64,000 nucleotides of DNA from Oscillospiraceae bacterium (GCA_902791215.1 CADAUZ010000003.1:1-64000), one strand, 5' to 3'; counted from the first letter of the stretch, positions 1 to 64,000 are shown. Program-made: numbers and translations. The notes: generated by a model from the letters alone, not told the origin.

Positions 1-462
1 ACCGGTCTTCGACCACTGCCACTGATACCCGGATACACCGCTTGCTTCTACGCTGAAGTTCGCAGTGTCTCCTACATTTGCTTTCGCATTTTCCGGCTGC
101 TTCGTGATCGTAACGATTGAACTTGCATCATACACAGTAGTGTCGAACAATTCAAAATAGGCAGTTTCCTCGTTGATAGTTGCAACATTACCGGCTTCAT
201 CAGCTTGAGCATCTTCTTCATCTTCAAAGAAGACCTGGTCCTCTGCCAAATCCTCGAATACAGGCTCATCAACTACGAAATCCTCATACATGAATTCCTC
301 GAATACAGGCTCCTCGTAATAATAGTCCTCAAGTGCTGGTTCCTCATATATAAATTCTTCATATTCTTCCAGATACTCTTCAGCAAAAGCATCAACAGGA
401 AGTATGAGCGTCGCCAGCATCAGAACAGAAAGAATCAGACTTATGATTCGTTTCTTTTTCAT
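1..462 (-). CDS. Secreted acidic-repeat surface protein with Ig-like domain (partial)
   Basis: The reading frame stays open to the left edge, so the C-terminus is missing; 154 codons are visible. The start ATG at 460-462 follows AAAGGAG. The first ~26 residues are a lysine-rich start plus a hydrophobic core ending near VDAFA, a good Sec signal peptide. Residues ~27-85 are very acidic and aromatic, with repeated EEP or DEP followed by V/A-F/L-E steps. From ~residue 115 the sequence (KQPENAKANVGDTANFSVEASG, written here as a span around residues 120-140) resembles bacterial Ig-like modules of surface proteins. I infer an exported, cell-wall-associated protein. No specific function can be assigned. 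Confidence 0.75.
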   Translation of the reverse strand, partial: MKKKRIISLILSVLMLATLILPVDAFAEEYLEEYEEFIYEEPALEDYYYEEPVFEEFMYEDFVVDEPVFEDLAEDQVFFEDEEDAQADEAGNVATINEETAYFELFDTTVYDASSIVTITKQPENAKANVGDTANFSVEASGVSGYQWQWSKTG

Positions 463-528
463 TTCATAGCTCCTTTAATAATCATAGTATTTAGCACCTT
501 TTTAAGGCTCATTTTACAACATATATTA

Positions 529-1092
529 TTAAGGGAACCGATAATTGATAGGATAGAGTTCAGGTCTATCCTGTGGTCGCATACTTTTTATATATTTCCT
601 GGTGTATTCTGAACCCCTTAGGAGTGTCTCCTCGTTCACGAAGCATACGCTACATAAAAGTATTATTTGCAGAATTGATTCTTTTATTTGTTCATCAGGC
701 CAAATGTCATTCGCCGCAAAAACGACATGGTTTGCCTCTGCCCACTTCTGCGCATAACTACCTTGGCTACCGTATATTACCAAATCCCCATTCTCAGGGA
801 AAGCAGATTCTCCTATGTATAATACTGATGCTGGAATAAAGATATCTTTCAAATCCGAGTCATTCTGAAATGCTCGTTCTCCGATGTACAGCAGTTTATC
901 ACCAAATACCAATGTTTCAAACGCTGTAGCTGAAAAGGCTTCATCTCCAATTATTTGGAGATCCTTCGGGAATTTTACTTTAGTGCTGTCGTACGAAGAA
1001 TCTGCCGGAAGCGGAATCATGGGATGCAAAAACAGAAAAACAAGAAGAACCACAACAGTAATAGATGCCCAAGTTCTATTGTTTGTTTTCAT
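529..1092 (-). CDS. BspA-type leucine-rich repeat surface protein
   Basis: This 187-residue protein has an N-terminal hydrophobic segment (residues ~9-25) that works as a signal anchor. It is followed by about three LRR_5 (BspA/TpLRR) units at ~38-110, recognisable from the pattern IGDEAFSA, IGERAFQN and IGESAFPE spaced about 23 residues apart. The C-terminal ~70 residues are unrelated and basic. The start is preceded by a GGGGGATG purine run. BspA repeats are common in gut Clostridia, on proteins exposed at the surface. It lies just downstream of the polysaccharide locus and could be read from it, but 84 bases separate it from rfbA. Confidence 0.7.
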   Translation of the reverse strand: MKTNNRTWASITVVVLLVFLFLHPMIPLPADSSYDSTKVKFPKDLQIIGDEAFSATAFETLVFGDKLLYIGERAFQNDSDLKDIFIPASVLYIGESAFPENGDLVIYGSQGSYAQKWAEANHVVFAANDIWPDEQIKESILQIILLCSVCFVNEETLLRGSEYTRKYIKSMRPQDRPELYPINYRFP

Positions 1093-1176
1093 TCTGCATC
1101 CCCCTTTCCGTTATTTGTATAGCAATAATACTGACTTCGCTAACTCTTGATCACATTACAATATTTATAGCCAACG

Positions 1177-2049
1177 TCATTTTCCTTCTTGCGCAATAGT
1201 TAACAGGTATTGACCGTAATCAGTCATTTCCAGTTCGGCTCCGATAGTTTTTATTTGTTCTGTGTTGATAAATCCTCGGCGCCATGCGATCTCTTCAATG
1301 CAGGAAACATAAAAGCCTTGACGATCTTGGACAGCCTCCACAAATTCTGCTGCTTTCAACATATTTCCTGGTGTTCCGGTGTCCAACCATGCCATGCCCC
1401 GGCCCAAAAGAACTACATTCAATTCTCCCCTCTCAAGGTATACATTGTTTGCAGCCGTAATTTCGATCTCACCGCGTTCCGAGGGCTTTATATTCCTCGC
1501 AATCTCAACCACTTGGTTGTCATAGAAATACAGTCCCGGAACCGCATAGTTGCTCTTCGGGTTTTGTGGTTTTTCCTCAATGGAAATAACTTTATGATCC
1601 TTGTCAAACTCTACGACCCCAAAGGCGCGGGCATCTTTTACAGGATAACCGAAGATGGTCGCCCCGGTCTTGTTTTCCATTGCCTTTCGGAGCATCTCTG
1701 TCATACTCTGACCGAAAAAGACATTATCCCCCAGAATCAGGCACACACTGTCAGTACCGATAAAATCTGCACCGAGTATAAAAGCGTCTGCAAGACCGCG
1801 CGGTTTGTCCTGCACCGCATAGGAAAGCCGCATTCCCAAGCGGCTTCCGTTGCCCAGCAGTTTTTCGTAAAGCGGCGTATCCTCCGGTGTTGAGATAATC
1901 AGGATTTCCCGTATGCCTGCAAGCATTAGAATTGACAGGGGATAATAGATCAGTGGTTTATCATAGATTGGCAGCAGTTGCTTTGACACAGCCTTAGTCA
2001 TGGGATATAGTCGTGTACCTTTTCCCCCGGCAAGGATAATTCCTTTCAT
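1177..2049 (-). CDS. rfbA: Glucose-1-phosphate thymidylyltransferase (RmlA)
   Basis: RmlA joins dTTP and glucose-1-phosphate to give dTDP-glucose, the entry compound for dTDP-deoxysugars. The 290-residue length is typical. The nucleotide-binding signature [11 protein letters not shown] is at residues 8-18, the sugar-binding region includes [10 protein letters not shown] at ~105 and the EEKP motif at ~158, and WLDTGTP is at ~222. The start overlaps the stop of the flippase gene by four bases (ATGA), indicating translational coupling. RmlB is not in this window and must come from elsewhere. With FdtA and FdtB upstream it supports a dTDP-3-amino-3,6-dideoxyhexose route. Confidence 0.95.
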
Positions 2050-3482
2050 AAATTCCCTCTTTTTTTGAATCTGATACTATTCCAGATCACGATCAACTCA
2101 TGTCTGTACAAAATCGCACATGCTGCAGTGTATACAATTGCAAGCACGATGCCGAGAATTATATCCTCTGAAGCAAAGAATCTCCATATGATAAAAAAGC
2201 TTGCCATTCCGATGGCCGAGCCAACGAAGCGTGCGCTGATGACCATCAGCTTCATATGGCAAAGGACAATTACCACAACAATGTCAGATATAATATATCC
2301 CGTTAGTGTGGCGATAGCTGCGCCTTCTATTCCGATTGCGGGTATCAGGATAAGATTCAGGATCACATTTAATACTGCTCCCCCCAGCAAAACGAACATA
2401 TTAGGCCAAGTCTTTTTTATCACAAGGAACTGATTGCTTGCTACCTGAAACAGCATCTGAAGTAGAGGCGCCAAGAACAGATACGGCGCAATAATAAACC
2501 CGTCAATATACTCGCCGACGAACAAGATTTTGTAAATATTGAAGCTCAATGCGCATATAAAGGATGTTGAGGTAAAAGAAATTACGCCAAGATATTCAAA
2601 AATTTTTGAATTGGATTCTACCTGATTGCTATCTTTCATTGTCGAGAACGCAAAAAACTGCCATCCACCGGCAAATGCAGTATAGATGAGCTGACTTGCA
2701 TGCCCCAGCTTAGATCCGACCGAATAGATGCCTTCAGCACCGATATTCAACTGATTTGTTATCATCAACCGATCACTCGAATTGAAAATCCAGTAGATCA
2801 AAAAATTCGGAAACAGAGGAAGAGCAATTATCAGCAGTTGTTTCAACAATTTCTTATCGAACAGCTTCAGGCGAAACCATTTTCGGTTTAGCAAATAAAA
2901 CGCCAATTCTTTCGTTGCCCCAGAAATGATTCCGGCCAGGGGCAAAGCGATAATGTAATATCCCTTCAAAAGGAGCGGGATGGAGATACTGTAAGACAAG
3001 ACAGGGCCTGCCGTATTAGCAATCAGAAAGATCGATCGCTTGTTCTGCATTCTTGTGGGCGCGGAAATGATTGAATTGGTTGCACTTACCAGCGTTGCGA
3101 CAGTCGACAAATCCACCACATATACAAGCGATTCACTTCCGAAAAAGTACCTGGCTATCGGCTTTCGAAGAAAAGCCATACACAAAACGAGGACAATTGA
3201 TGTCATCATGGTAAACACCATCGTCGTTGAACAGACTTGCTTTTTAAATGCGATCTCGTCTTTTTCAAAAAACATCCTGTACATTGCGTCATACATTCCC
3301 ATGATCGCCAGTGCACTTCCAAAAGATACAATTGTATGTGACATATCACTAATGCCGAAGTATGACGAATCGGGCATGATTCTGGTAACTACGGGCACCA
3401 TGATAAGCGGAATAATCTTACTGATGACTCCTCCCAGGCCATAGATCAGAAAGTTTTCCAGAAATAATTTTGCTTTCTTCAT
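2046..3482 (-). CDS. Wzx-type polysaccharide flippase (MATE/MOP superfamily)
   Basis: The 478-residue protein is hydrophobic throughout, with about twelve to fourteen predicted membrane segments. It opens with the [20 protein letters not shown] stretch characteristic of polysaccharide_synt family exporters. Members flip undecaprenyl-linked repeat units across the membrane for Wzy polymerisation. It sits between the GNAT gene (adjacent, no gap) and rfbA (ATGA overlap), and is the only flippase in the locus. Its base composition is AT-richer than the initiation genes, as is usual for repeat-unit genes that travel between strains. Confidence 0.9.
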
Positions 3483-3983
3483 TTATGCAAGTTTTTCTCC
3501 GCTATACACATGATACCATTTGAGATTCGGTACATCAGCGTATCTGTCGAGCACAGCTTGAGACAATACTCCTGTCTCTTGAAAATGATGTTTATCATAG
3601 AAACGGATAGCTCTGCTATTATCTTTGGACACGCACCAATAAACTTCGCTAAGCCTCATCTCGTCAAAAGCCATCTTGAGAATATTCTGCATTCCGAACC
3701 AGGAATAACCTCGGCCCATTGCCTCGCTCCTAACAGTGATGGCAAATTCTGCGCTTTCATTTTCGATATGCTTCAGGCTGACGGTACCCATATATTCATC
3801 GCCGTCAGAAGCTATCGCGAGGTTGACGTTTTCTGTATCCTCCCAACTGCTGTATATGAAGGCTTCCGCATCCGCGAGAGTTTTTGCCGCAAAATTCGCG
3901 CGAAGGTTTTTTGTGACGTTTTCGTCGTGCATCCAACTGAGCATGAGGGGCGCATCGAATAATTCAAGCTTTCTTAAATGCAT
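3483..3983 (-). CDS. GNAT-family N-acetyltransferase
   Basis: This 166-residue protein shows the GNAT fold pattern: RKLELFDAPLMLSWM at the start, MGTVSLKHI (strand 4) at ~66, the acetyl-CoA loop region AMGRGYSWFG at ~89-98, and NSRAIRFYDKHHF near residue 125. Similar enzymes in surface-polysaccharide loci acetylate amino sugars, so I infer it acetylates the amino group put on by the FdtB-like transaminase. Its start codon lies inside the 3' end of the inserted thiolase (20-base overlap). The GGAGG now used for its translation is thiolase coding sequence (NGGA codons). Confidence 0.8.
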   Translation of the reverse strand: MHLRKLELFDAPLMLSWMHDENVTKNLRANFAAKTLADAEAFIYSSWEDTENVNLAIASDGDEYMGTVSLKHIENESAEFAITVRSEAMGRGYSWFGMQNILKMAFDEMRLSEVYWCVSKDNSRAIRFYDKHHFQETGVLSQAVLDRYADVPNLKWYHVYSGEKLA

Positions 3984-5034
3984 CTGCGCCTCCGTTCACA
4001 TTTAGTTTTTTGTCAGGGATCTGCAGTTCCTTCTGAACAGCGATCGATTGTGCAGCAAAAGCCTCATTGGCTTCAACAAGGTCAATGTCATCCATTGTCA
4101 TATTCAGCTTCTTCAACTGTTTCCGCGTGCTGCTTACCGGTCCGATACCCATAATAGCCGGATCAACACCGCCAAGCGCTCCGCCAAGCCATTCGGCCTG
4201 CGGAGACAAGCCAAGTTCTTCTACCTTTTTCTCTGATGCCAAAATAACCGCTGCTGCTCCATCATTGATGCCGGAGCTGTTGCCGGCAGTCACTATACCA
4301 TTGGTACTGAATGCAGGTTTTAGTTTTGAAAGAGCCGCAAGTGTTGTATCTTTTCGCGGACCCTCGTCGGCGCTGACAAGCGAACTTTCTTTACGGCTTT
4401 TGACCGTAACGGGCACGATCTCATCGAAAAATTTTCCGTCAGCAGTTGCCTCAACTGCTTTCTTCTGGGATGCAATGGCGAATTCATCAAGCTCACGACG
4501 ACTGATATTCCATTGTTCTGCCACGTTTTCTGCCGTAATACCCATATGGTAATCATTCATAGCATCCCATAAGGCGTCATAAACCATTGTGTCAATCAAG
4601 GGTGTATCAATCATCGGGCTCCCCATTCGATAGCCAAAGCGGGCATTTTTCAGCGCAAAGGGAGCGCAAGACATAGACTCTGTTCCGCCCGCGATTACGA
4701 TATCGGCTTCGTTCAGCTGAATCATGCGGGCAGCAGAGTTCACTGCATCAAGGCCGGAACCGCAAACAATATTGACTGTTTGGGCCGTGGTTGTTACAGG
4801 AAGTCCGGCCTTAATTGCAGCCTGTCGTGCAATATTTTGTCCTTGGCCAGCTTGGATCACACACCCCATATACACATGATCCACCAACTCCGCCGGTATT
4901 CTTGAGCGTCTAAGAGATTCCTTTATTACGATTGAACCAAGTTCAACGGCTGAGACCCCTGATAGGGCTCCTCCTACTTTTCCGATCGGGGTGCGGCACG
5001 CACCTAGAATATAAACCTTCTCCATTGAATGCAT
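3964..5034 (-). pseudogene. Truncated acetyl-CoA C-acetyltransferase (thiolase)
   Basis: Residues 1-350 are a clear type II thiolase: the nucleophile Cys in NIVCGSGLDAV (~residue 91), the SADEGPR region and the VEANEAFAAQ motif. In intact thiolases NVNGGA is followed by IALGHP with the catalytic His, then a final ~40 residues with CIGGG, which carries the second catalytic Cys. Here NGGA is followed by DAFKKA and a stop, so both residues are missing. The gene is flanked by ATGCATT at its own start (5028-5034) and at the GNAT start (3977-3983), as if it dropped into the GNAT start codon. A thiolase has no obvious job in a polysaccharide operon. I judge it non-functional. Confidence 0.85.
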
Positions 5035-5052
5035 TTCATCTTTCCTTTTTAA

Positions 5053-6207
5053 TTAATACGGCAGAGCTTTATGTTCAGACGCATCAGATGCATTTTCCAA
5101 ATCTATAACAACAATTTTTTTATTAAAAATGCGGTTAAAAACTGGTGTCATCACAGCTTTATAAACATAATGCACAATCGTGCAGATGACAATAATTACA
5201 CACGCAGACAGAATAATGTGTCCACACATAACAAGGGTATTCCCTTGAACAAAGCGTTCTATTCCAAGGTGTCTTATCAAGTGACCATGAAGCAGAAAAA
5301 CAGAAAAAACGCCGCTGGAAAACATATTAATAATTTTGTTGCAGCCAATATTTATATTCAAGAACAAAAGCAAAACAATAACGGCTTCACATACCACAAG
5401 AGGATTACAGTATATCCACGCGGTTCTATTAAAGAAATCTATTTCTTTGTATGACAATGCCGCAGTCGTAATCATATTGCCGCCAATCCACCAGAACGTA
5501 ATCAGGAAAGCGCATATAAAGAACGCTTTGGCCAAGCGCCATTTTGATGTAAAGCGCTCTTTGATCATGTATTTTCTGAGAAAAGCACCAATTGTGTAAG
5601 CCATCAGAAAATTTGCTATATTATATCCGCTCTGGCTTCCGTAAAGTCCAACAGAGTCCAGTCCAGAAATCTGAGCCCCCTTAATATTGCTCAGAATTTG
5701 GACAAATGTACAATGAAGCGAGAAAAAGGCCGCCAGAATACTCACAAACCGCAATGCGGATTTATATGACAACGAATCAAAGAGTCTGTTTACATACGGG
5801 GAAAGGAAAAAAATTACACAGTAGAATATTACGAAATAGCTTGTCGGAAGAAAGCACACGAGAATAGTTCTTATAGAAAATGTGCCCTTAACAAATGAAG
5901 ATATAACCTGAAAAGCCAGCCGATACAAAATCACTTGCACAATTAATTCGATTGGTTTACGAATATCCCGCTTATATTTCGTCGCCATAAAGTATCCGGT
6001 AATCATAAAAAATAGATCAACTGCACAGATATTTACTGACTCAAGAAAGCAAAGGAGCAGATAATTCAAACTATTCGGCGTGGTGTATTGTAATCCTCCC
6101 CCAATTGTAGGATTATTATAATGTAAGACAATCACTCCTGCTATAGCAAGGATCCTTAAAAGTTCATTATTAGACTGTCTCTCAGAGTAGTATCTCAACA
6201 GCCCCAC
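5053..6207 (-). CDS. Acyltransferase family 3 membrane protein
   Basis: The 384-residue polytopic protein matches the acyltransferase-3 family: RILAIAGVIVLHY near residue 20 carries the conserved His after the first membrane helix, and FFMITGYFMA (~65-74) is the family's second motif. About ten membrane segments follow. Such enzymes O-acetylate or otherwise acylate cell-surface sugars using cytoplasmic acyl-CoA. The start appears to be GTG; a purine-rich GGACGG lies upstream. The gene is AT-rich compared with the fdt genes beside it, which suggests separate acquisition. Confidence 0.85.
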   Translation of the reverse strand: MGLLRYYSERQSNNELLRILAIAGVIVLHYNNPTIGGGLQYTTPNSLNYLLLCFLESVNICAVDLFFMITGYFMATKYKRDIRKPIELIVQVILYRLAFQVISSFVKGTFSIRTILVCFLPTSYFVIFYCVIFFLSPYVNRLFDSLSYKSALRFVSILAAFFSLHCTFVQILSNIKGAQISGLDSVGLYGSQSGYNIANFLMAYTIGAFLRKYMIKERFTSKWRLAKAFFICAFLITFWWIGGNMITTAALSYKEIDFFNRTAWIYCNPLVVCEAVIVLLLFLNINIGCNKIINMFSSGVFSVFLLHGHLIRHLGIERFVQGNTLVMCGHIILSACVIIVICTIVHYVYKAVMTPVFNRIFNKKIVVIDLENASDASEHKALPY

Positions 6208-6222
6208 GTTTACACCGTCCGT

Positions 6223-7317
6223 TCAATACGCGTTGATAGCGTCGATTACATACTGTATTTCTTCATCCGTCATGCCGTAATACATGGGCAGGCTCAGTTC
6301 AGTGGCGCTGATCTCCTCCGCGATCGGGTAGTCGCCATCATGAAAGCCAAGATCCCGATAGCACTCCTGCAGATGCATCGGAATGGGATAATGCTTGTTT
6401 GTCCCTATTCCCTTTTCCTTCAAATGCTTTTCCAGCGCATCGCGCTCATGGCAGCGAATGCCGTAGATATGCCAAACCGGAACGCAATCCTCAAGAACAT
6501 GTGGCGTTACAACTTTGGGATTATGAATTCCTTCTGTATACAGCTTTGCGATTCGCCGACGTTCTTCATTCATCCTATCAAGATGCGGCAGCTTTGCTGA
6601 AAGGAACGCTGCCTGCAGCTCGTCCAGGCGACTATTGTTTCCCTTATAAATATGGTGGTACTTATAATCAGACCCATAGTTGCCCAGCGCTCGAACCTTA
6701 CTTTCAAGTTCCTCATTACTGGTCACGACAGCGCCTGCATCGCCCAGCGCTCCAAGGTTCTTGCCCGGATAAAAGCTGAAGCCGGCTGCGTCTCCAAAGC
6801 TTCCGATCTTTCTGCCTTTATAAGTTGCACCATGGGCCTGTGCGCAGTCTTCCACTACATAAAGATTGTACTTCTCTGCGATTTCCATGATCGGATCCAT
6901 GTCGCAGGCCTGTCCATAGAGATGTACCGGCATAATGGCCCTCGTCTTCTCTGTGATGACAGCTTCGATCAGTGCCGGGTTGATGTTGAACGTGCGGATG
7001 TCAGGCTCAACAAAAACGGGCTTAGCTCCTACATAGGTCACGGCAAGGGCCGTTGCGATGTAGGTGTTGGCCGGTACGATCACCTCGTCGCCTTCCCCAA
7101 CGCCAAGCGCCCGGAGCGCAAGCATCAGCGCATCAAGGCCGTTGCCGACGCCAATGCAGAACTTTGCACCGCAGTATGCAGCAAATGCTTTTTCAAAGCC
7201 TTCGTCTTCTGCTCCTTCTATGTACCAGGAACGTTCAAACACGCGGGCAAACGCCCCGCGCAGATCGTCATCCAATTCTTGCTCCATCGGGCGGAACGAT
7301 ACAAAGGGAATCTTCAT
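6223..7317 (-). CDS. DegT/DnrJ/EryC1-family sugar aminotransferase (FdtB/QdtB-like)
   Basis: This 364-residue PLP enzyme transfers an amino group to a dTDP-3-keto-6-deoxyhexose. It shows [16 protein letters not shown] near residue 57, the EDCAQAHGA motif (~160) and the PLP-binding lysine in [16 protein letters not shown] (~185). The length fits the family. It follows the fdtA-like gene with only a few bases between them, which favours the 3-amino branch (Fuc3N or Qui3N) over 4-amino sugars. Sequence alone does not decide between the galacto and gluco products. Confidence 0.9.
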
Positions 7318-7321
7318 CCTG

Positions 7322-7750
7322 TCACGCTTTCTCTGCGTCCATCGTGTCTCCGCAGTTTTTTACATATTCCAAATATTCATTGTAATCGCGTATGTAATCG
7401 GATTCGTCATACAGCTCTGACGCAAGCACCATCAGCACGGCATCCGGCGAGAAGTCGTACATCTCCCGCCACATGGCGTTTGAGACATACAGCCCCTCAT
7501 AGGGTTTCTCCAGCGGTATGACCTTCTGCTCCCGCCCGTTATCCAGCCTGATCTTACAACTGCCGTGAATGCAGACAAGTATCTGCTGCAATGACTTATG
7601 CGCATGATAACCACGCACAACACCTTCTGCTGTATCGTACATGTAATAAACCCGTTTGATCCGAAACGGTATGTCCTTGAATTCTTCCAGCGCCACGAGC
7701 TGTCCGCGCTTGTCACCGTGCGGCTGGAAAACGTATTTGATTACTTGCAT
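7322..7750 (-). CDS. fdtA: dTDP-4-oxo-6-deoxyglucose 3,4-oxoisomerase (FdtA/QdtA, WxcM-like cupin)
   Basis: A 142-residue single-domain cupin. It isomerises dTDP-4-keto-6-deoxyglucose to the 3-keto sugar, the substrate of the neighbouring transaminase. The family hallmark [11 protein letters not shown] at ~47-57 carries the two active-site histidines. [11 protein letters not shown] (~13) and [14 protein letters not shown] (~91) are also typical of FdtA/QdtA. The 3-epimer outcome (FdtA or QdtA) cannot be told by eye. The stop is a few bases before the transaminase ATG, so the two are coupled. Confidence 0.88.
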
Positions 7751-7784
7751 GTTAGTCCATCCTAACTTTACCGGTTTTATTCAA

Positions 7785-8768
7785 TCAACGCTCTTGTTCT
7801 ACGTCATGTAGAAGTGAAAGAACGAAGGAACTATCAGGCGTAACACATGACATGGTTTTATGAGTCTTTATAACACGACTCCAGTACACTGACATTGGAA
7901 ATAATACGATTTTCCCCAATCGTATTAACCATGGTTTATGGGTTTTTCTTAATCTATACAGTATAGACAAGCGATTTAGAAAAAAATTTTTGTTCTCTTT
8001 ATCTATCAGAATATTTTCTGTGTTATCCTCGTCTTGAAGTAAGCGTTCTCGCCATTCTATGCGGCGTGAAGAAGAAGTAATTCCATCAACATCATATTCA
8101 TACCACATACCAATTTCATTGTAAAAACGAATTTCCAGTCCTTCCCAATACATTGGCCATATGATATGATCTTCGCAATATTTCACACCATAATCAATTA
8201 ATGTTTTCAGATAATGCAAGCACAGTTCTCTTTCAAAAATACAGTTGACTCCGACGATATAATCTCGATTTACCACATATATATACCTACACCGCCGATA
8301 ATTATAGCTATCATTTCTATAGCATTCTATATAGTTTGGTATCTCAGTATGTACAAATGGAACAAGCGTATCGTTTTCTGGCTTATAGAAAACATTTCTG
8401 CAAAACGAAGCCCGAATATTATTTTGTTGCATAAAAGCAACCCATTTTTCTAATGTATCACTCGCGTGTAAAAGATCACCTGGTGCGATTCCTTTTATAT
8501 ACTGGTAATGAGCTTTTCGCAAACCCTCATAGAAATTCATGCAAGTACCACGATTAGCTTCAGCTGAAATTAACGTGTAATTATAGAAATTATTCTTTCT
8601 AAAGAAAGCTTTAATAATGTCAAAATGGTTATCGCTAGAATGGTCATCCGTAATAATGATTTCAATTTTTATGTTTTTTTGTTTTAAGCAAGAAAGTAAT
8701 GTCAGCTTTGTCTTTTTCCAAGAAGAGTTATATGTTGGGACAATAATTGAGATTTCATTTAGACACAT
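7785..8768 (-). CDS. Family 2 glycosyltransferase
   Basis: The protein opens with EISIIVPTYNSSWKKT, followed by IIITDDHSSDNHFDII, the nucleotide-sugar and metal-binding half of a GT-A fold. KGIAPGDLLHASD (~95) takes the place of the DxD region. I place the start at the internal ATG at 8768, because TTGGAGG lies nine bases before it, rather than seven codons upstream inside the glf end. About 327 residues. Markedly AT-rich relative to glf and fdtA, so probably a separate acquisition. Donor and acceptor are unknown. Confidence 0.85.
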   Translation of the reverse strand: MCLNEISIIVPTYNSSWKKTKLTLLSCLKQKNIKIEIIITDDHSSDNHFDIIKAFFRKNNFYNYTLISAEANRGTCMNFYEGLRKAHYQYIKGIAPGDLLHASDTLEKWVAFMQQNNIRASFCRNVFYKPENDTLVPFVHTEIPNYIECYRNDSYNYRRCRYIYVVNRDYIVGVNCIFERELCLHYLKTLIDYGVKYCEDHIIWPMYWEGLEIRFYNEIGMWYEYDVDGITSSSRRIEWRERLLQDEDNTENILIDKENKNFFLNRLSILYRLRKTHKPWLIRLGKIVLFPMSVYWSRVIKTHKTMSCVTPDSSFVLSLLHDVEQER

Positions 8769-8789
8769 ACAAAAATGCCTCCAAGGCAA

Positions 8790-9905
8790 TCATTTATTAC
8801 TCTTTTTTGCCTCATCCAACGCCCGGGCGATTACCTGATCCATGTCGTAGTACTTATACTCCCCGAGCCGGCCGCCGAAACTGACCTTCGCCTCCCGGTC
8901 GGCAAGAGCCTTATACTTCGCATAGAGGGCGCTGTTCTTCGCGTCGTTCACAGGGTAATACGGCTCGTCTCCCGGCTTCCATACCGAGGAATACTCACGC
9001 GAAATGACCGTCTTCGGCAGTTCGTTTCCCTGCGTGTCGCGGCCGAATTCAAACCACTTGTGCTCGATGATCCGTGTCCATGGCGTCTCCGCATCCGTGT
9101 AGTTCACCGCCGCATTGCCCTGGAAATTGGGCATGTCCAGTACTTCCGTCTCGAACCGCACCGAGCGGTACTCCAGCGGCCCAAGGCAATAGCCGAAATA
9201 GGCGTCTATCGGGCCGGTATACACAACTCTCTCCGCCAGCTTGTCCAGCTCTGCCTTATTCGCCAGGTAGTCCACGTTCAGACGCACCTCGATGCCGTCC
9301 AGCATGCGTTCCACCATTTTCGTGTAGCCGCCGATGGGGATGCCCTGGTAAAGGGCATTAAAATAATTGTTATCAAAGGTCAGACGCACTGGGAGCCGCT
9401 TGATAATGAACGCGGGAAGCTGGTCACACGGCCTCCCCCACTGCTTTTGGGTATAGCCCTTAATCAGCTTCTCATAGATATCAGCGCCGACCAGAGAGAT
9501 CGCCTGCTCCTCAAGGTTTCGGGGCTCTGTGATTCCGGCGGCTCTACGCTGCTCTTCAATCTTTGCCGCTGCCTCTTCCGGTGTAGTAACACCCCACATT
9601 TTGTTAAAGGTGTACATATTAAACGGCAGTGAATACAACTCGCCTTTAAAATTGGCAACAGGCGAGTTCGTGAAGCGATTAAACTCCGCAAAGCGGTTCA
9701 CGTACTCCCATACCTTTTTATTATTAGTGTGGAAAATATGCGCGCCTTATTTATGTACCTGGATGCCCTCTATGTTCTCGGTATAGACATTCCCCGCAAT
9801 ATGTGGCCGCTTGTCAACGACAAGCACGCTCTTTCTGGCTTCCCTGGCCCGCTGCGCAAACACCGCACCATATAAGCCCGCTCCAACGATGAGATAGTTA
9901 TACAT
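8790..9905 (-). pseudogene. glf: UDP-galactopyranose mutase with in-frame stop
   Basis: Read through, this is a full-length UGM (371 codons plus stop), the FAD enzyme that makes UDP-galactofuranose. It starts at ATG 9903-9905 with the FAD motif VGAGLYGAV. Codon 53 is TAA (9747-9749), exactly where the family has the Tyr of HKYGAHIFHT; the frame continues with GAHIFHTNN on the other side. A single base change of a Tyr codon explains it. The longest remaining ORF (start 9701) lacks the FAD-binding N-terminus and should be inactive. Either the gene was lost recently, the read is wrong, or the stop is read through. Confidence 0.9.
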
Positions 9906-9910
9906 TTACT

Positions 9911-10864
9911 TTACTTTCCGCTGTTGGCAGCTTCCGTTTCTCTGTCAGCTAAATATTGTTTGAGCAACAGATAGTCTTCATATTGCTTTTTCTTAAAATG
10001 TTTATAACACCAGATTGCAAAAGCGCTGGGCCCAGCTTTTAGAATCAGTTGTAAAGGATAGCTTCTTTTGATGGTACGTTTTAACAAATTGGAAGATTGT
10101 TCCCAATAGTCAGATAACAACACTTTGTTGTAGTATTTACATCTGAGGCCATTCTGCTTTGTATATACATTAATCAGTATCTCAGCGAGGAAGCCGTACA
10201 GTCTTTTGTGCTGTGTATCATATGAAGAAATATCACATTTTTCTTCAGCTTTTGATAAAACAGAAAACAGCCATTCGCAATAATTATCAAATACTTCTCT
10301 TTTTGCAATAAGCAAATTGCATGATGGCAGAACTCGTTGATTCATCACCCAATCAAATGAATCCAGGTAATCGCAAAAACTGTCTTGAATTACTTGACGT
10401 AAAGCGTCTAAATCTTTCTTGTAGCAGTATTGTAAACGTTCTTCACTCACTTGCCCTGGAAACGGCCCATTGGGAATAGGCAGAATGATATCTGAATCTT
10501 TCAGAGCTGAAACAATTTCATCTTTTTGAATCGCTATGCTTGGCATAGCCCTTTTCAATTCGCTTTTACCTTTCCATATTCCAATTCCAAGATTTGGGTC
10601 ACCCGTTAAATATCTTCGATAATGGCAGAGCCCTTTGATATCAGCTTGTGAGTTCTTCCAGAGCGAATATAGTACAGTCAGCTCGCAATAACTGCTGTTT
10701 TTTTCGGAAATATTATCGCCGTCATCGTCATGAAGGTATCCATCCCAATGTGTTCCCGACACCTTGCAATTAACCTGCATTGGTTTATAACCATCCGGGA
10801 GAATATAATCAATCTCTTTATGAGTTGCAACATAAATATCAATATCATGATTCATTTCCGGCAT
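9911..10864 (-). CDS. DUF4422 glycosyltransferase
   Basis: The 317-residue protein begins IDIYVATHKEIDYILPDGY and carries the CHYRRYL motif at ~90, both diagnostic of DUF4422 proteins of capsule and exopolysaccharide loci. The family is predicted to consist of glycosyltransferases, some of which transfer galactofuranose or galactose-type residues; no donor is assigned here. GAGGA precedes the ATG. Its position next to glf is suggestive of a Galf acceptor or donor step, but that is inference. AT-rich, like the other specialised transferases. Confidence 0.8.
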   Translation of the reverse strand: MPEMNHDIDIYVATHKEIDYILPDGYKPMQVNCKVSGTHWDGYLHDDDGDNISEKNSSYCELTVLYSLWKNSQADIKGLCHYRRYLTGDPNLGIGIWKGKSELKRAMPSIAIQKDEIVSALKDSDIILPIPNGPFPGQVSEERLQYCYKKDLDALRQVIQDSFCDYLDSFDWVMNQRVLPSCNLLIAKREVFDNYCEWLFSVLSKAEEKCDISSYDTQHKRLYGFLAEILINVYTKQNGLRCKYYNKVLLSDYWEQSSNLLKRTIKRSYPLQLILKAGPSAFAIWCYKHFKKKQYEDYLLLKQYLADRETEAANSGK

Positions 10865-10883
10865 ATCTTTTCCTCGTTGTGCA

Positions 10884-11954
10884 TTATTCTATAAAATCAT
10901 TTGCTTCTTTCAATATCTCTATCGTTCTCTCAATCCCGCTCTGGATCTCGTATTTCGGCTTCCAGCCAAGAGCCTGCAGCTTGTGGCCGTCAAGGCGGGC
11001 TTTTGTGGCTTTACTGTATCCGGAAGCTTCTACAGCGTCCGGGATTTCAAATACAACGGACTTTCCGTTGATCTCTGCAATAATCGCCGCAAGATCCTTG
11101 AGCATGATATCCGAGTGTTCTTCAGCAATATTATAGGCTTCACCACTGTCGCCGCAGAGTAATATAGTCAGCAGGCCGGATACAGAGTCGACAACATACT
11201 GATAACTGTAATACTGCGTACCCGCTGATTTGAGGACAATGTCTTCGCCGGCAATGCCCTTCTTGATAAACTGGCTGAGTGCCTTGGTATCAGACATAAG
11301 CATGGTCGGGCCGTATGAGCGAGTAAAGCGAGGAATAACAATATCCAATCCCTTTTGGGTTTTATATGCCTGACAAAGCGCCTCACCGCAACGCTTGCTC
11401 TCCGGGTATCCGGCGCGCAGCGTATTGGAATCTACGTAACCACAGTAGCTCTCGTCAAAGAACTCCACGTCACCGCGATTTTCCCCGTAAATCTCATTGG
11501 AGGAAGCAAACGCAAAACGCGAGGTGTGGTGCTCAACAGCAAAATCAAGCATGTTTTGCAGACCGATGATATTGGTCGTAATAGTCCCGATGGGATCTGT
11601 AGCATACTGGACGGGATGGGTGTTGGAGGCAAGGTGTAGCACATAGTCAACTGTCCCAATATCATCACGGATAAAAGGCTTCTTCACATCATACGGGATA
11701 AACACCAGCCGCGGATCGTTTGCATATTTTGAGAACCTGATATCCGCTTTCGCTTTGTTTCTTCCCAAGGCATAGACTTCGCAGTTGAGCCCAGCGACGT
11801 TTTTCTCCATCAGAACATCGACCAGGAAACTGCCAAGAAGCCCTGTTGCGCCGGAAAGAAGAATACTTTTATTCTGCAGCTCTTCCCACGACAAATCGAG
11901 CCCAGCGACGTACCGTACGTCTTCCATATACAATTTGCTGTCGTATAAATTCAT
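10884..11954 (-). CDS. Extended SDR NAD-dependent epimerase/dehydratase/reductase
   Basis: This Rossmann protein has GATGLLGSF (NAD binding) near residue 37, LHLASNTHP (~105), SSNEIYG (~150, catalytic Ser) and YPESKRCGE (~185, the Tyr-x3-Lys pair). I use the ATG at 11954 (MNLYDSK) because GGGAG lies six bases upstream; this also removes an overlap with the preceding gene. It lies between an IspD-like cytidylyltransferase and a DUF4422 gene. Next to IspD and LicD homologues, such an SDR may prepare or reduce a sugar for CDP activation. Confidence 0.85.
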   Translation of the reverse strand: MNLYDSKLYMEDVRYVAGLDLSWEELQNKSILLSGATGLLGSFLVDVLMEKNVAGLNCEVYALGRNKAKADIRFSKYANDPRLVFIPYDVKKPFIRDDIGTVDYVLHLASNTHPVQYATDPIGTITTNIIGLQNMLDFAVEHHTSRFAFASSNEIYGENRGDVEFFDESYCGYVDSNTLRAGYPESKRCGEALCQAYKTQKGLDIVIPRFTRSYGPTMLMSDTKALSQFIKKGIAGEDIVLKSAGTQYYSYQYVVDSVSGLLTILLCGDSGEAYNIAEEHSDIMLKDLAAIIAEINGKSVVFEIPDAVEASGYSKATKARLDGHKLQALGWKPKYEIQSGIERTIEILKEANDFIE

Positions 11955-11965
11955 AATGGCTCCCA

Positions 11966-12682
11966 TCATTTCAGCCAATTATCTTTATCTGATTTTAGGT
12001 AAGCCTTGAACATTTCCAGGTCATCCTTTGTGGTCAGCTTTATGTTTTTGTCGGAACCGGCTGCAAAGTACAGCCGCTCCCCCAGCTCGACCATCATAGT
12101 GTTAGTATAGGAGGAACCGTAAATGCCGATTTTCTTTTCAAACGCTTCATGATACCTGGAATCAAGCAGTCCAAATCTATATGCCTGCGGCGTCGATACA
12201 CGGCGCAAAGTTTCACGCGGTATGTACTTTGTCGTGCTGATTTCATCGTCAACGACAAATATCTGTTCGTTATACGGCAATGACGTCACTGCGTTTCCGT
12301 ATTTTTGTGCCTTAAGGATCACATCGGTCAAAACCGTTTCATCAACAAGCGGACGGATTCCGTCGTGAATGATGACGATGTCATCATCTGCCGCTTTTCC
12401 CTCAAGATTGTATACGCCGTTGCGGATAGACTCCTGGCCTGTCGCTCCGCCGGAGATGACCCATTTGAGCTTGTCAATACCGAACTGCTTGGCATAGGCC
12501 CACAGCACATCATGCCAGCCATCGAGGCATACTACTTCAATGGCATCGATCTGCGGGTGTTTCTGAAAGCCTTCAAGGGTGTAAATCAAAACGGGCTTGT
12601 CATAGACATTGATGAATTGCTTGGGGATATCCTGTCCCATGCGGTGGCCGGAGCCGCCGGCAATAATAATTGCCATTGTCAT
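11966..12682 (-). CDS. IspD/TarI-like cytidylyltransferase
   Basis: A MobA-like fold enzyme with IIAGGSGHRMG and DIPKQFI at residues ~5-22, HDGIRPLVDE (~112) and a C-terminal TKDDLEMFKAYL as in IspD and TarI. It would transfer CMP from CTP to a polyol or sugar phosphate. In a capsule locus with LicD it is much more likely to serve polymer decoration (ribitol-phosphate-type) than isoprenoid synthesis. The start used is ATG 12682, preceded by GAAGG; an upstream GTG overlapping the polymerase stop is less likely. Confidence 0.85.
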   Translation of the reverse strand: MTMAIIIAGGSGHRMGQDIPKQFINVYDKPVLIYTLEGFQKHPQIDAIEVVCLDGWHDVLWAYAKQFGIDKLKWVISGGATGQESIRNGVYNLEGKAADDDIVIIHDGIRPLVDETVLTDVILKAQKYGNAVTSLPYNEQIFVVDDEISTTKYIPRETLRRVSTPQAYRFGLLDSRYHEAFEKKIGIYGSSYTNTMMVELGERLYFAAGSDKNIKLTTKDDLEMFKAYLKSDKDNWLK

Positions 12683-12696
12683 AAAACAGCCTTCTT

Positions 12697-13785
12697 TCAC
12701 TGCCAGAAGAATAAATAGGGAACGCTTCCTTTTCCGATATAACCATTATTCATCGAATAGATGAAAAATAGCCATCCTGTCAGATATAAGAAATACTTAA
12801 TCATCACTCTGGTAACTGGTGATTTTCTGAAGCGTCTGATTATTTCAGGCACAAAAAGTATGATGAACCATTCAAAATAGTATCCGAGCCTAGTCATCAA
12901 CAGGTTTCGCCGCTGTAGGATAATGGTAGTCATCGAGAGCAGAACAAGAAATAGTAATCTATAACATTCTTTGTTATCTGGATCTTTCGGGTCAATATAT
13001 ATGAGGCACAAAAAAGACAGTACAAGATTTATTGCGCCGAATAACAGATAGGAATTGCTGACACTAACAACAGTAAAATCATACCTGTTGTATTTGGGGT
13101 AAAGTATTAAAAACAATCTAAATATATAGGGATACAGAAAATAAAGAGCTACCATCCCGAGCAGACCGAATAAAAACTTTTTTCTGTCCATTTCGATAAA
13201 GAAAGGAACAAAAAACAGTACCGCGATAATTCCTGAGTTGTGGAAGAGTATTGCAATGATAACCAACAGGATTGCATGGAATACCCCTTTTTTTGACCTG
13301 TCCTTCCGTAAAACGGTATATACATTGCAACTGATTGCCATTGCAATGCACTGCCGCAGAAGATTCATCGTATTAAAATACTGGCGGAATGTGACAAAGA
13401 TAAAAACATGCCAAAAGAGTGACTGGTGTTCGTCGGCATTTTCATAAATGAAAACGCCGAGTCCTGTTAAGATAATAGCGCTGGTGAGTGCGATAATCCA
13501 CTGTGGATTGTCGGTAAATAAACCGACAAATTTGTTCATACTAAAATATAGCGGTTCCCAACTTCCAACTACTCTTCCGTATGTTGAATATTTAATGTGC
13601 CAGAACGAACTATAATACGCCGAAGTGTCTAGTCCAACAGTATATTTTCGCAGGGCTTCAATCAAAAATATGCCAAGAATAGCAAGAAAAAGGAATCGTT
13701 TGTTTGCCGTATTTGTTATTCCGTGAGCATAAACAAGGACACCACAAATTGAAATATAAACCAGCAGAGCAATATGTGCTGTCAT
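12697..13785 (-). CDS. EpsG-family polysaccharide polymerase (Wzy role)
   Basis: The 362-residue protein has about ten membrane segments and EpsG family marks: RKYTVGLDTSAYYSSF near residue 46, and NLLRQCIAMAISC near 140. EpsG proteins are thought to polymerise lipid-linked repeat units outside the membrane. With the Wzx flippase and the initiating transferase, this completes a Wzx/Wzy pathway; no Wzz-type chain-length regulator is visible. AGAGG precedes the ATG. AT-rich. Confidence 0.85.
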   Translation of the reverse strand: MTAHIALLVYISICGVLVYAHGITNTANKRFLFLAILGIFLIEALRKYTVGLDTSAYYSSFWHIKYSTYGRVVGSWEPLYFSMNKFVGLFTDNPQWIIALTSAIILTGLGVFIYENADEHQSLFWHVFIFVTFRQYFNTMNLLRQCIAMAISCNVYTVLRKDRSKKGVFHAILLVIIAILFHNSGIIAVLFFVPFFIEMDRKKFLFGLLGMVALYFLYPYIFRLFLILYPKYNRYDFTVVSVSNSYLLFGAINLVLSFLCLIYIDPKDPDNKECYRLLFLVLLSMTTIILQRRNLLMTRLGYYFEWFIILFVPEIIRRFRKSPVTRVMIKYFLYLTGWLFFIYSMNNGYIGKGSVPYLFFWQ

Positions 13786-13838
13786 AAGGAAACCTCTAAA
13801 TAAAAGATCGTTTGAGAAGCTCCAGTAAGCATTAGAAG

Positions 13839-14789
13839 CTAATCCTTCCTGGTAAACTTGATTTCACAAAGTGTGTGGGCCTCACGGGCCCCCTCGGGAG
13901 GAATAACCATATAATCATGATACAGATTACGCAGGTAATAGTCGTAGTCGGAGAAAATGAGTACCTTTTCTCCTTCAAAGTCAGCTTCCACTCCGGGGAA
14001 CCACTGTTCTCTTTTCATAATTTCCCCCAGATAACGCTTACGGCCTGTCGCCATGCAGCAATTATCAGACGGCCTTTTCCATTGTACCGCTTTGTCTGCC
14101 AGGCAAAACCATTTTGAAGAACTCATAAAGGAAAAGACTGCCCCGGCACAGGTTTTGACAGCATAATAGACGCGCGCCTTTTCTCCTGCTGACCAAAAAA
14201 ACTTCTTGACTTCGTCCGATCTGTTTTCAAAAAAATACACCGCGCTGGACACCAGAAAAAGGAAATTGCATCCATGGCCTTTCAAAGCTCTGACGAATTG
14301 ATTATCCGGTGTGTTCTCAATGAGAAATAAATCTATGGAAATATGATTGATCTCCTCATTATTACCATCTTCCATGCTCCTGTAAAAAGAATCCTTTTTC
14401 AGGATTCGAGGAAACCTTCTAAAGCAGACGGGACTGTAATTGGGCGCGTTAAGAATATACTTATCCGAAAGCTCTTTTTCAAAAGCACCTTTGAATATTT
14501 CAAAGTCATCGCGGGTCATGCTGACATCAATATCGTCGTCCCAGGGAATAAAGCCATGGTGGCGGACAGCACCAAGCGCGGTACCGCCAATCACATAGAG
14601 CTTTATGCCATAATGATCGCATACCTTCTTGACATCCTTGTAAATATCAAGAAGATAAAGTTGAAAGCTGCGTAGCGTTTCGTTATCAAGCCGTGTGATT
14701 TGGTTTGATGTCCTCGTAGCAGTCCCGGCAATATCTTTGCTATGCTTTATTACATCAAGAATTCCCATGTTCACTATCTCAACTTCCAT
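13839..14789 (-). CDS. LicD-family phosphotransferase
   Basis: LicD proteins (the nucleotidyltransferase-like fold shared with eukaryotic fukutin and FKRP) transfer phosphocholine or polyol phosphates from a CDP donor to a glycan. The signature is complete: VIGGTALGAVRHHGF then IPWDDDIDVSM (~residues 62-90). 316 residues; a second possible start (MGILDV) lies seven codons in. Two genes downstream is the IspD-like enzyme that could make the CDP donor. Choline uptake genes (licB) are absent, so a polyol phosphate donor is the more likely substrate. Confidence 0.85.
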   Translation of the reverse strand: MEVEIVNMGILDVIKHSKDIAGTATRTSNQITRLDNETLRSFQLYLLDIYKDVKKVCDHYGIKLYVIGGTALGAVRHHGFIPWDDDIDVSMTRDDFEIFKGAFEKELSDKYILNAPNYSPVCFRRFPRILKKDSFYRSMEDGNNEEINHISIDLFLIENTPDNQFVRALKGHGCNFLFLVSSAVYFFENRSDEVKKFFWSAGEKARVYYAVKTCAGAVFSFMSSSKWFCLADKAVQWKRPSDNCCMATGRKRYLGEIMKREQWFPGVEADFEGEKVLIFSDYDYYLRNLYHDYMVIPPEGAREAHTLCEIKFTRKD

Positions 14790-14814
14790 GTGTTATTGCT
14801 GCTTTATTTCCGAT

Positions 14815-15963
14815 TCATTTAACCTGTTTCTCAGCTTGCAGAATGCATCGCTTATAAATGCTCATCATTTGCTCCACAATTTCCAGAGTATTGTACTTTG
14901 CTGCAGCCTTTTGGTTGTTCTGCCCGATTTTAACCCGCAGGTAATCAGAGGCGCATAAGCTTTTGATCTTCTTTGCATAGTCTCCAACATCATTGCTGTC
15001 CGCAACCAATGGGTTATCGCTGTTTTCCAGCAAATCGATGGTTCCCCGGATTGCGGATGCAACAATTGGAAGACCTGCCGCCATTGCTTCCATTACAGCC
15101 ATTGGGAGGCCTTCCTGGTGTGACGGAAATACAAAAACGTCAGCCGCTTTAAACAACTCTGCCACATCCTGCCTGAACCCTATCAAATGAACCTGTTTCT
15201 CAACGCCTGATGAAATTGCCAGGGCAGTCAGAGAATCTTTTAACGGCCCCATTCCCGCAATAACATAGTGTACCCTTTTTTCATTTAATTCGGCCAAAGA
15301 CCGAATGACAGAAGCATGGTTTTTTCTCTCGATCAGTTCACCCACCGACAAAAGAAGAATCGCATCTTCGGGTATGCCGATTTCCTTCCGCTTCGCTGCA
15401 CGGTCGACCTGCGTTTCCGCAAAACGCTTGAAGTCGATCCCGACCCCGGGCACATACTCTACCTGTTTCGCGTGCATGTGCTTTTTCGCGCGTTTATAGT
15501 CTTCCTTGTTGATGGTGATGAGCACGTCGGTCCAGTGACTCAGAAGCTTTTCGACCGGATAATAGAAAAGCCAATTCTGTAACGGCGCGCCTTTCCAAAA
15601 GTGGAATCCATGTGCTTGATATATGACTGCTGGAATCTTATTTTTCTTTGCGCAGATTCTGCCAAGGACACCTCCAATAGGGGTATTACAATGAACGATG
15701 TCAAACTCTCTTTCTGACATCAGCTTATTTAACTGTTGATAAGCGATTTTGTTTTTCTTTCCCAACGGATTCCTGTCAAAGTCAATATGTGCGGTTTCAA
15801 TTCCATATTCTTTGCAGTCTTGTTCATACCCTGCCTTATCGGCCATATCCGTGTTACACGCCATGGTAAACTCAAATCCGAGACTTTTAGCCGCTATAAT
15901 GGCTGATCGCATAAAACCGTTAATTCTTTTGCCCGAAAGGCTTGTTACATACAGCAATCTCAT
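14815..15963 (-). CDS. Family 4 glycosyltransferase (EpsD-like)
   Basis: A 382-residue GT-B enzyme. The N-terminal domain shows RLLYVTSLSGKRINGFM and HCNTPIGGVLGR (~95). The C-terminal donor domain has LLSVGELIERKNHASVI (~205), GFRQDVAELFKAADVFVFPS (~262) and the EGLPMAVMEAMAAGLPIVAS acceptor/nucleotide motif (~285). It resembles EpsD and similar retaining transferases of exopolysaccharide clusters. AGGGAG precedes the ATG. Sugar donor unknown. Confidence 0.9.
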   Translation of the reverse strand: MRLLYVTSLSGKRINGFMRSAIIAAKSLGFEFTMACNTDMADKAGYEQDCKEYGIETAHIDFDRNPLGKKNKIAYQQLNKLMSEREFDIVHCNTPIGGVLGRICAKKNKIPAVIYQAHGFHFWKGAPLQNWLFYYPVEKLLSHWTDVLITINKEDYKRAKKHMHAKQVEYVPGVGIDFKRFAETQVDRAAKRKEIGIPEDAILLLSVGELIERKNHASVIRSLAELNEKRVHYVIAGMGPLKDSLTALAISSGVEKQVHLIGFRQDVAELFKAADVFVFPSHQEGLPMAVMEAMAAGLPIVASAIRGTIDLLENSDNPLVADSNDVGDYAKKIKSLCASDYLRVKIGQNNQKAAAKYNTLEIVEQMMSIYKRCILQAEKQVK

Positions 15964-15997
15964 AGAGATCTCCCTTTGTTGTCACCGATCAAAAATA

Positions 15998-17068
15998 TTA
16001 TGTTTGTATCAGCTCCATGAATCGCTCAATTGCGCCGTCTGCCGCGTATTTCTTCAGGCCAAATTGATATGCGTTTTTCGAAAGTGACAAGTAAGCATCT
16101 TTGTCCATCCTGACAGCTTCTCTCACTTTCTCGGCAAACAAATGGTTATCCCGCGGTGTAATAAGAAAGCCGCTCGTTCCCTCGCAGATTTGCTCCTCAA
16201 GCGCGCCGACATTGAACGCAATGCACGGCCGGCCATAACGATACCCGTCGATGACTACGCCGGACTGCGTAGCTGAATTATACGGAAGAATGACCCAGTC
16301 GGCATTGATGAAGGCATCTGCCATTTCGTCATCCGTTACATATCCGTCATTCATTGTGACGTTGGGAAGAAGCTTCAGCTGATCAACCTGCTCCTGCACC
16401 TGATGGTCGACCCTTCCCACCACGTCGAACAATACATCCGGGCAGAGCCTTGCAATCTCCAGCAGGTTGTCTACACCTTTATATGGATTCATACGGCCGA
16501 AAAACAGCGCGCGCTGCGTGTACTTCGGCTCTGTGTATTTTGGAAAGCGCCGCCACATGTCTATATAGCAAACACGGCTTGGGGCGACACCATATTCTTC
16601 CGTTACTCTCGGTACATATTTCTGATTTGCAAGAACGATGAAATCTGCCAGCTTACAGACTGCTTTATTCATAAGGATAACTGACTTTGCCTGCTTATCT
16701 CCATCATGTGGAATCACATCATGGATCATCTGGAATATTTTCGCCTTCCTGTGGCACTGCATCATAATGGCAAGGTTCCAAACGTGGAGTGACTCAAAAA
16801 AAATCACGTCAAACTGTTCTATATTGATCCATGAGATAATCGAGTGCAGTTCCTTCAAATCGAAGGTCTTCTTCTCTATCCCTGGTCTCCTTGGACAGTC
16901 TACAAGATGTGTGTGCGGTGTATCCATAACGGGAACTTTTGGCGACTTGATTCCCATTACCCATATATCGCAGTCTTGACGTTTTGCGTTATACAGGCTT
17001 TCAAACATGCCAAAAGTAATATCCTGATGATCGGCGTTATCCGAGAATGTGACTAATAATACTTTCAT
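15998..17068 (-). CDS. Family 4 glycosyltransferase
   Basis: GT-B fold transferase of about 356 residues. FFGRMNPYKGVDNLLEIARL (~215) and ADWVILPYNSATQSGVVIDG (~285) followed by YGRPCIAFNVGALEE form the donor-binding part. I place the start at 17068 (MKVLLVTFSD), after GGAGTGAG, since the nineteen codons upstream are charged and atypical. The central sequence FQMIHDVIPHDGD resembles rhamnosyl- and mannosyl-type transferases, but no donor can be assigned. Confidence 0.85.
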   Translation of the reverse strand: MKVLLVTFSDNADHQDITFGMFESLYNAKRQDCDIWVMGIKSPKVPVMDTPHTHLVDCPRRPGIEKKTFDLKELHSIISWINIEQFDVIFFESLHVWNLAIMMQCHRKAKIFQMIHDVIPHDGDKQAKSVILMNKAVCKLADFIVLANQKYVPRVTEEYGVAPSRVCYIDMWRRFPKYTEPKYTQRALFFGRMNPYKGVDNLLEIARLCPDVLFDVVGRVDHQVQEQVDQLKLLPNVTMNDGYVTDDEMADAFINADWVILPYNSATQSGVVIDGYRYGRPCIAFNVGALEEQICEGTSGFLITPRDNHLFAEKVREAVRMDKDAYLSLSKNAYQFGLKKYAADGAIERFMELIQT

Positions 17069-17134
17069 TGAGTATCTCACTCCGCTTTTTGTTTCCTTCA
17101 GCTTTTCTGTCTCTATGCTGCGCATCTTGAAACA

Positions 17135-17902
17135 TCACCACAGCAGATGCCCGTATTTCAATATGCCTGTTACCGCATACCAGCACATGTAATAGGCGGC
17201 GGTCATTGTGTTCAGCCCTGCGTGACGGTACGTGCGCCATCTCATCTGCGCAGCTTTGAGCTTGTCGCTGGAGCGGGACGGCTTCGTGAGGCGGTAGAAC
17301 AGAAGCGGTTCGTCTATGCCGCGGATCACAGCGCCGGCTTTGCTGATGTCCAGCCACATGGCATAGTCTTCGTGGATCTGATCATCGACTACATAGAACT
17401 TACGGTACAGATCGGCCCGCACAAGCACAGAGGAGTTTGACACCAGGTTTTGCTTCAGCAGCTTGCGATAAGTCAACGCAGCCGGGACATACAGCTGCCA
17501 ATTGATCGGGGTGCCGTCGTCCCGGATAAAAGCGGATCCGGTGAAAACCAGATCTGCATTACTCGCTTTTGCAATTGCCATCTGCTTTTCCAACTTCTTG
17601 GGAGCCCACATGTCATCACTGTCCAGAACAGCGATCCAATCACCCTCAGCTGCGTCCAACCCTTTTTTCCGCGCAAGGGAGACACCGCCGTTTTTATCGT
17701 TTTTCATGACACGGATGCGGGCGTCCTGATAGGCTTCAACAATGTGCAATGTGTTATCGGAAGAGCAATCGTCAACAATCAGCAGCTCCCAGTCGGAGAA
17801 AGTCTGTGCCAGGACAGAATCTATCGCATGATGAATCGTCTTTTCGGAATTGTACGCCGCCATAAGAATTGAGATCAGAGGTTTATGTTTCTTGGACTTC
17901 AT
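17135..17902 (-). CDS. Family 2 glycosyltransferase (TuaG/WaaE-like)
   Basis: A 255-residue GT-A transferase with ISILMAAYNSEKTI at the start, LLIVDDCSSDNT (~40), AVLDSDDMWAPKKL (~92, the DxD metal site) and IHEDYAMWLDISKAG (~175, the ED catalytic base region). Short single-domain members of this kind (TuaG type) add one sugar in teichuronic acid and capsule loci. The stop is close to the downstream GT4 gene. Confidence 0.88.
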   Translation of the reverse strand: MKSKKHKPLISILMAAYNSEKTIHHAIDSVLAQTFSDWELLIVDDCSSDNTLHIVEAYQDARIRVMKNDKNGGVSLARKKGLDAAEGDWIAVLDSDDMWAPKKLEKQMAIAKASNADLVFTGSAFIRDDGTPINWQLYVPAALTYRKLLKQNLVSNSSVLVRADLYRKFYVVDDQIHEDYAMWLDISKAGAVIRGIDEPLLFYRLTKPSRSSDKLKAAQMRWRTYRHAGLNTMTAAYYMCWYAVTGILKYGHLLW

Positions 17903-18001
17903 CTATATCCAGCCTCGTGCACGAAAAAGATGCACATGTACAATTCTCCCGGTATTTCCCGTTCTTTTCCCGTTTTGATACTACAATGCAATTGATAGTT
18001 G

Positions 18002-19207
18002 TTACTCCTCGAATAGCTTCAGCTGCCGGAATAGTTCTTTGCGCTCTTGAGCAATTCTTGCGTCTTTTCCGAATTTCATCCATGGTCTCTTTTTCGTCAA
18101 AACGCGCAAAGAATAGCGGCAGCATACCGCGATCCAGGCCATTGGCAGGAATACATGAGAGGCGGCCATCCTCGGATGGTAGAGCTTTGCTTTCCGGTCG
18201 ATCGCAGCCGCGAGCGCCTGTACGACACCACGATCCTCGATTTTATGGGTGTCTCTGTCAGTCATAAGCACGCTGTAGCTTTTCCGTTGTGGATCCTTCT
18301 CTCCGAAATTTCCACCGTGCCAGATGTCATTCAGCAAGCTTTCCGCCAGTGTTTCATCCACCCCCGCTGCCCATCGTTTCGGGGAAGCGCCAAGGTAACA
18401 AGCACTCATCTTCGTGAGAATTTTTGCAAGCTCCCATAGGCCGATCTTTTTAAGGCAGGTCTCAAAGCGTTCGCAAAAGTCATTCTCGGTGAACCGTTCG
18501 GCAAAAGTGGCCCAATCACACAGATGCCGCAGACCTATCCCGGTGGTGGTCAAATGCGACGCTGTGTGAAGCAGCAGGACGAGTCCATGATGGAAGTCAG
18601 AAGGAATAATATAGCCGCCATAGTTGTTGTCGGTTTTGACCGCGTCTATAAGGATATCCTCGCAGTATGTGAGAATCTTTTCACCGCTAACAGTTGGTAC
18701 TCCGGTCAGCTGCCAGTGCAGCTCGTATTCAATATGCTGAAAAGTAAACGTTCTGTGGCAGTCATGCGTCCCATCATCTATTCGGGACATTCCGCTTTTT
18801 TGCAAGATCTCCGAGCAGCGCTCCAGATCCTTTGTATCCACAAGAAAGTCCACGTCGCCCATAGTTCTCAGTTCGGGTTCCGGATAGTATCTCGCGGAAG
18901 CACAGCCTTTTAAGATAACGTATGGTATATCATGTTCCGTCAGAAGTCGGTGCAAACTTGCATGCGCGGCATTTACCCGGATATTTGAGGCCAGGTTTTG
19001 AAGGAAGGCCCCTTCCCACTTCCGTTTTACTTCCTCGGGAAGCAGCTCCTGTGTCGTATGAAAAACCAGTGGAAAAACTGCCTGCGCGATACTTTCCTGA
19101 AACAGAGCATCCCAATCCAGGTCGTCTGAAAGCTCCAGGGCATTGCCAAACAGGGCAGAGGAGAGAATTGACAAAATTGCCTTCTGCTCGCGCTCATTGA
19201 TACCCAC
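18002..19207 (-). CDS. Nucleotidyltransferase-fold protein (PF14907-like)
   Basis: The 401-residue protein contains VILKGCASARYYP followed by ELRTMGDVDFLVDTKDL (~residues 95-125), the GS-like and DxD metal motif of the uncharacterised nucleotidyltransferase family NTP_transf_5, common in capsule loci. The rest is helical, with HTASHLTTTGIGLRHLCDWA (~217). The start is GTG after AGGGAGAG. The substrate is unknown; it may modify a glycan or a lipid-linked intermediate with a nucleotide or a phosphate group. Confidence 0.75.
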   Translation of the reverse strand: MGINEREQKAILSILSSALFGNALELSDDLDWDALFQESIAQAVFPLVFHTTQELLPEEVKRKWEGAFLQNLASNIRVNAAHASLHRLLTEHDIPYVILKGCASARYYPEPELRTMGDVDFLVDTKDLERCSEILQKSGMSRIDDGTHDCHRTFTFQHIEYELHWQLTGVPTVSGEKILTYCEDILIDAVKTDNNYGGYIIPSDFHHGLVLLLHTASHLTTTGIGLRHLCDWATFAERFTENDFCERFETCLKKIGLWELAKILTKMSACYLGASPKRWAAGVDETLAESLLNDIWHGGNFGEKDPQRKSYSVLMTDRDTHKIEDRGVVQALAAAIDRKAKLYHPRMAASHVFLPMAWIAVCCRYSLRVLTKKRPWMKFGKDARIAQERKELFRQLKLFEE

Positions 19208-19264
19208 GAAAGCTCTCTCCCTTCACAACGCATATATAATGCCGCCCGTTAAAGCTGTGCGCTT

Positions 19265-20692
19265 CTATTTTGCTTCGACCATCTCTTTCTCAAATTCTTC
19301 ACGCTTTTCCTCAGCCATCCACGCTGTTGCGCTCTCAACACCCTCAGTGCTTTCTTTGGAAAACAAAATGCGGAAGGTGTTGAACATCAGCTCCAGATCC
19401 GTCAGCAGGTTCATCTGGTTTATGTACAGCAGGTCAAACTCCAGCTTCTCATAAGGGTTGGTGTTGTACTTGCCGTAAACCTGCGCATAGCCTGTGAGGC
19501 CCGCCTTGACCTGGAGACGCAGATTAAAGCCCGGCAGAATCTTTTCATACTCGGCAGCAATCTCCGGTCGCTCGGGTCGGGGTCCGACAATAGACATGTC
19601 TCCACGCAGGATGTTGATAAGCTGCGGGAGCTCATCAAGTCTGCATGCGCGAATAAAATGCCCGACCGGTGTGATGCGCGGGTCCTTGTCGCCGGTGGAT
19701 AGACGCGCCACGCCATCCTTCTCCGCGTCTACACGCATGGAGCGGAACTTGATGATCTTGAATCGCTTGCCGTCTTTCGTAAGGCGCACCTGCTTGTAAA
19801 ACACCGGACCGCCGTCATAAACTTTGATCAGGATCGCTGTCAGCAACATGAAGGGGCTGAGAACGATCAGTCCGAGGCCGGACGCGAAAATATCAAAGGC
19901 GCGTTTAACAAAAAGGTACTCAAAGGATTTTGTTGCCCTGCGTACCGACAGTACCGGCGTGGTAAAGGACTTGATATGCTCCGCGCCGCTCATAATCACA
20001 TCGCCGATATGCGGCAGGAAGAAGCCTCGGACATTCTCCTCCGCACAGTATTTGCACAGAGCGTTCATCAGCGTAGGGTTCACCCCGGCGGCAAACAGCG
20101 CATCGTACGGTGCAAGCTCGTCTTTTATTTCAAAGAAATCTGTGCCGTCAAACTGGATATACTTTTCAATGTTGAAAAGGCGTTCGATCGGCTTGCCGCT
20201 GATGTCGCCGAATCGGGCAAGATCGCTGCGGTTACGGTAAACAACCACGGTATGATAGCGGCTGGCGACACGATAATAGAAATAGGTAGCAAAGTAGCTC
20301 CATGCTGAATTCCATATCGCCTGGATGACGAGCATCGGAACAAACGGCCATGGACTGTGAACGTTGAGCCAGGCAACGGAGACGACTATATAGATGATGA
20401 CCACACTGAAGACATCCGAAAGGAACTGTGAAAAAGCCAGGGAACGAATACGGAAGTAGCCCAGCATATAGGAATTGAACGTCTTGTTGAACCAGGTCAG
20501 CAGCGCGCTGTATCCAAGGATAATAAAAATGTCATATCGGAAAGCGCGCGTTACATGCCAGTTCCCGGCGGGGTAGCGGAATCTGAGCCAGAATATGAAA
20601 AAGACTGCGACTGTTACCAGCCAATGTACATACTTGATTAATCGCAGCCGGTAAGAATTCCCGTTGCCAACATGCCTTTTTCTTGTGTTCAT
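19265..20692 (-). CDS. Initiating polyprenyl-phosphate sugar phosphotransferase
   Basis: The enzyme starts repeat-unit assembly by moving a sugar-phosphate from a UDP-sugar to undecaprenyl phosphate. Residues ~20-130 hold four membrane helices plus a soluble region. The C-terminal ~200 residues are the Bac_transf domain: KIIKFRSMRVDAE, RACRLDELPQL and GDMSIVGPRPERPE. The start is ATG 20692 (MNTRKRH). The 61 codons upstream in the same frame overlap the flaA1-like gene end and do not look coding. About 475 residues, typical of WcaJ/EpsL long forms. Confidence 0.93.
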   Translation of the reverse strand: MNTRKRHVGNGNSYRLRLIKYVHWLVTVAVFFIFWLRFRYPAGNWHVTRAFRYDIFIILGYSALLTWFNKTFNSYMLGYFRIRSLAFSQFLSDVFSVVIIYIVVSVAWLNVHSPWPFVPMLVIQAIWNSAWSYFATYFYYRVASRYHTVVVYRNRSDLARFGDISGKPIERLFNIEKYIQFDGTDFFEIKDELAPYDALFAAGVNPTLMNALCKYCAEENVRGFFLPHIGDVIMSGAEHIKSFTTPVLSVRRATKSFEYLFVKRAFDIFASGLGLIVLSPFMLLTAILIKVYDGGPVFYKQVRLTKDGKRFKIIKFRSMRVDAEKDGVARLSTGDKDPRITPVGHFIRACRLDELPQLINILRGDMSIVGPRPERPEIAAEYEKILPGFNLRLQVKAGLTGYAQVYGKYNTNPYEKLEFDLLYINQMNLLTDLELMFNTFRILFSKESTEGVESATAWMAEEKREEFEKEMVEAK

Positions 20693-20714
20693 TCCATCCA
20701 CTCGCTTTGAATGC

Positions 20715-22712
20715 TTAAATATGAAGTAATTCTTTTTCGTTATGCCCAAGGCTTTCCGGTATGTCGTCCGGCTGATAAGTGGATACCAGTTCACGGACCG
20801 CTTTCCGAATATCCGGGTCGTTTCGATACGCCGCATCCGCAAGGCTTTCCATTCCCTCAAGGAACGCGTCCGCATCGAAGGGGATCGGGTTGCCGATATG
20901 GATGAGCTTGTTGTCAGTCCTGCGAAGCCCCTCTTCGGCCATGAGCTTTTCCTCGTAGAGCTTCTCCCCCGGCCGCAAACCGGAGTATTCGATCTTGATA
21001 TCTACATCCGGCCGGAAGCCGGAGAGCTTGATGAGGTTGCGGGCAAGGGTGTCGATCTTTACCGGATCGCCCATGTCGAGCACAAAGATTTCGCCGCCGT
21101 GGGCATAAGTTCCGGCAAGAAGCACAAGGCTGACCGCCTCCGGCACAGTCATGAAATAGCGGATAATGTCAGGATGCGTGACCGTAACCGGGCCGCCCTC
21201 CGCGATCTGCTGCTTGAAAATCGGGATCACCGAGCCGTTGGAGCCCAGGACGTTGCCGAAGCGTACCGCGACAAACTCGGTGTGTGCGTTCTCCGGACAC
21301 CTGCTGTTCTTTTTCAAAGCGGAGATGTGTGAGCTGAGAGCGGGGATTTCTGCCGCTTTGCCCGCTTTGATCTTGGCGTCGAAACTCTGAATGACCATCT
21401 CGCACAGGCGCTTGCTGGCGCCCATGACATTGGTCGGATTGACCGCCTTGTCCGTGGAGATCAGCACAAAACGCTCGCAGCCGCTGTGTACAGCGGCGTA
21501 TGCCGTCTTGTAGGTGCCGATGGCATTGTTCTTGATTGCCTCGCAGGGGCTGTCCTCCATGAGCGGTACATGCTTGTGCGCGGCGGCGTGATAGACGATC
21601 TGCGGCCTGTATTCCGAGAACACATTCATCAGGCGGCGGCTGTCGCGCACGGAACCGATCAGCACCTCAAGATGCAGGTTCGGGTACTTCTTCCGCAGCT
21701 CAAGCTGAATGGCGTAGGCGTTATTCTCATAGATATCAAAAATAATGAGACATTTCGGATCATGGGCCGCGATCTGGCGGCAGAGCTCGGAACCGATGCT
21801 GCCTCCCCCGCCGGTGACCAGAACCGTCTTGCCGTTGATGAAATCAAAGACTTCCCGGAGATCCGGCTTGATGGGCTCGCGTCCAAGCAGGTCCTCAATA
21901 GCCACGTCCTTCATGTCCGAGACAGTTACCTGGCCCGTGACAAGCTGCGTAATGCTGGGGAGCGTTTTGAGCTCGCAGCCGCTCTCGTTGCAGATACCGA
22001 GGATTTCCTTTTTGTCCTCCGACGGAGCGGAAGGGATCGCGTAATAGATCTTGTCGATCTTATATTTCTCTACATTTGTCAGAATGTCCTCGCGTCCGCC
22101 GACGATGGGGACATTTTCTATGTAGCGGTTCCACTTGTTGGGGTTGTCGTCGATGATGCAGACGACCTTGTCGTGTACATCCGGGTTGCTGCTCAGATCC
22201 CGCAGGATCATCTGCCCGGCCTGCCCGGCGCCGATGAGCATGACGCGGCTCACATTTTCGGCGTTCTTGAAAGCCGCGACCTTGTAAAACAGCAGGATGC
22301 GATACGCAAAACGCGGGATGAGCAAAAGCACGAACTGTGTACCCGCGCCCCATATATAATAGGAAAGCGGGAACGGGCCGAAGATCAGGGTAATGGCAAT
22401 ACTGTGAAGAATCGACGCCGTAAGCGAGCCGAGAAAGGTTCGCACAAGCTCGCTGTATCCGGCATAGCGCCACATGCCCCGGTACATACGGAAAGCCCAG
22501 AAGATGCCTATTGCGACCAGCGCATTTGGCAGTATAAAGAGCGCATAGGCGACGCGGTAATACTGCGGGATATGGGAGTAAAGGCAGTCAAAGCGGAGCC
22601 AAAGGGCAAGGAAATACGCCAGGCATACCGAGATCACATCACAGATCATCAGGCAAATCGCCATGACCTTCCAGTGTTCCAATTTGTGTTTTTCGTTTTC
22701 TCTCATATCCAC
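20715..22712 (-). CDS. FlaA1/CapD-type membrane-bound nucleotide-sugar 4,6-dehydratase
   Basis: The 665-residue protein has four N-terminal membrane helices (~15-125), a first NAD domain with LIGAGQAGQM (~158) and a catalytic SDR domain with VTGGGGSIGSELCRQ (~300), STDKAVNPTNVMGASKR (~415) and RFGNVLGSNGSVIPIF (~487). The family converts UDP-GlcNAc to a 4-keto-6-deoxy sugar, giving QuiNAc or di-N-acetyl-bacillosamine-type first sugars. It is the first gene of the locus, so it likely feeds the initiating transferase just downstream. The start may be GTG at 22712 or ATG two codons on. Confidence 0.92.
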   Translation of the reverse strand: MDMRENEKHKLEHWKVMAICLMICDVISVCLAYFLALWLRFDCLYSHIPQYYRVAYALFILPNALVAIGIFWAFRMYRGMWRYAGYSELVRTFLGSLTASILHSIAITLIFGPFPLSYYIWGAGTQFVLLLIPRFAYRILLFYKVAAFKNAENVSRVMLIGAGQAGQMILRDLSSNPDVHDKVVCIIDDNPNKWNRYIENVPIVGGREDILTNVEKYKIDKIYYAIPSAPSEDKKEILGICNESGCELKTLPSITQLVTGQVTVSDMKDVAIEDLLGREPIKPDLREVFDFINGKTVLVTGGGGSIGSELCRQIAAHDPKCLIIFDIYENNAYAIQLELRKKYPNLHLEVLIGSVRDSRRLMNVFSEYRPQIVYHAAAHKHVPLMEDSPCEAIKNNAIGTYKTAYAAVHSGCERFVLISTDKAVNPTNVMGASKRLCEMVIQSFDAKIKAGKAAEIPALSSHISALKKNSRCPENAHTEFVAVRFGNVLGSNGSVIPIFKQQIAEGGPVTVTHPDIIRYFMTVPEAVSLVLLAGTYAHGGEIFVLDMGDPVKIDTLARNLIKLSGFRPDVDIKIEYSGLRPGEKLYEEKLMAEEGLRRTDNKLIHIGNPIPFDADAFLEGMESLADAAYRNDPDIRKAVRELVSTYQPDDIPESLGHNEKELLHI

Positions 22713-22864
22713 AAGCTTTCTTCAACGCGGCTCAAGCCCTGACTTGAGATGTGCTTCTCCATTTCACGCTGATATCTTTCAATACTTTGAATTGAATAAA
22801 TACATATCGGAAATCTTGATGTGTTTTTGAAAAGCCCGCATTACCCTATATTATTTTTCATTTA

Positions 22865-22893
22865 ATAATAACACAATCAGGATGATAATTCAA
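22865..22893 (-). promoter_or_regulatory. Sigma-A-type promoter of the exopolysaccharide operon
   Basis: On the minus strand, TTGAAT (22888-22893) and TATTAT (22865-22870) are separated by 17 bases. The predicted start near 22858 leaves a leader of about 145 bases before the flaA1-like gene. No other promoter of this quality was found upstream of that gene. Confidence 0.65.
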
Positions 22894-22927
22894 TAGTTAA
22901 ACTGGCAGAAAAGGTATACTTGTTCAA

Positions 22928-23139
22928 TCAGGCTTTAAGTGAATTATTTGCAGAACGGCCGCTTTGAGATGATGCGGGCAGAGCTTGCGCCGCATTGTAG
23001 ATCTGCCCCGCACGGGAAGAGAAGGTGCTCTTGACCGTCTCAAGTCTCATCCTCCGGTCATCGGCGGCTGCGATCAGCGGCTCTCTCTGACGAAGTCTTC
23101 AGCGGCGGCAAACAGTTTACTTGTCCGGCCCGCCGTCAT
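22928..23139 (-). pseudogene. Possible frameshifted small gene remnant
   Basis: Between the exopolysaccharide promoter and the diguanylate cyclase lie about 400 bases without an intact gene. On the minus strand an ORF starting at 23137-23139 reads TAGRTSKLFAAAEDFVRE and then stops. In another frame the text continues as PLIAAADDRRMRLETVKSTF to a stop at 22928. One indel near 23088 would join them into ~70 residues. No family recognised. The stretch next to it (23150-23319) holds only a short open tail after the cyclase stop. Confidence 0.3.
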
Positions 23140-23319
23140 CGTTTCGGCTTAAGCAGCGGCTCGGGAGAGGTTCCGGGACAGCGCGGAAGCGAACCCTCAA
23201 AAAGACAAGCTGTTAAACCCTAAGCCAGCTCAGCCGTCTCAGCTTCTCCGTGATCTCTGCGATAAAAATTCTTGGCTCCACGCCCAGGCAATACTTCTCA
23301 TAGAAATGTGCAAGCAAGG

Positions 23320-24963
23320 TCAAGACACATTCCTTTTTCTATTCCACTTATGGTCATACATGAGCTTATCCGCGCGGCGAACAACATCGTTCACACTCTC
23401 GTCTTCTTTGGGATCGTACACCGCCATACCGCGCGCCACATCGACCTGTTCCCACGGCTCGGATTCCTTGGCACGCTTTTTCGCGCAGAGCTCATCAAAC
23501 AGGACCAGGAGCTCTTCACGCCTTTGATAATCGTTATTCACCAGCACCGCGGCAAATTCGTCTCCGCCGATCCTGAAAACCGGGCTGTGATCGAATACCT
23601 CGCATATAATGGCCGCGGTCTCCTTAAGGTATATATCGCCCTTGTCATGACCGGTCTGATCGTTGATTTTTTTCAGATTGTTACAGTCAAAAATGCAGAC
23701 GGCAAACTCCGGCGCGTGCCCCGGTTCGCTCACCTGTATCTGGATGTTTTGGATCATGATATCGAACGCGCCTTTATTGTGCAGCGAAGTCAGAGCGTCA
23801 GCGTACGCAAGATCATTCAGATTACCGATATAGGCCTTCAAATGTGCGGTCAAGCTGTTGAACGTATTGGCCAGAACGCCGACCTCGTCTTTGCCATTAT
23901 AATCCAGATGAACATCATAGTTTCCGGCATCCACCTGTTGGGCACATTCTGTCAGCTGTTTGAGCGGCTTGGTGATCCGGCCCACAAAGCGCATGATCCC
24001 GAGCACAAACAGCACAAGCATCGCAGTGAAAATCAGGACGATATGCCGCACCCAGCTCTGCCATCCGGCGTTGATTTCCTTGACCGGGACGGCGACGTTC
24101 AGCCGCTCACCGTTTGCCAGCGGCAGCCAGACGCCCTGCTTTTCTATTCCGTCATAGGTATAACGGAAAAAGCGTTCCTCCCCCAGGAGTCCCTCCGGGA
24201 CTGTGGGCTGGGTCTCCATTGCGTCAATGCGGGGGTGATAAACAATCGTTCCGTCCGCCGAATTGACGAAAGCATAACCATTGTCATATAGCGTGATGTT
24301 ATTGATCTGGTCGGCCATCGTCTTATAGTCAAGCTCGATTCCGATGACGCCCACAAAGGTTTTGTCCAGATAGACCGGTACGTTGTAGGAAATGACCCGC
24401 GCATCCAGATTGTCGGTGATGTAAGGCGGCAGCCAGACGCCCGCCCCCGTCGCCTTCGGCACGGTAAACCATACCAGCGCCGACGTGTCATCCGTATCAT
24501 ACAGCGTAATGTCAGTGGGCGCATGCTCCCGAAAACCCTCACCATCGGAATTGACGAACCAGAAACCCGTCTGCGTTTGAGAAACAGCCGGATCGATTCT
24601 GTAGTAATAGGTCAGGATGCCGCTGGTCCTGTAGGTCATTTTTCTGAAAATATCGCTGACCCGGTTCAGGTGTGCCTGGAGCTCGGCATCTTCAAGTCCG
24701 CGCAGATCCGATTCCACATAGGCTGAAACCATTTCCACAGACTGCTCCACGCTCTTAAAATAGGAATCCAGATTTTTCTGTCCGGCTTCGCACAGAAGCA
24801 GCAGCGTCTGTTCGGCGCTTTTATTGCCGATATTCCGAATGGCGGCAACGCCGAACGCCATGGCGACAAGCATCGCAAGTATCAGAGCGCAGACCGTTGC
24901 CGCTGTGATTTTTACCCTGAGCGAGTGCCATGGAGAAACCTTCACATCATTGAGATTTTGCAT
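23320..24963 (-). CDS. Membrane diguanylate cyclase (dCache-HAMP-GGDEF)
   Basis: The 547-residue protein makes the second messenger cyclic-di-GMP. Layout: a membrane helix (~18-42), an extracellular double-Cache sensor (~50-300), with FWFVNSDGEG and GVIGIELDYKTMADQ typical of Cache folds, a second helix (~315-335), HAMP (~335-390), and a GGDEF domain (~400-540). The catalytic loop FRIGGDEFAAV is intact, and FDCNNLKKINDQTGHDKGD supplies the metal and substrate residues. No RxxD inhibitory site is seen just before the GGDEF loop. A good promoter lies at 25092-25120. It probably reads a small extracellular ligand. Confidence 0.92.
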   Translation of the reverse strand: MQNLNDVKVSPWHSLRVKITAATVCALILAMLVAMAFGVAAIRNIGNKSAEQTLLLLCEAGQKNLDSYFKSVEQSVEMVSAYVESDLRGLEDAELQAHLNRVSDIFRKMTYRTSGILTYYYRIDPAVSQTQTGFWFVNSDGEGFREHAPTDITLYDTDDTSALVWFTVPKATGAGVWLPPYITDNLDARVISYNVPVYLDKTFVGVIGIELDYKTMADQINNITLYDNGYAFVNSADGTIVYHPRIDAMETQPTVPEGLLGEERFFRYTYDGIEKQGVWLPLANGERLNVAVPVKEINAGWQSWVRHIVLIFTAMLVLFVLGIMRFVGRITKPLKQLTECAQQVDAGNYDVHLDYNGKDEVGVLANTFNSLTAHLKAYIGNLNDLAYADALTSLHNKGAFDIMIQNIQIQVSEPGHAPEFAVCIFDCNNLKKINDQTGHDKGDIYLKETAAIICEVFDHSPVFRIGGDEFAAVLVNNDYQRREELLVLFDELCAKKRAKESEPWEQVDVARGMAVYDPKEDESVNDVVRRADKLMYDHKWNRKRNVS

Positions 24964-25091
24964 TGTCTTCGTTTTCGTGCCCGTCTTCCGGCGAGCATTT
25001 ACTCCTCTTCTGTATTTTTACAGAGCAGGCTTGCATTTCTTACAATGAATTACCGTGCATAACCAAGCATATAATTCAATCATTTTTCAGT

Positions 25092-25120
25092 ATTGTACAC
25101 TATCGTACAAGGGAATTCAA
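25092..25120 (-). promoter_or_regulatory. Promoter of the Cache-GGDEF gene
   Basis: Minus strand TTGAAT (25115-25120) and TATACA-like TACAAT (25092-25097), separated by 17 bases, about 120 bases before the ATG at 24963. The 25121-25290 stretch upstream shows no coding sequence. Confidence 0.55.
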
Positions 25121-25291
25121 GTTCTTCCGACAAACTCAGTACAATAATTTGTAAAAGCAAAACACGGGCGCTTTCCCACCTTGCCGCAATTACGGTTTGC
25201 CGTTCTGCTTCGCGGCGGACCGCAAACCGTGTGGCGGCGGAGATTGCGTCCCGCCTTCTTCTGCCCCGGCGGCGGGGACCGCTTTCGCCGC

Positions 25292-25319
25292 TTGACAAAG
25301 CATGAGTGCGTGGTATAAT
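25292..25319 (+). promoter_or_regulatory. Consensus plus-strand promoter with no gene downstream
   Basis: TTGACA (25292-25297) and TATAAT (25314-25319), both perfect, with a 16-base spacer. It points right, toward the 3' end of a minus-strand gene. The only thing downstream is the hairpin-rich stretch 25326-25425, so it most likely drives a small RNA. Confidence 0.6.
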
Positions 25320-25325
25320 GAAGAC

Positions 25326-25425
25326 ACAAAAGGGCGCTGTTGATTTGACGGTTGGCCCTAACGAATCAACACAAATGTTGACCGCTCGGGGTCCAGCCGG
25401 GCGGTCAACAAGCTTTTAAAAGCTC
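25326..25425 (+). ncRNA. Candidate small structured RNA
   Basis: Downstream of a perfect promoter lie two inverted repeats: TGTTGATT (25338-25345) with AATCAACA (25364-25371), and a 13-base-pair stem (25377-25389 with 25397-25409, one G-U pair) around a seven-base loop, followed by AAGCTTTTAAAAGC. No protein reading frame with a ribosome site is visible on the plus strand. The second stem might equally be the minus-strand terminator of the GGDEF gene at 25511. Known family not recognised. Confidence 0.4.
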
Positions 25426-25510
25426 AATAAGCTTTAGGCGCTATGTACAGCATGATCATAACGATCACGATGAGGCACAGCACAAAGCGAAGGATTAAGC
25501 GGTAGGGGGT

Positions 25511-26560
25511 TCAAGGGGTTTCCACACCGCTGCACGCGAACGTTGCCGCTTCTCCCCTGCTTTTCAAGCTGTTTTTATTTTCATACATATTATGATCCGC
25601 ACGCCCAAATACAGCGGCCACACAGCTGTCATCCTCGAATTTCGCCATACCGCAGGCAATCACGATCCCGCCGCCGAGAAGGGCCGCTTCATTGTGGTCG
25701 CGCAGCTTCGCAAGCAATTGGTCCATGTGCTCATAATCATTGCCCTGGGAGATCACGGCAAACTCGTCGCCGCCGATACGAAATACCGGGCTGTGTTTGA
25801 AGATATCGCAGATGATTTTGCAGGCGTCCTTCAGATATTGATCGCCGTACTGATGTCCGTTTGTATCATTGACCCGCTTCAAATTGTTCACATCAAACAT
25901 CACGACGGCAAACGGCGGCTGCCTGTGTCTTGCGATCAGGCGGTCCATATTTGCTTCCATTTCCAGATAGGAATGCTTGTTTTTTACTCCGGTCAGGGCA
26001 TCAATATTTACTTGTGTCTGCACCTGCTTAAGACGCCGCTCGTACTCCTCTTCCTGCCTTACCTGGGCGTCGATATCATTGAGGCCTACCACAAGGCGCG
26101 GCCCTTCCTTCTCCTCTACCATGGCGGCTTTCAGCTGATAATGAACGGGCTTTCCCTCTGTCATGATGCGGTAGCCCAGGGTGAAGATCCCGCTGCGTTC
26201 CACCTCCGCCATGATGTTCTCTTTGGTAAGAAGGGAAAGGACGCGCTTTTGATCGTCCGGATGGCTGTAGACGCGGGCCGCTTCCCGGAGCGTGTTGAAG
26301 AAGTCCACACCGGATTTTGCCTGTGCAAAGATCTCTTTATAATGGTCGGCAGCGCTGAATTCACGGTAGCTCCCGGTCTCCGGATCGACGACGTAAACGC
26401 AGACAAAGTTGCCGGTAAGGGCGTGAAGGCGGGCATAAATGATGCGCTCCTCCTGTATGCGTTCTTCCACTCTGCGATGCCTGACCTGCTCGTCAATGTC
26501 CTGTACGGCTATCACAATGAGCTGTTCATCGTCCTCCATACGCGAGACCCTCATCAGCAC
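25511..26560 (-). CDS. C-terminal part of split PAS/GGDEF protein (canonical diguanylate cyclase)
   Basis: These 349 residues continue in the same frame the protein encoded at 26627-29863, after an in-frame TAA (26627-26629) and 22 further codons without a stop. They hold the end of one PAS-like unit, a complete PAS-like unit (~30-160) and a GGDEF domain (~180-335). The catalytic site is intact: FDVNNLKRVNDTNGHQYGD, then FRIGGDEFAVI. The first ATG has no ribosome site that I can see, so after the nonsense codon this part may not be made unless by read-through or reinitiation. It is best seen as the detached cyclase of a broken larger protein. Confidence 0.8.
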   Translation of the reverse strand: MLMRVSRMEDDEQLIVIAVQDIDEQVRHRRVEERIQEERIIYARLHALTGNFVCVYVVDPETGSYREFSAADHYKEIFAQAKSGVDFFNTLREAARVYSHPDDQKRVLSLLTKENIMAEVERSGIFTLGYRIMTEGKPVHYQLKAAMVEEKEGPRLVVGLNDIDAQVRQEEEYERRLKQVQTQVNIDALTGVKNKHSYLEMEANMDRLIARHRQPPFAVVMFDVNNLKRVNDTNGHQYGDQYLKDACKIICDIFKHSPVFRIGGDEFAVISQGNDYEHMDQLLAKLRDHNEAALLGGGIVIACGMAKFEDDSCVAAVFGRADHNMYENKNSLKSRGEAATFACSGVETP

Positions 26561-26626
26561 GTAGAACGGTTCCCCGCCTTTGATCCTGCGGTAGGTCAGT
26601 TCAAAGACCCGGTTCCCATCAAGGGC

Positions 26627-29600
26627 TTACCTGAGAAAATCCCGGTTCATTGCCCGAATAAACTTCTCCTGGTCGTCCGGATGTACACCTGTCTTTGCAT
26701 CCCGTTCACATCCCTCAAAGAAGTCCGCGCTGTGCCGCACCTCACTGAGTACACCGTGCTCGTCATCCGTGTGGAATTCGATGAGCTCATTGGTCTCCAT
26801 GTTCACGTAGAACAGATCCGTGTAGCCCCTTGCGAGCGCGTGCGCGATGTGGGTATAGATCGTGGCCTTGCTGCTCGCCTTTTTATACGCCTCTTCGAGC
26901 TGACGCCTGTACTCTTCCTCATCGTTGGTTACGCCGAGGATGAGCTTTCTTCCGTCGAGTTCCTCGACCATGGTCGCTCTCAGGCTGACCGGCACAGCCT
27001 TCCCGTTCAGCAGGAGCCGGTAATTGTGTATGAAGGAGCCGCTTTCTTCGATCGTGCGCAGCATATTCTCTTTGGTGAGCGCGCGAAGATTTCTCGCCAT
27101 CTCCTCCGGCGCAAAGGTTTTCGGCGCATTGAGCTTGATATCGGCGAAGAAATCCTCGCCCTGTGTGGCCAGACCGAAATTCGCATATTCCTTCGAGGCG
27201 TTATACTGTGTATAATGCCCTGTCACGGGATCGGCGGTGTAGAGAGCGATATAGTTTGGAGAAAGTGCGGCAATCCTGCCCAGGGCCGTTTTTTCCTGCA
27301 GGAGTCTTTTTGCCTCTTCCTGCTGCCTCATCTGAGAGTCGATGATGCTGACGCCCAGGATGATTTTGTTTCTGTCCCGCATCCTGGTGATCTTCATATT
27401 GACATACATCGGAGCCCCATTATCAATCAGGCGATAGGTGGCATTGTACACGCTCTGTCTATCCAGCTCCTCGATGATCTTCTGCTTTGAGAAGCCCGCC
27501 AGGAAGGTCTCTCTGTCTTCCTCATAGATGCGGGTCATGGTATCTCTCTGAACAGCCTCAAAGAAGTGTTCGCCGTGCCGCTCCATTGCGAGTTCCTCGC
27601 CGCCTACCGGGGAAGTATACTCGATGAACTTTTCCGTATCCAGATCCACATAATAGATGTTGTAATAGTCCGCTGCCAGGGCGCGGGCTATTTCCGCATA
27701 GGTGGCGCCCTCATCAGGGGCGGTGATGGACAGGACCGCGATGACGACCGCGATGTTTCCCGTCACCGGATCTATGCCGACGCGCCGGGCAAAGGAATGC
27801 ACGACAGAGCCGTCAGGCATCTGCTCATCATAGAAGGAGGGGATACCCTTTTCACAGCAGGTCTTTACGATGTTCACCATAAACGTGACATCATACGGGG
27901 CAAAGGATGTTCCCACATAACTCAGGTCAAAGTGGAAATAGTGCTTGATGAATTCCCGATAAGACTGATTGCTGCGCACAAATCGGGTATATTCTCCTTT
28001 TACCTCAATGAGGCCCATGGGAATCGTATTGAAAGCGGTTTGAAGCTTTCCTTCGCCCTTGGTCATCACCGAGAGATCGTACAGATTCAGGCGCCCGATC
28101 GTTTCAAAATAGTCGGACTCGTCGGGGTTTTCATATCCGATTTGCCGGCCGGTTCTGTATCGCTCCATGATCGCGTCCAGCGGAATGGGTTTGCTGAAAT
28201 AATAGCCCTGGATTTTTGAGCACCCGATTTCATACAGGAACTTGACCTGCTCCTCTTTTTCGACCCCTTCACAGACAGTGTCCATACCGAGAGAATTTGC
28301 CATCCGCATGAGCTCGGTCAAAAGGATTTTGTTGTCTTCGCTTTCGCCGAGACTCTGCATGAAGCTCATGTCAAACTTGAGAAGATTGAACTTGATGCTT
28401 TGCAGCACGTTAAGGGACGAATAGCCGCTCCCGAAATCATCCATCCAGACAGGGAAGCCGAGGCTCTGAAAGCGGCCGACCTGTTCCCTCATGAATTCAA
28501 AATCCCGGCTGAGCGTACTCTCCGTGATCTCAACGCTGATCATCTCACGGGCAAACCCGGCATCATCCACGCGGCGTCTGACCTCTTCCACCACATCGCA
28601 GTTATCGAAATCGGATCTGGATAAATTGAGCGAATGAGGAACGACATCAAGCCCGGCGTCCTTCTGGAATTTCATTTTCTCCAGCACCCGGTCCAGCATG
28701 TACATGTCCAGTCTGTAAATCTGGCCGGCGTCTTCCAGGTAGGGAATGAACTCCGCCGGCGACAGGAAGCCTCGCTCCGGATCGATCCACCGCGCCAGAG
28801 CCTCTTCATCACAGACCTTGCCGCTCACAGTCCGTATGATAGGCTGGTAGTATACCGTGATCCAGCCCTCCCGGATCGCACGGTCAAGATTTTCCAGAAC
28901 ATACTGCCGCTTTTCCGCATCGTCCTTCAATTCCGGACGATAAAAGCTGAATTCGGACGCAAAGTTGTTTTTTATCGTGTCACAGGCAAGCTTCGCGCTG
29001 TCGCAAGCCGTGCTGACCGGGACTGTTCCCATTCTGTTTGAATAAACGCCTATGTGAACGGGGAGGGAGTTTCCGCCATTCATCACGGCGCAGGCCTCAA
29101 GAAATTGATTCAGCCTGTCCTCCAGCCCGTCTTCCGCAGTAAAGGCCAAAAAACGGTCTGCGCCGATACGACAGCTGTTTTCATTCCCGAAGGTGTCGCT
29201 CAGGAGCCTGGAAAACTCACGCAGCAGCTTGTCTCCCTCCGCAAAGCCGTTCTTCGTGTTGAAAAATTTTATGCCGCAAAAATTCATATAAAGGAAGACC
29301 GGCACTTTGCCGCCTGCAATATACGTGTCTCTTGCTGCCTCGGCCCGCTCAAAGAAAAAGGTCATGCTCGGCAGCCCGGTCAGGTAGTCATATTGGTTTG
29401 CCCTCAGGATGGTTTCCGCGTGAAGGGCATTACACAAATTCCGCGAGAGTCCTGTTCCTTCGCCGTCCTCCCGGTAGTGCCCCTCATCCACATACCACAC
29501 AGTGGCAAGGCGAACGCCTGTGCCGGTCACGGTATGCTCACCTCTGGCATGGATCACCCTGTACCCATCTTCCGTCACGGATTTTGACCGATATACAACG

Positions 29601-29863
29601 TCATATTCGCCGCCTTCCGCTGCGAAGCGGATCGCCTCCTCGGCGACTCTCGCGGCGTCATCCGGGTGAACATCCCTGTACATATCATGATCCATATCAT
29701 GGTAGGCCTGGGCTGCGTCCTCATAACCGAAGAGCTTGCGAAAGCCTGCCGAAAGCGCAACGGAAACCACCCGTTTCTCTATATACTGATAGACGGCAAA
29801 CGGGACGCTCATGCCTTCCAGAATTGCCTGTGTTTTCGTGTCGTATTCGTATTTGCGGTTCAT
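26627..29863 (-). CDS. PAS / degenerate GGDEF / EAL / PAS-repeat signalling protein (truncated by nonsense codon)
   Basis: About 1078 residues from ATG 29863, chosen because AGGAGG sits nine bases before it; an upstream in-frame start lacks a site. Order: a PAS (~15-140), a GGDEF fold with a ruined active loop (CRIGADRF, ~290), an EAL phosphodiesterase (~340-590) with EALARW, SVEITEST, MDDFGSGYSSL and EGVEKEEQVKFL, all intact, then four PAS-like units of ~130 residues each. The fourth unit is cut by TAA at 26627-26629 (AGG TAA GCC). The frame continues to 25511, so the undamaged protein would have been 1450 residues with a C-terminal cyclase. As it stands, only c-di-GMP breakdown remains in this part. 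Confidence 0.88.
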   Translation of the reverse strand: MNRKYEYDTKTQAILEGMSVPFAVYQYIEKRVVSVALSAGFRKLFGYEDAAQAYHDMDHDMYRDVHPDDAARVAEEAIRFAAEGGEYDVVYRSKSVTEDGYRVIHARGEHTVTGTGVRLATVWYVDEGHYREDGEGTGLSRNLCNALHAETILRANQYDYLTGLPSMTFFFERAEAARDTYIAGGKVPVFLYMNFCGIKFFNTKNGFAEGDKLLREFSRLLSDTFGNENSCRIGADRFLAFTAEDGLEDRLNQFLEACAVMNGGNSLPVHIGVYSNRMGTVPVSTACDSAKLACDTIKNNFASEFSFYRPELKDDAEKRQYVLENLDRAIREGWITVYYQPIIRTVSGKVCDEEALARWIDPERGFLSPAEFIPYLEDAGQIYRLDMYMLDRVLEKMKFQKDAGLDVVPHSLNLSRSDFDNCDVVEEVRRRVDDAGFAREMISVEITESTLSRDFEFMREQVGRFQSLGFPVWMDDFGSGYSSLNVLQSIKFNLLKFDMSFMQSLGESEDNKILLTELMRMANSLGMDTVCEGVEKEEQVKFLYEIGCSKIQGYYFSKPIPLDAIMERYRTGRQIGYENPDESDYFETIGRLNLYDLSVMTKGEGKLQTAFNTIPMGLIEVKGEYTRFVRSNQSYREFIKHYFHFDLSYVGTSFAPYDVTFMVNIVKTCCEKGIPSFYDEQMPDGSVVHSFARRVGIDPVTGNIAVVIAVLSITAPDEGATYAEIARALAADYYNIYYVDLDTEKFIEYTSPVGGEELAMERHGEHFFEAVQRDTMTRIYEEDRETFLAGFSKQKIIEELDRQSVYNATYRLIDNGAPMYVNMKITRMRDRNKIILGVSIIDSQMRQQEEAKRLLQEKTALGRIAALSPNYIALYTADPVTGHYTQYNASKEYANFGLATQGEDFFADIKLNAPKTFAPEEMARNLRALTKENMLRTIEESGSFIHNYRLLLNGKAVPVSLRATMVEELDGRKLILGVTNDEEEYRRQLEEAYKKASSKATIYTHIAHALARGYTDLFYVNMETNELIEFHTDDEHGVLSEVRHSADFFEGCERDAKTGVHPDDQEKFIRAMNRDFLR

Positions 29864-30079
29864 GGGTCGAGCCTCCTGAACACAAAAATGATGATTTACC
29901 CCGCTTATCTTCTGCAGTTTTTCCTTTACAGAAAATTCTCCGATCAACGCTTTTCTCTCCATATCAAGCGTTCCGGTGTTCCTTGCTCAGCTTACACTGT
30001 GAAGTGCTGATATAAAACCGTCTGTTTCCCTCCCTCAGGTCCCGGGGACGGAAGCAGACATGAGAGCGCCAATTAAACT

Positions 30080-30141
30080 GTTATTGATGTGCCGGAGAAA
30101 TGCTGCGTCTTGATTCAAGATTTAATCGGCACATCAATAAC
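30080..30141. repeat. Perfect 15-bp inverted repeat in the leader of the EAL gene
   Basis: GTTATTGATGTGCCG at 30080-30094 is matched exactly by its complement at 30127-30141. The 32-base loop contains a smaller palindrome, CTTGATTCAAG. It lies in the ~390-base untranslated leader between the promoter at 30263-30291 and the ATG at 29863. A second hairpin (GTCTG...CAGAC arms) follows at about 30020-30062. The leader does not show the c-di-GMP-I riboswitch core as I know it. It could be an RNA regulator or a protein-binding site. Confidence 0.6.
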
Positions 30142-30262
30142 TATCTCTTGAAAGATACGCTTTCTGCGGTCAGCCGACTGCTGTTTGCGTTTCCAATCGC
30201 TTCTAAAAGTTTCCAGATTGTTCCAAAAAAAATGTAATATTCAGCATCTTTATGGCTTCATA

Positions 30263-30291
30263 ATAATATATGATGACAGATCACATGTCAA
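30263..30291 (-). promoter_or_regulatory. Consensus promoter of the EAL/GGDEF gene
   Basis: Minus strand TTGACA (30286-30291) and TATTAT (30263-30268) with a 17-base spacer. The nearest downstream start is 29863, giving a leader of about 390 bases, unusually long for this window. Confidence 0.7.
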
Positions 30292-30344
30292 GGGCAGATC
30301 ACTGTGCAGCAGGGCATTTTTACCGTAAATATCTTCTTGATTCA

Positions 30345-30482
30345 CGGGCCTGCCGCGCTGCCGCCTTCCTTCAGATTCCGCCTCATGACGGACACCTTTG
30401 GCTCTGGCTATGACCATCCCGCCGCCGGGCGGTCTCAGGTCTTTCCCCCTTTGGTAGCAGAACGTGTGCTCGCCGGGCGCAC
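30345..30482 (-). mobile_element. 5' remnant of a group II intron
   Basis: On the minus strand this begins GTGCGCCCGGCGAGC at 30482 and matches, base for base with scattered changes, the 5' domain I of the complete intron at 34795-36705 for about 130 bases (through GGCGGAATCTGAAGGAAGGC). Similarity then fades and no maturase or domain V follows. It lies right after the hairpin at 30490-30514, the same placement as the intact copy. It is a dead fragment. Confidence 0.8.
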
Positions 30483-30489
30483 AATTAAA

Positions 30490-30514
30490 GGACATCGGAT
30501 CAGCTCCGATGCCC
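30490..30514. terminator. Terminator hairpin beyond the zinc-ribbon nuclease gene
   Basis: GGACATCGGA pairs with TCCGATGCCC around a short loop, flanked by T-rich sequence on the plus strand (CTTTTAT) and TTTAATT on the minus strand. It lies about 40 bases after the nuclease stop codon and directly before the intron remnant. Confidence 0.65.
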
Positions 30515-30551
30515 TTTTATTGCTTACCATTTATATGATGTCTTGTATTTC

Positions 30552-31898
30552 TCATGATGCCAACAGGTTGTTAAGAATCCCGAGCTTTCCCATTAGCCTC
30601 TGTCCCATGTCTTCTTTATCTTTCTCTGTGACGCAGACGGAATCTATCAGCAGTACATCCCGCTCATTTGACTCGTACTCTCCATTCACGCCATAGTAAA
30701 CCGTGATCAAACGAATCCCGATTTTTGCACATGCCTCTCGTTTCCACTGATCATGCTCCAGTTTGTCCTGATGATAATACCACGCGCCCGGCTCAATGGC
30801 GATTTTGTGCTTTGGAAACACGATGTCAAGCTCTGCACCAATGAGTTGCCTGTCCCGGCGAAGCGGTTTCTCCTCCAGAACAGCCTCAAGAAGATCCGCC
30901 AAATACTTCTCCTGGGGAGAAGAATAGCTTGGCGGTCGGCAAGCGCATTTCGCCCCATGCAGAAGGTTTTCCGGAGTCATCTTGACCTGTCGTCCGCAGT
31001 TTAGGCACTCTACCTCGGTTTTCTCTTTACGGGATCGGTACTTTCCTATCACCATATAGTCTGAGTTGATCGCTTTCAGCCGTCTGTTCATTTCTTTACG
31101 CGTGAGTTTCATCGTGCCGGCACATACCGGGCAGCCATTCCCAGCGAGCAGATTGACAGGCATCGCCGTCCATTCATGTGAGCATCTGTTACATCTGCAG
31201 GCAATATGCGTGGCTTCGTTCACATATTTCCCGATTATTTCGATTTGTGGGTTAACGCCAAACAGCAGTTCGCGAAACTCTTCCAGGCTTCGTGCTCGCT
31301 CAGCTCGCAGTTTGTCGTTTGCACATTTGCGGCATCGCGGATGACTGAGCAGTCCATCCGGTGTCGAAGTCCATTCATAATGATGGATCATACATCGACA
31401 GCGTATTCTTTTGCGTGCTGTCACATACGGAGATAGTATCTCAATATTTGGATTTAATGCCTGTATTTGCTTCTTGAATTCATCTGTCGTCTTCTGTTTA
31501 TTTCCTGCCTCATTCGGACAATTGCTGTCACAGGGTTTCAAGAGGACGTGAGGTGTTGTCTCCCAGGTGTAGCCGCAGACCGCACAGCGGCAGCGGATGG
31601 GCTTATTGGCACCCAAGTATTTCGATTCCAGAATGATATTGGGTCTGATATCCCTTAGCTCAGCTGCAAATTGTGCATCCGTTTTCTTGATCCGGTCTGC
31701 GCATTTCGGACATCCACCGCCCTTTTTTGATCCGTTGCCCCGCAGTAATACAATAGGAGCAGCAGACCACTCATAACCGCAGTTACGGCATCTGCACTCC
31801 ACCTTTTTATTCAATCGCTCATATTGTGACAGCAGGATTACATTCGGGCTGCTCTGTGCGGCTTTTAACCGAAACTCTTCATCTGTCGTTCGTTTCAT
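30552..31898 (-). CDS. Zinc-ribbon-repeat protein with Vsr/DUF559-like nuclease domain
   Basis: 448 residues. Residues ~1-345 are five repeats of ~65-70 residues, each with a C-x-C-x2-C and a second C-x2-C pair after YEW/YTW/HEW (for example CRCRNCGYEW), as in DUF4379-like treble-clef or ribbon modules. The C-terminal ~100 residues look like a PD-(D/E)xK nuclease of the Vsr/DUF559 type: RRDRQLIGAELDIVFP, then KIAIEPGAWYYH, then a WKREACAKIGIRLITVYY tail. AAGGAG precedes the ATG, 32 bases after the serine recombinase stop, so it is the last gene of that operon. I infer a DNA-binding nuclease belonging to the mobile island; its target is unknown. Confidence 0.75.
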   Translation of the reverse strand: MKRTTDEEFRLKAAQSSPNVILLSQYERLNKKVECRCRNCGYEWSAAPIVLLRGNGSKKGGGCPKCADRIKKTDAQFAAELRDIRPNIILESKYLGANKPIRCRCAVCGYTWETTPHVLLKPCDSNCPNEAGNKQKTTDEFKKQIQALNPNIEILSPYVTARKRIRCRCMIHHYEWTSTPDGLLSHPRCRKCANDKLRAERARSLEEFRELLFGVNPQIEIIGKYVNEATHIACRCNRCSHEWTAMPVNLLAGNGCPVCAGTMKLTRKEMNRRLKAINSDYMVIGKYRSRKEKTEVECLNCGRQVKMTPENLLHGAKCACRPPSYSSPQEKYLADLLEAVLEEKPLRRDRQLIGAELDIVFPKHKIAIEPGAWYYHQDKLEHDQWKREACAKIGIRLITVYYGVNGEYESNERDVLLIDSVCVTEKDKEDMGQRLMGKLGILNNLLAS

Positions 31899-31930
31899 GT
31901 CTATCTCCTTACATTTACTGTATCGTTTTA

Positions 31931-33394
31931 TTAAACATTCCAGACTACTTCAGCGGTATCATTGCCGACTTCAATTCTGCGGATAAACTGGGCTGCCACA
32001 AGCTTTTTCTCGTCGAAACTGAGGTGGTCAAATACCAGCTTCTTCGGGAGTGTCGGTCTTCTGCTGTCCCGCTTTCTGGCCTCAAGCAGCTGCTGGCGTT
32101 CTTTGTCCAGACGCGCCAGTGCACGCTGAAGATAGGTTGGGCTCATATTCGGGCTCTCGCTGAATGCGTCAATTAAACGGTCTGCCCTGCGGTCGATTTC
32201 TTCAAGCTGGCTTGCGTATGTATCCACGCGCTTTTCTTCCACCGTTTCCTCCGGCACATTATCCAACATTTTCTGGATCTGTATGGCTATCTCTGATTCC
32301 AGTGCGGTCAAATCCGCCCGTATCACTGCATTGCACCTTGATACATTATATCGCCCGCTGCACTGGAGATAGCGCTGTCCGCTCTCTTTATATGCGATTT
32401 TGAGCGCATAGCCGCAGGAGGCGCACTTCAACACGCCTGAAAGCCAGGTATGCTTCCCCTTCCCGTTGTTTCCGATCTGTGTATTTCGGATCAGCTTATC
32501 CTGACAGCGCAGCCAGAGCTGTGCAGGAATAAACCCCACGCTGTTGAGTACGGAAACATTGTGATCCTTCACATCCGTGTACTTTTTGACCGAGCGTTCC
32601 CGTTTCCCGACAAGCAGGACACCATGTACACCGTCAAAATCCTCAGGCTCGGAGCAGATATTAGCTCCCAGCGCCTGGTAATGCAGTCTCACCTGCTCGT
32701 CCGCCTGGACATAGCAGGGCGTATGCAGCAGCCTGGACAGGGAGACATTGTCCCAGGTTGAACGTTTGGGTCCCGGTACACCCTCCTGATTCAATGCTTT
32801 TGCGATAGAGCCAAGTGTTGCTCCATCTTCGGCATACGATTCAAAGATACGCCGGACGATCTCGCTCTTTTCAGGTTCCACAAGCAGCGTCGGTACCGCA
32901 TGCCCCTGACTGTCTGTACAGCGTCCGATGGTAAAGCCGAACGGCGCAGGCCCTCCGGGCCAGGCACCGAGACTTGCGCGGCGGTAATAGTTGTCCTTGA
33001 CACGTTCTGCGGTGGTCTCCCTTTCCAGCTGCGCAAAGACCATGATGATATGCAGCATAGCCCGTCCCATCGGCGTGGAGGTATCGAAGTTTTCATTGAT
33101 GCTGGTAAACTCAACATGGTGGGCGCTCAGGATCTCCCAGAGCTTGCCGAAATCCGCCACAGAGCGTGAAAAACGGTCGAGACGATACACATAGAGCTTT
33201 TCGATTTTGCCGGACTGGATATCATTGAGCAGCTTTTGAAAGGAAGGACGGTGGGTATTCTTTCCGGAATACCCACGATCCATGTAAACGCTCAGTTCCT
33301 GTCCGGCAGCCTGCTTGCAGAACTCGATTTGACTTTCGATCGAAATACTGTTCTTTTTTTCAACAGACTGCCGCGCATAAACTGCCCAGGCCAT
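31931..33394 (-). CDS. Large serine recombinase
   Basis: A 487-residue serine integrase/resolvase. The N-terminal catalytic domain has the nucleophile in YARQSVEKKNS (Ser10), the arginine cluster YRLDRFSR (~70) and ERETTAERVKDNY (~125). It continues with the recombinase domain (GPAPFGFTIG, ~152), the zinc-ribbon (LKCASCGYALKI, ~325, and CSGRYNVSRC) and a coiled-coil tail. It would cut and exchange att sites for element excision and integration. Its ATG overlaps the upstream stop by one base (TGATG), so it is translationally coupled. Confidence 0.93.
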   Translation of the reverse strand: MAWAVYARQSVEKKNSISIESQIEFCKQAAGQELSVYMDRGYSGKNTHRPSFQKLLNDIQSGKIEKLYVYRLDRFSRSVADFGKLWEILSAHHVEFTSINENFDTSTPMGRAMLHIIMVFAQLERETTAERVKDNYYRRASLGAWPGGPAPFGFTIGRCTDSQGHAVPTLLVEPEKSEIVRRIFESYAEDGATLGSIAKALNQEGVPGPKRSTWDNVSLSRLLHTPCYVQADEQVRLHYQALGANICSEPEDFDGVHGVLLVGKRERSVKKYTDVKDHNVSVLNSVGFIPAQLWLRCQDKLIRNTQIGNNGKGKHTWLSGVLKCASCGYALKIAYKESGQRYLQCSGRYNVSRCNAVIRADLTALESEIAIQIQKMLDNVPEETVEEKRVDTYASQLEEIDRRADRLIDAFSESPNMSPTYLQRALARLDKERQQLLEARKRDSRRPTLPKKLVFDHLSFDEKKLVAAQFIRRIEVGNDTAEVVWNV

Positions 33395-33606
33395 CAGCCA
33401 GCCTTCTTTCTTTGCTCATCGGGCTGGAGAATTTGGGCACACAAACGCTTGATGGCGCGAAGCTGCTCCAGCCGTTCCTCTTCCGTAGAGTCAGGGTGCG
33501 TATGCTTGACTGTCATGTTCAGCCCTCCTGCCTCAAAGCTATGCGGGGACAGGGCCGATGATTCACTTTCCTGTGCCGGGAACGGAATTACAATCCGATT
33601 ATGCAT
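33394..33606 (-). CDS. Small conserved recombinase-operon protein
   Basis: A 70-residue charged protein starting at ATG 33606, preceded by AAGGAGG; a longer in-frame extension lacks a ribosome site. The last ~35 residues (STEEERLEQLRAIKRLCAQIL) form a likely amphipathic helix. Its start overlaps the stop of the upstream gene and its stop overlaps the recombinase ATG. Short proteins in this slot are frequent before large serine recombinases in Clostridia, perhaps as partner or directionality factors. Function not assigned. Confidence 0.6.
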   Translation of the reverse strand: MHNRIVIPFPAQESESSALSPHSFEAGGLNMTVKHTHPDSTEEERLEQLRAIKRLCAQILQPDEQRKKAG

Positions 33607-34090
33607 TGGCGCGCACCTCCTTCTGCAGGAACATGCGGGCGGCAAGCTCCTCGCCCAGAATTTGAACCCAGATGGAGTACGCGGTATACAGGATGTACTC
33701 GCTCCCAAGCTCGTCATAGGGATAGCTGTAGAGTCGGCCGTCCAGGAGGATCAAGAGGTTCCGGACTCGCTCCAGACGTATATTCATCTGCGTATCATAT
33801 CTGCTGTAACCGAGCTCATACACGCCATTTTTAAGAGTATAGCTATAGATTCTCCGATCAATGCAATAGTCCATTTCAGGCTTTATAAATACTCTGCGAA
33901 GCTTAAATGTTTCATCTGCGCCACTGATCGCCGCGACATAGACAGCGACACGCTCACGACCGGAAGACGGCACATAAACATCAAGATCCACAATATGGTC
34001 CGCATACTGCTCGATCTGAAACCTGCCGAGTGAAACACTGTTGGCAAAGTCGATTACGCAGCACCTCCCCCGCAGGTGTATTCGTACCAA
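33599..34090 (-). CDS. Uncharacterised recombinase-operon protein
   Basis: About 163 residues, with aromatic-rich stretches such as RRIYSYTLKNGVYELGYSRY (~80) and YILYTAYSIWVQIL (~132). No family recognised. The start is unclear: the frame opens at a TTG (34090) inside the upstream gene, while a GGGGGAGG lies at the end of that gene about 40 bases further down. The gene sits between the HTH protein and the 70-residue protein, overlapping both, which argues it belongs to the recombinase module. Confidence 0.6.
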   Translation of the reverse strand: MVRIHLRGRCCVIDFANSVSLGRFQIEQYADHIVDLDVYVPSSGRERVAVYVAAISGADETFKLRRVFIKPEMDYCIDRRIYSYTLKNGVYELGYSRYDTQMNIRLERVRNLLILLDGRLYSYPYDELGSEYILYTAYSIWVQILGEELAARMFLQKEVRANA

Positions 34091-34251
34091 TCGTAGAAGG
34101 GCTCTGCAGGAATGCGGATCCCACCGCGATAGAACACGACAGGGAATTCTCCGGAGTGGATAAGCTTCTCGGTGTCTCTCGCAGAGAGGCCAAGCAGGTA
34201 CCTGATATCCTCAGGCTTCAAGGCAGCGACAGCTTTGTTTTTCTTATTCAT
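34054..34251 (-). CDS. Excisionase-like helix-turn-helix protein
   Basis: A 65-residue protein from ATG 34251, set by AAGGAG six bases upstream. It has the winged-helix order of AlpA/Xis-type DNA-binding proteins: EDIRYLLGLSARDTEKLIHS (helix-turn-helix, ~15-34), then EFPVVFYRGGIRIPAEPFYDWY (strand, wing and helix). It is the first gene of the recombinase operon and may set excision direction or regulate transcription. Transcription starts at the promoter at 34440-34468. Confidence 0.75.
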   Translation of the reverse strand: MNKKNKAVAALKPEDIRYLLGLSARDTEKLIHSGEFPVVFYRGGIRIPAEPFYDWYEYTCGGGAA

Positions 34252-34375
34252 GAAGATCTCCTTATCTTTCTCATTCATGCCGCTGCAAGGTAAAGTTCAC
34301 TTGAAGAAAAGATTTTCTTGTGATACGATAAAAATGCAGACGGCTTTCTTTTCACGGGACTGCTTTCTGTATCAT

Positions 34376-34410
34376 CGGGCAAAGTGTTCCAGCACTTTGT
34401 CCGATTTTTT
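34376..34410 (+). terminator. Rho-independent terminator antisense to the recombinase leader
   Basis: CGGGCAAAGTG (34376-34386) and CACTTTGTCCG (34393-34403) form a stem with one mismatch, followed by ATTTTTT on the plus strand. It would stop rightward transcription coming from the left just before the divergent promoter region. On the minus strand the same hairpin lies in the recombinase operon leader without a U-run. Confidence 0.7.
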
Positions 34411-34439
34411 AGTTAGTGACCTCCTTCCTTTCAAGCATT

Positions 34440-34468
34440 ATTATAATCCAATATATTTATTTTGTCAA
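34440..34468 (-). promoter_or_regulatory. Consensus promoter of the recombinase operon
   Basis: Minus strand TTGACA (34463-34468) and TATAAT (34440-34445), 17 bases apart. It reads into GGAAGGAGGTCACTAAC and a ~180-base leader before the HTH start at 34251. Confidence 0.75.
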
Positions 34469-34471
34469 CTA

Positions 34472-34496
34472 ATTTGTTGATGATTTATCAACAAAT
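34472..34496. promoter_or_regulatory. Palindromic operator between divergent promoters
   Basis: ATTTGTTGAT (34472-34481) and ATCAACAAAT (34487-34496) form a perfect 10+10 inverted repeat with a five-base centre. It lies just upstream of both -35 boxes (34463-34468 and 34521-34526). A third half-site, GTCAAC, overlaps the leftward -35. This suits binding by the small repressor encoded at 34572. Confidence 0.7.
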
Positions 34497-34520
34497 ATTT
34501 CCATCTCTTCAATTTTTGTA

Positions 34521-34549
34521 TTGATAGTTTCAATTAATATGGTTATAAT
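34521..34549 (+). promoter_or_regulatory. Promoter of the small HTH repressor gene
   Basis: TTGATA (34521-34526) and TATAAT (34544-34549) with a 17-base spacer; AGGAGG follows at about 34558-34563, before the ATG at 34572. Confidence 0.7.
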
Positions 34550-34571
34550 ACCGTTGTAGGAGGTGGTGCAT

Positions 34572-34787
34572 ATGCCGATGACGGAAAAAATCAGGATCTT
34601 GATGGTCAAATGTGGGAACATATCCGAGGCCGAGCTGGCAAGACGACTCAATACCAGCCCACAGAATTTTAATAAGAAGATGAAACGCGATAATTTTTCG
34701 GAGTCAGATCTCCGGGAAATTGCCGAAGCACTGAACTGTGACTTTGAAGCAAGTTTTCGTCTAAGGGATACCGGGGAACTAGTATAA
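34572..34787 (+). CDS. Small XRE-like helix-turn-helix regulator
   Basis: 71 residues starting at ATG 34572, eight bases after AGGAGG. It has a lambda-repressor-type fold: ILMVKCGNISEAELARRL (helices 1-2), NTSPQNFNKKMKRDNFSESD (recognition helix and turn), then LREIAEALNCDFEASF. Transcribed away from the recombinase operon. The palindrome between the two promoters is the natural target, so this is likely the island's immunity-type repressor. The group II intron now separates it from its former terminator at 36714-36742. Confidence 0.85.
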   Translation: MPMTEKIRILMVKCGNISEAELARRLNTSPQNFNKKMKRDNFSESDLREIAEALNCDFEASFRLRDTGELV

Positions 34788-34794
34788 CAAATAA

Positions 34795-36705
34795 TCGAGT
34801 AGGAGGGGCTGAATAAGCCCCGACCTCTCACACCACCGTGCGTACCGTTCGGTACACGGCGGTTCAACCGCATAAGTGCAGAGACTCGTACCGGTTAAGG
34901 ATACTGTAGTATCCGGCCTGTGCGAGTCTTTTGCTGGAAATCGCCGTCTGCACGCTTGCATGTGCGGCGCTTCTCCAGTAAGCTTTTCGGTAATATGCCA
35001 CTTCACAGGCTCGCCATTCTGGGAGGCCGAGCTTCATTAGGTTCTTCACCCTCGTTCTCGGTAGCTTCCACTGCTTCCAGATATACATCCGAAAGCGACG
35101 GCGCAGCCATTCATCCCAACTTTTCATTGTGTTCCGCATACTCGCTATGTAGAAGTAGCCAAGCCATCCGCGGATGAACACTTTCACCTTGTACATCACT
35201 ACACGGACGTTTCTGCCCTGGCTGCGGGAAGTCAGCTCTTTGAGCTTCTGCTCTGCTTTCTTCAAGGACTTCGCATGGGCACGGATGAACGCGCTATCCT
35301 TCCCCTTCCCAAGTGCAAAGCCCAGAAACTTAAAATTTCGCTTCGAGTACACGCTCACCACTCTGCTCTTTTCCATGTTCATCTTGAGCTTGAGTTTTCC
35401 CTCAAGGTATCTTCGACTGGACTCAAGCAGACGTTCTCCTGCCCTCGGTGTGTGGGCAAGCACAACGATGTCATCTGCATACCGAATCACATGGACGCCT
35501 CTGCCCTCCATCTCACGGTCAAACTTGTTGAGGTAGATGTTGGCAAGCAAGGGACTGAGCGGCCCTCCCTGCGGAGAGCCTTCTTCCGTCTTGATGCGAA
35601 GTCCGTTTTCCATCACGCCGCTTTTGAGAAATCTCTTGATGAGTTCAATCACGCGCTTGTCGTGGACTTCCTCTCGTATCATGTTCATCAGCAGATCATG
35701 ATTCAGTGTGTCGAAATACTTGGACAGATCAATGAGTACCGCTGTGGTATAGCCCTGCTCCGCGTATTCTTTCACTTTCTGAATCGCCATCTGTGCGCAT
35801 CTGTCCGGTCGGTAGCCGTAGCTCCCATCCGAGAACAGCGGTTCGTAGATTGGGGTCAACTGCTGGGCGATTGTCTGCTGGATGATGCGGTCTACGACTG
35901 TCGGGATTCCCAACTTTCGTATGCCGCCATCCGGCTTTGGGATTTCCTTCCGCTTTACCGGCTGCGGCTTGTATTTGCCGTTTCGGATCTGGTCAAGAAG
36001 TTCTTCCCTGTGTTCCCTCAGCCAAGGCAGGGCATCCTCCACAGTCATTCCGTCGACGCCGGGTGCTCCCTTGTTGGCCTTTACCCGCTTGTACGCCCTG
36101 TTCAGGTTGTCCCTGTCCAGTATGCGTTCCAGCAGGTCTGCACCGTCCGCTTCTTCGGTTTCCCGTCTGTCAGCACTCCGCGCTCCCGCATACTCTTCAT
36201 GTTCCGCACTATCCCTTTGCGGGCAGCCTCCGTTTCCGGGGTATTCTGCTTTCTTCATACTGACCTCCTTTCTCCGTTTCTTCGGACTTACGATTGTTCG
36301 GCCCTTCCCTCATTTTTTTTTGAGGTACTATGGCCTCTGCTGACTTCTCGCAGTTCGTTGTTACTATGGCTCGGCTCCCAGCCGCTCATCGCTTCTACCG
36401 GGATAACGGTATTCATCCGCCCGTGCCACCTGTGAGACCTCCCCGGGTACTCACACATTCTTTCGCTCTTATACCCGCCATGTTTACCGCAAGCGATTCC
36501 GTGCAGCTATTGGGCTTTAACTTGTATAGCAGTCTTACCCTCGCTTACAGCCTGACATGATTCCTGTTCGTTGGGCCAGAGTTTTGCCGCCGCCTTCCTT
36601 CAGATTCCGCCTCGCGACGGACACCCTTGGCTTTGGCTATGACCTTCCCGCTGCCGGGCGGTCTCGGGACTTTCACCCTTTAGAACGTGCGCTCGCCGGG
36701 CGCAC
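34795..36705 (-). mobile_element. Complete group IIC-type intron
   Basis: On the minus strand it begins GTGCGCCCGGCGAGCGCAC at 36705 and ends CCTCCTACTCGAT near 34795 (1911 bases). The 3' end has a clear domain V (GAACCGCCGTGTACC and GGTACGCACGGTGG arms, ~34815-34868) and domain VI (GGGGCTTATTCAGCCCC). The encoded maturase lacks an endonuclease domain. The site is directly 3' of a terminator hairpin (36714-36742), the target type of class C introns. The exact 3' base is uncertain by one or two. Confidence 0.9.
34864..36258 (-). CDS. ltrA: Group II intron reverse transcriptase/maturase
   Basis: 464 residues. The reverse transcriptase domain includes ANKGAPGVDGMT (~62), RKLGIPTVVDRIIQQ (~112), the RT3 block IDLSKYFDTLNHD (~170), EGSPQGGPLSPLLANIYL (~225) and the catalytic RYADDIVVL (~265). 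The maturase (GIIM) region follows, with IRGWLGYF (~365). The HNH endonuclease domain found in IIA/IIB introns is absent; the protein ends ILNRYESLHLCG, as in class C. It splices the host RNA and copies it into new sites. AAAGGAGG precedes the ATG. Confidence 0.95.
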   Translation of the reverse strand: MKKAEYPGNGGCPQRDSAEHEEYAGARSADRRETEEADGADLLERILDRDNLNRAYKRVKANKGAPGVDGMTVEDALPWLREHREELLDQIRNGKYKPQPVKRKEIPKPDGGIRKLGIPTVVDRIIQQTIAQQLTPIYEPLFSDGSYGYRPDRCAQMAIQKVKEYAEQGYTTAVLIDLSKYFDTLNHDLLMNMIREEVHDKRVIELIKRFLKSGVMENGLRIKTEEGSPQGGPLSPLLANIYLNKFDREMEGRGVHVIRYADDIVVLAHTPRAGERLLESSRRYLEGKLKLKMNMEKSRVVSVYSKRNFKFLGFALGKGKDSAFIRAHAKSLKKAEQKLKELTSRSQGRNVRVVMYKVKVFIRGWLGYFYIASMRNTMKSWDEWLRRRFRMYIWKQWKLPRTRVKNLMKLGLPEWRACEVAYYRKAYWRSAAHASVQTAISSKRLAQAGYYSILNRYESLHLCG

Positions 36706-36713
36706 TATTTTAA

Positions 36714-36742
36714 GGGCACTCTACATAATTTGCAGAGTGCCC
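36714..36742. terminator. Terminator hairpin used as the intron target
   Basis: GGGCACTCT (36714-36722) and AGAGTGCCC (36734-36742) form a perfect nine-base stem with an 11-base loop. TTAAAATA follows on the minus strand and then the intron begins. Before the insertion this hairpin lay just downstream of the small HTH gene stop (34787) and would have ended its transcript on the plus strand. Confidence 0.8.
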
Positions 36743-36816
36743 TTATTGTCAGTCCACCAGATTCTTATTAGATTATATCGCCCTTAAATTACTTTTTTGT
36801 TCATTTCACGATTTTT

Positions 36817-36845
36817 TTGACATCAGGGAAAAATCGTTATATCAT
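36817..36845 (+). promoter_or_regulatory. Promoter of the recombinase-like gene pair
   Basis: TTGACA (36817-36822) and TATCAT (36840-36845), 17 bases apart, on the plus strand about 190 bases before the ATG at 37035. Confidence 0.7.
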
Positions 36846-36851
36846 ATCAAT

Positions 36852-36990
36852 AGCATGATACCCACCTATGATAGAAGTTAACTCTATCCTGGGCCATGCC
36901 TACTTTAATTAAATATGGGTTGCTCAGTGATCACCGAAACTGAGCCGCCCATAATGATGGCAACAGATGTATGTAATCTGTTGCTTTTTT
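36852..36990 (+). ncRNA. Structured leader RNA ending in an intrinsic terminator
   Basis: The first ~140 bases after the promoter contain a hairpin GCTCAGT...ACTGAGC (about 36922-36945) enclosed by ATGGG/CCCAT, then a perfect terminator: GCAACAGAT (36960-36968), loop, ATCTGTTGC (36976-36984), TTTTTT. It ends 45 bases before the downstream ribosome site. It is either an attenuator controlling the two recombinase-like genes or a free small RNA. No known family recognised. Confidence 0.6.
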
Positions 36991-37034
36991 GCGCTCTTTT
37001 TCGTGGTCATTCTGCACCCGGAAAGGACGTAAAA

Positions 37035-38477
37035 ATGATATTATCAAGCATTACCTATTATGGCCTCACTATCTATTACCGCCGCGAGAACCGCAATGAC
37101 GGCGATAGGATGGCGTTATCTCTTCGCGACGATAAAGCCATCTTGGCGGAGAAAAATCTACGAATACCTAAAAATCTATCCTCGTCTTGTGATAACGAGA
37201 TTGCAAATGTACTGACGCCCAGGTTTTTACGATTATGCTTATCGGTCAAAAACCCAGTCCTGTCCCGCGAGGAGTGGATCCCACGCCTTCCCCTGGCTGT
37301 AATCTGGGCAGCAGATAACGCGGATTTGGCACATCACTACAAATGGTCAAAATCTGTAATCACAGAGTACACTCGCGCGATGGACTGGCTGATCAGTAAA
37401 TATGGATCTAAAACTCTGGCAGAGCTGACGCCCGCACAAATCGCCTATGAGATGCAAACTGCCAGTGATCGTACAGTCGCATCAAGAGTACGTGCGATAA
37501 CAGCACTCTACCAATATGAGCAATATTGCGGCGTAATCTCCGCAAACCCATGGGCCGATTACCGCTATCGCCCAACACGCAAGCGTAAAAAGCCTGAGCA
37601 GTTGGTTAATACGCATCTTGCACAAACGATGTTCACACACGAGCAATTGTATCTGATTTTAAAGTATTGCAGTGATAAGCTCAACACTGTGATGGGGGCC
37701 TGGTATGCCGGATTAATAACGCTACTCACAACTTTTATATCAGTCGACGAGCTTTGCGCACAAACGCGCAACTGCCTCTGCCGCAAAGACAGCTTGCCGG
37801 TATATTATTTCAAATTGAAACATGTGCGGGTCAAGAAGGGCAAAAACTACACAAACGATACAATTATCAATCCTTTAAAGCTGCGTGAATCACCGTTAAG
37901 CAGTATCGCATTGCGTGCGTGGTTGCTGGTATTAGGGCAGGATAGGGCCAGCAATCTACCGTTGATCCCACGGGCTGATAACGCAAAACGTTTTGCGTCT
38001 CCAGCCGACTTTGAGAAATGGGCTCGTGGTATCATCCGTGATATCATAGGTATCGACCTTCCTCCTCAGCAGCTTAAGAGTATGGTGCTTAACACAGTGG
38101 AGCGCAATTACCGACAAGCAGGCATGGAGGAGCAGGAAATACGGTATCTGCGTGGTATGACTCTGACAACAACCGGTGCAAATAGCTACACGGAGTTTAC
38201 CTCCGATATGATGTGTTACCACCTGGCACAGGTTATGGATCAGGCGCTCAACCGTATCATAACCACGACAACACCTACGTTGGAACCATTCACGCATCAA
38301 ATACGTCACAATGGTCAGGAGCTGTCCCTTGCCGATCCCGCCGGGCAGCATTGCCAGTACCGCTTGCGTGTAAAATTAACAGCAAAACAAGACTGCATAT
38401 TTGGTTACCAGGTACGCAACAGGCAAGGTGGGTTGAACATATTAACCGAGCTGCAAAATAACAGTAGAGAGGTATAA
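37035..38477 (+). CDS. Degenerate tyrosine-recombinase-like protein
   Basis: 480 residues from ATG 37035 (AAAGGA upstream). Residues ~95-200 resemble the SAM-like core-binding domain of tyrosine integrases (ITEYTRAMDWLISKYGSKT, then ASRVRAITALYQYEQYC). The C-terminal half follows the catalytic-domain pattern but the key residues have changed: the Arg-I position reads TTFISVDELC, and the HxxR box reads KSMVLNTVERNY. Only a candidate nucleophile Tyr remains, in GANSYTEF (~395). I infer a regulatory or accessory recombinase. Its stop and the next ATG are two bases apart. Confidence 0.6.
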   Translation: MILSSITYYGLTIYYRRENRNDGDRMALSLRDDKAILAEKNLRIPKNLSSSCDNEIANVLTPRFLRLCLSVKNPVLSREEWIPRLPLAVIWAADNADLAHHYKWSKSVITEYTRAMDWLISKYGSKTLAELTPAQIAYEMQTASDRTVASRVRAITALYQYEQYCGVISANPWADYRYRPTRKRKKPEQLVNTHLAQTMFTHEQLYLILKYCSDKLNTVMGAWYAGLITLLTTFISVDELCAQTRNCLCRKDSLPVYYFKLKHVRVKKGKNYTNDTIINPLKLRESPLSSIALRAWLLVLGQDRASNLPLIPRADNAKRFASPADFEKWARGIIRDIIGIDLPPQQLKSMVLNTVERNYRQAGMEEQEIRYLRGMTLTTTGANSYTEFTSDMMCYHLAQVMDQALNRIITTTTPTLEPFTHQIRHNGQELSLADPAGQHCQYRLRVKLTAKQDCIFGYQVRNRQGGLNILTELQNNSREV

Positions 38478-38479
38478 AT

Positions 38480-39973
38480 ATGATTATGAATAGCATGTCC
38501 TTGATCGATTATTGGAATCACCATAAATCGGATATAGCAGAAAAAAGGGGATGGAAAGCCGCTGTTCTGCGGGGGCAAAGTACCTTGGACGCCTACTCAT
38601 CCAAAATGGAGCAAATGGCACGGCTATTTCCGGAGACCTTTGTCAACAAGTCTTTCACCAAGGTTTCCTTACGCGAGCTTCTCGCCATTGTGGATAACAT
38701 GCGCAAATCGGACAACAGCCGGTATGCTCAGGCCTCTAAAGTGAGCTATCTTGTCGTCCTGCATGATCTGTTTTGGTTTGCGAATAACAGCGGTCACGCA
38801 GTCGATCCTTTCGCCTGTTTGCAGTCTCGCGGATCTCGTGGCAGCAGTTCAAAACTGGGCGAGATCAGGCAGGTTGTTGAAAAAATTGGCAGGGGTGATT
38901 TCAGCAGGAATGAATCCATTGATAAGCTTCGATCAGTGCTGCAGCATAAAAGGATTCGCCGATCCATGTCGCCGGTCGAAATACAGCGTTTTCTTCGACT
39001 GGTTCAAAATGGTATTCGAGACGATGGCAGATACCTCGGTCTTGCGCTGATCTTCTACCTGGGTTCTCGCCCCGGCGAAACGCGTGCATTGCGCTGGGAG
39101 GATATCATCTATTGGCAGGATGGCAGACGTTTCTATTGCATAAGCGATGCTCTTGGAGTGTCTACGGATGCAAACGGCAAAACCAAGACAGACAATGGTT
39201 TCAGAAAAGTCCCGGAGCATTGTGAGCTGCGTGCGTTAGTAGACGAACGCTATGAATTCATTACTGCTCAGACCGGCCAAGAGCCCACCGGGTATATCTG
39301 TTGTCCCGGCAACGATTTTGGCAAACCTTGTACCTATTACGATTTTGCATCATTTGCTGATAAGCAAGTTTTCAGCATGCTGGACAGCGATTACAAATGT
39401 GGTATGGCCGCAGAATTCATGCTTGCACAGCTTACTGATACGCATGATCGCGATTGTGAGGATACTCTGACTCTTTATTGCCTGCGCCACACCTTTTATA
39501 CGTGGCTAGCTACTTCAACTCCGCTCAGTGAAATGGAGAGGGCATACCTGATGGGGCATGAGATGATTGATAATAATCGTGATATACGTTCTCGATTCAA
39601 TGACAATGATCTTCTCGCCCGCATCGGTGATGATATGGACCGCTTTGTCTGTCTCCCTGATTATCACCCTGATAAGCGTATTACCCTTGGTCCTGACGGC
39701 GTCGGCAATGTACACGCGGTCGGTGACACCGGGATCCAGGAATACTATTTATCTCTGTCCAAGGGAGATACTGCCGAGATAGAAATCGAACTGTCTTCCG
39801 ATCATGCGGGTACCGAGACCGTTCTCAAGGCTCTCAGTCCAATTAAAGGAAACCTTGATGTGCAGGTATCCCTGGAACAAATTATTAATCTCGGCGAGCC
39901 TGACCGACGTCCCCGCCGTGTCTCCAGTGACTGTGATCGATGGCTTTATCTCACCCAAGGCTATGTGAAATAA
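38480..39973 (+). CDS. Tyrosine recombinase lacking the visible nucleophile
   Basis: 497 residues, started after GAGAGG. The integrase catalytic domain is clear: FYLGSRPGETRALRWEDI (Arg-I, ~193-210), a Lys-bearing strand (GKTKTDNGFRKVP), LYCLRHTFYTW (Arg-II with the usual first His replaced by Tyr) and YLMGHEMIDNN (the His). The expected Tyr ~10 residues later is not there; the sequence reads RDIRSRFNDNDLL. A ~110-residue C-terminal extension follows. It is transcribed with the preceding gene, whose protein has the converse pattern. It may integrate or invert DNA only as a partner. Confidence 0.7.
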   Translation: MIMNSMSLIDYWNHHKSDIAEKRGWKAAVLRGQSTLDAYSSKMEQMARLFPETFVNKSFTKVSLRELLAIVDNMRKSDNSRYAQASKVSYLVVLHDLFWFANNSGHAVDPFACLQSRGSRGSSSKLGEIRQVVEKIGRGDFSRNESIDKLRSVLQHKRIRRSMSPVEIQRFLRLVQNGIRDDGRYLGLALIFYLGSRPGETRALRWEDIIYWQDGRRFYCISDALGVSTDANGKTKTDNGFRKVPEHCELRALVDERYEFITAQTGQEPTGYICCPGNDFGKPCTYYDFASFADKQVFSMLDSDYKCGMAAEFMLAQLTDTHDRDCEDTLTLYCLRHTFYTWLATSTPLSEMERAYLMGHEMIDNNRDIRSRFNDNDLLARIGDDMDRFVCLPDYHPDKRITLGPDGVGNVHAVGDTGIQEYYLSLSKGDTAEIEIELSSDHAGTETVLKALSPIKGNLDVQVSLEQIINLGEPDRRPRRVSSDCDRWLYLTQGYVK

Positions 39974-39982
39974 CCGGTGTAC

Positions 39983-40028
39983 CAGCACAGCTTTGTTTCG
40001 CTTTTGCGGGCAAGGCTGTGCTGTTTTT
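39983..40028 (+). terminator. Terminator of the recombinase-like pair
   Basis: CAGCACAGC (39983-39991) pairs with GCTGTGCTG (40015-40023), followed by TTTTT. The right arm and U-run lie inside the 27-bp sequence that is repeated at 41929-41955. Confidence 0.75.
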
Positions 40029-40031
40029 GTT
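40005..40031 (+). repeat. 27-bp direct repeat, left copy
   Basis: The 27 bases beginning TGCGGGCAAGGC and ending TTTTTGTT are repeated exactly at 41929-41955, flanking the ATPase gene. The left copy includes the right half of a terminator; the right copy has no matching left arm nearby, so it looks like a duplicated target or att core. Confidence 0.8.
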
Positions 40032-40053
40032 ACATACTGTTTTCGTTTTCTGA

Positions 40054-41877
40054 TTATACTCCAAGAAATCGCAGATAGTTTTCGACATTCAAATACTGGA
40101 TATCTCCGTCAATGGCGTCCTCTCCGCGATAAATAACCGCTTTCTTTGTGATTGTTCCAAACCTGAATTCTGTCGCCCGGCACTTTTCTTCATCTGTCAA
40201 ATTCTTATATTGCTCCGGCACCATCTCCGCGCTGTGTTTGATCTCATATATTTCCGTCGTGATGGAAACCGGATCAACTACCGTCATATCGAATTCCCCG
40301 ATCGCAAACTGCAGTCTAAATACCTCTTTGTCGGGATACGCCATTTTCGTTTCAAGCAGGATGATTTCCTCCATCATTCGCCCGCGAATTTCGTTCAGAA
40401 TCCGTTCTTGAATTGCCGCTCTTTCTACCGCCGAAATGGTCTGGAATTCCTTATCCAATAAAAGTTGCTGCACCAGCGCTTCCGCCTGGGAATACCGCAG
40501 GCCCGGCTGTGATACAACTGTCCTAAAGCTCTTCTCATCTTTGACCGGAATGAATTCCGTCGGAATATCAACCGTCAAGTCTAACAGATCCAGGTATTCC
40601 TTGATCTCTATGCGATGTGCTTCTGTGATTGCTATGCTCTGTTCATTTTTGTTCAGGATTTCCAGCGCTTTTCGGAGCCCATCGATAAACGTCTTTTCAT
40701 CAATGCGGTCCAGAATATCTGTCGGATTCTCCCGATCTTTACGAAGATTTCTCTTTGAGATTCCCAAGTCATGCGATTTGAAATCATTTGTCAGCACTTC
40801 CAGCGTAAACCTGTGATTGATGTCCTCGATCACCCGGTTGATTGCACTTGTCAGCTCATTTTTCTCATAAAGATCCGCCAGATGCCGGAAGTGTCCGCCA
40901 TCCTGATACAATCGAAGAGAATGCTGGATATTCCGTGCAATCGCGCTGTCAATATACTCATCCGTGCTCTTTCTGGTTTTAAAGGTGACGGGCTCATTAT
41001 AGTGCTTTCCGCCCAGGCTCATTGTGCCGCCGTAACGGATGTATTCATCTATGCCTTTGATGCTCAGAACTCGTTCGAATTCCCGGTAGGGGATCCATGT
41101 CGTATGCAGAAGAATACACCTGTCATAAAGCTCTTCACTCTCTGAAAGCAGGAAGCCCAGTGAATCTGTGCCCGACAGTACGATCTTTATCCCCGAGGCA
41201 GCATAGATATCGGATAACAGTGCCGCGCCTTCAATAAAGTCTTCTGCCAGCGTGATTTCATCAATGAAGACGTATTTATAATCATGATCCCGCAGCCAAC
41301 GCAGATCCGCATTGATCTCTCCAAGCGCAATCCCCGACTTCACCTGAATAAATGCTGCCCTGTCAAATTCTCTGTCAGGCAAAGATGCGATTGCTTGACG
41401 AATCAATGTTGTCTTCCCTGTTCTTCTAAGGCCATACAGGATAAACACTTTCCCAGGATAGCTCTGTTCCAGAAAGCTTTCGAGCTCTCTATAACAGGAT
41501 CTCCGTTCAAAGCCACGAACCGATTCAGCAAGCGGTTTTAATGCTTTTCCAATCAGTACATCGGATTTGAATGTATACGTATTCTCTTCGGTTGCACGCT
41601 TCTGCTTCGGCAACTGTTTTCTTAGCTCTCGCAGTTCTATTTCCAGACTGCGCCGTTTCTCTATCAGCGCCGACAATTCTGCCGCTGTATCGTCATTGAG
41701 ATACTTGCTTTTCTTTTTTCCATTCTCTGTCCACTGATGATACAGCTTGACTTTTCCACGAATGTTTTTTCTGGAAATGTAACCGATCGGCAAGGCAGCA
41801 ATTTCCTGCTCAAGCATCGCTATCCTGGTTTGTCTATCATCCATGTGCTCATCCCCCTTTGCGGTCTGATTCATCAT
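40054..41877 (-). CDS. AAA ATPase (AAA_14/DUF4143-like) with DUF6788-like N-terminus
   Basis: 607 residues. The N-terminal ~100 residues include GYISRKNIRGKVKLYHQW, a short module often seen on mobile-element proteins. The ATPase domain (~115-330) has Walker A LYGLRRTGKTTL (~150) and Walker B YKYVFIDEI (~205), with LSGTDSLGFLL as sensor. The C-terminal third (~480-607) has EIYEIKHSAEMVP, reminiscent of a nuclease-like DUF4143 tail. Proteins of this group are widespread accessory ATPases of unknown role, some in defence or plasmid contexts. The gene stands alone between 27-bp repeats. Confidence 0.7.
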   Translation of the reverse strand: MMNQTAKGDEHMDDRQTRIAMLEQEIAALPIGYISRKNIRGKVKLYHQWTENGKKKSKYLNDDTAAELSALIEKRRSLEIELRELRKQLPKQKRATEENTYTFKSDVLIGKALKPLAESVRGFERRSCYRELESFLEQSYPGKVFILYGLRRTGKTTLIRQAIASLPDREFDRAAFIQVKSGIALGEINADLRWLRDHDYKYVFIDEITLAEDFIEGAALLSDIYAASGIKIVLSGTDSLGFLLSESEELYDRCILLHTTWIPYREFERVLSIKGIDEYIRYGGTMSLGGKHYNEPVTFKTRKSTDEYIDSAIARNIQHSLRLYQDGGHFRHLADLYEKNELTSAINRVIEDINHRFTLEVLTNDFKSHDLGISKRNLRKDRENPTDILDRIDEKTFIDGLRKALEILNKNEQSIAITEAHRIEIKEYLDLLDLTVDIPTEFIPVKDEKSFRTVVSQPGLRYSQAEALVQQLLLDKEFQTISAVERAAIQERILNEIRGRMMEEIILLETKMAYPDKEVFRLQFAIGEFDMTVVDPVSITTEIYEIKHSAEMVPEQYKNLTDEEKCRATEFRFGTITKKAVIYRGEDAIDGDIQYLNVENYLRFLGV

Positions 41878-41908
41878 AACCCCTTTATATCATTTTTGTC
41901 AAGGGGTT
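41878..41908 (-). promoter_or_regulatory. Hairpin covering the ATPase ribosome site
   Basis: AACCCCTT and AAGGGGTT arms (41901-41908 and 41878-41885) flank a 15-base spacer immediately before the ATG at 41877. The AAGGGG arm is the Shine-Dalgarno sequence, so pairing would hide it. TTGACA overlaps the upstream arm, but I see no well-spaced -10. Confidence 0.5.
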
Positions 41909-41928
41909 ATCGGGGGTTGCTTTCCTTA

Positions 41929-41955
41929 TGCGGGCAAGGCTGTGCTGTTTTTGTT
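41929..41955 (+). repeat. 27-bp direct repeat, right copy
   Basis: Exact copy of 40005-40031. It marks the right edge of the ATPase cassette; the next ~170 bases hold a nine-base inverted repeat (GGGACCTCA at 42010-42018, TGAGGTCCC at 42052-42060) and then deacetylase-derived sequence. Confidence 0.8.
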
Positions 41956-42370
41956 TATGCTTTCATACTATATAAGTTTGTTTTCGCTCATCGACAACTG
42001 CTCTCCATTGGGACCTCAGGTGGCGTCAATTCTCCAAAAAAATACCGGTTTTGAGGTCCCGGTTTTTGGCTTTGTCGAAGGAGGCAAAAACCCGCAAAGC
42101 GTTGATATGACTGGAGTTTCACTCCCTACACGCAGCGATAGTCTCGACTGGAAGGGAATCCCGGCCGGGCAGATCACGCGGCGGGTGCTGGACCGGGTGC
42201 AGCCGGGTAGCATCGTTCTGTTCCATAACGCTGCCGAACATACGCCCGAGGCTTTGCCGGCGATCCTCGAGTCGCTGCTGAACGACGGCTACCGCATTGT
42301 ACCGGTATCACAGATCCTTCTGGAGGGTGACTGCTTCATCGACAGTACCGGCAGGCAGTGCAGACATTAA
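41942..42370 (+). pseudogene. 3' fragment of a polysaccharide deacetylase gene
   Basis: Only the last ~79 codons (from about 42134) are deacetylase: SDSLDWKGIPAGQITRRVL then PGSIVLFHNAAEHTPEALP and GYRIVPVSQILLEG match the C-terminal half of NodB-type enzymes, including the LFHN motif. The catalytic N-terminal half is missing. The preceding ~190 bases read as an open frame but have no deacetylase character and include the 27-bp repeat. This marks the right junction of the island, which broke the gene; the 5' part is not in this window. Confidence 0.8.
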
Positions 42371-42401
42371 TCAGACGGATCAGATTTGCAGCTTCCCGCT
42401 C

Positions 42402-42430
42402 TTGTATTATACAGGCTATTGGAGTATAAT
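42402..42430 (+). promoter_or_regulatory. Promoter of the antiporter gene
   Basis: TTGTAT (42402-42407) and TATAAT (42425-42430), 17 bases apart; AGGAGG and the ATG follow at 42469. Confidence 0.65.
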
Positions 42431-42468
42431 TTTGAAGTAAAACTATAAAGAGATGCAGGAGGCTTCCC

Positions 42469-43863
42469 ATGAAGTATACCAAAAAGAGCGGTCTTGCACT
42501 GCTGCCGTTTCTCGTGTTCATCGTCATCTATCTCGGTGCTGGTCTGATCTACCAGGCCAAAGGCGAGGAAATGGCCTTCTACATGTTTCCCTCGGTCACG
42601 GCCATGTTCATCGCTGTACTGGTCGCCTTCTGCATGAGCAAGGGTACGATCAACGAAAAGTTTGAAACCTTCTCCAGAGGCGCCGCGAACGTTGACGTGT
42701 TCACCATGCTCATCATCTATATCCTCGCCGGTGCGTTTGCAACAGTCGCCAGTGAAATGGGCGCGAAGGACGCAACCGTCAACCTCGGCCTCTCGCTGGT
42801 GCCGCCCTCGCTGCTGGCAGCCGGCATGTTTGTGATCGCCGCCTTCTTTGGGACGGCAACCGGTACATCCATGGGCACCATCTCCGCGCTGATCCCCATT
42901 GCCATCGGCGTTGCGGAAAAGGGCGGGCTCTCCCCCACTGTGGTGATCACGGCGGTCGTGGGCGGCGGCATGTTCGGTGACAATCTCTCCATGATCTCCG
43001 ACACCACCATCGCTGCCACGCGCTCCCAGCGTGTGGAGATGCGCGACAAGTTCCGCGTGAACTTTCTCATCGCCCTGCCCGCCGCCGTTGTCACCCTCAT
43101 CCTGCTGCTGGTCTTCGGTCGTCCGGAGACTGCCGCGCCGTTGGAGGATCTGTCCTTCAGTCTTGTGAAGATCATCCCCTACCTTGCGGTTCTGATCCTC
43201 GCCCTGTGCGGGCTGAACGTGTTTCTGGTTCTGCTGATCGGTATTTTCTCCGCCGGGATCATCGGCATACTGACCGGCTCCATGGACATTGCGGGCTTTG
43301 CCCAGGCCATCTATACCGGCTTCTGCGGCATGAATGAGGTCTTCTTCCTCACGCTTCTGTGCGGCGGCATGTCGGAAATGATCGCCAAAAACGGCGGCAT
43401 CAACTGGATCATCGACAAGCTGCGCGGCATCATGAAGGATAACAAATCTGCCCAGCTCGGCATCGCGGCGCTCGTCTCCGCCTGCGACTGCGCTACCGCA
43501 AACAACACCGTCGCCATCATCGTGGCGGGCGACATGGCACGCGAGGTGTCCCATGAGCTCAAGGTCGACCCGCGCCGCACCGCTTCCCTGCTGGATATTT
43601 TCTCCTGCGTTTTCCAAGGCGTCATCCCTTATGGCGCGCAGCTGGTCGTGGCGGCAAGCCTCGCCAACCAGGCTTCTGAAACGGGCGCTGTATACTCTGC
43701 CGCCGGACTTGTGGGCAGCATGTGGTACTGCTGGATTCTTGCACTGTTCGGACTGCTGTCCATCTTTGTGCCCTTTGCCGACAGCGTGATCCGCAAGGAC
43801 CCCTGGAACTGGGAATATGACTGCCCCGAATCGAAGGTCGCGGCAAAGAAAGCGGCAAAGTGA
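42469..43863 (+). CDS. NhaC-family Na+/H+ antiporter
   Basis: A 464-residue membrane protein with about twelve helices. Family signatures: FGTATGTSMGTISALIPIA (~125-145), GGGMFGDNLSMISDTTIA (~162-180), and the corresponding second-half region ACDCATANNTVAIIVAG (~340). NhaC members exchange Na+ (or an organic acid counter-ion) for H+ at the cell membrane. AGGAGG precedes the ATG, with its own promoter and a strong terminator after the stop. Substrate not determined. Confidence 0.88.
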   Translation: MKYTKKSGLALLPFLVFIVIYLGAGLIYQAKGEEMAFYMFPSVTAMFIAVLVAFCMSKGTINEKFETFSRGAANVDVFTMLIIYILAGAFATVASEMGAKDATVNLGLSLVPPSLLAAGMFVIAAFFGTATGTSMGTISALIPIAIGVAEKGGLSPTVVITAVVGGGMFGDNLSMISDTTIAATRSQRVEMRDKFRVNFLIALPAAVVTLILLLVFGRPETAAPLEDLSFSLVKIIPYLAVLILALCGLNVFLVLLIGIFSAGIIGILTGSMDIAGFAQAIYTGFCGMNEVFFLTLLCGGMSEMIAKNGGINWIIDKLRGIMKDNKSAQLGIAALVSACDCATANNTVAIIVAGDMAREVSHELKVDPRRTASLLDIFSCVFQGVIPYGAQLVVAASLANQASETGAVYSAAGLVGSMWYCWILALFGLLSIFVPFADSVIRKDPWNWEYDCPESKVAAKKAAK

Positions 43864-43903
43864 TCCTTTCGCTGTGCTTTTGGCCGTGGTATTATGAGAG
43901 CAG

Positions 43904-43946
43904 AACACGGGAGCCGATCTCCCCGATCGACCCCCGTGTTTGTTTT
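43904..43946 (+). terminator. Terminator of the antiporter gene
   Basis: AACACGGG (43904-43911) and CCCGTGTT (43933-43940) with inner GATC pairing, followed by TGTTTT. Confidence 0.75.
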
Positions 43947-44149
43947 GCCCATTTTGTCGTTGTGGAAAATCTACAATTTTCAGAAGGATTATATGCTATC
44001 TTGCACAAAATATCTGGTATCCAGGCTTTTTCTTTACCATTTTTTGTTTCAATTTTGCATTGACAAACTGCTGTCGGTAATACTAAACTTATCTAAACTC
44101 AGCACAATAATATACCAACCGGAAACAGATAAACTTCATCGGGAGGAAA

Positions 44150-44977
44150 ATGGATTTGAACTGGGATTTGAAAGAAGTCAGCAAGGATATTCGCTGTGAT
44201 GTTCTCAGCAGTATCGCACACGTCGGTGTCGGCCACCTCGGCGGCTCGCTCTCCATTGTTGATGTGCTGACGGTGCTGTACTTTGAGGCGATGAAGGTTA
44301 ACCCCCAGGACCCGCACATGCCGGGCCGGGACCGTTTTGTCTGCTCCAAGGGCCACGCAGGACCGGCGGTGTACGCCACTCTTTCCAGACGCGGCTTTTT
44401 TGACAGAGAGCGCCTGTTTGTGCTCAACGACGGCGGCGCCGGTATGCCGAGCCACTGCGATATGCACATCCCCGGCGTGGACATGACTGCAGGCTCCCTC
44501 GGCCAGGGCTTTTCCTGTGCGGTGGGCATGGCCCTCGGCTCCAGGTTGGAAGACGACGGCGCTACCGTTTACGCATTGTTGGGCGACGGTGAAAGCCAGG
44601 AGGGCCAGATCTGGGAGTCGGCCATGTTTGCCGCCTCCAAAAAGCTTGACAACCTCATCGCCTTTACGGATTACAACAAGCTGCAGAGCGACGGTACTGT
44701 CGCGCAGATCAATGATCTTGCGCCGCTCGGTGCGAAGTGGGCCGCATTCGGCTGGAACGTCATTGACGTAGCCAGCGGCAACGACGTGGACGAAATCTCC
44801 GCTGCTGTCAGGCAGGCCAAAGCAAACCGCGGTTCGGGCAAGCCGACCATGGTGATCCTGAACACCGTCAAGGGCTGCGGTGTGCAGTGGATCATGGATC
44901 TCGGTGTCGCAAGCCACAGCTGCAATATCAACGAAGAACAGCTAAAGGCCGCAATTGCGGTGATCAAGGGGGTATAA
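44150..44977 (+). CDS. Transketolase, N-terminal subunit
   Basis: 275 residues: the thiamine diphosphate-binding half of transketolase, which moves two-carbon units between sugar phosphates. VGHLGGSLSIVDVL (~27), SKGHAGPAVYATL (~65), GSLGQGFSCAVGMALG (~115) and the TPP motif LGDGESQEGQIWE (~140) are intact. The next gene encodes the other half, three bases after the stop. Split transketolases of this type are usual in Clostridia. GGGAGG precedes the ATG; a TTGACA lies at 44060-44065 but the -10 is unclear. Confidence 0.93.
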   Translation: MDLNWDLKEVSKDIRCDVLSSIAHVGVGHLGGSLSIVDVLTVLYFEAMKVNPQDPHMPGRDRFVCSKGHAGPAVYATLSRRGFFDRERLFVLNDGGAGMPSHCDMHIPGVDMTAGSLGQGFSCAVGMALGSRLEDDGATVYALLGDGESQEGQIWESAMFAASKKLDNLIAFTDYNKLQSDGTVAQINDLAPLGAKWAAFGWNVIDVASGNDVDEISAAVRQAKANRGSGKPTMVILNTVKGCGVQWIMDLGVASHSCNINEEQLKAAIAVIKGV

Positions 44978-44980
44978 GCC

Positions 44981-45907
44981 ATGGAAATGAGAGCTGTTTA
45001 CGCCGCGTGTCTGGCGGAAATGATGGAAAAGGACCCCCATGTTGTTGTTCTTGATGCTGACCTTTCGGGCTCCCACGGCACGAAGAAGCTGTATGAGCGT
45101 TTCCCCAATCAGGCTTTCAACTGCGGTATTGCCGAGCAGAACATGGCCTGCGTCGCTGCCGGTCTTTCCACCTATGGCTTCAAGCCCTGGATCGAATCTT
45201 TCACGCCCTTCACCACACGCCGCATCTGCGACCAGATCGCGATCTCCGTCTGCTATGCCGATCAGAATGTGAAGATCGTCGGGTCCGATCCCGGCATCAC
45301 CGCCCAGCTCAACGGCGGCACTCACATGAGCATGGAGGATATCGGTGTTCTGCGCTCCATCCCGAACATTGTGATCGTGGAGCCCGCCGACACCGTGCAG
45401 CTTCGCGCCGCGATGGAAGCGCTGGACGCTTATGAGCACCCCGCCTACCTCCGTCTGTTCCGCAAAGAGCTGCCCGTGCTGTTTGACGAAAACACGTACA
45501 AATTTGATCTCTTTAAGGTCGATACCATGCGTGAAGGCAGCGATCTGACCATCTTTGTCTCCGGCTTCATGACGAAGGACGCCCTGGATGCAGCCGAGAT
45601 CCTCAGCAAGGAAGGCATTTCCTGCGAAGTCGTGAACGTCCACACCATCAAGCCCATCGACCGTGAGGGCGTTATCCGAGCCGCCCGCAAGACCGGTGCG
45701 GTCCTGGATCTTGACAATCACAATGTGATCGGCGGTCTTCACTCAGCGGTGCTCGAAGTGCTCGCCGCCGAAAAGATCCCCTGCAGCGTCGTCGGCGTGC
45801 AGGATCGTTTCGGTGAAGTGGGCAAGCTGCCCTATCTGCGTGAGGTCATGGGCATGCGCCTTGAGGATATCGTCGAAGCCGCAAGAAAGGCTGTCAGCCT
45901 GAAATAA
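44981..45907 (+). CDS. Transketolase, C-terminal subunit
   Basis: 308 residues. The pyrimidine-binding half has the TPP-activating glutamate in FNCGIAEQNMACVAAGLS (~47), TPFTTRRICDQI (~78) and GGTHMSMEDIGVLRSIPN (~108). The C-terminal domain (~190-305) carries CEVVNVHTIKPID. Start overlaps the ribosome site region of the preceding stop. Together the two make the working enzyme; the terminator that follows is shared with a convergent gene. Confidence 0.93.
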   Translation: MEMRAVYAACLAEMMEKDPHVVVLDADLSGSHGTKKLYERFPNQAFNCGIAEQNMACVAAGLSTYGFKPWIESFTPFTTRRICDQIAISVCYADQNVKIVGSDPGITAQLNGGTHMSMEDIGVLRSIPNIVIVEPADTVQLRAAMEALDAYEHPAYLRLFRKELPVLFDENTYKFDLFKVDTMREGSDLTIFVSGFMTKDALDAAEILSKEGISCEVVNVHTIKPIDREGVIRAARKTGAVLDLDNHNVIGGLHSAVLEVLAAEKIPCSVVGVQDRFGEVGKLPYLREVMGMRLEDIVEAARKAVSLK

Positions 45908-45918
45908 TCCGACACCAT

Positions 45919-45959
45919 AAAAAATGTCGATTTCGGTTTAACCGAAATCGACATTTTTT
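45919..45959. terminator. Bidirectional terminator
   Basis: AAAAATGTCGATTTCGG and its complement around TTTAA, with A and T runs on either side, between convergent genes. Works on both strands. Confidence 0.85.
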
Positions 45960-46015
45960 GTTTCTGTTTTGTCTTGTATATCCATAAAAATGGATAGTTT
46001 TATGCGAGATCAGTA

Positions 46016-48580
46016 TTACTTTGCCTGACGCATCGCGTACAGATAATCAACGATCATTTTGAGTTGAGCAAGCTCTTCATCAGAGAGTTCCCAATCCTCG
46101 GCAGCGGGTTCAGCCGAAGATTCAGCGGCGGGCTCAGTTGCAGGTGCAGCGGGCACAGCGCTTTCCTCTTCCGGTGCCGGCTTCGCGGCATCGGCTTCTG
46201 CGTTCTGGATAGCCGCGAGCTTCTGCTTGGCCGCCTCCACCATTTCCGTGATCTCGTTGTCTATAACGATAGTCTCGCCCTCGGGCAGGACCCAAACGCC
46301 GGTTTCCACGACAGCGCCGGCGGCATTGATGCGGCTGTAGCCGACCTTGCTGAGTCTTTCGCCGCAGGAGGAATAGATCACGGTTTCACTGGCCTTGTCA
46401 TTGAGGACAACTGCCTCTCCGCCATTGTTGTCAAGGAAGACGTCAACGCCGGTGATGCCGGCAACCAGGTCCGCGGCATTGGTTCCCTCGGTCATGTGGC
46501 CAATGACATACACGATCTCCGCCCCGTCATTGCGCGCATCGTTGACAGCGTTCTGCAGGAGTTCGGCATACTTCCCGTCATTGTCCGTCACGTTCACGCC
46601 GACAAACGCAATCTTCTTGCCGCTGGCCTCAATGATCACATAAGGCTCGAGGACCAGCTCATCGTCGAGCGTGAAATTGCTGGAGATATAGGGAAAATCG
46701 GCGCGCTTGATGAGTGCGAAGAACTGTTCGTCACCGTAATCCGTCTCAAGTTCGCCGGGGATCGCTGCGTCATAGCCGACAGCGTTCATCAGATCGATGA
46801 TGGCTTCGCCGCGGCTCACCTTGCCGAGCTCTCCCCCGCCGACGGCATTGCCGCCGTCCACAAGGATCGTGGTGTAACCCTGCTCATGCAGAGAATCACG
46901 AATGCTTTTCACGCCCGCATAGCCGATGCCTTCGTCGATGGCGCTCTGGACATCGCCGGTAAAGAGAACGATGATCTCACCGTTGTCAGCATTTTCCTGT
47001 GCGGGTGCCTCGGGCTGCTGTGCCGGTGTCTCAGGCAGCTGCTCGTCGGCACTTGTCTCAGCCGCGGGCAGTACGCTCAATACAAATGCCGCCATTTCGT
47101 CAGCCGTCAGTCCGGCACCTTCCCTGCCGCAGGCCATCGTGATCGCATAAGCCGTATTGCCGTCCCGGAACAGGGCGATATTCATATTTCTCCCGTCTCC
47201 AAGGCATTCGATCAGATGTTCGCCGACAATTGCCTGCCAAGTGCGGCTATAGGTATTGTAGTCGCCGGAGAGGTTATAGCCTTCGTCTTCCACAGACGCG
47301 CGGAACATCAGTTCCTCTTCTTCGTTGCCGTAGTCGGCCTCCAGTGTGCCGGGCACAGCGCGATAGTGAAGAAGCTTCATATTCCGTGGCAGCTCCTCCT
47401 CTGCGGGAAGAGTCACCTCCACGCCGGAGATTCTGATTGCCTCTTCGAGAGAATTCGTCTCCGTCCAAGGGTTGGGAAGGCCAATGCCCGCAGGCAGAGC
47501 CTGATTGCCGGTGTCCTCAGGCAGTTCGGCTGCGGCGGTAGCGGCAGCGCCCTCCAGCAGGATGTCGGTCGTTTCTGTATTGGGAAGGGCAGGAGTCTCG
47601 TCTACGGTATTCAGGTACGGATCAGCCTGTGCGGCCTCAGGCGCCGTCGCAGCGTCAGGAAGCCAGCCGATAATACCCTCGGTGAGGATATCTGCCACAG
47701 CGTCAATCAGGGCGTCACCGAACACCCCGGCAATATACATGTTGTAGGCATCCAGGTTGTCCAGATAGGGATCAGGCTGCGCAGGCGCAGACTGAATGGG
47801 TGCGGACTGCTCGGGGGCGTGTGCGGGTACGTTCCCGCTCGGGCCGAAGTGTCCCGGGCCGCCATGCTGGGGCCGGTCAGGGCGCTGCCCCTCCATGGGC
47901 ATGTCGGAAGCATAGGCATCGCGGCGATACTCGCCGACATCGCCAAACGCCAGATACATATACAGATCCCAGAGATCACCGGCTTTCTGATAAAGCTGCT
48001 GGCGCAGGACGGGGTCGACCTCATTTCTGGCCATGTACATGTACATCATGAATTCCCCAAGGATCTCATCTTCGGGAGTGAGCTGTCCCTCCGTCATGTC
48101 GGGAGCAGCGGGCACGCTGTCGAAGACAGCCTCAGCGGCAGTCTGATCATACGGGTACACGGGGCAGTTTTCTTCCAACGCGGCGGACAGGCAGATTTCG
48201 GTCGGGATATCCGCGCCGCCGATGATACCGTAGGTCTCCGGAGAGATGATTTCCCTGTCAGAGGCATACACCGGTCCAAATGCGGACAGGACCATATCCA
48301 TGTAAGTATCCCAAAGTCCGGCAGCCTGCCGATAAAGCTGGGCCTGTCTTCTGACATCCGACTCCGCTTCGGCAGCGATCGTACAGAGCATGAACTGCTC
48401 AAGCGCCTGCTCACGCGTAGTTTTTATATTCCCGTTGCAGCCGCAGGTGCACGCGGGGTTCTTGTCCTGTGCCGAGGCGCAGATGCAGCCGTTGTCGGCA
48501 TAGGCCGCGGGAACGATCCCGCAGACAAGCACGAGTACCAGCAGGGCACTCAGCACATAGACAAATCTGCTCGTTTTCAT
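46016..48580 (-). CDS. Large secreted protein with metallophosphoesterase-like domain lacking metal ligands
   Basis: 854 residues from ATG 48580 (AAGGAG upstream); signal peptide ~1-30 ending VPAAYA. Residues ~30-230 have two helical repeats (QALEQFMLCTIA, ILGEFMMYMYMA with QLYQKAGDLWD). ~360-500 resembles a DUF4367-like domain (AIRISGVEVTLP, GDGRNMNIALF). ~535-800 follows the 5'-nucleotidase metallophosphoesterase fold: EIIVLFTGDVQSAID, LVDGGNAVGGG, ISSNFTLDD, VIGHMTEG. But the DxH is DxQ and GD is GN, so metal binding is probably lost. It ends with a Glu/Ala/Pro-rich stretch. Likely a cell-surface pseudoenzyme. Confidence 0.8.
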   Translation of the reverse strand: MKTSRFVYVLSALLVLVLVCGIVPAAYADNGCICASAQDKNPACTCGCNGNIKTTREQALEQFMLCTIAAEAESDVRRQAQLYRQAAGLWDTYMDMVLSAFGPVYASDREIISPETYGIIGGADIPTEICLSAALEENCPVYPYDQTAAEAVFDSVPAAPDMTEGQLTPEDEILGEFMMYMYMARNEVDPVLRQQLYQKAGDLWDLYMYLAFGDVGEYRRDAYASDMPMEGQRPDRPQHGGPGHFGPSGNVPAHAPEQSAPIQSAPAQPDPYLDNLDAYNMYIAGVFGDALIDAVADILTEGIIGWLPDAATAPEAAQADPYLNTVDETPALPNTETTDILLEGAAATAAAELPEDTGNQALPAGIGLPNPWTETNSLEEAIRISGVEVTLPAEEELPRNMKLLHYRAVPGTLEADYGNEEEELMFRASVEDEGYNLSGDYNTYSRTWQAIVGEHLIECLGDGRNMNIALFRDGNTAYAITMACGREGAGLTADEMAAFVLSVLPAAETSADEQLPETPAQQPEAPAQENADNGEIIVLFTGDVQSAIDEGIGYAGVKSIRDSLHEQGYTTILVDGGNAVGGGELGKVSRGEAIIDLMNAVGYDAAIPGELETDYGDEQFFALIKRADFPYISSNFTLDDELVLEPYVIIEASGKKIAFVGVNVTDNDGKYAELLQNAVNDARNDGAEIVYVIGHMTEGTNAADLVAGITGVDVFLDNNGGEAVVLNDKASETVIYSSCGERLSKVGYSRINAAGAVVETGVWVLPEGETIVIDNEITEMVEAAKQKLAAIQNAEADAAKPAPEEESAVPAAPATEPAAESSAEPAAEDWELSDEELAQLKMIVDYLYAMRQAK

Positions 48581-48638
48581 ATGTACATCTCCTTCATCAG
48601 CATGGCACAATGCCAGTGTTTACAACTAACCGAATGTT

Positions 48639-48644
48639 ATTATA
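48639..48644 (-). promoter_or_regulatory. Extended -10 element of the secreted protein gene
   Basis: Minus strand TGCTATAAT; no convincing -35 at the right distance, so an extended -10 promoter is the best reading. Confidence 0.4.
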
Positions 48645-48769
48645 GCACACGACCAATGACATTTCCATAAAAAAAGGCAACATTTAATTATTCTTTAACA
48701 CTCTCTTGCCGCAAGCGGTTAATAATCATTTTGTTTACATAACTTTTCCGGATCATAGTTCTTCGGGAT

Positions 48770-48809
48770 ATGCAAAGCGGGGAAGCCGATCGGCTTCCCC
48801 GCTTTGCAT
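48770..48809. terminator. Perfect 40-bp palindrome after clpE
   Basis: Starts ATGCAAAGCGGGGAAGCCGA and is mirrored exactly with no loop. On the plus strand it is followed by TTTTA. On the minus strand it directly follows the clpE stop, so it probably ends that mRNA even though no U-run follows on that strand. Confidence 0.6.
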
Positions 48810-48810
48810 T

Positions 48811-51153
48811 TTACTCTGTAATGGTGATCTTATCCTGTCCCTCAACGGCAGAAAGGGCGAGGTGCCGGATCTCGCGGCCGCGGTTTTCGATGATATAGGC
48901 GGCGATCTCATCCTCGATCTTTTTCTGGATCGTGCGGCGCAGATTGCGCGCACCGTATGTGACGGAGTAGGCTTGTTTGACCAGGTAGTCGAGCAGGCTG
49001 TCGTCCCAGGTCAGGACGATGCTCTTTTCCTCCATGAGCTCTCTGACCTCGGAGAGCATCAGGCCCGCAATGGCGCGGAAGTCTTTTTCGGTGAGCTGGT
49101 TAAAGCAGATGATCTCATCCACGCGGTTGATAAACTCGGGACGCAGGAAATCGTTGAGGGCCTTCATGGCGCGCTCGCGCGACATGTCGCTGAGGCTGCC
49201 GCCGAAGCCGACCGAGCCGGTCTTGGTGTTGGAACCTGCGTTGGTGGTCATGACGATGACGGTGTTCTCAAAGTTCACCGTGCGGCCCTGGGCATCCGTG
49301 ATGCGCCCGTCATCAAGGATCTGCAGGAGGATGTTCATCACGTCCGGGTGCGCCTTTTCGATCTCGTCAAAAAGCACCACGCTGTAAGGCTTGCGGCGGA
49401 TCTTCTCGGTGAGCTGTCCGGCCTCGTCATAGCCCACGTAGCCCGGGGGCGAGCCGATGATGCGCGAGACCGCGAATTTCTCCATAAACTCCGACATGTC
49501 AAGTCTGATCAGGCTCTCGGGCGTATTGAAGAGGTCTGCGGCAAGCTGCTTGACAAGCTCGGTCTTGCCGACGCCGGTGGGGCCGACGAAGATAAAGCTC
49601 ACGGGCTTGCGCTTGACCTTGAGCCCGACACGGCTGCGGCGGATCGCGGCGCAGACCGCGTCCACCGCCTCGTCCTGGCCGATGATGTGCCTCTTGAGGC
49701 GGTAGTCCAGATTGGCAAGGCGCTCCAGCTCATCGGCGCGCACCGTCGATGCCGGGATCTTGGTCCATAGCTCGATGACCCTTGCGAGGTTATCCATGCT
49801 CAAGGCGGGCATGGGCTTTGCCTCCAGCTCCCGAAGCTCGGCCTCGCGCTGCATTTCGCGGCTTCTGAGGGCGGCAATACGGGCATAGCGCTGGTCCAGC
49901 AGCTCATCCGTCAGTGCCTGGCCGTTGGGGGCGTCGGCGCTCATGAGAGCTTCTCTCTCGATGCGAATATTTTCTAACTCACGTATAATCTCTGCCTTAC
50001 GGCTAATTTGGGGGTTTTTGAGGTTTACGTCAGAGCAGGCCTCGTCGATGAGGTCGATGGCCTTATCCGGCAGGAAGCGGTCCGTGATGTAGCGCTCGCT
50101 CAGAAGCACGGCCTGACGGCACATCTCGTCGCTGATGGCAACGCCGTGGTAGTCCTCATAGTAGTGGGCGATGCCGCGCAGGATCCGCACGCTGTCCTCG
50201 ATGGAGGGCTCGTTGACGGTCACGGGCTGGAAGCGGCGCTCGAGGGCGGAGTCCTTTTCGATGTGCTTGCGGTACTCGGTGAAGGTCGTGGCGCCGATCA
50301 CCTGGATCTCGCCCCGCGACAGGGCGGGCTTGAGAATATTGGCGGCGTTCATGCTGCCCTCGGCATCCCCCGCGCCGACAAGGTTGTGCACCTCGTCGAT
50401 GACGAGGATCACGTTCCCGTGATCGCGGATCTCGGAGATAAGCCCCTTCATGCGGCTTTCAAACTGGCCGCGAAACTGCGTCCCGGCAACCAGCGCCGTG
50501 AGATCGAGCAGGAAGACCTGCTTATCCCGGAGCTTTACCGGTACATCGCCGTTGGCGATACGCTGGGAGAGTCCCTCGGCGATGGCGGTTTTGCCGACGC
50601 CGGGCTCACCGATGAGGCAGGGGTTATTTTTCTGGCGGCGGTTGAGGATCTGGATGACGCGTTCAAGCTCCTCCTCGCGGCCGATCATGCGGTCAAGCTT
50701 GCCCTCGCGGGCGCGCTTGGTCAGGTCGATGCAGTAGCTGTCCAGGAACTTGCGTTTGCCGCCGTTTTTCTGTGTGCTCTGATTTGTGCCGCCGCTCGGG
50801 CGTTCCTGCTGGGGAGGCGGGGCGTTGTCCGTGTTGTTGTTCCCGCCGCCGAAGAGTCGGCTGAGAAACGGGAAGGTCGCGGTCTTGCCGTCGTCGTCGC
50901 TGCCGCTGTCCGCTTCATCCACGGGTGTAAGATCCTCCACGCCGCTCAGGGCGTTCATCATCTCCCCCGTGAGGCCTTCCAGATCCTCGTCCGACAGACC
51001 CATCTTGTTGATGACGTCGTCCACGGGCTTGATGTGCAGCTCACGCGCGCATTTAAGGCACAGGCCCTCGTTCTTGGTCTGGCCGCCTTCTATTTTTGTG
51101 ATAAAGACCACTGCGACATTCTTGCCGCAGCGGGAGCAGATTGTAGGCCGCAT
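48811..51153 (-). CDS. clpE: ClpE-like ATP-dependent protease unfoldase
   Basis: A 780-residue HSP100 protein. Residues ~1-45 form a zinc ribbon (CSRCG and CLKCA), which is the mark of ClpE; there is no Clp N-domain. A Gly/Asn/Pro linker follows (~90-130). AAA-1 has [18 protein letters not shown] (~180) and [19 protein letters not shown]-2 has [16 protein letters not shown] (~500) and [13 protein letters not shown]. It unfolds proteins for ClpP under stress. A CtsR gene or site was not found, and there is no clpP here. Length exceeds ClpE of Bacillus (~700) because of the linker. Confidence 0.9.
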
Positions 51154-51186
51154 AGGGTCCCTCCAGGATAGATTTAGTCTATAACC

Positions 51187-51265
51187 CTGTCATCCTGAGC
51201 GAAGCGAAGGATCTTTCCGATGTACGGTCAAGTATAGAAGATTCTTCGCTGCGCTCAGAATGACA
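51187..51265. repeat. Intergenic palindromic repeat
   Basis: TGTCATCCTGAGCGAAGCGA and TCGCTGCGCTCAGAATGACA are imperfect inverses, with GGATCT/AGATTCT inside. Repeats of this wording are scattered between genes in many bacterial genomes. No coding function. Confidence 0.7.
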
Positions 51266-51273
51266 TACAAGTC

Positions 51274-51990
51274 TTAAAGCAGGCTGCTGGTCAAGGAATC
51301 GAAGATCAGGAAGAAGCGGCCCAAGGTCGTATGGGCCATGGTATCCTTGCCGATGATGATGCCGAGGAAGCTCAAAAGCCAGCAGAGAAGGATGCAGTAC
51401 AGAAAGCCCTTGCCGAAGCCGAGGATGGCCCCGCCGATCTCATCCACGCTCTCCAAGTTCGGCAGGCGAAAGGAGAGGTTGCCGATGCTGGCGACAGCCA
51501 CCAGCAAAATCAGGATCAGCAGAAAGGCGACCAGCATGGTGCCGACGGAGGTGATGGTGTCGCACAGGACGCTGACGATCGCCTGCGTCATGGTGCAGCC
51601 GGTCTCCTGCGCAAGGTTCACCGCTTTGGAGGCAAGGTCCTCGGCCCGCTTGGAGTAGAGGCCCAGGTCGGTCAGGCTCTCGTAGGCGTAATCATAGCGC
51701 AGGGAACTGTCCTGCTCCAGGATATCCTCCAGCGACAGGTCGCTGCTGCCGTAGCCCATGCGTTCGAGGATCGCGTCGCGGTTGCGGTGGGAGTCCAGGT
51801 AGCCGGAGACAAAGGGCTCCAGCGCCGGGACGACCTCGTGGGAGTAGGCAGCCGAGACGATGCTTGCACCCAGGAGCGATATGATGATCGCGAGGATGCC
51901 CGCAACGCCGCCCACCAGGCCGCGCTTATAGCCGTTCCAGGTGCACAGGGCGATAATAATGATCAGTAAAATGTCAATAACAGCTTTCAT
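51274..51990 (-). CDS. CvpA-family membrane protein
   Basis: 238 residues: an N-terminal helix pair (ILLIIIIALCTWNGYKRG, then a Gly/Ser-rich helix) and a C-terminal helical region with NLESVDEIGGAILGFGKGF (~190), the CvpA pattern. A soluble loop of ~90 residues lies between them. CvpA proteins act in membrane or purine-linked processes in E. coli; here the role is unknown. Confidence 0.75.
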   Translation of the reverse strand: MKAVIDILLIIIIALCTWNGYKRGLVGGVAGILAIIISLLGASIVSAAYSHEVVPALEPFVSGYLDSHRNRDAILERMGYGSSDLSLEDILEQDSSLRYDYAYESLTDLGLYSKRAEDLASKAVNLAQETGCTMTQAIVSVLCDTITSVGTMLVAFLLILILLVAVASIGNLSFRLPNLESVDEIGGAILGFGKGFLYCILLCWLLSFLGIIIGKDTMAHTTLGRFFLIFDSLTSSLL

Positions 51991-52096
51991 ATGTACCGCT
52001 CATCCTTTTCAAAACAGGGATAGTGTAGCACATCTTTGTGAACAAATATAGGGTCGAATAGATTTCTTACCTCCCCTGAAAGGGGAGCCAAGGGGC

Positions 52097-52864
52097 TCAG
52101 TTTCGTGTCATCATGTCCCCTGCCGGGCCGTCGTACCAGACGCGGTTGAGGTACAACCCCTGGGGCGGCATGGTGGGGCCGGTGAGGCGGCGGTCGCCTT
52201 TTTCCAGCAGAGCCGGGATCTCCTCCGGTAAAAGCTTGCCGTAAGAGGCATAGACCATGGTGCCCACCATGGCCCGGCACATGTTGTAGAGAAAGCCGTC
52301 GGCACAGACGGAGACCGTGATGAGGTCCCCTTCCTTCTCCGCCCGGCACCAGTGGACCGTGCGCACGGTGGTCTTGGTCTCCGTGCCGACAGAGCGCACG
52401 GCGCGAAAATCGTGCGTACCCTCAAAGGCGCGGGCCGCGCGCCGCATCAGGTCCATATCGAGGTGCTGGGGATAAAAGCATACCCGCTTTTCCAGAAAAG
52501 GATCACGGATGTTCCTGTTGAGTATTTTATATACATATTCTTTTTTTATACAGGAACCGATGGCGTTAAAATTCTCCGTCTCTTCGCAGGCGTCCAAAAC
52601 GGCGATATCCTCCGGCAGGCGGGAATTGATGGCCAGAGGCAGTCTCTCCATGGGTATGCGGGTATCGCTGTGAAAATTCGCGCAGTATCTGAGGGCGTGC
52701 ACCCCTGCGTCCGTGCGGCCGCAGCCGACCACACGCAGGCGCTCGCCCGTGACCTTGAAGATCGCGTCCTCCAGGGTCTCGGCCACGGTAATGTCGTTTT
52801 TCTGCACCTGCCAGCCGTGGTAGCGGCTGCCGTCATAGCGCAGGCAGAGGGCAATGTTTTTCAT
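52097..52864 (-). CDS. truA: tRNA pseudouridine(38-40) synthase
   Basis: 255 residues. TruA converts uridines 38-40 of the tRNA anticodon arm to pseudouridine. CLRYDGSRYHGWQVQ (~8-22) and the catalytic Asp in CGRTDAGVHALRY (~48-60) are diagnostic; the C-terminal part includes ADGFLYNMCRAMVGT. The start overlaps the ecfT stop by four bases. This order (ecfA1, ecfA2, ecfT, truA) is conserved in Firmicutes. Confidence 0.95.
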   Translation of the reverse strand: MKNIALCLRYDGSRYHGWQVQKNDITVAETLEDAIFKVTGERLRVVGCGRTDAGVHALRYCANFHSDTRIPMERLPLAINSRLPEDIAVLDACEETENFNAIGSCIKKEYVYKILNRNIRDPFLEKRVCFYPQHLDMDLMRRAARAFEGTHDFRAVRSVGTETKTTVRTVHWCRAEKEGDLITVSVCADGFLYNMCRAMVGTMVYASYGKLLPEEIPALLEKGDRRLTGPTMPPQGLYLNRVWYDGPAGDMMTRN

Positions 52865-53658
52865 AGCGCGTACCGTTTGAGCACGAACATGACGGCCAGA
52901 AACACCGCGCCGAGAGCGAGGGCGATATAATCGCGCGTCTGCATGCGCAGCTGCTTCATGCGGGTGCGCCCCTCGCCGCCGTGATAGCAGCGGCTCTCCA
53001 TCGCCACCGCGAGTTCGTCGGCCCGCTTGAAGGCCGATACGAACAGCGGCACGAGGATCGGCAGCAGGGCCTTGGCCCGCTGGACGAGACTGCCGGTCTC
53101 AAAGTCCGCGCCGCGGGCCTTCTGGGCCGACATGATCTTGTCAGTCTCGGAGATGAGCGTGGGGATAAAGCGCAGCGCCATACTCATCATGATGGTCATT
53201 TCATGCACGGGGACCTTGAGCTTCTTGAGGGGATTCATCAGCAGCTCCAGCCCGTCGGTCAGGGCGATGGGACTTGTGGTATAGGTCAAAAGGAAGGTGC
53301 CGGAAATAAGCAGCACGATGCGCAGCACCATCTGCACGGCCCTCGCAATGCCCTCCCAGGTGATGATCCAGCCGGGGCGGACGGGGGTGCCCTGCGTGTA
53401 GAAGATGTTCAGCGCCGCCGTCAGCACGATGATGACCAGCATGGGCCTGATGCCCTTGAACATATTGCTGGGCTTGATTTTGGAAAGGGCCATGCAAGCC
53501 GCCGTCACCGCCGTCACGACCGCGTAGCCGATCCAGCCGTTTGCCTGGAACAGGGCCACGATGTAGACGATAACCAGGATGATCTTGGTGCGCGGGTCCA
53601 GCTTATGGGCAACGGTATTTCCGGGGAAATACTGGCCGAGGGTGATGTCCTTCAGCAT
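52861..53658 (-). CDS. ecfT: ECF transporter transmembrane subunit EcfT
   Basis: 265 residues: the membrane energy-coupling subunit that holds the substrate-binding S component to the ATPases. HKLDPRTKIILVIVYIV at ~18-34 and the coupling motif ARGADFETGSLVQRAKALLPI (about residue 185) are conserved. About five to six helices. It overlaps ecfA2 and truA. It serves several S components encoded elsewhere. Confidence 0.93.
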   Translation of the reverse strand: MLKDITLGQYFPGNTVAHKLDPRTKIILVIVYIVALFQANGWIGYAVVTAVTAACMALSKIKPSNMFKGIRPMLVIIVLTAALNIFYTQGTPVRPGWIITWEGIARAVQMVLRIVLLISGTFLLTYTTSPIALTDGLELLMNPLKKLKVPVHEMTIMMSMALRFIPTLISETDKIMSAQKARGADFETGSLVQRAKALLPILVPLFVSAFKRADELAVAMESRCYHGGEGRTRMKQLRMQTRDYIALALGAVFLAVMFVLKRYAL

Positions 53659-54512
53659 GCCTTCCCCTCCCTTGCCTTGAGCAGCGCGTCCAGCAGCTGC
53701 TCATGGGTGAAGACGCTCTCTGGGAGCGGAATGTTCCGCCTGCGAAGCGCCAGGGCGAGCTCCGCCGCCTTGGGTACGTTCAGCCCGATCTCCACCAGCT
53801 TCTGTGAGCGGGAGAACACCTCGTCGGGCGTGCCGTCCATGGCGATGCCGCCATCATCGAAGACGATGATGCGTTCGGCAAAGCGGGCCACATCGTCCAT
53901 GCTGTGGCTCACGATAAGGACTGTGGCGCCGCTCTTCTCCCGGTAGCGGAAGATATTGTCAAGGATCTGTGTGCGCCCCGCGGGGTCGAGGCCCGCAGTC
54001 GGCTCGTCGAGGATCAGCACCTCGGGCCGCATAGCGATCACGCCCGCGATGGCGATGCGCCGCTTCTGCCCGCCGGAAAGCTCCAGCGGTGAGCGTTCAA
54101 ACAGCGCCTCATCCACACCGGTGAAGGCGGCGGCCTCGCGCACGCGCTCGTCGATCTCGTCCTTTGAAAGCTTCATATTGCTCGGCCCGAAGGCGATATC
54201 CCGGTATACCGTCTCCTCAAAGAGCTGGTACTCCGGGTACTGAAACACAAGCCCGACCTTCCATTTCACGTCGCGCCGGGCGTATTTGTCGCGGTTGATG
54301 TCCTCCCCGTCCAGCAGCACCCGGCCCGTGGTGGGCTGCAAAAGTGCGTTCAGGTGCTGGATGAAGGTAGACTTGCCGGAGCCTGTGTGCCCGATCAGCG
54401 CCGCAAGCTGTCCCTGCGGGATGGTGAGGCTGATATCCCGGATCGCCGTCTTTTCAAAGGGCGTATCCTTGCTGTAAACATGGCACAGCTTATCCGTTAT
54501 GATCTCTGCCAT
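53652..54512 (-). CDS. ecfA2: ECF transporter ATPase EcfA2
   Basis: 286 residues. Walker A GHTGSGKSTFIQHLNALL (~41), a Q-loop in FQYPEYQLFEETV (~92), signature LSGGQKRRIAIAGVIAMRPE (~143), and Walker B EVLILDEPTAGLD (~163). ATP hydrolysis drives vitamin or metal uptake with EcfA1 and EcfT. The start overlaps the ecfA1 stop by one base. Confidence 0.93.
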   Translation of the reverse strand: MAEIITDKLCHVYSKDTPFEKTAIRDISLTIPQGQLAALIGHTGSGKSTFIQHLNALLQPTTGRVLLDGEDINRDKYARRDVKWKVGLVFQYPEYQLFEETVYRDIAFGPSNMKLSKDEIDERVREAAAFTGVDEALFERSPLELSGGQKRRIAIAGVIAMRPEVLILDEPTAGLDPAGRTQILDNIFRYREKSGATVLIVSHSMDDVARFAERIIVFDDGGIAMDGTPDEVFSRSQKLVEIGLNVPKAAELALALRRRNIPLPESVFTHEQLLDALLKAREGKAC

Positions 54513-55363
54513 CAGCTTCGACTCCGTTCGCTTTGTAGTACCTGCGCAATGAGCTCGGCGCAGTCCTCCACCGAAAGGGGCTCCCCCTCCAGTCTCATGC
54601 CGGATGCGCGCAGATCCTGCAGCAGCCGCGCGGTCTCGGGCTGCTCGAGTCCCTCACGGCGCAAAAGCTCCGCGTTTGCGAAAATATCCGCCGGTTTGCC
54701 GTCCGCCATGACGCAGCCGTTGGACATGACGATGAGGCGGTCGGCGTCGATGCACTCATCCATGTGATGGGTGATGTACACTACCGTCATTCCTTTTTCG
54801 CGGCAGAGGGAAAACACAGTGTCCACGACCTCCCGGCGGCCCTGGGGATCCAGCATGGCGGTAGGCTCGTCGAGGACAATGATATCCGGCTGCATGGCGA
54901 TGACGCCCGCGATGGCCACGCGCTGCTTCTGCCCGCCGGACAGCAGGTGCGGGGCGTGCATGCGATAGTCGTACATCCCCACCTGGCGCAGCGCCGCGTC
55001 CACGCGCTCCCGGATCTCCTTCGGCTCCACGCCCAGGTTTTCCGGGGCAAAGGCCACATCGTCCTCCACCACGTTCGCAACAAGCTGGTTGTCCGGATTC
55101 TGAAACACCATGCCGACCCGGCGGCGCACATCGATGATGTGTTCCTCGTCGGAGGTGTCCAGCCCTTCCACCAGCACGCGCCCCTCGTCCGGGACCAGGA
55201 TGCCGTTCATGTGCTTGGCAAAGGTGGACTTGCCGGAGCCGTTATGGCCCAGCACGGCCACGAAGCTGCCCTTCTCGATGGACAGGCTCACGCCGCAAAG
55301 GCTCTCCTTCTCGTCCGCGGGGTAGGTATAATGTACGTTGTCAAATACGATAACAGGTTCCAA
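54512..55363 (-). CDS. ecfA1: ECF transporter ATPase EcfA1
   Basis: 283 residues. Walker A GHNGSGKSTFAKHMNGIL (~38), Q-loop FQNPDNQLVANVVEDDVAF (~88), signature LLSGGQKQRVAIAGVIAMQ (~140) and Walker B IIVLDEPTAMLD (~162). First gene of the ecfA1-ecfA2-ecfT-truA group. The sequence between it and the methyltransferase gene is filled with a repeat. Confidence 0.93.
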   Translation of the reverse strand: MEPVIVFDNVHYTYPADEKESLCGVSLSIEKGSFVAVLGHNGSGKSTFAKHMNGILVPDEGRVLVEGLDTSDEEHIIDVRRRVGMVFQNPDNQLVANVVEDDVAFAPENLGVEPKEIRERVDAALRQVGMYDYRMHAPHLLSGGQKQRVAIAGVIAMQPDIIVLDEPTAMLDPQGRREVVDTVFSLCREKGMTVVYITHHMDECIDADRLIVMSNGCVMADGKPADIFANAELLRREGLEQPETARLLQDLRASGMRLEGEPLSVEDCAELIAQVLQSERSRS

Positions 55364-55380
55364 AGAATCAACCTCGTTTT

Positions 55381-55489
55381 TGAAAGTGGAAAGTTGAAAG
55401 TGGAGTTATGGTGTGCCTTCGGCACGATTTAACATTGTCCGCGAAGCGAACACCCTATCTTCACTTTTCACTCTCCACTTTTCACTTTT
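55381..55489. repeat. Inverted intergenic repeat of GAAAGTGGA units
   Basis: Left side has AAAGTGGAAAGTTGAAAGTGGA; the right side has its near-complement, TCCACTTTTCACTTTTC, with GTGCCTTCGGCAC forming a small central hairpin. Probably a mobile, non-autonomous repeat. Confidence 0.6.
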
Positions 55490-56350
55490 CTATCTCTGCC
55501 AACGGCACGTCGCCCCGCACGGTAAGTACAGGCCGCTGTCGGTGACGGGGAGGGCCAGTTCCTGACTGTCGGAGTGACCGCCGTATTTTTTGGTGAAGAT
55601 GCTCTCGGTCACATAGCTCAAAACCGAGGCGGAAAGGCCCGTGGTGTAGGAATTTATCATCACAAAGAGCGGATCATCGGACAGGACGCCCGCACAGAGC
55701 GAGACAAAGGGCCAGAGGTTCTGCTCGAGCTTCCAGACCTCGCCGCCGGGTCCGCGCCCGTAGGAGGGCGGGTCCATGATGATGGCGTCATACCTGTGGC
55801 CGCGGCGGATCTCACGCTCGACAAACTTGGCGCAGTCGTCCACGATCCAGCGCACCGGCGCGTTTTGAAGCCCCGAGGCGGCGGCGTTTTCCTTGCCCCA
55901 GTTGACCATGCCCTTGGCCGCGTCCACATGGCAGACCGCGGCCCCGGCCTTGAGACAGGCGACCGTCGCAGCCCCGGTATAACCGAAGAGGTTCAGCACG
56001 CTGATCTCGCGTCCGGCGCTGCGGATTTTCTGCATGGCCCAGTCCCAGTTGGCGGCCTGCTCGGGAAAGAGGCCGGTATGCTTGAAATTCATGGGCTTGA
56101 CAAGGAAGGTCAGCTCCCCATAGCGGATGCGCCAGTTCTCGGGCAGGTCCCCTTTGTCCCAGCTCCCGCCGCCGGTGTGGCTGCGGGTATAGCTGGCATT
56201 GCGGTCGTTCCAGTGCGGATTTCGCCGCGGCGTATCCCAGATGGCCTGGGGGTCGGGACGCACCAGGTAATAGTTTCCCCAGCGCTCCAGCTTTTCACCC
56301 TTTGAGCAGTCGATCAGTTCAAAATCCTGCCATTGATCTGCAACAAACAT
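55490..56350 (-). CDS. Class I SAM-dependent RNA methyltransferase-like protein
   Basis: About 286 residues from ATG 56350, with GGAGAGG just upstream; an eight-codon extension in front would start at TTG. The methyltransferase fold shows NLFGYTGAATVACLKAGA (~128) as the SAM site, VDAAKGMVNWGKENA (~150) and YDAIIMDPPSYGRGPGG (~193), the DPPSY motif seen in RlmI/RlmK-type 23S rRNA methyltransferases. The N-terminal RNA-binding part is short. Target base not assigned. Confidence 0.8.
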   Translation of the reverse strand: MFVADQWQDFELIDCSKGEKLERWGNYYLVRPDPQAIWDTPRRNPHWNDRNASYTRSHTGGGSWDKGDLPENWRIRYGELTFLVKPMNFKHTGLFPEQAANWDWAMQKIRSAGREISVLNLFGYTGAATVACLKAGAAVCHVDAAKGMVNWGKENAAASGLQNAPVRWIVDDCAKFVEREIRRGHRYDAIIMDPPSYGRGPGGEVWKLEQNLWPFVSLCAGVLSDDPLFVMINSYTTGLSASVLSYVTESIFTKKYGGHSDSQELALPVTDSGLYLPCGATCRWQR

Positions 56351-56506
56351 AAGCCTCTCCAATATATGTGTCAATTATAGCCTTAACTTTGGTATTTTAC
56401 CATGGAAGTCCTCTGCGGTCAAGGAGAAGCTTTTATTAACATATTTAAGTTTACATATTATATTTTACATATTCTAATTTACGTAATATATATTTTCTGT
56501 TTTATC

Positions 56507-56536
56507 TTGTCAGACCGGGTCGGAATATGGTATACT
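56507..56536 (+). promoter_or_regulatory. Promoter of the PIN-like gene
   Basis: TTGTCA (56507-56512) and TATACT (56531-56536) with 18 bases between, inside an AT-rich intergenic stretch that also divides two divergent genes. Confidence 0.6.
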
Positions 56537-56575
56537 TCGTTGGACTACTATGATTTCCAGGAGATTTATTCATAT

Positions 56576-57331
56576 ATGGCAGAAGAAACATATTATCTGA
56601 TCGATTTTGAAAACGTGGGGCTCAAGGGCCTGGAGGGCGCGGAAAAGCTCAGCGCGCAGGCCCATGTGCATCTCTTCTCCACCCGAAACGCCCCGAAGAT
56701 CAACACCGCGACGCTCGCTACCTTCAACGGCAAAAACCTGGTGGTGCATGAGGTGCCCGCCAAAAGCCAGTCCGTGGACATGCATCTGGTTTCCTATCTG
56801 GGCTACCTGCTCGGAAAGCACGACCCCGCCCCCGCCATTGTCATCCTCAGCAACGACACCGACTATGACGACATTGTGCAGTTCTGGAAAACAGAGCTCA
56901 ATGTGATCGTTGTGCGCCGGGATCATTTTGAAGATCCGAAGCCTTCCGCGCCCAAAAAAGCGGCAGGAAAAGCAAAAGCCACAGGCAAGGCCGCGGCGAA
57001 GGAAAATGCCCCCGCAAGCGAGAAGGCGCCGGCAGCCAGGGAAAAGGCTCCCGCAAAAGAGAAGGCACCGGCAGCCAGGGAAAAGGCTCCCGCCAAGGAA
57101 AAGGCACCGAAGCCGGTGGAGCCGAAGGACAAGACCGCCGTCAACAACGCGGTGCTCAAGACCCTCAGCGCGGCCAAGTACGACAACGAGATCGTGAGCT
57201 TCTGCGCCTCCCAGGTGACAAAGCTTTTCACGGAGAAAAACGGCAAACAGCTCATCTACCGCTCCATCATCAGCAAATACGGTCAGGAGCAGGGGCTGGA
57301 GATTTACAGGCAGATCAAGAAGCTTCTATAA
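56576..57331 (+). CDS. PIN/NYN-like protein with Lys/Ala/Pro repeat linker
   Basis: 251 residues from ATG 56576; AGGAG lies 13 bases upstream. Residues 1-115 are a PIN-like nuclease fold: YYLIDFENVGLKGL (acidic residues), HVHLFSTRNAPK, QSVDMHLVSYLGYLL and VILSNDTDYDDIVQFW with acidic active-site positions. Then comes a basic linker (~125-185) with two exact APAAREKAP and AKEKAP steps, and a C-terminal helical domain (~190-251). I infer an RNA-cleaving or RNA-binding protein, not proven. Confidence 0.7.
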   Translation: MAEETYYLIDFENVGLKGLEGAEKLSAQAHVHLFSTRNAPKINTATLATFNGKNLVVHEVPAKSQSVDMHLVSYLGYLLGKHDPAPAIVILSNDTDYDDIVQFWKTELNVIVVRRDHFEDPKPSAPKKAAGKAKATGKAAAKENAPASEKAPAAREKAPAKEKAPAAREKAPAKEKAPKPVEPKDKTAVNNAVLKTLSAAKYDNEIVSFCASQVTKLFTEKNGKQLIYRSIISKYGQEQGLEIYRQIKKLL

Positions 57332-57335
57332 CAGT

Positions 57336-57378
57336 CATCGGCAGATTCGTTCTTATCACGAATCTGCCGATGTGCTTT
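57336..57378. terminator. Convergent terminator
   Basis: CATCGGCAGATTCGT (57336-57350) and ACGAATCTGCCGATG (57358-57372), followed by TGCTTTT, between two genes that end toward each other. Confidence 0.85.
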
Positions 57379-57428
57379 TATTGTCGAAGCGGAAAATCCG
57401 GCGCTGTGCGCGGTATCGCCCGTTTCTG

Positions 57429-57728
57429 TTACTCGATGTTCAGAATATCGCTGAAGCCGGTGACCTCAAAGATCTCGTTGATCACGTCATTGACGTGGAT
57501 GAGCTTCATTTCGCCCTGCTTGTTCATGGTCTTCTGCGCGGACAGCAGAACACGAAGGCCGGCGGAGGATATGTATTCGAGCTTCTCAAAGTCCATCACA
57601 AGGGACGTTACCTCGGGCAGCGCGCTTTTCAGCTCTGCCTCCAGCTGGGGAGCGGTAGTGGTGTCGAGACGGCCTTCCAGCGCCACGGTCAGGGTCTTGT
57701 CTTCCAGTTTCTTGTTGATGTTCAGCAT
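57429..57728 (-). CDS. STAS-domain anti-sigma factor antagonist (SpoIIAA/RsbV-like)
   Basis: 99 residues from ATG 57728 (AGGAGG nine bases before); a longer frame upstream lacks a ribosome site. The fold is as in RsbV: VALEGRLDTTTAPQLE (~16), then LVMDFEKLEYISSAGLRVLL with the phosphorylatable Ser in ISSAG (~55). It would bind and release the partner kinase encoded next to it. No sigma factor gene is adjacent. Confidence 0.9.
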   Translation of the reverse strand: MLNINKKLEDKTLTVALEGRLDTTTAPQLEAELKSALPEVTSLVMDFEKLEYISSAGLRVLLSAQKTMNKQGEMKLIHVNDVINEIFEVTGFSDILNIE

Positions 57729-57744
57729 TTGGGGGTTCCTCCTG

Positions 57745-58152
57745 TTATATTGATTTGCTGATGGACAGGATATTCTGACCATCTCTGTATACATATTTCA
57801 TATCGTCCATGGCCTTCTTGGCCATATAGATACCAAGTCCGCCGATGCCGCGCTCCTCCGCAGAGAGTGTGACATCCGGGTCGTCCTTCTGGACAGGATC
57901 GTAAGGTACGCCGCTGTCTATAAAGGTGATCGTCACGGAAGCCGGGTCCTGCGAAGATTCAAAGCGCACGACCGCATCGCCGACACCGGGCGCGTAGGCA
58001 TAGCTTGCGATGTTGACGAAGATCTCCTCCACCGCGACATCGATCTGCATCTGTGCCTTCATTGGGCACTCCAGCTCTTCAAGCTGCCCGTCCACGAAGC
58101 CCAGCACCTCATCCAGGTTCTCGATCTTCGCCTCGATTGTTATTTCACGCAT
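57745..58152 (-). CDS. RsbW/SpoIIAB-type serine kinase (anti-sigma regulatory factor)
   Basis: 135 residues of GHKL ATPase fold: VAVEEIFVNIASYAY (N-box, ~40), FIDSGVPYDP (G1 box, ~77) and RGIGGLGIYMAKKAMDD (G2 region, ~100). It phosphorylates the STAS partner and is opposed by the phosphatase upstream. Its start overlaps the phosphatase stop by 13 bases. Confidence 0.9.
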   Translation of the reverse strand: MREITIEAKIENLDEVLGFVDGQLEELECPMKAQMQIDVAVEEIFVNIASYAYAPGVGDAVVRFESSQDPASVTITFIDSGVPYDPVQKDDPDVTLSAEERGIGGLGIYMAKKAMDDMKYVYRDGQNILSISKSI

Positions 58153-59765
58153 GGCTTTGCCTCCGTTCCTCTATAATGCAGGCACATCATGGTCATATCG
58201 TCAAACTGCGGCGCGCTGCCCACGAAGCCGTCGATCTCCGCCTTCACGTTTCGCAGGAGCATGGAAGGTTCTGCATCGGGCCGGATATTGAGCGCCGCAA
58301 GCATTCTGTCGGTTCCGAACAGCTCGTTGCGCTCGTTCATGGCCTCCGTCACGCCGTCGGTATACACGAAGAGGCTGTCGCCGGGCTTCAGCTCAAAGCT
58401 GTGCTCCTTGAAGCGTATGCCTTCCATCGCGGCGACCGCCAGGGAGTGGCGGTATACGACCAGCTCATACTGTCCGTCCCTGCGGCATAGGGCCGGATGC
58501 TCGTGCCCGGCGTTGGCCGCCAGGCCCTTGCCGGTGGACAGCTCCACGATCGCAAGCCAGACGGTCACGAAAAGCTCCGCCTCATTGCCCTGGCAAAGCT
58601 GCTCGTTGACGTGCTGCAGGATCTCGGCCGGGCTGCCGCCCATCATGGCGCGGTCTTTGATGAGGGTCTTGGCGATCACCATGAACAGGGCCGCCGGGAC
58701 GCCCTTGCCGGATACGTCCGCCATCACAAGCCCCAGGTGGTCATCGTCAATGAGGAAGAAATCATAGAAGTCGCCGCCGACCTCCTTGGCCGGAGTCATG
58801 GTGGCATAGATATCAAAATCCGTCCGCTCGGGAAAGGGCGGGAAAACGCGCGGCAGCATGTCCGCCTGGATCTGGGTGGCAATGCTGAGCTCGGCCCCGA
58901 TACGCTCCCTCTCGGCCGTCACATGCACAAGGTCACGAACATAGGTGTTCATGTCCTTCTCCATGTGGTTGAGGCTTTTGTACAGCGCTTCGATCTCATC
59001 CCGGGAGCGGATGGTCAGCTTATCGAAAATCGCCGTCCCGGTATTCGTTTTAGACCGCTCCTCGACGAGCCGGCCTGCCGCGTCGGAGATTTCGGTAATG
59101 GGGTCGGCAATCGTCTTCTTGGTGATGAAATAGTCGATCAGCGCCAGGATCACCGTGATGACCGCCATGAGCAGGAACATGCGGTTTGAGAAGACCTGCA
59201 GGTCCGCCATGACCTCTTCCATGTCGATATCCGCAACCACATAGCAGGCAAGCTCCCCGTTTGAATCCTTCACCGGGTACAGCACGCTCATGAGCCAGCC
59301 GAAGCGTCCGTTGCTGATGATCGGTTCGATTTCCTCCCCGCACAGCATTTTTTCGATGTTGTCCTGGAAGCCGCCCTCTTCATACGGTCCCTTCTGCCCG
59401 AGCCGGAATCCCGTCCCGGTTCGGTCGGTGTCCAGGAGGTATTGTACCCCATCCGGCCCCGGCTTGAAGGCGTATATATATTTTACCTCGGTATTCTCCT
59501 GTATCGTGCAGATGATTTGATAGCTTTGCTCGTAAGCCTCGTCTTTCTCACCGGCAGCGAGATAGTGCGTGACACGGTCCGGGTCAATCCTTCCCGCTGC
59601 CCTCACACACACGCTTCTGGCGTCCTGCTCATAGTGTTCAAACATTTCAGTCTTGTAATACTGGTAGTTGAACACGATCACGATCAGACTCACAAGCAGG
59701 GCCATGGCCGTCGCCATGAGAGCGATTTTGCGGCTGAGAGGGAATTGAATTTTCTCTTTTTTCAT
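58140..59765 (-). CDS. Sensor PP2C phosphatase (RsbU/SpoIIE type) with Cache-like and HAMP domains
   Basis: 541 residues. A membrane helix (~13-35), an extracellular sensor (~40-205) with VKYIYAFKPGPDGVQYLLD, a second helix (~210-230), HAMP (~235-285), a coiled coil, and the SpoIIE phosphatase (~330-530): TPAKEVGGDFYDFFLI, MADVSGKGVPAALFM, DGVTEAMN, FDDMTMMCL. It dephosphorylates the STAS protein when a signal binds. The gene leads its operon, from the promoter at 59887-59915. Confidence 0.93.
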   Translation of the reverse strand: MKKEKIQFPLSRKIALMATAMALLVSLIVIVFNYQYYKTEMFEHYEQDARSVCVRAAGRIDPDRVTHYLAAGEKDEAYEQSYQIICTIQENTEVKYIYAFKPGPDGVQYLLDTDRTGTGFRLGQKGPYEEGGFQDNIEKMLCGEEIEPIISNGRFGWLMSVLYPVKDSNGELACYVVADIDMEEVMADLQVFSNRMFLLMAVITVILALIDYFITKKTIADPITEISDAAGRLVEERSKTNTGTAIFDKLTIRSRDEIEALYKSLNHMEKDMNTYVRDLVHVTAERERIGAELSIATQIQADMLPRVFPPFPERTDFDIYATMTPAKEVGGDFYDFFLIDDDHLGLVMADVSGKGVPAALFMVIAKTLIKDRAMMGGSPAEILQHVNEQLCQGNEAELFVTVWLAIVELSTGKGLAANAGHEHPALCRRDGQYELVVYRHSLAVAAMEGIRFKEHSFELKPGDSLFVYTDGVTEAMNERNELFGTDRMLAALNIRPDAEPSMLLRNVKAEIDGFVGSAPQFDDMTMMCLHYRGTEAKPCVK

Positions 59766-59886
59766 CTCTCACTTCCCCTTGAGCTTGATAGGGGCAATTG
59801 CGAGCACGGCGTTCGGCATGTCTTTACGCAGGCGGCGTCGCGTTCCGGGCAATGCCGTTTTCCGCAGTAAACACATACCTTGTGTT

Positions 59887-59915
59887 ATTGTAGCATTTTT
59901 TTGTCTGAATAGCAA
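59887..59915 (-). promoter_or_regulatory. Promoter of the partner-switching operon
   Basis: TTGCTA (59910-59915) and TACAAT (59887-59892), 17 bases apart, with a TG extended -10. It lies just downstream of the SGNH-protein gene, 122 bases before the phosphatase start. Confidence 0.55.
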
Positions 59916-59922
59916 TGAAAAA

Positions 59923-61374
59923 TTATGATTCTCCGCTGCGGTTTGTGTTCTGCTGCGTGACCCTGCCGCTGTCCGGGTCGAGTACGTAGTCAAAGCCTAC
60001 GCTGTCGATCTCGATCCCGTCGCGCAGGACGGTGATATGAAGATCATCTGTGCCGCCTGCGGCAATCGGCATACCGCCCCAAAGCAGCGTCTCGCCGCCG
60101 GTGACGGTTCCCGCCGGGGTGCTGACAGTCTCCCCCACCGCGGGAAGCTCCGTAAGCGCCGCTGCGCTCTCTCCGCCGTTTTTGATGAGGATGAGCTTTG
60201 TATTATCCGAAAGCTCCCCTATCTTTAAGCCGAGTCCGGCAAGCAGCTCCGCGGCGACGGGATCGCGAAACAGGGAACCGTCGTTTACAAGCAGCGCCGC
60301 ATCCGCCGCGTCGCGGGTCAGGAGCATCAGATAGTGGTACAGATCCTCCTGGGCCCGGAGCTCTTCGTTCTTCTTTTCGGTATAGAGGGCATGATCCCGC
60401 TCCCAGTTTCCATAAGCCGCTTCGCCCCGGCGATCGGGGATGCCGTAGCGCTCCGTGATGTAATCGCCGATATACTGTGTGACCTTGCGCGCGCCTGCGG
60501 TATTGAGGTGTCCGGCGGTGTCGGCAAAGTCCACATGATAATTGACCACATCCAGGTCAAAGAAGTTGAGGTAATCCACGCCGTACTCCGCCGCGATCTC
60601 CCCCGCATACCGGGCGGCGGCCTGCTGTTCGGCATCGGCAAAGAGCGGGATGAAGGTCATGAGGACCTCGATGCCCCGGCTTTGGCACTCCTCCACCGCG
60701 CGGCGCAGATACTGGACACCCACGGTGTCGAAGACGCGGCCGCGCTCGCTGTCGTCGCGCACGAAGTCCGTGCCGTACATGTCGCCGTTTGCGATCGCCC
60801 CGCGGGTCAGGTTCTTCTGCGGGCGGAAATCCTCCTCGGTGAGCTGGGCCCAGCGGGAGTGAAAGACCGGGAAGGTCCAGAGCAGATTGAAGGCGCTGCG
60901 GCGTTCTCCCTCGTTGTATTCCTCGGTCATGGAGGGATCGTCCATCAGGTCTCGCACCGCGCGTATCTTGTTCAGGCTCAGGGGAAAGCTGTCAAGAGAG
61001 ATGTGCATAAGGCCGAAGACGGCGGTGGTCTTCGCGTCAAAGTGCATGCCGTAGCAGTCGATCACCATGAGCTTCGGCTGCTGATAATCCAGTGCCAGGC
61101 GCATAATCCAGTAATAGGCAGGAGGCGGGTGCCCGGCCTGGGCCCAGTTGTAGGAGACGATGCCGTGGTCTTCCCAGAGCTCCATGGGAAAAACGCCGTT
61201 CATCATGCGGCTGGAGCCGACGAAAAACACATCGTAGGGCGCATCCTGTTCAAAAAACTCCGCGTGCTTTGCGTAGCTGTCCTTTTTCTGGGTAAGCCGG
61301 GTCAGTCCGCCCAGCAGTCCCAGCGTAAGGCACAGCGCGGCAAAGCAGCTGAGAACTCTTTTCCATGTTTGCAT
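59923..61374 (-). CDS. SGNH-fold exported acyltransferase partner (DltD/AlgJ-like)
   Basis: 483 residues with an N-terminal membrane anchor (~8-25). SGNH-type blocks: DVFFVGSSRMMNGVFP (~48, catalytic Ser), NWAQAGHPPPAYYW (~77) and DTAGHLNTAGARKVT (~287, Asp-x-x-His). A ~170-residue C-terminal extension follows. Paired with the MBOAT gene directly upstream, it would complete O-acylation of an extracellular polymer, as in the alginate or D-alanine systems. The polymer is unknown. Confidence 0.8.
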   Translation of the reverse strand: MQTWKRVLSCFAALCLTLGLLGGLTRLTQKKDSYAKHAEFFEQDAPYDVFFVGSSRMMNGVFPMELWEDHGIVSYNWAQAGHPPPAYYWIMRLALDYQQPKLMVIDCYGMHFDAKTTAVFGLMHISLDSFPLSLNKIRAVRDLMDDPSMTEEYNEGERRSAFNLLWTFPVFHSRWAQLTEEDFRPQKNLTRGAIANGDMYGTDFVRDDSERGRVFDTVGVQYLRRAVEECQSRGIEVLMTFIPLFADAEQQAAARYAGEIAAEYGVDYLNFFDLDVVNYHVDFADTAGHLNTAGARKVTQYIGDYITERYGIPDRRGEAAYGNWERDHALYTEKKNEELRAQEDLYHYLMLLTRDAADAALLVNDGSLFRDPVAAELLAGLGLKIGELSDNTKLILIKNGGESAAALTELPAVGETVSTPAGTVTGGETLLWGGMPIAAGGTDDLHITVLRDGIEIDSVGFDYVLDPDSGRVTQQNTNRSGES

Positions 61375-61386
61375 GTTGTATGGTCC

Positions 61387-62883
61387 TTAAAATTGGAAAT
61401 AAATAAAGTTTGCCTCGCTGAAGCCGGGGCCCCAGACACCGAAGAGCAGCACGATCGCCGTGGAGAGGGCGAAGACGAGCCAGCGAAACCACGCGTCCTG
61501 CCGCAGAATGATCTTCCGCACGGCAATGCCCCGCTGCTTGCAGATATCGGAGAACAGCAGCGCTCCCATAAAGAACGTCATGGGCAGCACCATGGCGCCG
61601 TCATAGTCGTGGAGCATGAGGGAGCCGTCAAACAGAATCCAGGGATTTCGTACATGAATGATGCTGCTGATGACGGCCAGGGCCTCCCCCACCGTATCCG
61701 AGCGAAAGAAGATCAGCGAGAAGGCAAAGAGCAGGAAGGTCACCGGGATCTGTACAAGCTTCACGCCCAGCGACTGCCGGTCGATGTGCAGAAGCTCCGA
61801 GAGTTTTAAGCGCAGGGGCATGAGCAGCTCGCCGATCACCTGGAACAGGCCGTTGAGCCCGCCCCAGACAACAAAGGTCATGTTCGCCCCGTGCCAGAGT
61901 CCGCTGACCAGAAAGACGATCATGCGGTTGATCTGCTTTCTGAGCTTTCCCTTCCGGCTGCCGCCCAGCGGGATGTACAGGTAATCCTTGAACCAGGAGG
62001 TGAGCGAGACGTGCCAGTTGCGCCAGAACTCCGCCACCGTGCTTGAGAGGAAGGGTGAGCGGAAGTTCTCCATCAGCTCTACCCCCAAAAGCTTTGCGCT
62101 GCCCATGGCGATGGTGGAGTAGCCGTAGAAATCACAGTAGATCTGAAAGGCAAAGAGGACCGCCGCGAGGGCGAGATAGCAGCCGGGGTAGAGATAGCGC
62201 GCGCCGTAGACGGTGTTGATGTATATGGCGAGCCGGTCGGCAATCACAAGCTTGAGGAAAAAGCCCCAGAGGATCAGCAGCAGCCCCTCGCGCAGATTGT
62301 CAAAGTCGAAGCGATGCGCCACCTTGAGCTGTCCCAGCAGATTGCCCGAGCGCTCGATCGGTCCGGCAACGAGCTGCGGGAAAAAGGAGACAAAGAGCGC
62401 ATAGGTGAAAAAGTCCCGCTCCGCCCCGATCTGCCCGCGGTAGACGTCCATGGTGTAGCTCAGGGCCTGGAAGGTGTAAAAGGAGATCCCGACGGGCAGG
62501 ATGATATCAAAGGTCGGGACATTCAGCGTGATGTGCAGACGCGCAAGCGCCGACTGAAGAGTGGCAAGGGCAAAATTGGAATACTTGAAGAAAAACAGGA
62601 TGCCGAGGTTCGAGACAAAGCTCAGCGCGACGATCCACTTTTTACGTGTCTCCCGCACACTTTTCTCGCCGGGAGCGTTTTCCGACCGCTCCAGCCCCAG
62701 GCCGCTGAGCCAGGTGATCAGCGTGGAAGCGAGGATCAGCAGGGCATACTTCGCGTTCCAGCTCATATAGAAATAATAACTCGCCGCCAGCAGCCAGTAC
62801 TTTTTGGCCTTCGCCGGGATCAGATAATACAGCAGCACGACGATGGGGAGGAAAATCACATATTTTCCGGAGTTAAACAGCAA
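61387..62883 (-). CDS. MBOAT-family O-acyltransferase (AlgI/DltB-like)
   Basis: About 498 residues from TTG 62883, after GAGGGAGAG; MLFNS is the usual beginning of the family, and the 48 codons upstream contain a terminator and promoter. About ten helices. ISFYTFQALSYTMDVYRGQ (~105), FRSPFLSSTVAEFWRNWHVSL (~290) and the catalytic His in SGLWHGANMTFVVWGG (~325) are conserved. It passes an acyl group across the membrane to the neighbouring SGNH protein. Confidence 0.9.
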   Translation of the reverse strand: MLFNSGKYVIFLPIVVLLYYLIPAKAKKYWLLAASYYFYMSWNAKYALLILASTLITWLSGLGLERSENAPGEKSVRETRKKWIVALSFVSNLGILFFFKYSNFALATLQSALARLHITLNVPTFDIILPVGISFYTFQALSYTMDVYRGQIGAERDFFTYALFVSFFPQLVAGPIERSGNLLGQLKVAHRFDFDNLREGLLLILWGFFLKLVIADRLAIYINTVYGARYLYPGCYLALAAVLFAFQIYCDFYGYSTIAMGSAKLLGVELMENFRSPFLSSTVAEFWRNWHVSLTSWFKDYLYIPLGGSRKGKLRKQINRMIVFLVSGLWHGANMTFVVWGGLNGLFQVIGELLMPLRLKLSELLHIDRQSLGVKLVQIPVTFLLFAFSLIFFRSDTVGEALAVISSIIHVRNPWILFDGSLMLHDYDGAMVLPMTFFMGALLFSDICKQRGIAVRKIILRQDAWFRWLVFALSTAIVLLFGVWGPGFSEANFIYFQF

Positions 62884-62914
62884 GGCGCTCTCTCCCTCGT
62901 GATGTAATATAGAA

Positions 62915-62943
62915 ATATTATAACGGAAAGCGGATATTGTCAA
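62915..62943 (-). promoter_or_regulatory. Promoter of the MBOAT/SGNH pair
   Basis: TTGACA (62938-62943) and TAATAT (62915-62920) with 17 bases between, 32 bases before the TTG start. Confidence 0.7.
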
Positions 62944-62945
62944 AT

Positions 62946-62988
62946 AAAATCCCCATGCATTCGTCACAAAGACGCATGGGGATTTTTT
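62946..62988. terminator. Bidirectional terminator
   Basis: AAAATCCCCATGC (62946-62958) and GCATGGGGATTTT (62974-62986) with A and T runs; it separates the Hpt region from the promoter next to it. Confidence 0.75.
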
Positions 62989-63035
62989 GCGCATGTGATT
63001 CGGTTGCCCCTCCGGGGCGAGAATCACGCGCTTTT

Positions 63036-63099
63036 ATAAAAACTTCTGTGTAAGCGGCGCTTACACAGAATATCGCCGACGGTCTGTGCCGTCGGCGAT
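63036..63099 (-). terminator. Tandem terminator hairpins after the Hpt gene
   Basis: First hairpin: 63072-63082 with 63089-63099 (11 pairs). Second: TCTGTGTAAGCG (63045-63056) with CGCTTACACAGA (63058-63069), followed on the minus strand by AGTTTTTAT. Confidence 0.75.
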
Positions 63100-63112
63100 T
63101 TTGAGATATTGT

Positions 63113-63484
63113 TTACTTTTCGCGCATGTAGGTGTGGATGCCCTCCACGGTACGCTGATAGAGCGCTTCGATGCTCCTCAGCTTTTCGCGCACCTCTTCA
63201 TCGCTGAGAGTCCGCTCATGTCCGGTGCGAAACTCTTCTGCAAGCGCCGCCGCTTCCATCGCCAGAGCGTCAAGGCCAAGGTTGCCGCAGACGCCCTTCA
63301 TCGCGTGGGCTGCTTCAAAGATCCCGGAAGCGTCCATGGTCTCCGCTGCCGCGCGCAGTCTTTCCATCAGTCCGCTCTCTTCAAAGCGGCAGATATAGCG
63401 TTCGATCAGCTGATCCGTCTTCATGATCCGGGAGACCTGCTCGTAGTTGCCGCCGAATTGTTTATACAATTCCTGAATCGTCAT
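63113..63484 (-). CDS. Orphan histidine phosphotransfer (Hpt) protein
   Basis: 123 residues, all helical. The phospho-accepting His is in EAAHAMKGVCGNLGL (~58-72), the Hpt signature. Such proteins carry phosphate between a hybrid histidine kinase and a response regulator; neither is beside it. Two hairpins end the transcript. Confidence 0.8.
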   Translation of the reverse strand: MTIQELYKQFGGNYEQVSRIMKTDQLIERYICRFEESGLMERLRAAAETMDASGIFEAAHAMKGVCGNLGLDALAMEAAALAEEFRTGHERTLSDEEVREKLRSIEALYQRTVEGIHTYMREK

Positions 63485-63509
63485 TGGCGATTTCCTCAGT
63501 CCTTTTTCC

Positions 63510-64000
63510 TTAAGCGGCAGGCTTGCTCTCGGGAAGGCCCGCGTCAGGCGTGCCGCCGACCATCGTCTCGAAGAAGGTGGCCGTCGCGTTGACCGTGATA
63601 TTGCTCTCCATCAGGTTCAGATCCTTTGCGGCCGCGCAGCGCACATCCCCGATCAGGCAGCGGTGGTGGTTCTGCGAAAGCTCTCTGATGACATTTTCCA
63701 TATTCTCGTAGGTATCTGTTGTAAACTGCAGGGTGAAGTTGCGCCGTATCTGGTCGCCGCTGCGGGTGACGTTGGCAAAGGTGATGGAGTATTGCAGCGT
63801 CTGGTCCAGGATATCGTTGAGCGAGGCGATCTCTGCCTTGCTGTTGTTGTAGCTGCCCATCTCGGTGGCCGTGCCGCCGGCAGTCACATCCTCCAGCTCA
63901 CTGCGCATGCGGCGCATGCGGGCAAGCTTTGCCTCCACCGTCTGCAGCTCCACCGTCAGCGCGTCCGCCTCGGAACGGGCAGACTCCAGCGCACTGCGCA
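63510..64000 (-). CDS. Coiled-coil protein, possibly PilO-like (5' end outside window)
   Basis: The frame is open to the right edge, so the start is missing. The visible N-terminal part is coiled coil (ESARSEADALTVEL onwards). The last ~100 residues alternate strands and helices (FTLQFTTDTYENMENVIREL, then ESNITVNATATFFETM), as in PilO/GspM-type ferredoxin-like domains of type IV pilus machines. I give this only as a likely relation. It is followed by the Hpt gene 26 bases on. Confidence 0.5.
   Translation of the reverse strand, partial: RSALESARSEADALTVELQTVEAKLARMRRMRSELEDVTAGGTATEMGSYNNSKAEIASLNDILDQTLQYSITFANVTRSGDQIRRNFTLQFTTDTYENMENVIRELSQNHHRCLIGDVRCAAAKDLNLMESNITVNATATFFETMVGGTPDAGLPESKPAA

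Follow-up and report, generated by a model that had tools for sequence, protein, structure and literature searches.

A stretch of 64,000 nucleotides from an Oscillospiraceae bacterium (GCA_902791215.1, CADAUZ010000003.1:1-64000), referred to here as the window, carries a large serine recombinase gene in tight arrangement with a gene encoding an array of zinc ribbons and a Vsr-like nuclease domain. The original prediction, made from the sequence of the window, took these genes as one module of an undescribed kind, in which the nuclease would recognise a long target such as an empty att site, a rival element or foreign DNA. The locus raises two questions: where the recombinase acts, and whether the nuclease belongs to it.

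Organization of the recombinase operon

ORF and domain calls place five genes in one compact operon on the minus strand (34278-30552). This is the gene arrangement that had been predicted. All five genes are co-directional, and one promoter lies upstream of them. The operon and its immediate surroundings comprise the following features.

34563-34787, plus strand: divergent Cro/C1-type regulator adjoining the operon promoter (HTH_26, 1.1e-5)
34440-34468, minus strand: sigma-70 consensus promoter upstream of the operon, TTGACA-17-TATAAT, matching 12 of 12 consensus positions
34054-34278, minus strand: excisionase-like HTH protein of 74 aa, candidate Xis or regulator (HTH_17, 0.0011; TIGR01764, 8e-4; both under the cut-off)
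33599-34090, minus strand: ORF for a 163-aa protein, overlapping the HTH gene, with a TTG as uncertain start
33394-33606, minus strand: ORF for a small protein of 70 aa, whose conserved core is the last 40 aa (33394-33516), from an ATG at 33516
31931-33394, minus strand: large serine recombinase (Resolvase, 1.9e-37; Recombinase, 9e-15; zinc ribbon, 4e-8)
30552-31898, minus strand: homing-endonuclease-like protein of 448 aa, with five CapR/DUF4379 zinc ribbons and an EDxHD/Vsr-like C-terminal domain (about 30552-30935)
30493-30511: terminator-like stem-loop after the last operon gene

The details of gene spacing in the original prediction also held: the small ORF is coupled to the recombinase start by a TGATG overlap, and the gap between the recombinase stop codon and the 448-aa gene is exactly 32 bases. 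The recombinase matched the Resolvase, Recombinase and zinc-ribbon domains, and the call of an excisionase-like HTH is borne out by the match to the TIGR01764 excisionase domain, though this lies under the model cut-off. By its match to the consensus, the promoter is of the vegetative type and not of the sporulation type.

The 163-aa protein had been proposed as a gene to test for co-occurrence with the recombinase, but its relatives are weak (about 30% identity) and sit in XRE/tyrosine-integrase cassettes of the same genus, and we discarded it as a marker of the module. A protein of about 40 aa lies directly upstream of the recombinase in 8 of the 12 related recombinases examined. The 40-aa protein that overlaps the recombinase start in the window is a candidate recombination directionality factor, and the direction of recombination could be set either by this conserved protein or by the HTH protein.

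Two group II introns have left traces beside the operon. A full intron with its reverse transcriptase (34864-36258) occupies 34792-36709 on the minus strand, and genomes elsewhere in the genus have copies about 85% identical to it. Of a second intron, a 5′ remnant of 130 nt (30357-30486, minus strand) lies just past the stem-loop behind the nuclease gene, a placement that resembles the habit of group IIC introns. We had considered the 125-bp repeat that these sequences form (30357-30486 and 36586-36709) as the ends of an element, and rejected it, since the repeat corresponds to group II intron 5′ ends and its first copy is a remnant.

Related recombinases reside in elements that split a deacetylase gene

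Relatives of the recombinase (46-54% identity, with further ones at 37-41%) are found in elements flanked by the two halves of a PdaB-like polysaccharide deacetylase gene. These elements split the gene within one codon, that of the D between QWDV and SLDW, and the same split recurs in relatives that belong to other families of the order. In all 13 genomes checked, including the present one, joining the halves at a common GA dinucleotide yields one in-frame gene. The elements range in size from 3.8 kb (G193), 4.3 kb (G400), 9.9 kb (G060) and 12.8 kb (G300) through 13.6 kb (G462), 18.3 kb (G251) and 19.5 kb (G263) to 59 kb (G123). In G060, 80 bases separate the small gene and the recombinase from the 3′ part of the deacetylase gene, and the 5′ part is 9.9 kb away.

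The corresponding right junction in the window consists of these features.

42092-42136: inner attR arm, the element's right end; also conserved in the G060 element, and forming an inverted-symmetric pair with the attL arm of contig C9
42137-42138, plus strand: GA crossover dinucleotide at attR, common to both junctions in 13 of 13 genomes
42137-42370, plus strand: 3′ half of the deacetylase gene, whose 5′ half is at G000:C9:21715-22251, minus strand
42469-43863, plus strand: NhaC-like antiporter gene in the right host flank, which directly follows the intact deacetylase gene in the empty-site genomes G056, G048 and G127

In the present genome, the 5′ half and the attL arm are thus on contig C9, while the 3′ half and the attR arm are in the window (contig C3). 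With the two halves on different contigs, either the element measures 64 kb or more, provided that it includes both contig ends, or a later rearrangement has separated them. The inner attL and attR arms form inverted repeats that agree at 33 of 46 positions both in the present genome and in G060, a value reached by none of 20000 shuffles. The arms of eight genomes were put to this test, and in seven of these no shuffle reached the observed value. Inverted-symmetric arms are expected of the attP sites of serine recombinases.

Taken together, it is very probable that the operon controls the integration and excision of an integrative element that splits the PdaB-like deacetylase gene at GA, with the nuclease as a separate selfish or cargo gene. 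The large serine recombinase would insert the element at GA inside the deacetylase gene of endospore-forming bacteria, and departure of the element would restore the gene in frame. That the recombinase of this particular operon acts at the deacetylase site is suggested by its association with the split gene, its orientation and the conserved arm.

Some other contents of the presumed element are worth recording. Two adjacent, divergent genes on the plus strand (36915-38477 and 38480-39973) are tyrosine-recombinase-like, with marginal or no family matches. On the element side of attR, an exopolysaccharide cluster (529-22712, minus strand) encodes glycosyltransferases, EpsG, a sugar transferase and Polysacc_synt. 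It may be cargo; the G060 element has a similar polysaccharide gene beside its recombinase.

Is the split gene restored during sporulation?

The best model for the deacetylase is PdaB (TIGR02764). Because its score of 200 bits lies under the cut-off of 237, a role of this enzyme in sporulation is likely but not certain. The sporulation gene spoIVA was present in all 16 genomes tested, and among the controls the SpoIVA search matched B. subtilis only.

Elements that split sigK, spsM, spoVFB, gerE and yabG are known to leave during sporulation (skin, SP-beta, vfbin, gin and yin). The vegetative promoter of our operon counts against a developmental role, but in SP-beta (PMC5595907) and in the skin element of C. 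difficile (PMC5025042) the recombinase is likewise constitutive, and it is the directionality factor that is controlled by sporulation. Like these five, the element described here encodes a large serine recombinase and interrupts a single gene in an endospore-forming host, and joining the halves precisely restores the reading frame, which for our element is an in silico result. Small candidate directionality proteins are a further common point, here the 40-aa and HTH proteins. The target is different, however, in that it is a PdaB-like deacetylase gene, split in many genera of one order by elements of 3.8 to at least 59 kb, and sporulation-linked excision is a property of the known elements, whereas ours is read from its sequence. 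A search of the literature outside subscription papers turned up no publication in which a polysaccharide deacetylase gene, or pdaB, serves as attB or is the sporulation gene that an element splits. The element looks like a variant of the skin/gin/yin type of sporulation-gene-intervening element, with a target gene that none of the papers searched names. By analogy with skin, SP-beta, gin and yin, excision could restore the deacetylase gene, probably during sporulation, a proposal to which we give roughly even chances.

The distribution and condition of the split genes bear on this proposal. A survey of the genus found about 65 species with an intact deacetylase gene and about six with halves only. 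In three genomes (G029:C8, G039:C8 and G006:C114), an intact gene is accompanied by one or two stray 3′ halves, which are possible scars of past integrations. When split and intact genes were compared for selection (dN/dS), constraint on the two halves equalled that on the intact genes, a pattern that a recent insertion would also give.

These observations can also be read in terms of an ordinary integrative element, which uses a conserved gene as its attB and merely inactivates it, without any developmental excision. Such an element would suit the consensus vegetative promoter of the operon and the heterogeneous and large contents of the elements. Moreover, most species of the genus have an empty site, so insertion is not a fixed developmental device, and the intact copies with stray 3′ halves are what casual comings and goings would give. 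However, the halves remain open and in frame with each other in all 13 genomes, the three split genes that we tested have no excess of amino-acid changes, and the known elements of the same layout in spore formers do leave during sporulation. We regard simple inactivation as quite possible, at somewhat less than an even chance. A far more ambitious reading extends developmental excision to the whole order: the recombinase clade would be specialised on one spore-wall gene as a developmental switch, and the nuclease would cut rival elements or empty sites at the same locus, giving drive. We think this combination most unlikely.

So far, developmental DNA excision in spore formers is known for a small number of genes, for the most part in Bacillus and a few species of Clostridium. 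Should the deacetylase splits indeed be excised in sporulation, the phenomenon would reach one more gene, many genera of one order, and elements as small as 3.8 kb. As the GA core and the attP arms could be read in up to 13 genomes, recombination assays should be straightforward, and the recombinases are new serine integrases whose landing site in the genome is conserved.

The nuclease fits a known homing endonuclease family

The predicted zinc-ribbon array was recovered by domain search, in which the 448-aa protein has five zinc modules matching CapR (7e-14) and DUF4379 (4.5e-9); module 3 no longer has the full set of cysteines. The Vsr-like call for the C-terminal domain is likewise supported. 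The E, D, E and K positions of this domain are invariant, and the H is nearly invariant in one of two alignments. A search with a profile of the domain reached I-Bth0305I at E 9e-7, and Vsr weakly. Modelled with AlphaFold2, the C-terminal domain reached a pTM of 0.69 from a shallow alignment, as scans of IMG/VR with the single protein or an alignment gave few or no relatives. Foldseek ranked Vsr first for this model (probability 1.00), and VIA-align gave a Z of 9.2 to Vsr (102 residues, rmsd 2.9) and of 8.8 to I-Bth0305I, with other PD-(D/E)xK-like structures close in Z. Unlike the C-terminal domain alone, the model of the full-length protein (pTM 0.30) gave no useful fold match.

Most relatives of the nuclease are phage genes. 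The protein matches phrog_559 (7.7e-78), and relatives occur in 462 phage records, several of them annotated as homing endonuclease or intron-encoded, and some inside introns. The combination of CapR/DUF4379 ribbons with an EDxHD/Vsr-like domain was described in 2025 as a large, previously unrecognised outgroup of the EDxHD/Vsr homing endonucleases (PMC12350094), so the nuclease is not of an undescribed type. The members of that outgroup have three to five zinc modules of about 60 aa followed by an EDxHD/Vsr-like domain of about 100 aa, and our protein has the same layout with five modules. They are, however, encoded in phage group II introns and by related genes, whereas here the gene is a free-standing one of a chromosomal element and follows a serine recombinase gene. 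I-Bth0305I (an EDxHD homing endonuclease, PDB 3r3p) and Vsr (1cw0, 1vsr) share the fold of the catalytic domain and the E/D/E/H pattern with our nuclease, but not its DNA-binding part, which is the CapR ribbon array. By sequence and modelled structure, the nuclease thus fits a new member of the known family, in which the ribbons would bind a long target and the Vsr-like domain would cut it.

The nuclease is probably a passenger of the element

If the nuclease belonged to the recombinase module, the two would be expected near each other in other genomes. No relative of the nuclease was found around the 14 related recombinases examined, including those of G060 and G123. At the DNA level the G060 recombinase gene shows 80% identity, and the match to G060 does not extend past the recombinase stop codon; no allele of the locus lacking the nuclease gene could be recognised. 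Conversely, a strong relative of the nuclease (E<=1e-18) is present in 7 of 394 genomes of the order, the present one included, and a recombinase profile applied to 10-20 kb of context around about 10 chromosomal nuclease relatives detected no serine recombinase within about 10 kb, as far as the contigs reach. Relatives of the nuclease therefore do occur far from recombinases, contrary to the module as originally predicted. Because neither gene is found near relatives of the other, we regard the nuclease as most likely a passenger: an independent gene, selfish or carried as cargo, that rides in the present copy of the element. The gene would have been acquired downstream of the recombinase, and among the elements examined it is found solely in this one.

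The tight spacing of the genes speaks for nuclease and recombinase being expressed together, and counts against the passenger view. Together with the shared orientation, the single upstream promoter and the conserved catalytic residues of the nuclease, the 32-base gap is what one functional module would show, the ribbon array then recognising an att site or a rival element. Against the 14 recombinases that lack a nuclease relative, the closest of them G060, and the approximately 10 nuclease relatives that lack a nearby serine recombinase, we consider such a module very unlikely. The nuclease might instead be a defence gene, carried as cargo and directed against the DNA of phages or plasmids. 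Defence genes are common on mobile elements, and an array of ribbons could recognise a target that is long and specific. Yet no PADLOC model matched the nuclease (absence from that library does not exclude defence), its relatives are mostly phages' own genes, some of them within introns, and no modification or immunity partner lies beside it. A defence role is therefore unlikely too, and a passenger homing endonuclease remains our preferred reading. For the nuclease, a false lead is thereby cleared away, and the homing endonuclease family described in 2025 gains a chromosomal case.

Four free-standing chromosomal relatives of the nuclease (L119, L121, L208 and L209) have a tRNA gene (tRNA-Ser, Tyr/Thr, Leu and Pro) within about 0.3-1.1 kb, which may point to tRNA-linked targets.
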